Shown here piece after piece: positions 1 through 48,075 of a DNA stretch of 48,075 bases. This DNA is from Rhodobacter sp. (GTDB lineage: Bacteria > Pseudomonadota > Alphaproteobacteria > Rhodobacterales > Rhodobacteraceae): contig JADCDI010000089.1 of assembly GCA_020251025.1 (NCBI GenBank), positions 1 through 48,075 of the forward strand, in the 5' to 3' direction. The position numbers were made by a program, and so were the translations under genes. Below the pieces are notes generated by a model. The model saw only the letters and a list, made by a program, of their open reading frames with translations. It was not told the origin of the DNA and made no database searches. How positions within the stretch are numbered: the first letter of the stretch is position 1; every line of letters begins with the position of its first letter.

Positions 1-355
1 CGGACGTCCCGATCTAAAGGGCACCGTCCCACGCGGGCGGGGGAAACGCGGGTCGCGTATCCCGTTCCCGCCCGAACGGATGACAGCACCTTCACCGCTT
101 CAATGGCAAAGGCCATCGCATTTGCCACAGGGATAGGCCGGGATCAGGACTCGCCCGCCGGGTCGGGCGCTGGCCTCTGTCCTTCCCGGACCTGCGGGTC
201 TGCGGGGCACCGTCCCACGCGCGGGCGGGGGAAACGCGGCTCGCGTTTCTGTTCCCGCCCGAAGGGCCAATCCCTTTCCCCGGACCGGAAAGGGTCTTCC
301 GGCAGGCTGGCGGTCGGATTGCTGTTTCGGCACCCCGTCAAGGCAGCCCTGCATT
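1..355 (+). repeat. Structured repeat array, block 1 (right-hand part)
   Basis: This is the end of a GC-rich intergenic array that recurs at 19944-20730, 26341-27060 and 47743-48075. One unit junction is visible. The first stem of a unit begins near 105 and has arms TGGCAAA and TTTGCCA, where the other copies have TGGCAGGGG and CCCCTGCCA. The central stem seen in the other copies (GGCCGGGGGC/GCCCCCGGCC) is missing here. A GGGCGGG...CCCGCCC hairpin enclosing GAAACGC-like sequence occurs twice (about 36-75 and 224-261). A trailer at about 260-350 resembles 26831-26925. ORFs here are low-complexity Pro/Arg/Gly translations of the repeat and I do not call them genes. I see nothing recognisable in 356-546. 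Confidence 0.75.
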
Positions 356-546
356 CCTTGAGGCCTGTGGAAGGCCGCCGGTCGCTTTTCTTCCTGCCGC
401 GACTGCCGCCGTCAGGCTTGGGCAAGGCCCTTGGCCCCGGGACCTCTGCCTTGCGGTAACCGGATTGCTGAAACACTCTCGCGGGGCGTTTGCGGCCCGT
501 CCCGTCGTCGCGCAGCGCGCCTCGTGGTTTGTCGGCTTTCCGGGCG

Positions 547-1470
547 CTACCCCTGCGGTGTCATGGCCTTGCGCTGGCGCGCGCGCTCCAGACCAAGGGT
601 GCGTTCCCGCCAGATGATCAGGATGCCTGCCGTCACCACCAGAAGGGCGCCGAACAGCATGGTTGCGGTCGGCACCTCGTCAAACAGGAAATACCCGAAG
701 GCAAGCGCGAACAGCATCGAGACATATTCGAAGGGTGCCACGACCGAGGCATCGGCCTCGCGGTAGCCGCTGGTCAGCAGGATCTGCCCGATGCCCCCCA
801 GCAGGCCTGCCGCAATCAGAAGGACCGCCTCGCGGCCATCCGGCATCACCCATCCGAAAGGCAGGGTGACAAGCGACAGAAGCGTCGCCGTGGCCGAGAA
901 CCAGAAGACAATGGCCGGGGTGCTTTCGGTCAGAACCAGCTTGCGCACGAAAACCTGCGCCAGGGCGGCAAAGACGGCCCCCCCCAGCACCAGCATCGCG
1001 CCCAGCGTCTCGGCGGTTTCCACGCCCCCGTCCGACAGGGCGGTGACGCGCGGCGACAGCACGATCAGCACGCCCGCCAGACCCAGGGCCACAGCCGACA
1101 GCCGGAACACCCGCACCTCTTCGCCCAGAAACATGGCGGCAAAGACCACGGTCAGCAGCGGCGCCGCATAGCCGATCGCCGTCACTTCCGGCAGCGGCAG
1201 ATAAGCAAGGCCCGCAAAACCCAGACCCATCGCCGTGGTGCCGACGACCCCGCGCCAGACATGGCCCATCGGCTGGGCCGTGCGCAGCCCCCGGTGCAAT
1301 TCACGACGCCAGGCCAGCCAGGCCACGATCACCGGTATGGCAAAAAGTGACCGGAAGAATACCGCCTGGCCGGGCGGCACATGGGCCGAGGTTGACTTGA
1401 TCAGCGCGGCCATCACGATAAAGACCAGAACCGACGCGATCTTGAAGGATATGCCGCGCAAAGGGCGCAT
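547..1470 (-). CDS. DMT superfamily (EamA-type) transporter, 307 aa
   Basis: Inner-membrane transporter of the drug/metabolite transporter superfamily, which exports or exchanges small metabolites; the substrate cannot be read from sequence. About ten hydrophobic segments are visible, arranged as two EamA repeats. The first repeat includes [18 protein letters not shown] and the second includes [21 protein letters not shown] small cytoplasmic tail rich in Arg follows the last segment. I start at the ATG at 1470 ([17 protein letters not shown]), because the 44 codons upstream are Pro/Arg-rich and not membrane-like. The length of about 300 aa is normal for the family. The gene is divergent from ade, with 116 bp between the starts, so the promoters probably lie back to back. 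Family assignment is firm, specificity is not. Confidence 0.9.
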
Positions 1471-1586
1471 GGCCGCACTCCCATGGGAACAGCCGGGTGA
1501 TAGCCCCCCGGCCCGCAGGCGCAAGGGCCAAGTGGCGCTGGACGGGGCGGCTGCGGTACGCTTCACTGCGGGAAAAGGAGCCTGCC

Positions 1587-3290
1587 ATGCCCAGACCGAC
1601 ACTGTCCGACCTGATCGATCAGGGGCGGGGCATTGCCCCCGCCGATCTGGTGCTGCGCGGCGGGCGGGTGTTCGATCTCATCACCGGTGATCTCGTGCAA
1701 ACCGACGTGGCGATCTGCGGCGATAGGATTGTGGGTGTTTTCGGGGATTACGAGGCGCGGCAGGTGATCGATTGCCCGGGGCAGATTCTGGTGCCTGGCT
1801 TTATCGACACCCATCTGCACATCGAATCCTCGCTGGTCACGCCCTATGAGTTCGACCGCTGCGTCGGGCCGCGCGGTGTGACTACCGCGATCTGCGACCC
1901 GCATGAAATTGCGAATGTCTGCGGGTTGACCGGCATCCGGTATTTTCTGGACGCCTCGGCGGAAACGGTGATGGACATCCGTGTGCAACTGTCGTCCTGC
2001 GTGCCGTCAACCCATATGGAAACCGCCGGGGCGCGGCTTTCGGCGGCGGATCTGGTGCCGCTGATGGATCATCCAAGGGTGATCGGGCTGGCCGAGTTCA
2101 TGAATTTCCCCGGGGTGCTGATCAAGGACGCGGGCTGTCTGGAAAAGCTGGAGGCATTCCGGGGCCGCCACATCGACGGGCATGCGCCGCTGCTGCGCGG
2201 CAAGGACCTGAACGGCTATATCAGCGCCGGCATCCGCACCGAGCACGAAGCGACAACGGCGCAGGAGGCACAGGAAAAGCTGCGCAAGGGCCTGCGCGTG
2301 CTGATCCGCGAAGGATCGGTGTCCAAGGACCTGCAGGCGCTGGTCCCCATCCTGACCGAACGCCATGCGCCATACCTTGCCTTTTGCACCGATGACCGCA
2401 ATCCGCTGGACATCGCGGAACACGGGCACCTTGATTACATGATCCGCACCGCCATCGCACTGGGCGCGCCGCCGCTGGCGGTGTACCGCGCAGCCAGCCT
2501 GTCGGCGGCCGAGGCGTTCGGGCTGAAGGACCGGGGGCTGATCGCACCGGGCAAGCGCGCCGACATTGCCGTGATCGACACGCTGGAGGGCTGCCATGCG
2601 TCTTTGGTGCTGTGCGGCGGAGTGGTGGCGGGGGATGCGGCCTATGCCGCACGCCGTATCGTTGCGCCTGTGGCGCGCCAGTCGGTGAAGGCGCGGCCCG
2701 TGACCGCACAGTCGTTCCGCACCGGGGGAAACCGCGCGGAAACCCCGGTCATCGGCATCCTGCCGGGCAAGATCATCACCGAACATCTGACATATGACAT
2801 TGCGCCGGAAGGCGGTGACAAGCGCACGGATATCGCGCGCGATCTGGTCAAGATCGCCGTGGTTGAACGGCATGGCGTCAACGGCAATCTGGCGACCGGC
2901 TTTGTCAGGGGTTTCGGACTGGCGCGCGGGGCCATCGCCTCGACCGTGTGCCATGATCATCACAATATCGCGGTCGTGGGGGCCACCCCGGACGACATGG
3001 CCTTTGCCGTGACCCGTCTGGGCCAGATCGAAGGCGGGTTCGTGGTGGTGGAAGGGGGCCGCGTTCTGGCCGAACTGCCCCTGCCCATCGCCGGGCTGAT
3101 GAGTCTCGAGCCCTTCGAGGTGGTGCGCGACAGCCTGATCGCCCTGCGCGCCGCCGCGCGATCCCTGGGCGTGACCCTGGAAGAGCCGTTCCTGCAACTG
3201 GCCTTCCTGTGCCTGCCCGTGATCCCGCATCTGAAGATCACCGACCACGGCATGGTGGATGTGGACCGGTTCGAAGTGATCGGGCCGTAG
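1587..3290 (+). CDS. ade: Adenine deaminase, 567 aa
   Basis: Cytosolic metal-dependent amidohydrolase that deaminates adenine to hypoxanthine for purine salvage (EC 3.5.4.2). The start at 1587 is supported by GGAAAAGGAG just upstream. An amidohydrolase entry motif [12 protein letters not shown] lies at residues 71-82, with metal-ligand H76 and H78. The family signature [17 protein letters not shown] follows at about 97-113. The C-terminal half carries the adenine-deaminase-specific domain, including [14 protein letters not shown] and [17 protein letters not shown]. Length matches the Ade family (about 560-590 aa), which is longer than Add-type adenosine deaminases. It stands alone and diverges from a DMT transporter. 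Whether that exporter handles purines is only a guess from position. Confidence 0.95.
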
Positions 3291-3401
3291 CCAGCCTTCC
3301 TGAAACTTCATGCAGCGTTCAAGCCCCGCAGCCGGCCCGTTGCCTGAAAGCGCAAGCCGCAGGGCAACGGGGGTTGGGCCGGGGATTCGGCCCTGAAATC
3401 A

Positions 3402-3504
3402 GGCCGCGCCTGCCAAGGGGATGATGAGCGATCAGAAATCGTCCGGCGGACGATTTCCGCGAAGAACGCCGCGCCCGTGGCGCGGGCCGGTGGCAGGCGC
3501 GGCC
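3402..3504. repeat. Nested inverted-repeat element, about 103 bp
   Basis: A perfect 14-bp inverted repeat forms the ends: GGCCGCGCCTGCCA at 3402-3415 and TGGCAGGCGCGGCC at 3491-3504. Inside it is a second perfect hairpin at 3436-3456, with arms AAATCGTCC and GGACGATTT and a GGC loop. The whole could fold as one cruciform or RNA with an internal arm. It occupies most of the 300-bp gap between the convergent ade and AGE-family genes. There is no T-run, so it is not a simple terminator. I see no obvious target-site duplication and no ORF. It may be a miniature mobile element or a structured RNA. Confidence 0.7.
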
Positions 3505-3556
3505 GTCGGGGCAGTGCCCCGACTTGACGCATGTCAGATCAGGCAAACCGCAGGAT

Positions 3557-3588
3557 CGCCGCAATCTTGGGGGATCAACCTTGCGGCG
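3557..3588 (-). terminator. Candidate hairpin downstream of the AGE-family gene
   Basis: Arms CGCCGCAA (3557-3564) and TTGCGGCG (3581-3588) are perfect complements and lie 5 bases past the stop codon of the minus-strand epimerase gene. The 16-base loop is long and no T-run follows on the minus strand. It may therefore be a 3' stabilising stem rather than a true intrinsic terminator. Confidence 0.35.
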
Positions 3589-3593
3589 TAAGT

Positions 3594-4877
3594 TCAGCCC
3601 GTAACAATCCCCGGCCCCGCCGCCCCCGCCAGCCCCCGTGTCGCGCTGCCCGTCGCAGGCAGCAGCGGAATCAGACAGGCCTGCACGGCATGATAGAGGT
3701 CCGGCTTGCCGGTAAAGACCCGCGACACGGGCCGCAGGTCGTCATCCAGTTCCGGCCACCAGCCGCCGCCCTGGCGGTCGATCACATGGGTGGCGACAAA
3801 GCTCCAGATCCGGCGGTACCACCCTTCAAACCGGGGATCGTCGCTGATCTGGCGCAGCACGCCAGCCGCCGCGATGCCTTCGGCCAGCGGCCACCAGTAG
3901 CGGTCGGTCCGCTCGGGCCGGTCATCCCAGCCCAGCGTATAGTAAAAGCCGCCCCGCGTCTTGTCCCAGCCGATGTCACAGGTATGCAGGAACAGCGCCT
4001 GCGCCGCCTCGGGCAGCCAGGCATGGGCGCGCCCGCCCAGTTCCCACAGCTGTACCAGAAGACGCGACCATTCCAGCGCGTGGCCCGGCGTGGTGCCGCC
4101 CGGGCGGAACATCGGGTTTCCGGCATAGGCGCGGTCCACCGTCCAGCCGGCAGTGAAATGCTCGGCCACGCGCCAGCCCTCGGCGCGGGCATGGCAGTTG
4201 ATGATCAGCGCCGCGATGCGTTCGGCCATGGTCAGATGGTGCCGCTCGCCCGTCGCCTCGAAGGCGGCCATCAGCGCCTCGGTCAGGTGCATGTTGCTGT
4301 TCTGGCCGCGATAGCTGCCCAAGGGCTGCCAATCGGCGGCGTATTCCTCGGTCGTGGCCCCTGCGGCCTCGTCCCAGAAGCGGCGCAGCAGCACGTCGGT
4401 GACATCGGCCAGCAGGGTATCGGCATCGGGATGCCCCACCACCTTTGCCGACGAGGCTGCCAGCAGGACGAAGGCATGGCCGTAGGCCTGCTTTGTGTCA
4501 TCAACCGGGCCGCTGTCGTTGACACGCCAGTACCAGCCGCCACGCCGGGCATCGTGATGCGCCCCGCACAGGAAGGCCATGCCATGGTCTATCATCCGGT
4601 CCGCCCCGGGCAGGCCCAGCAGATGGGCCATCGCAAAGCAATGCACCATCCGCGCGGTGTCATGCAGCCCGCGCACCGTGCCGCCCGCATCGGGGGCGGG
4701 CAAGGGCCGGCCCCGGTCATCAAGGCTGAAGAACCCGCCCCTGGGGTTGACCGCCGCCGCCTGGAAGAAGTCGAACAGCCCGCGCGCCTGGTCCAAGAGC
4801 CACAGGCGGTGCGCCGGGCGGCGCAGGAAATCCGGCCCGCCGGTTGCGGCCCAGCCGGGAAGTCGGGTGTCGGTCAT
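3594..4877 (-). CDS. AGE family sugar epimerase/isomerase, 427 aa
   Basis: Member of the N-acylglucosamine 2-epimerase family of (alpha/alpha)6-barrel enzymes. These interconvert aldoses and ketoses or epimerise C2; relatives include mannose isomerase and sulfoquinovose isomerase YihS. Visible family landmarks are TKQAYGHAF (128-136), NSNMHLTEALMAAFEATG (193-210), TPGHALEWSRLL (263-274) and KPDLYHAVQACLIPL (391-405). H266 and H396 sit where the catalytic histidines of the family are found. Length is at the usual 400-430 aa. The start is the ATG at 4877. The gene stands alone, with no sugar transporter or kinase next to it, so the substrate is open. A D-mannose/D-lyxose or sulfoquinovose-type isomerase is most likely. 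Confidence 0.85.
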   Translation of the reverse strand: MTDTRLPGWAATGGPDFLRRPAHRLWLLDQARGLFDFFQAAAVNPRGGFFSLDDRGRPLPAPDAGGTVRGLHDTARMVHCFAMAHLLGLPGADRMIDHGMAFLCGAHHDARRGGWYWRVNDSGPVDDTKQAYGHAFVLLAASSAKVVGHPDADTLLADVTDVLLRRFWDEAAGATTEEYAADWQPLGSYRGQNSNMHLTEALMAAFEATGERHHLTMAERIAALIINCHARAEGWRVAEHFTAGWTVDRAYAGNPMFRPGGTTPGHALEWSRLLVQLWELGGRAHAWLPEAAQALFLHTCDIGWDKTRGGFYYTLGWDDRPERTDRYWWPLAEGIAAAGVLRQISDDPRFEGWYRRIWSFVATHVIDRQGGGWWPELDDDLRPVSRVFTGKPDLYHAVQACLIPLLPATGSATRGLAGAAGPGIVTG

Positions 4878-5325
4878 CGCGGTATCTCCGGCAGTCGGTC
4901 AGGCGGGGCAGGGGCCAGGGCAGGCCAAGACCCGTCCTTGCGGCGATGTTAAACCACGGATCCCCCCGGCTGGACCAGCCCGTTCAGACCGGGCCTGCCC
5001 ATGCCCGGCCCCCGGGCCACGGGCAGCATCGGAGAATGTCCATCTCTGCCGGGCCGGGTCTTTGGAATTAACAATCACGACCTGTCCAGTAGAGTTAATG
5101 AAACGACACGGCATGATTCGCTGTCGCCACCCGATGGGGCACTGCATGACCAGGACGCAGATCATACCTGGCCCCGATGGCCCGCCTGCCCCGGATTGGC
5201 GGTGGCGGGGCGCGCGCATGGCAAACACGCCACCAGCCCGCGTCGATACGGCGGACGGCAGCCATGGCGCCGGGCGGTTCGACGCCCGGCCGAACCCCTT
5301 CGGAATTCACCCTGGAAAGGAGAGT
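4878..5325. other. Intergenic region upstream of the small membrane-protein genes
   Basis: I see no convincing gene here. The region around 5061-5100 is locally AT-richer. It contains the inverted pair ATTAAC (5068-5073) and GTTAAT (5094-5099) and could hold the promoter of the two small plus-strand genes (a TTAACA / TAGAGT pair with 16-bp spacing). This promoter reading is weak and by eye only. Confidence 0.3.
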
Positions 5326-5472
5326 ATGATGCGATCTTACAGACCTGACCGCAGGCCCTCGGGGGCTTTGCTGCTGTTCGTTGCGGTCTATCTCGCCGCC
5401 CTTGGCGTGCTGTTCGCCCCGGAAGGCGCCTTCCTGTCTTCCCCGGCCAAGGCGACCCTCTCCACCCCCTGA
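5326..5472 (+). CDS. Small single-pass membrane protein, 48 aa
   Basis: Not recognised. A strong ribosome-binding site (GGAAAGGAGA, ending 5323) precedes two adjacent ATG codons at 5326 and 5329, which argues for a real gene. The peptide has a basic N-terminus (MMRSYRPDRRPSG), one hydrophobic segment of about 17 residues (ALLLFVAVYLAALGVLF), and a short polar tail, fitting a single membrane span with the N-terminus inside. It is followed after 16 bp by a second small membrane-protein gene with its own Shine-Dalgarno sequence, so the two probably form an operon ending at the terminator at 5686-5712. The segment lacks the His/Trp pattern of light-harvesting antenna peptides. Confidence 0.6.
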   Translation: MMRSYRPDRRPSGALLLFVAVYLAALGVLFAPEGAFLSSPAKATLSTP

Positions 5473-5488
5473 CCGACCGGAGGATACC

Positions 5489-5647
5489 ATGTTCTTCTGC
5501 GCCCACGACCCCGGCCTTGCCCTGCTTCTGGCGGAGGATCAGGGCCAATACGACCAGACTGATCCGCCGCCGGTTTTCATCCGCATCATCATGATCGGTA
5601 TTCTGGCCGTGAACGCATCGGCGCTGGCCATCATCGCACTGGGCTGA
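5489..5647 (+). CDS. Small single-pass membrane protein, 52 aa
   Basis: Not recognised. The ATG at 5489 follows GACCGGAGGATACC, a good ribosome-binding site. The N-terminal half is mildly acidic (MFFCAHDPGLALLLAEDQGQ). The C-terminal half is a hydrophobic span (VFIRIIMIGILAVNASALA) that runs to the end of the protein. Second gene of a two-gene unit with the 48-aa membrane peptide upstream, and followed by an intrinsic terminator. The two may act as partners in a small membrane complex; that is inference from layout only. Confidence 0.55.
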   Translation: MFFCAHDPGLALLLAEDQGQYDQTDPPPVFIRIIMIGILAVNASALAIIALG

Positions 5648-5685
5648 AGCGCAAGGACATTGCTGCAACCAGCCCCGGACAACAG

Positions 5686-5712
5686 AAAGCCCCGCGCAAG
5701 CAGGGCTTTTTT
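5686..5712 (+). terminator. Intrinsic terminator after the small membrane-protein genes
   Basis: Stem AAGCCC (5687-5692) and GGGCTT (5703-5708) is followed by TTTT through 5712. It lies 39 bp after the 52-aa gene. On the opposite strand the same stem lies 23 bp beyond the 3' end of tRNA-Ala, so it may serve both transcripts. Confidence 0.75.
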
Positions 5713-5734
5713 CATTCCATCATCACCAGGATTT

Positions 5735-5810
<76 letters not shown>

Positions 5811-5899
5811 ACTTCAGGCGGACTTGGGTGCTCCGCTGCGGCTGTTTACGGAAGGGCGCGGGGGGGTGCAAGCCAAAAACGCGGCCTTCCCCCCCGCAA

Positions 5900-6235
5900 T
5901 CACACTTCTTCCTCGTCCCCGCCCACATCCGCGAGATCGTCCAGAGAAACGGTATCGTCGGCGTCGTCTTCCAGCAGGTCATCGTCCAGGTCCGCGTCAT
6001 CGGCGACGCCGGGCTCCAGGATGTCATCTTCTGCTTCCAGATCGTCGACCAGCACATCCTCGTCCTTTTCGGGCAGCGGGCGCGCGATGACGACAGAGGC
6101 CGCCTTGCGGCGGGCAGATTCGATATCCACGATCTCGCCCGAGTAGGGGCTGATGATCGGGGTCTTGTTCAGGTCGTAAAAGCGCTTGCCTGTGGTCGGG
6201 CAGATGCGCTTTGTGCCCCATTCCGGGTTGGGCAT
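5900..6235 (-). CDS. TIGR02300 / FYDLN-acid family protein, 111 aa
   Basis: Small conserved alphaproteobacterial protein of unknown function. The N-terminus carries the family signature: WGTKRICPTTGKRFYDLNK (residues 6-24), with C12 and an FYDLN motif, followed by PIISPYSGEIV. The C-terminal half (about 58-111) is almost entirely Asp/Glu with a few hydrophobic residues, giving a strongly acidic tail. I start at the ATG at 6235 because that gives exactly the family N-terminus; the long open frame upstream is an artefact of GC-rich sequence. It lies just downstream of tRNA-Ala on the same strand and diverges from the YgjP-type peptidase gene. Confidence 0.93.
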   Translation of the reverse strand: MPNPEWGTKRICPTTGKRFYDLNKTPIISPYSGEIVDIESARRKAASVVIARPLPEKDEDVLVDDLEAEDDILEPGVADDADLDDDLLEDDADDTVSLDDLADVGGDEEEV

Positions 6236-6391
6236 GGTTGTCCCCTTGAACTTCTGGCGGATGCAGGATCGCGCCCGCTTGCCACAAGAGCCGTCGCCTG
6301 TCAAAGCCTTTCGCGGCTGCGGCAAAGGCGGGCAGAGGGGGGTTTTCTGCCGCCGCCGGACGGGTATTCTGACCGCAGACAGGACAAGACC

Positions 6392-7087
6392 ATGCCGCTT
6401 CTGCCAGGACCGCCCCCGCTGGAGATCACCCTGCGCCGCAGCGCGCGGGCGCGGCGGTTTTCGCTGCGCGTGTCCCGTCTTGACGGGCGGGTGACGCTGT
6501 CGCTTCCGCCCGGCGCGGGCGAGTCCGAGGCGATGGCCTTTGCCCGCCAGCAGGAACCCTGGATCCGCCGGGCCCTTGCCGGTCTGCCGCAGACGGCCCC
6601 GGTCGGGCTTGGCGCGATCATTCCGGTGGAAGGGCGGCTGTTGCGGCTGGATGCGGGGCCGGGGCGGCTGATCCGTATCGAGGGCGATTCGCTGCTGATC
6701 CCCGGCAACCCGGCGCAGGCCGGGGTGCGGGCGGCGGCCTTTCTGAGGCATCTGGCGCGCGACAGGCTGACCGAGGCTTCTGACCGCTATGCGCAGATGA
6801 TCGGGCGGCCCTACAGCCGGATCACCTTGCGCGATACGCGGTCGCGCTGGGGGTCCTGCACCGCCGACGGCGCGCTGATGTATTCCTGGCGGCTGGTCAT
6901 GGCCCCGCCCGGGGTGCTGGACTATGTCGCGGCCCATGAGGTGGCGCATCTGGCGCAGATGAACCACTCGCCCGCGTTCTGGGCGGTCGTTGCCCGGCTT
7001 GTTCCCGGCCATGCCGCGCAGCGCCGCTGGCTGAAGCTGCACGGTCAGGCGCTGCACGGCCCCCGCTTTGTCGCCGCAGGGGATTGA
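6392..7087 (+). CDS. YgjP-like metallopeptidase (DUF45/M48-type), 231 aa
   Basis: Predicted zinc metallopeptidase of the YgjP/SprT-like group. The catalytic signature is AAHEVAHLAQMNHSPAFW (181-198), with HEVAH at 182-186 and a third ligand H192 in the characteristic N-H-S-P-x-F-W setting. The upstream block RDTRSRWGSCTADGALMYSW (147-166) is the other hallmark of the family. The N-terminal half is a beta-rich, Arg-rich region. The start at 6392 is preceded by AGGACAAG. Natural substrates are not established for the family. It is followed 33 bp later by a GntR regulator on the same strand, possibly co-transcribed. Confidence 0.9.
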   Translation: MPLLPGPPPLEITLRRSARARRFSLRVSRLDGRVTLSLPPGAGESEAMAFARQQEPWIRRALAGLPQTAPVGLGAIIPVEGRLLRLDAGPGRLIRIEGDSLLIPGNPAQAGVRAAAFLRHLARDRLTEASDRYAQMIGRPYSRITLRDTRSRWGSCTADGALMYSWRLVMAPPGVLDYVAAHEVAHLAQMNHSPAFWAVVARLVPGHAAQRRWLKLHGQALHGPRFVAAGD

Positions 7088-7120
7088 CCGGCGCGGCAGC
7101 GGGGTGTTTCGCTGTGCCCC

Positions 7121-7771
7121 ATGCCGATCCAGACCCGCCTGCCGGATTCCAAGCTTGCCGAACATGACCGGCTGTACCGCAGCTTGCGGGTGCAGGTGAT
7201 GCATGGCGAGTTGCCCCCCGGTCAGGCGCTGACCCTGCGCGGTCTGGCCAGAAGCTTTGACGTCTCGATGACACCCGCGCGCGAAGCGGTGCGGCGGCTG
7301 GTGGCAGAAGGCGCCTTCACCCTGTCGTCGTCCGGGCGCATCTCCACCCCCGAGCTGACCCCCGAGCGGATCGAGGAACTGGCGTCGATCCGCGCGCTTC
7401 TGGAACCCGAACTGGCCTCGCGCGCCCTGCCGCGCGCCCATTTCGCGCTGATCGAGCGGCTGAAGACCATCAACGCCGCCAATGCCGAGGCCGTGGCCAG
7501 GCAGGATGCGGTGGCCTATATCCGCACCAATCTGGAATTCCACCGCACGCTTTACCTGCGCGCGCAGGCACCTGCGATGCTGGCGATGACGGAAACGGTC
7601 TGGCTGCAGCTGGGTCCGACCATGCGCGCCCTTTACGCCCGGCTGCGCCGCAACGAGCCGCCGCACCACCACCGCGTCATCCTTGCCGCCCTCAAGGCGG
7701 GGGATGAGCCCGGCCTGCGCCTGGCGGTGCGCACCGATGTCACCCAGGGGCTGCGGCACCTGGCGGGATAG
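7121..7771 (+). CDS. GntR family transcriptional regulator, FadR/VanR (FCD) type, 216 aa
   Basis: DNA-binding regulator with an N-terminal winged helix-turn-helix. The stretch from LTLRGLARSFDVSMTPAREA (about 40-59) to VRRLVAEGAF matches the GntR recognition region. The C-terminal helical ligand-binding FCD domain (about 85-210) includes TNLEFHRTLY and the metal/ligand-type histidines in PPHHHRVILAAL. It stands next to, and converges with, the lpd end of the 2-oxoglutarate dehydrogenase operon. In Rhodobacter sphaeroides a GntR-family protein, AkgR, is reported to activate TCA genes. This gene could be its equivalent and could bind the paired palindromes upstream of sucC and sdhC, but that link is inference from family and position. 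Confidence 0.9.
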   Translation: MPIQTRLPDSKLAEHDRLYRSLRVQVMHGELPPGQALTLRGLARSFDVSMTPAREAVRRLVAEGAFTLSSSGRISTPELTPERIEELASIRALLEPELASRALPRAHFALIERLKTINAANAEAVARQDAVAYIRTNLEFHRTLYLRAQAPAMLAMTETVWLQLGPTMRALYARLRRNEPPHHHRVILAALKAGDEPGLRLAVRTDVTQGLRHLAG

Positions 7772-8052
7772 CCCGGCCCGGCCAGAGCTGCTGGGGTTTG
7801 CCATTTCCCTTGCCGTCCCGCCCGCCATCCGTCGGGCATCGTGACAGGCGCAACGTCCTGCGGCATCGATCTGGTCCGGTTCGCGGGTGTTCTGCCCGAT
7901 TGCGGTGTCGGCCGGCTTTCCGGGGGCCGATGCCGGGGCTGGCGTGTTTGCAACCGTGCCGGTTGGGGGCGGCAGGGTGCCATTGCGCGGCTGAAGCGCA
8001 GCCTTCCCCTGATCGTGCCGTCTGCGCGCTGCTTTGGGCGGCCGGACATCGG

Positions 8053-9441
8053 TCAGGCGTGGATCGCCCCGTCGCCGCAGGCAAGCGCCGCCTCGTGCAT
8101 GGCTTCGGAAAAGGTCGGGTGGGCATGGCATGTCAGCGCCAGGTCCTGGGCGGAGGCACCGAATTCCATCGCCACACAGACCTCATGGATAAGATCGCCC
8201 GCCGCCGGGCCGATCAGATGGCAGCCCAGAATACGGTCGGTGTCCCTGTCGGCCAGAAGCTTGACAAAGCCTTCGCCCTGAAAGACCGATTTGGCACGGG
8301 CATTGCCCATGAAGCTGAACTTGCCGACCTTGTAGGCGCGGCCTTCGGCCTTCAGCTCTTCCTCGGTCTTGCCGACATTGGCGACTTCGGGGGTGGTGTA
8401 GATGACGCCGGGGATTGCGCCATAATTCACATGGCCTGCCTTGCCGGCAAGGATTTCGGCCAGGGCCATGCCCTCTTCCCCGGCCTTGTGGGCCAGCATC
8501 GGGCCGGGAATGGCATCGCCTATGGCATAGATGCCGGGCACGGTGGTGGCGAAATGACCATCGGTTTTCACCTGGCCGCGTGGCAACATCGCGACCCCCA
8601 GCGCCTCCAGCCCCAGACCGGCGGTATAGGGCTTGCGGCCCGTGGCCAGCAGCACGACATCGGCCTTTTGGCTGCCTGCGCTGCCGTCCTTTTTCAGGGT
8701 CCAGCGCACGGTGGCCCCGCCCTTGGCCTGATCCACGCCCTGCACGGCGGCACCCAGAACGAAGGTCAGGCCCTGCTTTGTCAGGATGCGCTGGAAGGCC
8801 CTGGCGATTTCGGCGTCCATTCCGGGGGTTATGGCATCAAGGTATTCGACAACCGTCACCTGCGCGCCCAGCCGGGCATAGACAGAGCCCATTTCCAGCC
8901 CGATCACCCCCGCCCCGATCACGACCATGGTCTTGGGGATTTTCCCCAGCGCCAGCGCGCCGGTCGAGGTGACGACCACGCTTTCATCCACCGTCACGCC
9001 GGGCAGGCTGGCGGGTTCAGAGCCGGTGGCAATGACGATGGATTTCGCCTGATGCACCTCTTGCCCGACCCTGACCTGGCCTGCGGCGGGAATGCTGCCC
9101 CAGCCCTTCAGCCAGGTGACCTTGTTCTTCCTGAACAGGAATTCGATGCCCTTGGTGTTCTGGCCCACCACATCGTCCCTGTAGCCCTGCATCTTCGCCC
9201 AATCCACCTTGGGGCTGGCGGTTATCAGGCCCATCTTTGCGAAATTCTCCTGCGCCTCGTGCAGCATGTGGCTGGCGTGCAGCAGCGCCTTCGAGGGGAT
9301 GCAGCCCACGTTCAGGCAGGTGCCGCCCAGGGTTTCGCGCCCCTCGACGACCGCGACCTTGAGCCCAAGCTGGGCGCAGCGGATGGCACAGATGTAGCCG
9401 CCGGGGCCTGCGCCGAGGATGATCACGTCAAAGCTGGCCAT
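8053..9441 (-). CDS. lpd: Dihydrolipoyl dehydrogenase (E3), 462 aa
   Basis: FAD-dependent flavoenzyme that reoxidises the lipoyl arms of the 2-oxoglutarate dehydrogenase complex with NAD+ (EC 1.8.1.4). The N-terminal FAD site is [20 protein letters not shown] (residues 6-25). The redox-active disulfide is C42/C47 in [13 protein letters not shown]. An NAD-binding motif [20 protein letters not shown] lies mid-protein, and the C-terminal active-site His-Glu motif is [13 protein letters not shown]. Length is typical. It is the last gene of the suc/odh operon, downstream of odhB and the MAPEG gene. Linkage to odhB marks it as the E3 of that complex rather than of pyruvate dehydrogenase, though it could serve both. 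Confidence 0.97.
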
Positions 9442-9468
9442 GGGTGGTTCCTTTCATTGAGCGGGGAA

Positions 9469-9538
9469 GGGGGGCTGTCTGCCCCCCGTCGCGGCGCTGC
9501 CGCGACTCCCCCCGAGGATATTTGTGAACAGGTAATGG
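9469..9538. repeat. Dispersed hairpin element (copy 1) between the MAPEG gene and lpd
   Basis: Two perfect stems in a row: GGGGGGC/GCCCCCC (9469-9487, loop TGTCT) and GTCGCGGC/GCCGCGAC (9488-9506). These are followed by CCCCCCGAGGATATTT then GTGAACAGG. The same G-run/C-run hairpin plus GAGGATATTTGTGAACAGG recurs at 42094-42146. It occurs inside what should be a single minus-strand transcript, so it may act in RNA processing or stability rather than termination. Confidence 0.7.
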
Positions 9539-9546
9539 GGCATGGG

Positions 9547-9957
9547 TCAGATCACGGCGGCCACGATCATTGCCATGGTCGCCGTAAAGCCCACCAGCCA
9601 GATGAGCGAGCGCCAGGGGACAAGGCCCATGGCATAGGCGGGAATGTAAAGGACGCGGGCGGCCAGATAGACCCAGGCGCAGGCGGCGGTGAATGGGGTG
9701 GATTGGTTCGAGAGCGTGGTGACGGTGACGGCGAGGGTGAAGAGGAGCAGCGCCTCGAAATGGTTGTTGAGCGCGCGCAGCAGGCGGCCTGTGACTGGGG
9801 AAAGCTGGTTCTGGATCGGCTGGCCCAGCGTCTGCGGATCGCGCGGGGACAGGGTTTTGGCGGTGCCCAGTTCCAGATTGGCGGGGACGGCCATGAGGAC
9901 GTACTGGACGAACTGGAGGAGGCCTGCGAGGGCGAGGGCGGTGAGTTCGGGGGTCAT
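9547..9957 (-). CDS. MAPEG family membrane protein, 136 aa
   Basis: Small integral membrane protein of the MAPEG family (membrane-associated proteins in eicosanoid and glutathione metabolism). Four hydrophobic spans are visible: LTALALAGLLQFVQYVLMAV near the N-terminus, FEALLLFTLAVTVTTL, FTAACAWVYLAARVLYIPAY and LIWLVGFTATMAMIVAAVI. The signature RALNNHFEALLLF with the Asn/Glu pair and the AARVLYIPAY stretch fit MAPEG. I choose the ATG at 9957, which overlaps the stop of the preceding 70-codon ORF as ATGA. It sits between odhB and lpd, but no role in the dehydrogenase complex is known to me. Confidence 0.85.
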   Translation of the reverse strand: MTPELTALALAGLLQFVQYVLMAVPANLELGTAKTLSPRDPQTLGQPIQNQLSPVTGRLLRALNNHFEALLLFTLAVTVTTLSNQSTPFTAACAWVYLAARVLYIPAYAMGLVPWRSLIWLVGFTATMAMIVAAVI

Positions 9958-10166
9958 GGTTTGGCCGGCTTGAGCAGGGTGGTGTGACGGACCGCGCAAG
10001 GGACATGACCGCGCCAATCAGCTTCACTGCGCCGGTGCCCTGCGACAATCGTGTTGTCGCAGCGGATCAGATACTCCCGGCCGTTGCCGTATGGTTGACC
10101 ATTCTCTTTGCAGTGCAGGTCCCCTTCGGCACCACAGGTCGTCTTGAAACCATGCCGCGTTGCCAT
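9954..10166 (-). CDS. Hypothetical protein, 70 aa, between odhB and the MAPEG gene
   Basis: Not recognised. The ORF starts with ATG three bases after the odhB stop codon and its TGA overlaps the MAPEG start (ATGA). This tight packing is the main argument that it is translated. The product is basic, with four Cys (two in the N-terminal 20 residues: TCGAEGDLHCKENGQ) and several His, and no membrane span or signal peptide. It could be a small metal-binding or DNA-binding protein, but nothing decides that. Its codon use looks less GC3-rich than that of odhB. It may also be a spurious frame that fills the odhB-MAPEG gap. Confidence 0.4.
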   Translation of the reverse strand: MATRHGFKTTCGAEGDLHCKENGQPYGNGREYLIRCDNTIVAGHRRSEADWRGHVPCAVRHTTLLKPAKP

Positions 10167-10169
10167 TCG

Positions 10170-11702
10170 CTAGATGTCCATCAGCAGCCTGCGCGGGTCT
10201 TCCAGCGCCTCTTTCACCCGGACAAGGAACGTCACCGCCCCCTTGCCGTCCACCACGCGGTGATCATAGCTCAAGGCCAGGTACATCATCGGGCGGATCA
10301 CGATCTGCCCGCCCACCACCACGGGGCGGTCCTGTATCTTGTGCATGCCCAGGATGCCCGATTGCGGCGGGTTCAGGATGGGCGAGGACATGAGTGAGCC
10401 GTAAACCCCGCCGTTGGAGATGGTGAAGCTGCCGCCCTGCAACTCGGCCATGCTCAGCTTGCCGTCGCGGGCGCGCAGGCCCAGTTCGGCGATCTTCTTT
10501 TCGATGGCGGCAAAGCTCATGCTGTCGGCGTCGCGCACCACGGGCACGACAAGGCCCGAAGGCGTGCCCACGGCCACGCCCATGTGGACGTAATTCTTGT
10601 AGACCACATCGGTGCCGTCGATTTCCGCGTTCACCTCGGGCACCTCGGCCAGGGCATGGCAGCAGGCCTTGACGAAGAAGGACATGAAGCCCAGCTTCAC
10701 GCCATGCTTCTTTTCAAACAAGTCCTTGTATTCATTTCGTAATGCCATGATGGCCGACATGTCGGCCTCGTTATAGGTCGTCAGCATCGCGGCGGTGTTC
10801 TGGGCATCCTTCAGGCGGCGGGCGATGGTCTGGCGCAGGCGGGTCATTTTCACCCGTTCCTCGCGCGCGGCGTCATCGGCAGGCACTGCGGCGCGGGGGG
10901 CGGCGGCGACCGGGGCCGCCGCCGGGGCGGGTGCCATGGCGGCTGCGGCAACGGCGCGGGCGACATCGTCTTTCATGACGCGGCCGTCGCGGCCGGTGCC
11001 GGTGACGGCATCGCGGCTGATCCCGGCCTCGGCCATGGCTTTTCTGGCGGCCGGGGCATCTTCGATATCCCGCGCCGGCGCAGGTGCCGGTGCCGGTGCC
11101 GGGGTGCTGGCGGCCGCCGCCGGGGCAGGGGCTGCGGCGGGGGCCGTGACTGCGGTTGCGGCATCGGTGGAAATTGCGGCAAGCCGTGCGTTTGCGGCCA
11201 CCGTGGCCCCTTCGGCGGCGAAGATTTCCGCCAGAACACCGGCTGCGGGCGAGGGCACCTCGACCGAGACCTTGTCCGTCTCCAGCTCGCACAGCATTTC
11301 ATCCTGTGCCACCCTGTCCCCCGGTTTCTTGAACCAGGTCGACACTGTCGCCTCGGACACGCTTTCGCCCAGCGTCGGAACCATAACTTCGATCATCTTG
11401 CCCTCTTTCGCGCCGGGCCTGGCCGCGGCGTCCCTTGATGTGTCATTCCGGGCCGGGGTTGCGGACCCTTCGCCCACCTGCGCCAGAAGGGCCGCGACAC
11501 CAACGGTCGTGCCTTCGGGGGCGACAATTTCCGCAAGGTGCCCGGCCACCGGGCTTGGCACCTCGACCGTGACCTTGTCAGTCTCCAGCTCGCACAGCAT
11601 TTCGTCCACCGCGACGGGGTCGCCCACCTTCTTGTACCAGGTGGCGACGGTTGCCTCGGTGACGCTTTCGCCCAGCGCGGGAACGCGGATCTCAACCGCC
11701 AT
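10170..11702 (-). CDS. odhB: Dihydrolipoyllysine succinyltransferase (E2 of 2-oxoglutarate dehydrogenase), 510 aa
   Basis: Forms the core of the 2-oxoglutarate dehydrogenase complex and transfers succinyl groups from lipoyl-lysine to CoA (EC 2.3.1.61). Unusually it carries two lipoyl domains, at about 2-77 and 103-178, each with CELETDKV(T/S)VEVPSP and lipoyl-accepting K43 and K144. An Ala/Pro-rich linker (about 180-212) leads to the E3-binding domain (about 213-252, [19 protein letters not shown]). A second Ala/Pro linker leads to the catalytic domain (about 283-510), with [13 protein letters not shown] and the active-site motif [13 protein letters not shown]. The start at 11702 gives the standard N-terminus [14 protein letters not shown] and overlaps the sucA 3' end by 11 bp, suggesting translational coupling. 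Confidence 0.96.
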
Positions 11703-14700
11703 CCTTGCCCCCGTCATCCCTGCCGCCGCCATTCCTGCCGCCGAACGTCAGCGCATCGTTCACCAGTGCGGCCTGTTCCGCCTTGTGGCGGCTGGCCAGG
11801 CCTGTGGCGGGCGCGGCCGAGGCCGCACGCCCGGCATAGACGGCGCGGCCATGCACGGCACCGATGCGCCCCAGCACCCATTCCAGGTTCGGCTCCAGAA
11901 AGCTCCATGCGCCCTGGTTCTTGGGTTCTTCCTGGCACCAGACGATTTCAGCAGTCTTGAAGCGTTCCAGCTCTTTCACCAGGCTCAGCGCCGGGAAGGG
12001 ATAGAATTGCTCGATCCGCAGCAGATAGACATCGTCCAGGCCCCGCGCATCGCGTTCCGCCAGCAGATCGAAATAGACCTTGCCCGAGCACAGCACGACG
12101 CGCCGGATTGCGGCATCGGGCTTGAGCACCGTTCCGGAATGGCCTTTTTCGGCATCATCCCACAAGACACGGTGGAAGCTGGACCCCGTGGTGAAATCCG
12201 CAGCGTCCGAGATGCACAGCGGATGGCGCAGCAGCGATTTCGGCGTCATCAGCACCAGCGGCTTGCGGAAGGTGCGGTGAATCTGGCGGCGCAGGATGTG
12301 GAAATAGTTGGCGGGCGTTGTGCAGTTCGCCACGATCCAGTTGTCATTTGCCGACATCTGCAGGAAACGTTCCAGGCGCGCGCTGGAATGTTCCGGCCCC
12401 TGGCCTTCGAAACCATGCGGCAGCAGGCAGACAAGACCCGACATGCGCAACCATTTGGATTCGCCCGAGTTGATGAACTGATCGAACATGATTTGCGCAC
12501 CATTGGCGAAATCGCCGAACTGCGCTTCCCACATCACCAGCGCGTTCGGTTCGGCCAGAGAATATCCATATTCGAACCCCAGCACCGCATATTCCGACAG
12601 CATGGAATCGATCACCTCGTACCGCGCCTGTCCGGCACGGATGTGGTTGAGCGGATAATGGCGTTCCTCGGTGCCCTGATCGATGAAGGCGGAATGACGC
12701 TGGCTGAAGGTGCCGCGCGTGCAATCCTGCCCCGAAAGACGCACCGGGAAACCTTCGGTCAGCAGGCTGCCGAAAGCGAGGGCCTCGGCCGTGGCCCAGT
12801 CAAAGCCTGTGCCGGTGGCAAACATGCCCGCTTTCGCCTCGAGCTGGCGGCCCACGGTCTTGTGCAGATCAAAGCCTGCGGGAACGCGGGTCAGCGCCGC
12901 GCCCACCTCGGCCAGCGTTGCGGGCGAGATGGCGGTTTCGCCGCGCTGGTAATTCTCCAGATCCTTGGTGCCAAGGTTCTTCCAGCGCCCGTCCAGCCAG
13001 TCTGCCTTGTTGGGCTTGTAGTCCTTGCCAACCTCGAATTCCTCGTTCAGGCGGGCCTGGAAGGCTGCCTTCATATCCTCGATCTCGCCTTCGGGGATCA
13101 GGCCGTCGCGCACCAGACGTTCGGTGTAAAGCTGCAGCGTGGTCTTCTGGCGGCGGATGCGGGTGTACATCGCCGGGTTGGTGAACATCGGCTCGTCGCC
13201 TTCGTTATGGCCGAAGCGGCGATAGCAGAAGATGTCAAGCACCACGTCCTTGTGAAACTTCTGGCGGAACTCGGTGGCGACACGGGCGGCATGCACCACC
13301 GCCTCGGGATCATCGCCGTTGACGTGGAAAATCGGTGCCTCGACCATCAGCGCGATATCGGTCGGGTAGGGTGACGAGCGGCTGAAGGACGGCGCGGTGG
13401 TGAACCCGATCTGGTTGTTGACGACAATGTGGATCGTCCCGCCGGTGCGGTGGCCGACCAGACCCGACAGGCCGAAGCATTCCGCCACAACGCCCTGACC
13501 GGCAAAGGCGGCATCGCCGTGCAGCAGCACGGGCAGCACCTGGTCGCGGGCCTTGTCGCCCAGCTGTTCCTGCTTGGCACGAACCTTGCCCAGAACGACG
13601 GGGTTCACCGCCTCCAGATGGCTGGGGTTCGCGGTCAGGGACAGGTGAACGGTGTTGCCGTCAAAGGTGCGGTCGCTGGACGCACCAAGGTGATATTTCA
13701 CATCGCCCGATCCATCGACATCTTCGGGCTTGAAGCTGCCGCCCTGAAATTCGTTGAAGATGGCGCGGAACGGCTTCATCAGCACATTGGCCAGCACCGA
13801 CAGGCGGCCCCGGTGCGGCATGCCGATGACAATCTCCTTCACCCCCAGCGCACCGCCGCGCTTGATGATCTGTTCCATCGCCGGGATCAGGCTTTCGCCA
13901 CCGTCAAGGCCAAAGCGCTTGGTGCCCATGTACTTGACATGCAGGAACTTCTCAAAGCCTTCGGCTTCGACCAGCTTGTTCAGGATCGCCTTGCGCCCTT
14001 CGCGGGTAAAGGCAATTTCCTTGCCATAGCCTTCGATGCGTTCCTTGAGCCAGGCGGCCTGTTCGGGGTTGGAAATGTGCATGTATTGCAGCGCGAAGGT
14101 GCCGCAATAGGTGCGCTTGACGATCTCCAGTATCTCGCGCAGCGAGGCGTGCTGCAGGCCCAGCACATTGTCGATGAAGATGGGCCGGTCCATGTCGGCG
14201 TCAGAGAAGCCGTAGGATTTCGGATCAAGCTCGGGCTGGTTTGACCGGTCTGTCATGCCCAGAGGATCCAGATCGGCGGCCAGATGGCCCCGGATGCGAT
14301 AGGCGCGGATCAGCATGATGGCACGGATGGAATCAAGCACCGCACGCTCGATCTGGGCGTCGGTGACCGTTGCCCCGGTTTCGGCGGCTTTGGCGGCGAT
14401 TTTTGCGGCGGCGGCGCGGGCATCCTTGGCCGGTGCCTGCTGTGGCCAGTCGCCGGTCAGGGCCGATGTCAGCTCATCGGCGGGCTGCGGCGGCCAGTCT
14501 GGGCGGGCCCAACTGGGGCCATTGGCCTGCCGCTTTGCATCAATCTCGCTGTCCCCCAGCGCCTTGAAGAAGGCGGCCCAGCCGGCATCGACGCTGGCCG
14601 GATCGGCGGCGTGGCGGGCGGCAAGCTGATCAATGTAATCGGCGTTCGCACCATCCATGAAGGCCTGGGCGTGGAACTGGTCGTTGGGGGTGTGGTCGGT

Positions 14701-14703
14701 CAT
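11692..14703 (-). CDS. sucA: 2-oxoglutarate dehydrogenase E1 component, 1003 aa
   Basis: Thiamine-diphosphate-dependent decarboxylase that commits 2-oxoglutarate to succinyl-CoA (EC 1.2.4.2). The N-terminal region has the E1o signature [13 protein letters not shown] (about 15-27). The TPP region includes [15 protein letters not shown] and [20 protein letters not shown], and the catalytic middle has [11 protein letters not shown]. The transketolase-like pyrimidine domain includes [14 protein letters not shown] and [16 protein letters not shown]. The C-terminal part has [12 protein letters not shown], then a short Gly/Asp-rich tail. The ATG at 14703 is preceded by GAGGT and overlaps the stop of the upstream exported-protein gene as ATGA. 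Length is near the usual 930-1000 aa. Confidence 0.97.
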
Positions 14704-15299
14704 GGTGTTACCTCGGAGGAGGGGGCGACGAAGGTCGCGACAAAGCGGTGGTTTTCGAGTAAATCCCATTCATCAGGCGCGAACGCGGAAACCTCGTGCG
14801 CCGAGATGCGAAGTCCGTTCTCTTCGAGGCGCAGACGCCGGATCTCGCCTTGCTTTGCAAACGCTGCAGGCCCGATCATAGAGGCCAGTTCGTCAAGCAT
14901 CGGACGTGAGGACACGACAAGGCAGTATCGGCGCCCATACGCTGTTCCGATCTCAACCGATGTATCGCCGACCTGGAAAAAGACCGTGCCATCCTTGGCT
15001 GTCTCGGTTGCCAGTTCACGTGCCCAGGTCTTGGTTGCTTGCCACGTCTCGGGCTGGTCGCCGTCCAGATTACCGACGAACATGTGCGCCGCCCGAAAAT
15101 CCGTGGCTGCCGCCGGGTTGTTGTTCCGATCCCAGCCTGTATTGGCGAACCATGTGATCAATGCGGGTTCCGAATGATCCGGCTCAGAGCAAATGAGGGC
15201 ATCTTTCGCTGTCTGCGCCGCCGCCAGGGTAGCTGAAAGGGCGCAGAGGCCCGCAATCGTGATAAGACCTGCTGAGGTACGGCGAGACGACACAATCAC
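14700..15299 (-). CDS. Hypothetical exported protein between sucD and sucA, 199 aa
   Basis: No family recognised. A cleavable signal peptide is likely: basic start (VSSRRTS), hydrophobic core ([17 protein letters not shown]), then AAAQ near residues 26-29. The mature part is about 170 residues with Cys in [11 protein letters not shown] and RRYCLVVSS, which could form one disulfide in the periplasm, and a Trp/Asn-rich segment ([13 protein letters not shown]). The GTG start at 15299 overlaps the sucD stop (GTGA), and its own stop overlaps the sucA start (ATGA). It is therefore translationally coupled to two TCA genes. An exported protein in this position is odd; it may be a hitch-hiking accessory gene using the suc promoter. 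Confidence 0.75.
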
Positions 15300-16180
15300 C
15301 CCCCCCTCGCCTGCATCACCGCCTGCCCCAGCCCCGCCGGGCTGTCGGCGACCACGATCCCGGCGCGCTTCATCGCCTCGATCTTGCTTTCGGCGTCGCC
15401 CTTGCCGCCGGCCACGATGGCCCCGGCGTGGCCCATGCGGCGGCCCTTCGGTGCGGTGCGGCCGGCGATGAAGCCCGCCGTGGGCTTCCAGCGGCCGCGC
15501 CGCTTCTCATCGGCCAGGAACTGGGCTGCGTCTTCCTCTGCCGTGCCGCCGATTTCGCCGATCATGATGATGGAATGCGTTTCGGGGTCGGCCAGGAACA
15601 ATTCCAGCACGTCGATGTGTTCGGTGCCCTTGATCGGATCACCCCCGATGCCCACGGCGGTGGACTGGCCCAGGCCCAGATCAGAGGTTTGCTTGACGGC
15701 CTCATAGGTCAGCGTGCCGGAGCGCGAGACGACGCCGACCGAACCCCGCTTGTGGATATGGCCGGGCATGATGCCGATCTTGCAGGCGCCCGGCGTGATG
15801 ACGCCGGGGCAGTTCGGCCCGATCAGGCGGGATTTGGAGCCTTCCAGCGTACGTTTGACCTTCATCATGTCCAGCACCGGAATGCCTTCGGTGATGCAGA
15901 CGATCAGCTCCATTCCGGCATCGATGGCCTCAAGGATCGAATCGGCGGCGAAGGGCGGCGGCACGTAGATGACGGTGGCATTCGCCCCGGTCACCGCCCG
16001 CGCCTCGTGCACCGAGTTGAACACGGGCAGGCCGAGGTGTTCGGTGCCCCCTTTGCCGGGCGTCACGCCGCCAACCATCTTCGTCCCATAGGCGATGGCC
16101 TGTTCGGAATGGAAGGTGCCCTGGCTGCCGGTGAAGCCCTGGCAGATGACCTTTGTGTGTTCGTTGACAAGGATGGACAT
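15296..16180 (-). CDS. sucD: Succinate-CoA ligase alpha subunit, 294 aa
   Basis: CoA-binding, phosphohistidine-bearing subunit of succinyl-CoA synthetase, which makes ATP or GTP from succinyl-CoA (EC 6.2.1.5). The N-terminal CoA-binding Rossmann region begins [18 protein letters not shown], and [18 protein letters not shown] and [11 protein letters not shown] follow. The active-site histidine is in [13 protein letters not shown] near residue 249. Length is standard. The gene is normally adjacent to sucC, but here 1.2 kb separates them. That interval holds a small exported-protein ORF, a diverged copy of the first 55 codons of sucD, and an antisense HigB-HigA gene. The intact sucD begins 18 bp from a palindromic operator, so it may now need its own promoter. 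Confidence 0.97.
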
Positions 16181-16197
16181 GCTGGTTCCCTAGGCTT

Positions 16198-16248
16198 GTA
16201 TCACGGCGTGATACGGAAATTGCGGGCGGATGTATCATGGCGTGATAC
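16198..16248. promoter_or_regulatory. Two tandem palindromic operators between sucD and the HigB-HigA gene
   Basis: GTATCACGGCGTGATAC at 16198-16214 is a perfect palindrome around a central G. GTATCATGGCGTGATAC at 16232-16248 is the same site with one arm mismatch. Their centres are 34 bp apart. The second ends 10 bp before the toxin-antitoxin ATG, the usual place for autoregulation by HigA or the HigBA complex. The first is only 18 bp upstream of the sucD ATG, so repressor binding could also affect sucD expression. Binding by HigA is inference from position. Confidence 0.75.
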
Positions 16249-16257
16249 AGATGGCGG

Positions 16258-16872
16258 ATGATTGTGTCGGTGAAGGACACGACGTTGGTGATGCTGCTTG
16301 CCGGGCAAGTACCCAAGCGCTTTCCGAACGACCTCGTGTCCGTTGTGGAGCGCCGGATGACGTCGCTTGTGCTGGCGCAGCGTGTCGAAGACTTGCGCTA
16401 TCCGCCGGGTCATCGGCTTGAACTGCTCAAAAGCGACAGGGCGGGGCAGCATTCCATCCGCGTCAACGATCAGTGGCGCATCTGCTTTCGCTGGCTGGAT
16501 GACGGCGCGCATGCTGTTGAACTTGTGGACTATCACCGGGAGATGACCATGGACATCCGCTTTGCCGGGCCCGTCCATCCGGGAGAGATGCTGCGGGAGG
16601 AATTCATGCTTGCGCTCGGGCTTACGGCCGGAAAGGTTGCGCGCGACATCCGCGTACCGCGCACGCGGATCGAACGGCTGGTGCGCGAGGAAACGGCGCT
16701 GACCGTGGATACGGCGCTGCGTCTGGTGCGCTATTTCCGCATGTCGGACGGGTATTGGGTGAACATGCAGGGGCTCTACGACATCAACATGCTGCACAAC
16801 GACGCCGCCTATCAGGCCAGGGTCAATGCGATTGTGCCTTTGGCGGGCAGGGATTGGGAGGATGCGGCCTGA
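16258..16872 (+). CDS. HigB-HigA toxin-antitoxin encoded as one continuous ORF, 204 aa
   Basis: Residues 1-93 are a RelE-superfamily HigB toxin, a ribosome-dependent mRNA interferase. Family signatures are VEDLRYPPGHRLELLKSDRA, QHSIRVNDQWRICFRW and the usual C-terminal end VELVDYH. Residues from M96 or M98 on are a HigA antitoxin with an XRE-type helix-turn-helix: VHPGEMLREEFML, ARDIRVPRTRIERLVREE, TALRLVRYF, YWVNMQGLYD. The toxin normally ends in VDYH followed by a stop; here the frame runs on (CAC CGG GAG ATG), fusing the two. An internal GGGAG with ATG 6 bases later could also give separate antitoxin. The gene lies antisense inside the suc operon. Both halves look intact. Confidence 0.88.
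   Translation: MIVSVKDTTLVMLLAGQVPKRFPNDLVSVVERRMTSLVLAQRVEDLRYPPGHRLELLKSDRAGQHSIRVNDQWRICFRWLDDGAHAVELVDYHREMTMDIRFAGPVHPGEMLREEFMLALGLTAGKVARDIRVPRTRIERLVREETALTVDTALRLVRYFRMSDGYWVNMQGLYDINMLHNDAAYQARVNAIVPLAGRDWEDAA
16538..16551 (+). promoter_or_regulatory. Internal ribosome-binding site for the HigA part
   Basis: GGGAG (16538-16542) is followed by in-frame ATG codons at 16543 and 16549. The second is 6 bases after the Shine-Dalgarno-like sequence. It could direct a free antitoxin of 107 aa (from residue 98 of the fusion) in addition to the full-length fusion. Whether it is used cannot be decided from sequence. Confidence 0.5.
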
Positions 16873-16903
16873 CGGATTGAGTAGTGAGACAGCGCGCATC
16901 TGG

Positions 16904-17071
16904 TTATGCCCTTTGCGCCTGCATGGTTTCCGCAACAGCACCCCTGGTTTCCGCCGTCCTGCCGACCATCCTGGTGCCATGGGCGATGGCCTGTTCGATG
17001 TGTAACTTGCCTTGGCCGTCGGCGATGCCCTGGCAGGTGACTTGGGTGGTTTCGTTGACAAGTACGGCCAT
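16904..17071 (-). pseudogene. Degenerate duplicate of the sucD 5' end
   Basis: Reads [15 protein letters not shown]... and aligns without gaps to the first 38 residues of SucD with 23 identities. The corresponding 107 bp match the intact sucD start at 83 positions by hand count. Similarity fades after about codon 40 ([10 protein letters not shown]), and the frame ends 15 codons later, without the SucD catalytic part. It begins 16 bp after the stop of the small exported-protein gene that overlaps sucC. It therefore occupies the place where the sucD start is expected in a sucC-X-sucD operon. It could be the relic of an insertion that moved the HigB-HigA gene in and displaced sucD, or an imported fragment. 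Confidence 0.85.
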
Positions 17072-17087
17072 GGAAAGGTTCCCTGCG

Positions 17088-17407
17088 TCAGTATTGCATG
17101 CCGAGCCGATTGGCGCGCGCAGATACAATCATCGCTCTAACTTCAATTCGAAGCATATTTCTGAGGCCATCAATAGCGGCCATGCTACTTGATCCCGCTT
17201 CAGCAAGTAGTGCTTGGCGCTCTGCAAAACACACTGAATCCAAGAGGACTTCCGCTAAGTCTAGCATATTGTCCATGTGGGGCTCGAAATCGACTGCCGC
17301 CTTCAAATAACAAGCGAACAAGGCCTGTCCTGCTTTGGTTTCGGCGTTTGCGATGTTTGACATTGCAAGAATGCAAATTCCAAGCGAAGGGCCAATTCGA
17401 CTACCAG

Positions 17408-17411
<4 letters not shown>
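17088..17411 (-). CDS. Small hypothetical exported protein after sucC, 107 aa
   Basis: No family recognised. A short signal peptide is likely (basic MTGSRIG, then [16 protein letters not shown] with cleavage near residue 23). The mature part is helical-looking with two Cys (FACYLKAAV and DSVCFAERQ). The GTG start overlaps the sucC stop codon (GTGA), the same coupling seen after sucD. The DNA is conspicuously lower in GC than its neighbours (roughly half GC by eye against about two-thirds) and uses rare A/T-ending codons. This suggests recent acquisition together with the adjoining sucD fragment and toxin-antitoxin gene. Confidence 0.65.
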
Positions 17412-18601
<1,190 letters not shown>

Positions 18602-18709
18602 GGTGGCGTCCCGTCGGATGATGTCCTGCGGGCCTGATGCCACAGAAAAAGGCGGGCGCAAAACGCCAACTGGCGGATCAGCGCGGATCGGGGCAGAAAA
18701 GCGCAATTT

Positions 18710-18740
18710 GTGATCACATGCCGAAAAACTGTGATCACAA
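18710..18740. promoter_or_regulatory. Paired TGTGATCACA operator upstream of sucC
   Basis: Two perfect 10-bp palindromes TGTGATCACA at 18710-18719 and 18731-18740 start exactly 21 bp apart (two helical turns), separated by TGCCGAAAAAC. The same pair with the same 21-bp spacing and a similar spacer lies upstream of sdhC (21959-21989). A dimeric regulator binding one face of the DNA twice is expected. A GntR-type factor such as AkgR is a candidate by inference. Confidence 0.8.
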
Positions 18741-18813
18741 GAATGGAATTCTTAACCCTGACCCTGGCAGGGCGGTGCGACTCAACCGGGCGGGCCACCC
18801 TTGTCAAACGCAA

Positions 18814-18837
18814 GATGCGCGCCTTTCGGCGCGCATC
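18814..18837 (-). terminator. Terminator-like hairpin downstream of mdh
   Basis: On the minus strand the perfect 10-bp stem GATGCGCGCC/GGCGCGCATC closes a GAAA tetraloop. It starts 25 bases after the mdh stop and is followed by TTGCGTTTG. The T-run is broken, so termination may be partial. It separates mdh from the sucC promoter region. Confidence 0.7.
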
Positions 18838-18861
18838 CGGTGTGCGGGCTTGCGGGGGGCG

Positions 18862-19920
<1,059 letters not shown>

Positions 19921-19943
19921 TCATCTTTGCCGTCTTTGCGTTA

Positions 19944-20730
19944 ACAGGGTGCTGAAGAGGTGCCGGGCGCAGGGACCGGCCGAGCGCAAGGGGGGAACCA
20001 CTTGCGCCTGCACGCGCGGCACCTCCCGGCAGGGGCCATCGCCCCTGCCACAGCGCTGCGTTGGCATCAGGACCGGCCGGGGGCCCAAAGCCCCCGGCCA
20101 GCGCCCGCCCCGCCCCCGGCGGGCGCTTCGCCCCTGCCGGGTCGGGCGCTGGCCTCTGCTTCTCCCGGACCTGCCGGTCTGCAGGGCGCTGTCCCGCGCA
20201 GGCGGGGGAAACGCGATGCGTTTCGTGTTCCCGCCCGATGAGACGTTCCTGTGCATTACGCGACTCCCGGTCTCTCTGGCAGGGCCCATCGCCCCTGCCA
20301 AAGCGTTGCGCCGGGATCAGGACCGGCCGGGGGCCCAAAGCCCCCGGCCAGCGCCCGCCCCGCCCCAGGCGGGCGCTTTCCGCCCGCCGGGTCGGGCGCT
20401 GGCCTCTGTGTCTCCCGGACCTGCCGGTCTACAGGGCACCGTCCCGCGCGGGCGGGGGAAACGCGCTGCGTTTCCTGATCCCGCCCGAACAGGCGACAGC
20501 ACTGTCACCGCTTCAATGGCAGGGGCCATCGCCCCTGCCACAGCACAACGCCGTTATCAGGACCGGCCGGGGGCCAAAGCCCCCGGGCCAGCGCCCGCCC
20601 CGCCCATGGCGGGCGCTTTGCACCCGCCGGGTCGGGCGCTGGCCTCTGTGTCTCCCGGACCTGCCGATCTACAAGGCACCGGCCCGAGCGGGCGGGGAAA
20701 CGCGGGTCGCGCTTCCTGATCGGGAAAGCC
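19944..20730 (+). repeat. Structured repeat array, block 2: leader plus three tandem units
   Basis: A leader at about 19948-20027 resembles those at 26341-26409 and 47745-47823. Three units follow, their first stems starting at 20028, 20278 and 20518 (periods 250 and 240 bp). Each unit reads, in order: stem GGCAGGGGC/GCCCCTGCC; stem GGCCGGGGGC/GCCCCCGGCC; AGCGCCCGCC/GGCGGGCGCT and an alternative GGCGGG-GC/GC-CCCGCC pairing; GACCTGCCGGTC; and GGGCGGG...CCCGCCC enclosing GAAACGC/GCGTTTC. It lies upstream of mdh (minus) and the NnrU-family gene (plus). Open frames in it are translations of the repeat and are not called as genes. Confidence 0.9.
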
Positions 20731-20871
20731 GTTCTGGCCCGTGATGCCGCGCCGGGCGGTGTCATGGTGGATGGAAAGATCGCAGGAAAGCTGCTTATCG
20801 TCACCGGGCAGGCGCTGATTTCCAGAATCGGCATGATTGCCGCAACTGCGGCGCAGGAAGGGACGACACCC

Positions 20872-21429
20872 ATGCTTGTACTGATCGCCGGCGTCCTGCT
20901 GTGGTGGGCCGCACATCTGTTCAAACGGCTTGCCCCCGTTACCCGCGCCGGCATGGGGGACAGGGGCAAGGGCCTGGTTGCGCTGGCGCTGGGTGTCTCG
21001 GTCATATTGTTGGTCGCCGGATATCGCAGTGCGGATATTGTCGCGCTTTACACGCCTTTGGCCGGCATGGGGCATCTGAACAATCTAGCCATGCTGGTCG
21101 CGATCTTTCTGTTCGGGGTCGGCGGCACCAGGGGCACCCTTTACACCCGGATGCGTCACCCGATGCTGTGGGGGACGGTGATCTGGGCCGGATCTCATCT
21201 GCTGGTGAACGGCGATCTGGCGTCGGTTATCCTGTTTGGCGGTATCGGCGCGTGGGCGCTGGTTACGATGGCGGCGATCAACCGGGCCGAACCATGGGAA
21301 CCGCCTGCCGCCGGGCGCGGGATCAGGGGCGATGCGATGAACCTTGCGGGAACGCTGGTGGTCTATGGCCTGATTGCCGGCATCCATTCCTGGCTTGGCT
21401 ACAACCCTTTCCTCGGAACCTACGGATGA
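20872..21429 (+). CDS. NnrU family membrane protein, 185 aa
   Basis: Multi-span inner-membrane protein of the NnrU family, first named from nitric-oxide/nitrite reductase gene clusters of Rhodobacter; also related to isoprenoid-type methyltransferase-like membrane proteins. About six hydrophobic segments are visible, starting MLVLIAGVLLWWAAHLFKRL. The family core TRMRHPMLWGTVIWAGSHLL is followed by NGDLASVILFGGIGAWAL. I place the start at the ATG at 20872, after AGGAAGGGACG, because the residues upstream come from the repeat array. No denitrification genes are nearby, so its role here is undefined. The downstream DUF1737 gene overlaps its stop (ATGA). Confidence 0.88.
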   Translation: MLVLIAGVLLWWAAHLFKRLAPVTRAGMGDRGKGLVALALGVSVILLVAGYRSADIVALYTPLAGMGHLNNLAMLVAIFLFGVGGTRGTLYTRMRHPMLWGTVIWAGSHLLVNGDLASVILFGGIGAWALVTMAAINRAEPWEPPAAGRGIRGDAMNLAGTLVVYGLIAGIHSWLGYNPFLGTYG

Positions 21430-21629
21430 AGCTGTACCGCTTTCTTTCGGATGATGACACCGCCGCCTTCTGCCACAAGGTGACCGCCGCCCTGAACAAG
21501 GGCTGGGCGTTGCATGGCGGGCCGACCTATGCCTTTGACGCTGCCAGGGGCGTGATGCGCTGCGGCCAGTCGGTGGTCAAGGAAGTTCAAGGCACCTACA
21601 CGCCCGACACCAGGCTGTCGGACCATTGA
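21426..21629 (+). CDS. DUF1737 domain protein, 67 aa
   Basis: Short cytosolic protein of unknown function. It begins MKLYRFLSDDDTAAFCHKVT and continues ALNKGWALHGGPTYAFD, the pattern of DUF1737 (a small domain with a conserved GW-x-L-x-G stretch). Its ATG overlaps the stop codon of the NnrU-family gene, so the two are co-translated. It is too short for catalytic features, and no cofactor motif is visible. Confidence 0.8.
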   Translation: MKLYRFLSDDDTAAFCHKVTAALNKGWALHGGPTYAFDAARGVMRCGQSVVKEVQGTYTPDTRLSDH

Positions 21630-22132
21630 CAAGGTCCAATGCGGGGTCCAATGCGGGCGCCCCCGCCAGGAAGCAAAGGCTGGACGAGACCTTCGCCCGC
21701 ACCCATCCCCCCGGCTGCCGGGCGGCAAAGGGGGGCAGCATCACGCGTTTTGTCGGCCCGGCACGCCCAGTGTCCGGCAGACTCATGCGCCCGGCGCAAC
21801 GGGCCGACGGGCGGCCGCTGCATCATCCGGGGGGCATCTGATCCGCCTGTGAAGGAAGAACGGCGCGGGTTCCGCCTTCAACTATGCTGCTGATCTGTGC
21901 TTTCCCCGGGCGGTGCACCGAAGAAAGGCAGAGGCAGCAGCGGCGATACCAGGACATGCGTGATCACGCGCCGGAAAAATGTGATCACAAACTTCATTTT
22001 TCCGCGCGCTTTCGCTGCCCTGCAGCAAATGCGCGGTTTGTCGCGCGTGACTTGGCGGAAAAAACCGCTATTCATCTGGCCAAAGCCTGCGCCGCGGCCT
22101 TCCCGGGGCGCTTGGCAAAGAAGGAACCAGCA
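21630..22132 (+). promoter_or_regulatory. Upstream region of the sdh operon with paired GTGATCAC operator
   Basis: No gene is convincing in this 500-bp stretch. At 21959-21968 lies CGTGATCACG and at 21980-21989 TGTGATCACA, starting exactly 21 bp apart with a spacer CGCCGGAAAAA like that upstream of sucC. They end 143 bp upstream of the sdhC ATG. The sequence after them (ACTTCATTTTTCC) is relatively AT-rich and may contain the promoter. At 21633-21656 a 12-bp sequence GGTCCAATGCGG is repeated twice head to tail, of no known meaning. Confidence 0.75.
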
Positions 22133-22516
22133 ATGGCCGATGTCAACCGGGGCAACCGCCCGCTTTCGCCGCATCTGCAGATCTATCGTCCGCAGCTGAC
22201 CTCGATCACCTCGATCCTGACGCGAATCACCGGAAACGCCCTGATCCTGGGCGTTCTGCTGATTGTCTGGTGGCTGATTGCGGCCGCAAGCGGGCCGGGC
22301 CACTTCGCCCTCGCCGATGGCGTGCTGCGGTCATGGTTCGGAAAACTGGTGATGCTGGGGTCGGTCTGGGCGCTGTGGTATCACACGCTGGCCGGGCTGC
22401 GGCACCTGTGGTTCGATTCCGGGCGCGGTCTGGATGTGCCGACGGCGGAAAAGCTGGGCCGGGCGATCATCGCCGGTTCGCTTGTGCTGACGGTTCTGAC
22501 CGTCATCCTGTTCTGA
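22133..22516 (+). CDS. sdhC: Succinate dehydrogenase cytochrome b556 subunit, 127 aa
   Basis: Membrane anchor subunit of complex II that binds haem b and ubiquinone. It begins [20 protein letters not shown], with the SdhC hallmark [10 protein letters not shown] (9-18), and continues [13 protein letters not shown], whose serines line the quinone site in the family. Three hydrophobic spans follow. The haem-ligand region is [14 protein letters not shown] with H84 and H91. The ATG at 22133 follows AAGAAGGAACC. It is the first gene of sdhCDA-lipoproteins-sdhB and is preceded by the paired GTGATCAC operator. Confidence 0.96.
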
Positions 22517-22527
22517 CGGAGGCACCC

Positions 22528-22899
22528 ATGGCCTATCTGACCGACCGCAAGCGCGCCAACGGGCTGGGGTCTTCCAGGACCGGAACCGGGCATTTCTGGC
22601 AGATGCAGGTGTCCAGCGTGGCGCTGGCCGTGCTGATCCCGCTGTTTGTCATCACTTTCGGCCGCATCCTGGGCGCACCTTACCCCGAGGTGGTGGCGTA
22701 TTTTGCCCGGCCCTTGCCGGCGATCATCACCGGATTGACGCTGGTCGTGGGTCTTGTCCACTTCAAGAACGGTGCCCGGGTGATGATCGAGGATTACGCC
22801 CGGGGCACCACGCGCAAGGCGCTGATCATCGCGGCCACCTGCCTCAGCTACGCCTGCATCGCGACGGGGCTTTTCGCCCTTGTCCGGCTGGCACTTTGA
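22528..22899 (+). CDS. sdhD: Succinate dehydrogenase hydrophobic membrane anchor, 123 aa
   Basis: Second membrane anchor of complex II, helping to bind haem b and quinone. It begins [20 protein letters not shown], typical of alphaproteobacterial SdhD, with the segment [20 protein letters not shown] as the first membrane span. H76, in [16 protein letters not shown], marks the conserved His-plus-acidic stretch near the second span, and a third span ends the protein. The ATG at 22528 lies 11 bp after the sdhC stop, with GACGGAGG as ribosome-binding site. Confidence 0.95.
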
Positions 22900-22916
22900 C
22901 CCCACGGGAAAGACCA

Positions 22917-24719
22917 ATGGCCTACGCTTACGAGACGCACAGTTACGATGTGGTGGTGGTGGGTGCCGGGGGTGCCGGCCTGCGCGCGACGCTGGGCATG
23001 GCCGAACAGGGCCTGCGCACCGCCTGCGTGACCAAGGTTTTTCCGACCCGGTCGCATACCGTGGCGGCCCAGGGCGGCATCGCGGCCAGCCTGGGCAACA
23101 TGGGCCCCGACAGCTGGCAGTGGCACATGTACGACACCGTCAAGGGGTCTGACTGGCTGGGCGACACCGACGCGATGGAATATCTGGCGCGCGAGGCCCC
23201 CAAGGCGGTCTACGAGCTGGAGCATTACGGCGTGCCCTTCAGCCGCACCGAAAGCGGCAAGATCTATCAGCGGCCCTTTGGCGGCCACACGACCGAATAT
23301 GGCGAAGGCCCGCCGGTGCAGCGCACCTGTGCCGCCGCCGACCGCACCGGCCATGCCATCCTGCACACGCTTTACGGGCAAAGCCTGAAGCACAACGCGG
23401 AATTCTTCATCGAGTATTTCGCGATCGATCTGATCATGTCCGATGAGGGGCATTGCCAGGGTGTCGTCGCCTGGAAGCTGGACGATGGCACGATCCATGT
23501 CTTCAACGCCAAGATGACGGTGCTGGCGACGGGCGGCTATGGCCGGGCCTATTTCAGCGCGACATCGGCCCATACCTGTACCGGCGACGGCGGCGGCATG
23601 GCGGCCCGCGCGGGCCTGCCGCTGCAGGACATGGAATTCGTGCAGTTCCATCCGACCGGCATTTATGGCTCGGGCTGTCTGATCACCGAAGGGGCGCGGG
23701 GTGAAGGCGGCTATCTGACCAATTCCGAAGGCGAGCGGTTCATGGAACGCTATGCCCCCACCTATAAGGATCTGGCCAGCCGCGACGTGGTCAGCCGCTG
23801 CATGACCATCGAGATCCGCGAAGGGCGCGGCGTGGGGCCGAACAAGGACCACATCCACCTGAACCTGAACCATCTGCCGAAGGAAACCCTGGACCTGCGC
23901 CTGCCGGGCATCAGCGAATCCGCACGCATCTTTGCAGGGGTTGATCTGCAGAAGGAACCGATCCCGGTCCTGCCGACCGTGCATTACAACATGGGCGGCA
24001 TTCCCACGAATTACTGGGGCGAGGTGCTGAACCCCCGGCCCGGCAATCCCGACGCAATCTCGCCCGGCCTGATGGCGGTGGGCGAGGCGGGCTGCGCCTC
24101 GGTTCATGGCGCGAACCGGCTGGGGTCGAACAGCCTGATCGACCTTGTGGTGTTCGGCCGCGCGGCGGCGATCCGGGCAGGCCGGATCGTTGATCCGGCC
24201 ACGCCCAATCCGCCGCTGAACAGGGCCGCTGTCGACAGGGCGCTGGACCGGTTCGACCGGCTGCGCTACGCCGATGGCACAACGCCCACGGCGCAACTGC
24301 GGCTGGAGATGCAGCGCACCATGCAGGCCGATGCGGCCGTGTTCCGCACCGACAGGACGCTGGCCGAAGGTGTGGCGAAGATGACAGCGGTCGCGGCCAG
24401 GATGGAGGATATCAAGGTCACGGACCGCAGCCTGATCTGGAACTCGGACCTGATGGAAACGCTGGAGCTGGCGAACCTGATGCCGAATGCCCTGGCCACC
24501 ATCGTCGCCGCCGAGGCGCGCAAGGAATCGCGCGGGGCCCATGCGCAGGAAGATTACCCCGCGCGCGATGACGTCAACTGGCGGGTGCACAGCCTGGCCT
24601 GGGTCGATGGAACCAAGGTCACCCTGGGGCAAAGACCGGTTCACCTTGACCCGCTGACCAGGCCCGAAGACGGCGGGATCGACCTGAAAAAGATCGCGCC
24701 CAAGGCAAGGGTCTACTGA
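22917..24719 (+). CDS. sdhA: Succinate dehydrogenase flavoprotein subunit, 600 aa
   Basis: Catalytic subunit of complex II, oxidising succinate to fumarate with covalently bound FAD (EC 1.3.5.1). FAD-binding motif [20 protein letters not shown] (12-31). Covalent flavin site H47 in [13 protein letters not shown]. Substrate loop FGGHTTEYG and the [20 protein letters not shown] stretch. Active-site Arg region [18 protein letters not shown]. The C-terminal domain has [19 protein letters not shown]. Length of 600 aa is standard. The ATG at 22917 gives the normal N-terminus [18 protein letters not shown]. Confidence 0.98.
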
Positions 24720-24765
24720 TGGCACCGCATATATCGGGGTTGCCATCTGCAACGGGGACGGTGCC

Positions 24766-25086
24766 ATGAAGGCACTGGCGGGGGTGATGGTCATGGCTGT
24801 GGCGCTGGCGGCCTGTTCGCCGGAAGATCTGGCAACGGACCTGACACGCAGCACGGCGAGAACGGTGGTGCTTCCCGTCGTGCGCGATGCGGTGTCGCCG
24901 CCCGCCGACACCCTTGCCACGGAATGCATCCTGAACAACGCGACGAATGCCGAGTTGAACGTGCTTGCCCGGAACGTCGGCAACAGTGCCGGCACGCTGA
25001 CCGTCCAGACCATCCGGACCATCGCTGGACGTCCGGCGACCCGCGCCTGCCTTGCGGGCCAGGGTCTGCCGCCGCTGGTGCTGTAG
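24766..25086 (+). CDS. Small predicted lipoprotein between sdhA and sdhB, 106 aa
   Basis: Function unknown. The N-terminus MKALAGVMVMAVALAACSP is a type II signal peptide with lipobox LAAC, so the mature protein should be lipidated at C17. The rest is hydrophilic with two further Cys (TECILNNATN and TRACLAGQG). It lies 46 bp after sdhA, inside the sdh operon, and the next lipoprotein gene begins one base after its stop codon. Position suggests co-expression with complex II. It might be an assembly or envelope factor, but there is no direct evidence. Confidence 0.8.
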   Translation: MKALAGVMVMAVALAACSPEDLATDLTRSTARTVVLPVVRDAVSPPADTLATECILNNATNAELNVLARNVGNSAGTLTVQTIRTIAGRPATRACLAGQGLPPLVL

Positions 25087-25087
25087 C

Positions 25088-25399
25088 ATGGCCGGCGTCC
25101 GGCTGCGCCCGTGCCTGACCATGGTCCTGCTGTGCGGGGCCGTCGCCGCCTGCGGGCCGGTTCCGGTGGACCAGGCAGAAGATCAATGCTTCACGCCCGC
25201 GCTGCAGGCCCGCAATCCGCTGACCGGGACGAAGATCGGGATGGGATCGGACGGGCTGACGGGCGAGCTGGAGCTGACAGTCACATCCGATTTCGTCCAG
25301 GGACGCGACCCTGCCGAGGTCTATAACTCCTGCGTTTACCGCAAATCCGGGCAGATGCCCCGGCAGCCGCTTTACGCACGTCCCGATTGGAGGGGATAG
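25088..25399 (+). CDS. Second small predicted lipoprotein before sdhB, 103 aa
   Basis: No family recognised. The start at 25088 gives MAGVRLRPCLTMVLLCGAVAACG, a lipoprotein signal peptide with lipobox VAAC. The mature region of about 80 residues contains Cys in EDQCFTPALQ and YNSCVYRKSG that may pair. It starts one base after the stop of the preceding lipoprotein gene, and sdhB starts immediately after its stop (TAG ATG). This tight packing with sdhB argues that both lipoproteins belong to the operon. An earlier in-frame ATG at 25052 would give an N-terminus without a signal peptide and is less likely. Confidence 0.78.
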   Translation: MAGVRLRPCLTMVLLCGAVAACGPVPVDQAEDQCFTPALQARNPLTGTKIGMGSDGLTGELELTVTSDFVQGRDPAEVYNSCVYRKSGQMPRQPLYARPDWRG

Positions 25400-26176
25400 A
25401 TGGTTCAGTTCACGCTTCCGAAAAACTCGCGCATCCGCACCGGCAAGACCTGGCCCAGGCCCCAGGGCACGAATGTGCGCAAGTTCCAGGTCTACCGCTG
25501 GAACCCGGACGACGGGCAGAATCCGCGCGTCGACACCTATTTCGTCGATCTGGATACCTGCGGCCCGATGGTTCTGGACGCGCTGATCAAGATCAAGACA
25601 GAGATCGACCCGACGCTGACCTTCCGCCGGTCGTGCCGCGAAGGCATCTGCGGGTCTTGTGCGATGAACATCGACGGGATCAACACGCTTGCCTGCATCT
25701 TCGGCCTGGACGAGGTGAAGGGCGATGTGCGGATCTATCCGCTGCCCCATATGCCGGTGATCAAGGACCTGATCCCGGACCTGACCCATTTCTATGCCCA
25801 GCATGCCAGCATCATGCCCTGGCTGGAAACCCGAACGAACGAACCGGCGAAGGAATGGAAGCAATCCATCGAAGACAGGGCAAAGCTTGACGGGCTTTAC
25901 GAATGCGTGATGTGCGCCTGCTGTTCCACATCCTGCCCGTCTTACTGGTGGAACGGGGACCGGTATCTTGGCCCCGCCGCCCTGCTGCATGCTTACCGCT
26001 GGATCATCGACAGCCGGGATGAGGCGACGGGTGAACGGCTGGACAATCTGGAAGACCCGTTCAAGCTGTACCGCTGCCATACCATCATGAACTGCGCCAA
26101 GACCTGCCCCAAGGGGCTGAACCCGGCCAAGGCGATTGCCGAGATCAAGCAGCTGATGGTGGAACGGCTGGTGTAG
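25400..26176 (+). CDS. sdhB: Succinate dehydrogenase iron-sulfur subunit, 258 aa
   Basis: Carries electrons from SdhA flavin to quinone through three Fe-S clusters. The N-terminal plant-type ferredoxin domain holds the 2Fe-2S ligands C79, C84, C87 and C99 ([18 protein letters not shown]). The C-terminal domain binds 4Fe-4S and 3Fe-4S through C169, C172, C175 and C179 ([18 protein letters not shown]) and through C226, C232 and C236 ([17 protein letters not shown]). The quinone-site Trp residues ([13 protein letters not shown]) are present. The ATG directly follows the stop of the upstream lipoprotein gene. Last gene of the operon; a repeat array begins about 165 bp downstream. Confidence 0.98.
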
Positions 26177-26340
26177 GGGCGTGCTGTAAAGCCATTGCGG
26201 ATGCTTGCCGGGAGGCAGGGTTCCCCTATCCCCCCGGATCGGGGAAGGGCCGGGCTGAACAGGAAAGTCACTGCGTGTACCCGACCGGCCACGGACCACG
26301 GTCCCATGGGGTCCTTTCGCAGAAGCCCGACTGACAGGGC

Positions 26341-27060
26341 GCTGGAAAAGTGACGGTCGCAGGGGCTGCCTGACCGCAAAGCGGGACACCCCTGCGCCTT
26401 GAGCATCCTGGCAACGGCCATCGCCCCTGCCACAGCGCTGCGCTGATCCTTGCCCAGCCGGGGGCGACAGCCCCCGGCCAGCGCCCGCCCCGCCCCTGGC
26501 GGGAGCTTCGCTCCCGCCAGGGGCGGGCGCTGGCCTCTGTGCTTCCCGGACCTGCCGGTCTGCAAGGCACCGTCTCACGCGGGCGGGGAAACGCGGTGCG
26601 TTTCCTGTTCCCGCCCGAACTGACAACAGCACCCTCACCGCTTCAATGGCAGGGGCCATCGCCCCTGTCCCCGCGCTGCGACGGGATCAGGACGGGCCGG
26701 GGGCCCAAAGCCCCCGGCCAGCGCCCGCCCCGCCCTCGGCGGGCGCGGGCCTGCCGTGGTGCGGGCATCACCGGTCTTTGCGCAAGCCGCGCGCAGGGGC
26801 GGGGGAAACGGCGGCCGCGTTTGCCCCTCCCGCCCTTGGGAACAATCCCTTTCCCCGGATCGCAAAGAGTTTCCCGCGAGCCATGCGGACAGCACTTTCC
26901 CGGCACCCTGCCAAGGCCGGCCCCTGCCGGGCGCGGGATGTGCGTGCCGTACCCGCAGCACGTGGCCGGGGCGATAGCCCGGCCAGACTGCGCGGTGCCT
27001 GCACGGCTTATTCCTTTTCTGCGGTCAGGCAGCCCATCAGACAGGCACTGTTCTGGCCAC
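26341..27060. repeat. Structured repeat array, block 3: leader, units, trailer and inverted leader
   Basis: Leader at 26341-26409, including TGCCTGACCGCAAAGCGGGA. Unit stems start at 26410 and 26648 (period 238 bp), and a trailer at about 26831-26925 is shared with block 1. At the right end an inverted copy of the leader plus first stem reads on the minus strand (about 27060 to 26963), with TGCCTGACCGCA and the stem TGGCCGGG/CCCGGCCA. The array is thus flanked by inverted sequences. One unit has GGCGGGAGC/GCTCCCGCC where others have GGCGGGCGC. I see no gene in 26177-27634; the stretch 27061-27634 holds only GC-rich low-complexity frames. Confidence 0.8.
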
Positions 27061-27634
27061 TGTCAGGGTTGGGGAAGTGCCCACCCGACAAGCCGGAAAG
27101 GTGCGGCATCTGCGCCTGTCTTGTCTGGCGTCTGCACCGCTCAGCGCCCCGGCATGTCGCATCCGGCAGGCTTGCCGATCAAGGCAAACGGACCTTGAAG
27201 CGCGGAAGTCCCCCCGGCGATCACCGCTGAAACCGTGGTAGAGGCCAAGGGCCAAGGTGCGCCGGGCCCATGGCGCACCTGTCGCCATCGCAAGGGGAAC
27301 GCTGCGTTCCATGACCGGCACAGGACGCGGGCTGCGGTCGATCTGCCCCCAGGCCGACAGGAGGGGCGCGGATGGAAACCGAAGACGGCAGCTTCGGCCT
27401 TGATCCTGCCGGAAGCTGTACCGCAATCGCTCTGCATCCGTTGATCCCATGGGCCCTTGGCAACCGCGCCTGCCCGGGGGCCCTGATGGCGAAGCCGGCG
27501 TGTCCCTGCGCGTCACCCCAGAGCGCGAAGCCGAAAGCAGGGAAGGGCGGCAGCGTTTGGGCTGGCATGGGATCCCGGGCAGGCTTGCACGGCACGCGGA
27601 AGGGAACCGGCAGACCGCCTGTCGGTTCGGTCCC

Positions 27635-28051
27635 TCATGTCCTGTCCCGGAAGAATGCGGCGTCGAAGGATTCGACAACCGGAAGCGCCCGTTCAAGTAC
27701 AGTTGTTCCTTGCCGGGTCAGGGTGATGCATTTGGCCCGCTGATCGCCGGACGAAACCTGACGGTCGATCAGACCCTGTCGTTCGAGGCGCGAAGCGATC
27801 TGTGAAACCAGCATTCGGTCCAACCCAAGAAATGTGGCAACATCCTGCTGGGTGGTATGGCGTCCGTCGCGACCGAGCCAGCCGCAAACCGCCAGAATCG
27901 CAAATTGCGGCTGCGTCAGGCCGTGCGGGCGCAGCTTCGCGTTGAGGCCGCGCTGCCAGCGCATGAAATCGCGCCAAAGTGTGAACCCCGGGCTTTCCCC
28001 CGGCCCGTCAAAGGCCGAGGCGGATTGCCAGTTGATCTGCCCGGATGTCAC
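27635..28051 (-). CDS. MarR family transcriptional regulator, 138 aa
   Basis: Dimeric winged helix regulator. The DNA-binding region reads GLTQPQFAILAVCGWLGRDG then TTQQDVATFLGLDRMLVSQI and ASRLERQGLIDRQVSSGDQR, the standard MarR order of helices, recognition helix and wing. No cofactor cysteine pattern is evident. The GTG start overlaps the stop of the SRPBCC gene (GTGA), so the two are one operon. A palindrome just upstream of the SRPBCC start is the likely binding site, giving autoregulation. The ligand is unknown. Confidence 0.9.
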   Translation of the reverse strand: MTSGQINWQSASAFDGPGESPGFTLWRDFMRWQRGLNAKLRPHGLTQPQFAILAVCGWLGRDGRHTTQQDVATFLGLDRMLVSQIASRLERQGLIDRQVSSGDQRAKCITLTRQGTTVLERALPVVESFDAAFFRDRT

Positions 28052-28470
28052 TGCTGAAGCCCGGCGGTTTCGGCGGCGCGTTTCAGCCCCGCCAGGGTGT
28101 TGGGAAGTGTGCGGTCGATGCCCGATCCGATCAGACGCCGGAACAGGAATGCCAACGGACCGTCAAATCTTACCCAGTGCGATGCGACGGTTTGGCTTTC
28201 GGTTCCGTCCAGTTCATGGCCAAACTGCATGCGGCACAGCGGAAGCCGCGCTTCAACGGTGAATGACCGGTCCGGCACCACATCGGTTACCCGGATTTTC
28301 GCCGTGGGGCCTTGCCTTGGCTTCAGCCAGCCGGTCGCACCGCTGCGCAGGGCTGAAAGCCCGGCTTCAATTGTTTCGCTGTCCCACATCGGCCAGGAAC
28401 CGACATCTGCATAAAGAGCAAAAACGCGCTCCCTTGGGGCGTTGATCGTGATTCTGTGCACGATGGTCAT
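28048..28470 (-). CDS. SRPBCC (START/polyketide cyclase-like) family protein, 140 aa
   Basis: Small hydrophobic-ligand-binding fold protein. It starts MTIVHRITINAPRERVFALYADVGSWPMWD, the family beginning with INAPRERVFALYAD and the W-P-x-W stretch. Later GATGWLKPRQGP and ASHWVRFDGPLAFLFRRLIG fit the helix-grip fold, with a C-terminal helix (LKRAAETAGL). No catalytic residues are certain; members bind or transform lipids and polyketides, or act with regulators. Co-transcribed with a MarR regulator, which suggests it senses or handles the regulator's inducer. The ATG at 28470 was chosen over upstream codons, which are not SRPBCC-like. Confidence 0.87.
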   Translation of the reverse strand: MTIVHRITINAPRERVFALYADVGSWPMWDSETIEAGLSALRSGATGWLKPRQGPTAKIRVTDVVPDRSFTVEARLPLCRMQFGHELDGTESQTVASHWVRFDGPLAFLFRRLIGSGIDRTLPNTLAGLKRAAETAGLQQ

Positions 28471-28486
28471 CTGATCTGCCTTCCAT

Positions 28487-28506
28487 TTAGTAAACGTATT
28501 TACAAT
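28487..28506. promoter_or_regulatory. Candidate MarR operator
   Basis: TTAGTAAACGTATTTACAAT contains the inverted arms GTAAA and TTTAC around CGTA (28490-28503), 20 bp upstream of the SRPBCC start and in an unusually AT-rich spot. Location and symmetry suit autoregulation by the co-transcribed MarR protein. No binding data can be inferred beyond that. Confidence 0.6.
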
Positions 28507-28637
28507 ATGACAGCCGATGATGGTCCCGTCAACGCCTGCGCGACCCTGTTCCGCGCGCCGATGCACCCTGCTTGACAGCCGGCATCCCGGGCGACACCGT
28601 CCGCGCAGCGCATCTCGCATGGTCAGGAGGCCGCAGG

Positions 28638-29501
28638 TTGAAGTCCGAACACCCCGTCCATCCGGCCCCTGCCGGTGCCGCCGCGCGCAAGGCGGTGCGT
28701 CCGGTCATCTGTTACCCGGTGGAAAACCTGCCGCGACCGGACCTGACCGCCCTGCAGGCAGTCCGGGCGGGGTGGGTCAAGACCGGCGAAACCCTGGTCC
28801 CGCCGCGCGATGCCGCCGCGTTCCGCGTTCCGGCGGGGCATTTCTTTCGCATCGTCAGCGTGGAGGGGCCGCAGGTGGGCGATCTGAACCTGTGGAATGA
28901 TGCCGATCTGTCCGAACGGTTCTATTCCGGCAAGACGCGCGCGCTGCATGGCACGCATCTGTCAACGGGTGACCGCATGTGGTCATCCTTTCCGCATCTG
29001 CGCCCGCTGGCGACCATCACCGATGACACGCTGGACTGGTACGGGTTCGACAGTTTCGGCGGGGCGGTGCATGACGTGATCGGCACGCGCTGTGATCCCT
29101 GTACGCACAATCTGCTTTCCCATGGGGGGCAGTATCACCACTGCTGCCATTCCAACCTGACGCGCGCGCTGGCGGCGGCAACCGGCCTGCCGCTGCATCA
29201 GGCGGAAAGCCATGTGCATGATGTGCTCAATGTCTTCATGTGCACGGGGTTCACCCGCGACACCGGGCAATACTTCATGAAAGCCAGTCCGGTGCGCCCG
29301 GGCGACTATATCGAATTCTTTGCCGGGGTTGATCTGCTGGGCGCGCTTTCGGCCTGTCCGGGGGGCGATTGTTCGGCCGAACATTCATCGGATGTGGCCA
29401 CCTGCCATCCGCTGCTGGTCGAGGTGTTTGCACCCCCGTCCCCGCCACAGGGCTGGGTCCGCCCTGCGCGCAACGGATATGACCGCACGCATGGGGTCTG
29501 A
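28638..29501 (+). CDS. DUF1989 / urea carboxylase-associated family protein, 287 aa
   Basis: Member of the DUF1989 family, often found beside urea carboxylase or aminomethyltransferase-type genes, though none is here. Family landmarks are VPAGHFFRIVSVEGPQVGDL, NLWNDADLSERFYSGKTRAL, FDSFGGAVHDVIGTRCDPCT and QYHHCCHSNLTRAL. The Cys/His cluster in the last two may bind metal. YIEFFAGVDLLGALSACPGGD lies near the C-terminus. I start at the TTG at 28638 because AGGAGG lies 7 bases upstream; an in-frame start at 28572 would add 22 residues without a ribosome-binding site. It diverges from the SRPBCC-MarR pair and may be under the same regulator. Confidence 0.85.
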   Translation: MKSEHPVHPAPAGAAARKAVRPVICYPVENLPRPDLTALQAVRAGWVKTGETLVPPRDAAAFRVPAGHFFRIVSVEGPQVGDLNLWNDADLSERFYSGKTRALHGTHLSTGDRMWSSFPHLRPLATITDDTLDWYGFDSFGGAVHDVIGTRCDPCTHNLLSHGGQYHHCCHSNLTRALAAATGLPLHQAESHVHDVLNVFMCTGFTRDTGQYFMKASPVRPGDYIEFFAGVDLLGALSACPGGDCSAEHSSDVATCHPLLVEVFAPPSPPQGWVRPARNGYDRTHGV

Positions 29502-29522
29502 GGCGCGCGGCCTGTGCCGCCG

Positions 29523-30506
29523 TCAGCAGTAGCGTTCCACCGTCGCGGCCTGATCGGGGCCGTAACGGTCGCCATAGGCGAAGCCCACCGGCAGAAGGCG
29601 TTCGATCATGGCCCGGTCTTCGTCCGTGAAGGTGATCCGGTCGGCGGTGATCCAGGCCATCAGGTTTTCCGCCCGGCGCGTGCCTGGAATGGGGATCAGA
29701 TGCGGGCCCCGGTCCAGCACCCAGGCCAGGGCAGCGGCAGGAACATTCCAGCCCCGACCTTTCGCAAAGGCGCGGAAGCGGGCGATCTGCGCGGTGTTGA
29801 GCGACCAGTCCGGTTCGTGAAAGCGCGGAATCTGCAGGCGGAAATCGCCGGGCTGCAAGGCGCGCGGATCAACCGGCGGGTCGCCGAAAACGCCGCGCGC
29901 CAGCGGAGAGAAGGGCACGAAGGCCACGCCCAGCGCGGCGCAGGTCTGGATCAATCCCAGTTCCGGCTGGCGGGACCACAGCGAATATTCGTTCTGCACC
30001 GCGCGGCAGGGCCGCACCGCATGGGCGCGGCGCAGCGTGCCGGGCGACACCTCGGACAGGCCATAGCCGCCGATCTTGCCCTCGTCGATCAGTCGGCCCA
30101 GCGTTCCGGCCACCTCTTCGATCGGGCGCGCCTGTTCGCGGCGGTGGATGTAGAACAGGTCCACATGGTCCACCCCCAGCCGTTTCAGCGACCCTTCCAG
30201 TTCCGCGCGCAGATAGGGTTCCGAATTGTCGAACCGCCGGTTCGGGCCGCTGACGATCCCGGCCTTGGTGGCGATCTTGACATCGGCGCGGCGGCGCTTG
30301 AGGAACCGTCCCACCACGCTTTCCGACACGCCCATGCCGTAGATATTGGCGATGTCGAGGAAATCGATGCCATGATCAAGTGCGGCATCCAGGCAGCGCT
30401 GGCTGGCGGCCTCATCGGTTGGGCCGAAGATGCCGCCAAAGCTCATGCAGCCCAGCCCGATGGCCGATACCTGCGGGCCGCCCGCGCCCAAGGGACGGCG
30501 CTTCAT
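29523..30506 (-). CDS. Aldo/keto reductase, 327 aa
   Basis: NADPH-dependent oxidoreductase with the AKR barrel. Visible motifs are [16 protein letters not shown] (about 15-30), the catalytic Asp/Tyr region [14 protein letters not shown], the Lys in VKIATKAGI, the His in [10 protein letters not shown], and the cofactor loop [12 protein letters not shown]. It resembles the AKR13 group of YghZ/YakC-like enzymes that act on small aldehydes or methylglyoxal. I take the ATG at 30506, overlapping the deoD stop (ATGA); upstream codons lie in deoD. Co-translated with deoD, which may suggest handling of sugar aldehydes from nucleosides, but that is speculative. Confidence 0.9.
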
Positions 30507-31207
30507 GCGAAGGCCGCCCCCAGGGCGATCTGCACCATGTCGCCAAAGCTGCGCTCGCGGTCGGCCGAAGGCAGCGCCTCCTGCGTCAGCAGGTGGTCGG
30601 AAATGGTCAGAACCGCCAGGGCGCGGCGGCCGTGGCGGGCCGCAAGCGCATAAAGCTCGGCCGCTTCCATTTCGACGCAAAGAATGCCGTGGCGCTGCAA
30701 CTGTCCGGTCAGATCGGGGCGTTCGTCATAGAAGACATCCGATGAATAGATGCCGCCCGCATGGGCGCGAATACCGCTGGCCTGCGCCGCCTGCCAGGCC
30801 GCATGCAGCAGGCCGAAATCGGCGGTGGGGGCAAAGTTGATCTCCCGGAAGATGCCGCGCGACGGGGTGGACAGGGTGGTCGCGGACATGGCAAGCACCA
30901 CATCGCGCAGCCTGACCTGCGGCTGCATGCCCCCGGCAGAGCCGATGCGGATCAGGGTTTTCGCGCCGAAATCGCGGATCAGCTCGTTCACATAGATCGA
31001 CAGCGACGGCATGCCCATGCCGGTGCCATGGATCGTGACCGGATGCCCCCGCCAGGTGCCGGTATAGCCCAGCATCCCGCGCACCTCGTTCACCAGGCGC
31101 GGGTTTTCAAGAAATGTCTCTGCCGCCCAGCGCGCCCGGTAGGGGTCGCCGGGCAAAAGCACGGTTTCGGCGATATCGCCGGGTTTCGCGCCGATATGGA
31201 CGGTCAT
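30503..31207 (-). CDS. deoD: Purine-nucleoside phosphorylase (DeoD type), 234 aa
   Basis: Hexameric phosphorylase that splits purine nucleosides into base and (deoxy)ribose 1-phosphate for salvage (EC 2.4.2.1). It begins [20 protein letters not shown], then [10 protein letters not shown] with the phosphate-binding Arg. Substrate-binding features are [28 protein letters not shown] (nucleoside ribose site) and the general-acid Asp in [12 protein letters not shown]. Length fits the low-molecular-mass DeoD class. Its product purines would feed the same salvage pathway as adenine deaminase elsewhere in the window. Overlaps the downstream aldo/keto reductase gene. Confidence 0.96.
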
Positions 31208-31513
31208 GGTGGCGGCTTTCGCTGGGATGCGCGAGTCGGGTCTTGTGCCATGAAATAGCGGGCCAAGCGTGGCATGGGAAGCGCAGGCGGGGCACCCTTT
31301 CTGCCTTCTTCTTCGCCGCCAGGCGAAACCCGGAAAAGGCGGCCCGTTCCGGCACCGGCCAACCTTCCGGTTGCGTCGGCCACGCCGGTCAGGTCAGACT
31401 GCAAGAGCGAAGGCTTTCAGGCGATCCCAGGGTGAATGCCGGTTCGTTGGCCGGGGCCAACGGCTTCCCGGACAGACCCGCTGTCCGGCAAAGACCATGC
31501 GGGCCGCCTGACC
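31208..31513. other. Intergenic region without recognisable features
   Basis: About 300 bp between deoD and dtd. It contains only short open frames with Pro/Arg-rich translations. I see no clear terminator, repeat unit or operator. Confidence 0.5.
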
Positions 31514-31957
31514 CTACATCGCCGCCGTATCCAGCCATATCGTGACCGGTCCGTCGTTCAGCAGGGAAACGGCCATATCGGCACCAAACTCGCCGTTGGC
31601 CGTGGCAATGCCCTGATCGCGCAGGTGTTCGGTAAAGCCCAGGTACAGCGCGCGCGCCACATCCGGTGCCGCAGCCGTGGAAAATCCGGGCCGGTTGCCG
31701 CGCAGGTCGGCGGCCAGGGTGAACTGGCTGACGATCAGCGCCGCCCCGCCGGTATCGCGCAGCGACAGGTTCATCTTGCCCGCGTCATCCCTGAAAATCC
31801 GCAGCTTCGCAATCCTGGCGGCAAGCTGTTCTGCCTGCGCCCCGGTATCGCCCCGCATGGCGCAGACCAGGATCAGCAGGCCCGGGCCGATTTCCCCGGT
31901 CAGCCGCCCGCCTGCGCGCACCGAGGCCTGGGTCACGCGCTGAACGACCGCCCGCAT
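31514..31957 (-). CDS. dtd: D-aminoacyl-tRNA deacylase, 147 aa
   Basis: Removes D-amino acids (and glycine from tRNA-Ala) wrongly attached to tRNA (EC 3.1.1.96). It begins [20 protein letters not shown], the DTD N-terminus. The two active-site motifs are [16 protein letters not shown] and the C-terminal [11 protein letters not shown] (family consensus NGPVT, here with one inserted Asp, as in many relatives). Length is standard. Its ATG overlaps the last base of the upstream kinase stop (TGATG), so translation is coupled. Confidence 0.96.
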
Positions 31958-32880
31958 CAGAGTTCGTGCGACCAGGGCGGATTGGCACCGGGGCGCGACA
32001 CGGTGATGGCGGCAGCCCGCGTGCCCAGCGACAGGGCCGCGTCCAGCGTGCTGTCGGACAAGGCGGCGACACCCGCCTTTGTCAGACAGCCCCGGTCATG
32101 CAGCGCGGCCAGAACGCCCGCGTTGAAGGTGTCGCCCGCCCCGACCGTATCGGCCACGGTGACAGGGGTTGCGGCAACGAACCGATCCCGGTTTGCGGCA
32201 AGGGCGCGCGCGCCTTTGGCCCCTTCGGTGATGAAGACCACCTTCGGCCCCTTTGACAGGATGGCGCGGGCCAGGTCATCGGGCTGCCCGTCGCCGTAAA
32301 GCCAGCGCAGATCCTCGTCCGACAGCTTCACGATGTCGGCGGCCGCGATCATCCGGTTGATCCGGGCGCGGAAGGCACCTGTGTCCCGAATGAAGCCGGG
32401 GCGTATGTTGGGGTCGATCATGGTGACGCGCCCGGCGGCACCGGCGCGGGCCTGAAGGGTCTCGTAAGCAGTTGCGGCAGGGTCATTCACCAGGCTGATC
32501 CCGCCGAAGAACAGCGTATCGATGCTGGCCGGAAGGGCGGGCAGATCCGCCGTGGACAACAGCCGTCCTGCGGTGTTTTCATCGTAAAAGGCGTAGGTTG
32601 CCTGCCCGTTCACCAGCGTGACAAAGGCCAGTGTCGTGGGCCGGGCCGAACGGGCGCAGAGGGTTGTGTCCACACCCGATGCGGCAAGCGTCCGGTCCAG
32701 AATCTGCCCGAAGAGGTCCGTCGAAAGCCCGGTGAAGAACCCCGACGGGGCACCAAGGCGGCCAAGGGCGATGGCCGTGTTGAACACCGCCCCGCCAGCG
32801 TAAGGTGCAAAGGCCGCCTCGCCTGCCGCCGTTTCGCGGGGCAGCATGTCGATCAGGGCTTCGCCGCAGCTCAGGATCAT
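31957..32880 (-). CDS. PfkB family sugar kinase, probable fructokinase, 307 aa
   Basis: Ribokinase-fold kinase that phosphorylates a sugar, most likely fructose. It begins [16 protein letters not shown]. The sugar-binding GG motif is [19 protein letters not shown], and mid-protein GGISLVNDP and [10 protein letters not shown] are typical of bacterial fructokinases. The catalytic loop [17 protein letters not shown] carries the anion hole and the catalytic Asp. Length is normal. Substrate is inferred from overall resemblance and is not certain. Followed directly by dtd with a one-base overlap; no sugar transporter is next to it. Confidence 0.88.
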
Positions 32881-32980
32881 GACACTCTCCTTACCGGTCC
32901 GGCCGAAGCTTTATGCGCGGCACGGGTTTGGGGCAATCGCTTTGACACCCGCGATCACGGCGGGGCCTTCTGGCCGGGAC

Positions 32981-33961
32981 TCAGCCGGTTGGGGAAAAAT
33001 ACGGCCTCAGGTTCGCGCGGATTCGCGCCAGCGGCGTTGCGCCGGTCAGGTCCGCAACAAAGGTCTGGCCGGTGATCCGTTCATAGGCATCCCTGTAGGC
33101 TGCGGCGGTTGCCGCGATCATCCCGGGCGGAATGGCGGGAATGGCACCGGCATAGGGATCACAGCGCGCAGCGACCCAGGCGCGGATGATGTCCTTGTCG
33201 AAGCTGGGCGGACGGCTGCCGGCGGCAAAGGCCGGCGCATAACCCGACGCCAGCCAGTAGCGGCTGGAATCCGGCGTGTGAATCTCATCCGCAAGAAAGA
33301 TGCGGCCGGTGTCGTCGGTGCCGAACTCGTACTTCGTATCCACAAGGATCAGCCCGCGATCTGCCGCCATTTTCTGCCCGCGCGCGAAGAGCGCAAGCGC
33401 CAGGTCTGAAATCTCGTCCCATTGCGCCGCCGTCAGCAGGCCCGACCCGACGATCTGCTTTGGTGTCAGCGGCTGGTCATGCCCGCCGTCGAAGACCTTG
33501 GAGGTGGGCGTCAGCAGGGGTGACGGCAGCACCTGGTTGTCGCGCAGCCCGTCGGGCAGGGTATGGCCGTACATGTGGCGCAGGCCCTGGCGGTACAGCG
33601 TCAGGATCGATGTTCCGGTCGTGCCCGCCAGATAGCCGCGCACGACAATTTCGACCGGCAGGATCGTCAGACGACGCGCGATGACAACGTTCGGGTCCGG
33701 ATAGGACAGGACATGGTTCGGGCAGATGTCGCCCGTATGGTCGAACCAGAAGCGGGCCGTCTGGGTCAGCACCTGCCCCTTGAAGGGAATCGCCGCAAGG
33801 ATGCGGTCAAAGGCGGAAATCCTGTCGGACGCAATCAGGATGCGCCGCGCCGGTTCGCTCCGTGTCGCCGGCAGATCATAGCAATCGCGCACCTTGCCGG
33901 AATAGGGGTTTGGCAGTTCGGGAATGCGGGCGTGATCCAGAACGCGGGTCAGGTCAAGCAT
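32981..33961 (-). CDS. purC: Phosphoribosylaminoimidazole-succinocarboxamide synthase, long form, 326 aa
   Basis: Joins aspartate to CAIR to make SAICAR in purine biosynthesis (EC 6.3.2.6). Family landmarks are [11 protein letters not shown] (20-30), [37 protein letters not shown] and [15 protein letters not shown]. It is about 70 residues longer than the common bacterial PurC (about 240-255 aa), with a C-terminal extension ([12 protein letters not shown]...), as in the yeast Ade1-like type. Related bacteria often carry a short PurC as well, so this may be a paralogue; I see no second copy here. The ATG at 33961 was chosen since upstream residues are not conserved-looking. It stands alone. 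Confidence 0.93.
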
Positions 33962-34329
33962 GTCGTCCTCCGGCGGGGTGACGGCGTTGTCGGGCCGGGG
34001 CAGGGCGGTGTCAACCGGGGGTTTTCGGGGCGGGTATGCCCTGGCAACGACGTTGGTGTCAGCCCGTTGTCCTTGGGCACCTGCTGCCCGGCACTGCGCC
34101 GTTGCACAGGCCGGGGGGCCGCTTTTGCATGGAAATGAACCCACAGAAGCATATCACTGAAGCAATGTCTTTCAGGTTATTGAATTCGGGGGCTGTCAAG
34201 GGGATGTAGCAGGTATGGCATGGCTGGCGGCACGGGTCACAGGGTGGTTTCCGGGCGCAAAGCCCCAAATGACATGAAAAGGTCGGGCGTGCCTGCGGCA
34301 CCGCCGCAGCGGGCGGAAAGGACAAGGTC
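33962..34329. other. Divergent intergenic region purC / zinc-ribbon gene
   Basis: No gene seen. The central part (about 34140-34190) is noticeably AT-richer than its surroundings and may hold promoters for one or both divergent genes. I find no clear palindrome, repeat unit or riboswitch-like structure. Confidence 0.4.
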
Positions 34330-35475
34330 GTGAATTCCACTGAACAGCATTTCCCCTGTGCGCAATGCGGATCGCAGCTTGGCTTCGGGCCCGGGCAAAA
34401 GCGCCTTGTCTGTTCGCATTGCGGAAAAGAGCAGGCGGTTCCCGGCTTTCCGTCAACGCGGCTTGGCGCGCAGCGGGGCCTGCCAATCGATCAGGCCGTT
34501 GGCCTTCCGGACGTTCCGCCGTCCGGGAAAGAGCTTGCAGAGCTTCCCTGCCCGAACTGCGGGGCAAGAACCACGTTCGACGGCACGAGCTTTGCCCTGA
34601 ACTGTCCCTACTGCGGCACATCGATCAGTCACCCGGCGACTGACGACCGGCAGGTCTGGCCCAAGGCCATCCTGCCCTTTGCCGTCCCCGAGGCAGAGGC
34701 CTACCGATCAGCGCTGGCAAAGCTTCAGGACACCGACCTTTCCCCGGATGACCTTGCATCTGACGTCCGGCTGCGCCCGGCCCTGAAAGGGGTTTACCTG
34801 CCGTTCTGGGTCTTTGGTGCCGGGTCCGAGACGGCCTATACCGTCAACCGCGGCAAGTACGAGATCAAGGAAGTCACCGAAGAAGGCTATGTGGTCTATG
34901 AGCGCAGGGCGGGCTGGACCCGGATCGACGGGCATCTGTCCTTGCCGCTGAACGATGTTCTGGTCGCAGCCTCACCCAACCCGCCCCGGCCCTTTGATAC
35001 GGCGCTTGCGCCGTGGGACTTTGCAGATCTTGTTCCGTTTCAACGCCATTACCTGACGGGCTTTCACGCCGAGATGTCATCGATCCCCGCCACCGAAGCC
35101 CACAGGGTTGGCCGCACTTTGATGCATGGGGCGATCCACCGGGAAATCCAGCGGGTGATCGAGGCCGATGAGATGGACCTTGTGCGGTGCGACACGCATT
35201 TTTCGCACGAGACCTACAAGCTTGTCCTGATGCCCTTCTGGATTGCCGACTACCGGGTTCAGGGCAAGACCCATCTGGTCTATGTCAACGGTCAGACCGG
35301 AAAGGCCCTGGCCCAGGTTGGCGGGGCCGATCCCAGGGTCGGATGGTCCGGCTGGCTGGCGCTGGCCCTGTTAGCGCCCGCGTTGATCCTGGCAGGCTCA
35401 ATCTTTTTCCTTGGTGGATCAACCCTGGTCCCTTGGTACGGGCCTGCTGTGGTCAATTACTTCCTGACACCCTGA
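34330..35475 (+). CDS. Double zinc-ribbon membrane protein, 381 aa
   Basis: Two treble-clef zinc ribbons lie at the N-terminus: C10/C13 with C28/C31, and C74/C77 with C92/C95 (PCPNCGAR, NCPYCGTS). A large soluble region (about 110-340) follows, with KGVYLPFWVFGAGSET, FHAEMSSI and FSHETYKLVLMPFWIADY. One membrane span lies near the C-terminus (about 342-365). The protein is likely tail-anchored, with the ribbons in the cytoplasm. It is a paralogue of the convergent gene at 35482-36612. Such proteins accompany SPFH proteins, as Bacillus YdjG does with YdjI. The GTG start at 34330 follows AAGGACAAG. Database names such as replication-factor-like are misleading. Confidence 0.8.
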   Translation: MNSTEQHFPCAQCGSQLGFGPGQKRLVCSHCGKEQAVPGFPSTRLGAQRGLPIDQAVGLPDVPPSGKELAELPCPNCGARTTFDGTSFALNCPYCGTSISHPATDDRQVWPKAILPFAVPEAEAYRSALAKLQDTDLSPDDLASDVRLRPALKGVYLPFWVFGAGSETAYTVNRGKYEIKEVTEEGYVVYERRAGWTRIDGHLSLPLNDVLVAASPNPPRPFDTALAPWDFADLVPFQRHYLTGFHAEMSSIPATEAHRVGRTLMHGAIHREIQRVIEADEMDLVRCDTHFSHETYKLVLMPFWIADYRVQGKTHLVYVNGQTGKALAQVGGADPRVGWSGWLALALLAPALILAGSIFFLGGSTLVPWYGPAVVNYFLTP

Positions 35476-35481
35476 CGCCCG

Positions 35482-36612
35482 TCAGTATCCGCCGGACTCG
35501 ATGCTGATCTGCCCTGTCTGATCCAGCCAGACCAGCGCGCCGATGATCGCGGCGACGGCAAGACAGGCCAGCAAAATCTTCCAGACCGACCAGGGACGTT
35601 CGCCCTGCACCTTGCCGGTCTGGCCGTTGACCAGCAAGCGATAGCTCTTGCCGTTGAACTTATAGGCCGCGATCCAGATCGGCAGCAGGATATGCCTGAA
35701 GGTTTCATTCGAATAGGTGGTCTCGACGGCGTCGATCCGTTGTTCATCCCCGCCGATGTCCCGGCGCACATCCATCTGGATGACACCCGCCATGCGCGCG
35801 CGCGCTACGATATAGCCGTCTGCAAGGGGCACGGTATAGCCTTCGGCGCGGAACCCCGCCAGAAAATCCGGTTTGTAGGCAACCAGTGCATTCAGATCCC
35901 AGGGCTTCAGCTCGTTGCCCAGCAGTTGCGGCAGGCTGGAGGAGGCCACGACCAGAACATCGTCAAAACGCCGGGCCACCTGCCCCGAGGCGGGGGACCA
36001 GCGCGTGTGGCGCACCTGCTGCTGGCGCCGTTCGGCGCGGCCGTTGACCTGCATGGTGATGGACCGCGTCTCGAAATAGTGATTGCCGCGCCGCCCGCGA
36101 TAGCGGCTGCGCGTCTCGGCATCAAAGGTCCAGCAGGGCACGTACATTCCCGTCATCGCCCGGCCCTTGCGGGCATAGTCGACAAGGCCCGAAGGGGCGA
36201 ACCAGAGCCGGCCCAGCCAGCCTGTCATCGCACTGCGGGCCTCGGGTTCCGACAGCACGAACGGGATCAGCGCCTGGGGCTTGATCATGCGGTGGCTGCC
36301 TGTTTCGGAAACAACGGGCGTGGCGCAGAACGGGCATTCTGTGGCATGCGCCGGCCCGTCGAACTCCACCAGCGCGGCGCAGCCAGGGCAGGTGGTGGCG
36401 CGCACCTCTTCCATCATCGTGCCGGGAAGGTCGTTGCGCAGACCCTGTTGCAGGTCAAGCTCTGCCAGCGCGCGCGACTGTGACCACGGACCTTCGGCGG
36501 CAATCGATTGGACATGTCCGCAGTGATTGCAGACAAGCTGTGTCTCGCCGGGGGCAAACCGAAGGGGCGCCCCACAGCTGTCGCACGACCAATGGCTGTC
36601 GGCTGCCGCCAA
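35482..36612 (-). CDS. Double zinc-ribbon membrane protein, paralogue, 376 aa
   Basis: Same architecture as the convergent gene 34330-35475: zinc ligands C10/C13, C28/C31, C75/C78 and C93/C96, a middle domain with GMYVPCWTFDAETRSRYRGR and SNETFRHILLPIWIAAYKFN, and a single membrane span near the end (ILLACLAVAAIIGALVWL). The conserved CxxC spacing and the LLPIWIAAY/LMPFWIADY match show common descent. No ATG lies before the first CxxC. The TTG at 36612, three bases past the SPFH-gene stop, is the best start. Last gene of the XpaC-TelA-lipoprotein-SPFH operon. It probably acts with the SPFH protein at the membrane. Confidence 0.82.
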   Translation of the reverse strand: MAAADSHWSCDSCGAPLRFAPGETQLVCNHCGHVQSIAAEGPWSQSRALAELDLQQGLRNDLPGTMMEEVRATTCPGCAALVEFDGPAHATECPFCATPVVSETGSHRMIKPQALIPFVLSEPEARSAMTGWLGRLWFAPSGLVDYARKGRAMTGMYVPCWTFDAETRSRYRGRRGNHYFETRSITMQVNGRAERRQQQVRHTRWSPASGQVARRFDDVLVVASSSLPQLLGNELKPWDLNALVAYKPDFLAGFRAEGYTVPLADGYIVARARMAGVIQMDVRRDIGGDEQRIDAVETTYSNETFRHILLPIWIAAYKFNGKSYRLLVNGQTGKVQGERPWSVWKILLACLAVAAIIGALVWLDQTGQISIESGGY

Positions 36613-36615
36613 GGA

Positions 36616-37713
36616 TCAGGCCCCGGGCGGTGGCGGTGGCGGCACCTGGCCCAGCAGTCCCGCAAGGGCCGTGTCGGCGGCGGGTTTCCAGCCGTCCTGC
36701 CCTGCCGTCCAGACCAGGGTGGTGGCCGTCAGCGTTCTGGCCATCGCCATTTCCTGCAAGGCAGCCTGCGCAAAGGGGCCGGTTGCAGCCCCGTTCGCGG
36801 CAATGTGCCAAAGCGGGGCCGCAGGTGCGGGCGGTGGCGGCGGGGCATCGGCAAACCGGGCACCGCCCCCCCACGGGCCGCCACGGTTCGCCATGTCCAT
36901 CCCGATAGCCGCCCCAAGCCCGGTGCTGATCGCGGCACCGGCGGCAGAGTTTGGCTGAACCATCGCTTCGGCGGCGCTGAAATCCATGTACTTCGACAGG
37001 TCCCCGGCCAGTCCGGTGGAGGTGCGCTTGTCCAGAACCTTTTCCACCTCTTCGGGAAGCGAGATGTTCTCGATGTAGAACTCGGGCAGGATCAGCCCGT
37101 ATTCGGCAATCTGGGGGGCAATCGCCGTGGTCACCAGCTTTCCCAGGTCCCTGGTATTGGCCGCCATGTCCAGCACGGGGATATCCGCCGTGGCCAGAAC
37201 CCGGCCGACTTCCTGCACGATCACGTTGCGGATCTGAAAGCTGATCTCGTCCGAGGTGAATTCCCCGTCCGTGCCCACGATCTCGGTCATGAACTTTGCG
37301 GGGTCCGACACCCGTATCGAATAGGTGCCGAAGGCGCGCAGCCGCAGGGGGCCGAATTCCGGGTCCCGCAGCATGACCGGGTTCTTGGTGCCCCATTTCA
37401 GGTCGTTGAAGCGGGTGGTATTGATGAAATAGATCTCGGATTTGAACGGGGACCTGAACGCATGGTCCCAGTGCTGCAGGGTGGTCAGGATCGGAATGTT
37501 GTTGGTTTCCAAGACATAAAGCCCCGGCCCGAAGACATCGGCCAGTTGCCCTTCATGGATGAAGACGGCCGCCTGCCCCTCGCGCACCGTCAGCTTTGCC
37601 CCGTATTTGATGGCATGGCCGAAGCGTTCGAACCGCCAGACCATCGTGTCGCGGGTGTCATCCGTCCAGTGGATGACATCGATGAATTCACCCTTCAGGA
37701 AGTCAAGGATCAT
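36616..37713 (-). CDS. SPFH domain protein with C-terminal GYF_2 domain, 365 aa
   Basis: Membrane-scaffold-type protein of the SPFH (stomatin/prohibitin/flotillin) group that databases call virion core protein, like Bacillus YdjI. The N-terminal region MILDFLKGEFIDVIHWTDDT and GAKLTVREGQAAVFIHEGQL begins the SPFH domain (to about 250), which continues through VMLRDPEFGPLRLRAFGTYS and EEVEKVLDKRT. A Gly/Ala and Pro-rich linker leads to a GYF_2-type domain (about 301-355, LWHIAANGAATGPFAQAAL...TLVWTAGQDGWKPA), a peptide-binding module. The protein ends in a Pro run. The operon pairs it with a zinc-ribbon membrane protein, as in Bacillus ydjGHI. A membrane-stress role is inferred from those relatives. 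Confidence 0.88.
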   Translation of the reverse strand: MILDFLKGEFIDVIHWTDDTRDTMVWRFERFGHAIKYGAKLTVREGQAAVFIHEGQLADVFGPGLYVLETNNIPILTTLQHWDHAFRSPFKSEIYFINTTRFNDLKWGTKNPVMLRDPEFGPLRLRAFGTYSIRVSDPAKFMTEIVGTDGEFTSDEISFQIRNVIVQEVGRVLATADIPVLDMAANTRDLGKLVTTAIAPQIAEYGLILPEFYIENISLPEEVEKVLDKRTSTGLAGDLSKYMDFSAAEAMVQPNSAAGAAISTGLGAAIGMDMANRGGPWGGGARFADAPPPPPAPAAPLWHIAANGAATGPFAQAALQEMAMARTLTATTLVWTAGQDGWKPAADTALAGLLGQVPPPPPPGA

Positions 37714-37742
37714 GGTTCAAGCCTCCGGCATTGGCGTTAACG

Positions 37743-46538: not shown

Positions 46539-47216
46539 ATGGGCCCTGCCATGTCGCCGAACTTCGGGGAACGGCGCGACGGGGTTTCGCCGGACCTTGT
46601 CGTGCTGCATTACACGGCGATGCCAAGCTGTGCCGCCGCGCTGGAGCGCCTGTGCGATCCGCTGGCAGAGGTTTCGGCGCATTATCTGATCTGTGAAGCG
46701 GGCGATGTGCTGGCCCTTGTTCCTGAACGGGCGCGGGCCTGGCATGCCGGGGTGGGGTCCTGGGGGGCGGTGACGGATGTCAATTCGCGCAGCATTGGCA
46801 TTGAACTGGCCAATGACGGGCTGCAACCCTTTGCTGCGCCCCAGATGACCGCGCTGGAATTCCTGCTTGGCGGCATTCTTGCGCGGTGGTCGATTCCGCC
46901 GCATCGCGTGATCGGGCATTCGGACCTGGCCCCTGCGCGCAAGGGTGATCCGGGTGCCCGGTTCGATTGGCGCAGGCTGGCGCGGGCGGGGCTGTCGGTC
47001 TGGCCGGATGCGCGGCAGGACAGACCGGACCCGGGCGGCTTTGTCGCCGCCGCCCGCACCTTTGGCTATCCCGACGTGCCCTTTGACATCCTGCTGCGCG
47101 CGGTGCGGCTGCGCTTCCGCCCCTGGGGGTGCGGGCCGCTGGACGCGGTGGACATGGGCATGATGTTGGACCTTTCCCGGCGCTTTCCGGTTGACGCGGG
47201 CGGGGTGCGCCCTTAA
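46539..47216 (+). CDS. N-acetylmuramoyl-L-alanine amidase (AmpD/AmiD-like), 225 aa
   Basis: Zinc amidase of peptidoglycan recycling or remodelling (EC 3.5.1.28). The amidase_2 domain shows LVVLHYTAMPSCAAALERL with the first zinc His (H24), VSAHYLICEAGDVLALVPE, and the C-terminal zinc motif GHSDLAPARKGDPGARFDW with His and Asp. A short extension (about 170-225) could be a peptidoglycan-binding-like region (AARTFGYPD). No signal peptide is seen, so it may be cytoplasmic like AmpD. The start could be 46539 or 46551 (MSPNFGERR); the two differ by four residues. Follows the Excalibur lipoprotein by 4 bp. Confidence 0.88.
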   Translation: MGPAMSPNFGERRDGVSPDLVVLHYTAMPSCAAALERLCDPLAEVSAHYLICEAGDVLALVPERARAWHAGVGSWGAVTDVNSRSIGIELANDGLQPFAAPQMTALEFLLGGILARWSIPPHRVIGHSDLAPARKGDPGARFDWRRLARAGLSVWPDARQDRPDPGGFVAAARTFGYPDVPFDILLRAVRLRFRPWGCGPLDAVDMGMMLDLSRRFPVDAGGVRP

Positions 47217-47225
47217 CTGCGTGTT

Positions 47226-47632
47226 GCGCGGAGGGCTGGATGACCGCGGCGGGGCGCAGGCCCTGTCGAGGAAAGTCCGGGCTCCATGAAGCAAGGGTGC
47301 CGGGTAACGCCCGGCCGGGGCAACCCGAGGGAAAGCGCCACAGAGAAGAGTCTGCCCCATCGGACCGGCAACGGTTCCGGGGTGATGGTGAAACGGCGGG
47401 GTAAAAGCCCACCGCGGACCTGGCAACAGGGACGGCACGGCAAGCCCCACCCGGAGCAATGCCGAATAGGGGCCTCAGGCGGGCGGTCCGGCAACGGGCT
47501 GCACCGCAGGGACGCTTCAGCCCGAAGGCCCGGGTTGGCAGCTTAAGCCCGCCGGCAACGGCGGGATCAGAGGAATGGTCATCCAGGGGGTTTCGGCCCC
47601 CGGACAGAACCCGGCTTACAGGCCGTCCGCGC
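47226..47632 (+). ncRNA. rnpB: RNase P RNA, bacterial class A
   Basis: Catalytic RNA that trims 5' leaders from tRNA precursors. Conserved region I reads GAGGAAAGTCCGGGCTCC near the 5' end and region V reads AGAGGAATGGTCATCC with ACAGAACCCGGCTTACAGG near the 3' end. The terminal helix P1 forms from GCGCGGA at 47226 and TCCGCGC at 47626-47632. The whole of about 407 nt has the long hairpin arms expected of alphaproteobacterial class A. AT-richer ATTTTCTCTC follows the 3' end. Confidence 0.96.
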
Positions 47633-47742
47633 ATTTTCTCTCTGCCGGAAAGGGGGCGCCTGCTGCCCGGCGTCCGCGCGACGCGCGCCCCTTGCGCAGG
47701 GGGCCGCCGGGGGCGTTTTGCCGGGAAGAAACCGCTCTGGCA

Positions 47743-48075
47743 GGGTGCAGAAGCCGTGCCGGTCGCATGGGCGGCCTGAGGGCAAAGCGGGACACTCTTC
47801 TGCCTTGGGGCTTTGCGCCCCCTGGCAGGGTCCATCGCCCCTGCCACAGCGCTGCGCTGATCCTTGCCCGGCCGGGGGCCAAAGCCCCCGGCCAGCGCCC
47901 GCCCCGCAACCGGCGGGCGCTGGCCTCTGCTGGTCCAAGAACTGCCGGTCTACAGGGCACCGTCCCGCGCGGGCGGGGGAAACGCGGCTCGTGTTTCCTC
48001 TTCCCGCCCGGAACGGCGAAGGCACCCTCACCGCTTCTCTGGCAGGGGCCATCGCCCCTGCCACAGCGTCCCGCC
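47743..48075 (+). repeat. Structured repeat array, block 4 (left part)
   Basis: A leader at about 47745-47823, with CTGAGGGCAAAGCGGGACAC, is followed by a unit whose first stem starts at 47824. A second unit begins at 48041 (period 217 bp) and continues beyond the window. Stems seen are TGGCAGGG/CCCTGCCA, GGCCGGGGGC/GCCCCCGGCC, and GGGCGGG...CCCGCCC with GAAACGC-type sequence inside. The array begins about 110 bp downstream of rnpB. Between rnpB and the leader I see only GC-rich intergenic sequence. Confidence 0.85.

Follow-up and report, generated by a model that had tools for sequence, protein, structure and literature searches.

The window, by which we mean the whole 48,075-nucleotide stretch of Rhodobacter sp. 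DNA that was analysed, is contig C120 of a 131-contig assembly rated as 99.99% complete. It contains a 204-codon open frame on the plus strand (16258-16872) whose 204-aa product consists of a HigB-like toxin, a short bridge and a HigA antitoxin. The frame lies antisense between two minus-strand frames that we take, from their translations, to be sucD and sucC. The features of the locus, together with related pieces and junctions from other genomes, are listed in Table 1.

Table 1. Features of the sucD-higBA-sucC region and of related loci (positions are those of the window unless another locus is named)
Feature	Position	Strand	Remarks
sucD (succinyl-CoA ligase alpha; presumed from translation)	15296..16180	-	diverges from the fusion (starts 77 bp apart); 97% identity with the sister's sucD
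Palindromic operator-like copy 1, TGTATCACGGCGTGATAC	16197..16214	.	one of two exact genome matches to TGTATCAYGGCGTGATAC
Palindromic operator-like copy 2, TGTATCATGGCGTGATAC	16231..16248	.	second exact match; directly 5' of the toxin start
HigB-like (RelE/BECR) toxin half, aa 1-93	16258..16536	+	PF05015; 6f8s_B best match by sequence; P. vulgaris HigB by Foldseek
Bridge CGG GAG ATG ACC (R-E-M-T)	16537..16548	+	CGG 16537-16539 aligned to the sister's TAG; disordered in the model
GGGAG, likely ribosome-binding site for internal start ATG 16549	16538..16542	+	from the sequence; sister has TAGGAG at the same position
HigA (XRE/HTH) antitoxin half; own start codon at 16549, TGA at 16870-16872	16549..16872	+	TIGR02607; GraA and HigA by Foldseek
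Partial second copy of sucD 5' end, aa 1-44, 55% identical	16940..17071	-	between the fusion and sucC
sucC (succinyl-CoA ligase beta; presumed from translation)	17408..18601	-	98% identical to the sister's; upstream of sucD, same strand
sucC 3'-like pieces	L014:7249-7374, L126:5930-6076, L127:6424-6549		48-49% protein identity over 42-49 aa
Open junction, window	16258-16872
Open junction, L245/L249 (G1091)			toxin N-terminus not aligned
Open junction, L247 (G1173)			both halves nearly complete
Open junction, L179/L189/L250 (G934)			N-terminal half of toxin out of frame
Open junction, L071			toxin aligned in part; DYH absent

The toxin half has the conserved domain PF05015 (aa 21-93; 52.9 bits, cut-off 27); an NCBIfam search named no family for it. 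The antitoxin half belongs to TIGR02607 (aa 105-180; 87.5 bits, cut-off 47.7; 89.3 bits for this half alone). Its score against the Pfam domain HTH_3 is slightly below the cut-off of 23 when the whole chain is searched (22.5) and above it for the antitoxin half alone (24.1). The toxin ends in VELVDYH and fusion codons 94-97 are CGG GAG ATG ACC, the whole junction being GAC TAT CAC CGG GAG ATG ACC ATG GAC. GGGAG stands 6 bases 5' of the antitoxin ATG at 16549, from which separate HigA could still be made. The sequence-only reading had described a toxin and an antitoxin in one frame, with VDYH running without a stop through CGG GAG into ATG ACC ATG GAC, family signatures retained on both sides and an internal GGGAG ahead of a usable start. 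The 204 open codons, the two domain matches above their cut-offs, the junction sequence and the retained start bear this description out. The locus thus has the HigB-like toxin domain and the downstream HigA-family antitoxin of a HigBA type II toxin-antitoxin system; the halves are not two separate genes, as no stop intervenes, and their arrangement in one frame, toxin domain then antitoxin domain, is that of a fused mono-gene.

The relatives at the same site indicate how this frame may have arisen. A search of seven genomes of the genus, including the window's own, at an E-value of 0.001 gave matches in four. The sister species (G003) has the same locus in the same place with 90% protein identity, and its junction reads GAC TAT CAC TAG GAG ATG ACC ATG GAC. 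The window's CGG at 16537-16539 differs from this TAG by two base changes in one codon, without a frameshift. TAG or TGA is also present in the five other loci aligned at the junction; G004 (57%) and G005 (50%), members of the genus with HigBA at the same site, have TGA. Because every other aligned locus at the site has TAG or TGA, it is simplest to suppose that the window lineage lost its stop, and from these alignments the fusion is best read as a stop-codon loss that followed the split from the sister. It had been proposed beforehand that relatives split by a stop codon would mark the fusion as an artefact. The sister is indeed split by TAG, but it differs at many further bases, which argues for a lineage-specific event and not for an artefact. 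A lineage-specific stop-loss HigB/HigA fusion is well supported in the assembly. The fusion is known from one genome of this species. Being common to relatives, which is a sign of function and not a strict requirement, does not apply to it, as the orthologous loci of G003, G004 and G005 all have a stop.

The family search gave matches at an E-value of 1e-20 in 34 of 394 genomes; 19 of the 20 rows that span both halves (E-values up to 1e-20) contain a stop, the exception being the window. The phylum search gave, among the matches listed, three both-half rows without a stop: the window, G1091 and G1173. Neighbouring HigB/HigA junctions are open through in 5 of 182 distinct stretches, a distinct junction being a distinct 180-base stretch (one place may count twice) in a set chosen by likeness to the window protein, so that these are not population frequencies. 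Where GAY-TAY-CAY was found in the junction stretch, the next codon is a stop in 146 of 161. The antitoxin lies in the toxin's frame in 95 of the 182 junctions, so a single stop loss often suffices to join the two. Three frames besides the window's are open from the toxin DYH into HigA. Two more open frames fall outside the 182. One (L248, contig C24 of G1034) has a damaged toxin part ahead of HigA; the other (L008:1363-2037, contig C79) is a second HigA locus of the sister species, in which a toxin remnant runs into HigA. The latter frame retains a HigB-like tail, and its matched stretch has no Pfam toxin match.

Other junction variants were seen. In one genus of another family, the HigB of G725 (L175) has CGA after DYH and is read for five more codons, its stop overlapping the antitoxin ATG; G1011 of the same genus (L166) keeps TGA and G934 (L179) is open into HigA. 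The three are not necessarily one locus. The window's genome also has a second, distant HigBA pair (C1:131447-131900; L002 and L003; about 35% identity) made of separate genes, in which the toxin ends DYH-GS and is followed by a stop.

Seven of the loci collected carry HigBA in antisense orientation between sucC and sucD: those of the window (15296-18601), G003, G004 and G005 (genus-relative loci L014, L126 and L127), L015, L016 and L017. Besides members of the window's genus, their hosts are three MAGs: one from Rhodobacterales, one Robiginitomaculum and one unplaced alphaproteobacterium. Six of the toxin starts lie 73-82 bp from sucD, and the one in L016 is about 2 kb away. In the genus members that have no such HigBA match (G001, G002 and G006) the sucC-sucD gap is 332-601 bp. 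In the earlier locus set sucD is nearby only in the seven named loci, and among the best matches of the order and class searches (59 loci; 390 and 385 genomes searched) the only sucD nearby is the window's own.

Pieces of sucD or sucC adjoin HigBA in four of the seven loci. A sucD 5' piece lies beside the window locus and that of G004 (L126:6209-6295), the window's piece being 77% like its own sucD and 83% like the sister's at the DNA level. Pieces like the 3' end of sucC are found between HigBA and sucC in G003, G004 and G005. These pieces point to recombination in sucC/sucD as a route of insertion or exchange. On the tree, HigBA at sucCD in the seven rows takes two changes, and none of 500 shuffles was as low; one change is found in 21% of 200 bootstrap trees. 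A single origin at this site is neither shown nor excluded by these counts. Plasmid and viral sources were considered and rejected: all 853 matching plasmid records have less than 60% protein identity, none of the 56 records matching by DNA covers 80% of the locus, and the viral contigs gave one antitoxin-only relative.

The sequence-only reading had suggested that the fusion is a stable solution for a toxin-antitoxin gene trapped inside a metabolic operon. The pair does lie between sucC and sucD, on the opposite strand, but in G003, G004, G005 and the MAG locus L017 a stop still separates toxin from antitoxin, and the palindromes there are identical or almost so. As split pairs persist at the same site, the fusion is neither needed there nor conserved, and the suggestion is supported only in part.

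Both palindromes of the window lie in the interval from the sucD start (16180) to the toxin start (16258), and TGTATCAYGGCGTGATAC has no other exact match in the 3.3 Mb genome. They occur in the same place in G003, G004 and G005 and, with a variant first copy, in L017; the palindromes of L016 are related without being the same, and the pattern used gave no match in L015. Judged by sequence and position, these operator-like palindromes upstream of the toxin are candidate HigA operators. A scan of 16100-17450 for a sigma-70-like promoter found none, although such a scan carries little weight for this kind of organism.

Among solved structures, the toxin half is most similar by sequence to GraT of P. 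putida (6f8s_B, E-value 7e-23, aa 21-93). An AlphaFold2 model built from 16 rows (mean pLDDT 81, pTM 0.43) predicts two folded domains joined by a short disordered bridge (residues 95-102 below 50), the mutual placement of the halves and their interface not being trustworthy at this pTM. Foldseek matches of the model are P. vulgaris HigB and HigA, P. aeruginosa HigA and P. putida GraTA, and the toxin half has the P. vulgaris HigB fold (TM 0.83-0.88 by target). An unpaired alignment for the model was dropped because MAFFT placed toxin-only rows on the antitoxin half; the full-length alignment A4 was built instead.

According to the available part of the GraTA report (PMC6393540), the active site lies around the C-terminal His92 of the toxin, GraA inhibits by blocking ribosome docking and not by filling the active site, and a form of GraT in which His92 is replaced by a TEV-His tail is inactive. 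The counterpart of this residue in the window, H93, is retained, and the chain now continues past it. The entries 4px8 and 4w4g (70S, post-cleavage) list a P. vulgaris HigB of 118 aa in which the terminal His aligns at position 93, so 25 residues after the His are compatible with ribosome binding. As GraA blocks docking and here a folded domain is tied to the terminal His, the fusion should hinder docking too.

The explanation that we consider best, and to which we give moderate confidence, is that the toxin stop of a higBA pair in antisense between sucC and sucD was lost (TAG to CGG), giving a self-neutralised chain and free HigA. The proposed course of events is as follows. The two-gene higBA would have lost the toxin stop after the split from the sister. 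The ribosome would then make a 23 kDa HigB-HigA chain, the HigA half of which would fold on, or stay beside, the HigB half and keep it out of the ribosomal A site. The retained GGGAG and ATG would yield some free HigA as a supplement, and HigA dimers, with or without tethered toxin, would still bind both palindromes. The toxin would always be accompanied by antitoxin and be silent unless the bridge is cut. It is plausible that the toxin is held in cis by the fused antitoxin, and the product is most likely a self-neutralised chain with some free HigA.

A possible but doubtful alternative is early decay or domestication, in which the fusion killed the toxin and the HigA half was kept to act as a repressor in the control region that sucD and higB share. 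The toxin is extended at its catalytic C-terminal His, with the antitoxin fixed to it; this His corresponds to the active-site residue whose TEV-His replacement inactivated GraT in the portion of that work cited above (PMC6393540). The palindromes are retained, as this alternative would have it, and frames open into HigA with a damaged toxin exist elsewhere (G934, G1034 C24 and L008). Profile scores point slightly the same way: on profiles built without the window or its sister, the window's toxin scores 128.9 bits (sister, 134.1) and is the lowest of 27, and its antitoxin scores 123.4 bits (sister, 129.5) and is the second lowest of 40. On the other side, 25 residues past the His in P. vulgaris HigB do not alone prevent ribosome binding, and the window retains all 20 columns of alignment A4 in which the other 15 rows agree throughout.

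Rates of change speak to the same alternative. Pairwise dN/dS between window and sister is higher for the toxin (0.23) and the antitoxin (0.16) than for sucD (0.065) and sucC (0.071), the HigBA values spanning the whole branch, perhaps mostly before the fusion. Terminal branches for window and sister are 0.073 and 0.02 in HigBA, 0.028 and 0.0078 in sucD, and 0.017 and 0.0045 in sucC (the fork holding window and sister being poorly settled in the sucC tree). The window's branch is thus 3.6-3.8 times its sister's in all three, and this equal ratio makes the extra change seem one of the whole lineage and not of the fused gene. The window departs at four sites (aa 9, 59, 119 and 132) where the sister and five outgroups do not vary; the sister departs at one invariant site (aa 126). 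Decay by substitution, as these four residues and the lower profile scores might suggest, is weakened on several counts. T at 9, S at 59, and R or H at 132 are present in other relatives, although no precedent for A at 119 was found among the listed relatives; the profiles were built from every row but those of the window and sister; sucD and sucC have the same branch ratio as HigBA; and four strict changes against one are too few. The tree branches and invariant columns give no clear sign of decay in either half, and we do not claim a relaxation specific to the fused gene.

An unlikely extension of these ideas is that a higBA lineage settled between sucC and sucD in several alphaproteobacteria, spreads there by recombination in sucC/sucD with partial copies as its traces, and has here been captured as a self-silenced HigB-HigA repressor that perhaps sets sucD expression. 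If true, an addiction module would have become a regulator of central metabolism, and its two operators would lie in the sucD upstream region, inside the TCA-cycle gene set.

It is more unlikely still that the chain is a sensor, in which a trigger such as a protease or a phage protein cuts or displaces the bridge or the antitoxin half and so frees the toxin in cis. The bridge is predicted to be disordered and fused toxin-antitoxin genes can work, some of them in phage defence according to the accessible text of the survey described below (PMC11980606), EzeT being a working example (PMC4826407, likewise in part). Against a sensor, the fusion is found in one species and is absent from its sister, and free HigA from the retained start would blunt the release. 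Very improbable, finally, is a sequencing or assembly error at a true stop codon, as the stops of the relatives at the site might suggest, since two adjacent wrong bases would be required at exactly the CGG codon, the flanking junction bases otherwise match the sister, and open junctions exist in other genomes too.

As a kind, the HigB-HigA fusion is already known. The available part of a survey of 195 fused toxin-antitoxin genes (mBio 2025, Table 2; PMC11980606) catalogues 10 prokaryotic and 2 eukaryotic HigB-HigA fusions (PF_HigB) and 17 prokaryotic and 3 eukaryotic HigB-HigA-like fusions (PF_HigB-like). Like the mono-gene modules described there, the window has a single gene with a HigB or HigB-like BECR toxin first and a HigA-type antitoxin after it; its own traits are the lineage-specific stop loss, the two-gene sister at the same site and the retained antitoxin start. 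EzeT, the single-chain zeta-type system of E. coli, also has its antitoxin in cis and a proposed origin from a two-gene operon, but its toxin is a zeta-type kinase and its antitoxin part is N-terminal (PMC4826407, in the part available). GraTA of P. putida (6f8s) has the closest solved toxin by sequence and the same toxin and antitoxin folds; it consists of two proteins, its toxin ends at the His, and its operator is centred on TAACGTTA, as given in the accessible pages of PMC6393540. P. vulgaris HigBA (4mct, 4px8, 9chl) shares both folds as well, but its proteins are separate and about 30% identical to the window's. CapRel is likewise a named fused toxin-antitoxin system. Its toxin, unlike the HigB-like half here, is of the alarmone-synthetase type and senses phage.

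The sucC/sucD site is more unusual than the fusion itself, and the most interesting aspect of the locus is this site together with the split/fused species pair. Among the papers listed in a literature search, none dealt by title or abstract opening with a toxin-antitoxin pair between sucC and sucD, which is not proof of absence. The two species form a natural before/after pair, with the same HigBA in the same place behind near-identical operator-like palindromes, split in one and fused in the other, and they allow the effect of a type II fusion on toxicity and autoregulation to be asked directly. The antisense position between the two genes of a single enzyme would gain in importance if it proved to be a repeated landing place affecting sucD expression. 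Elsewhere in the window, three imperfect GC-rich direct repeats of about 218 nt (20028-20735; spacing 250 and 240) adjoin a frame that, from its translation, is presumably malate dehydrogenase-like.
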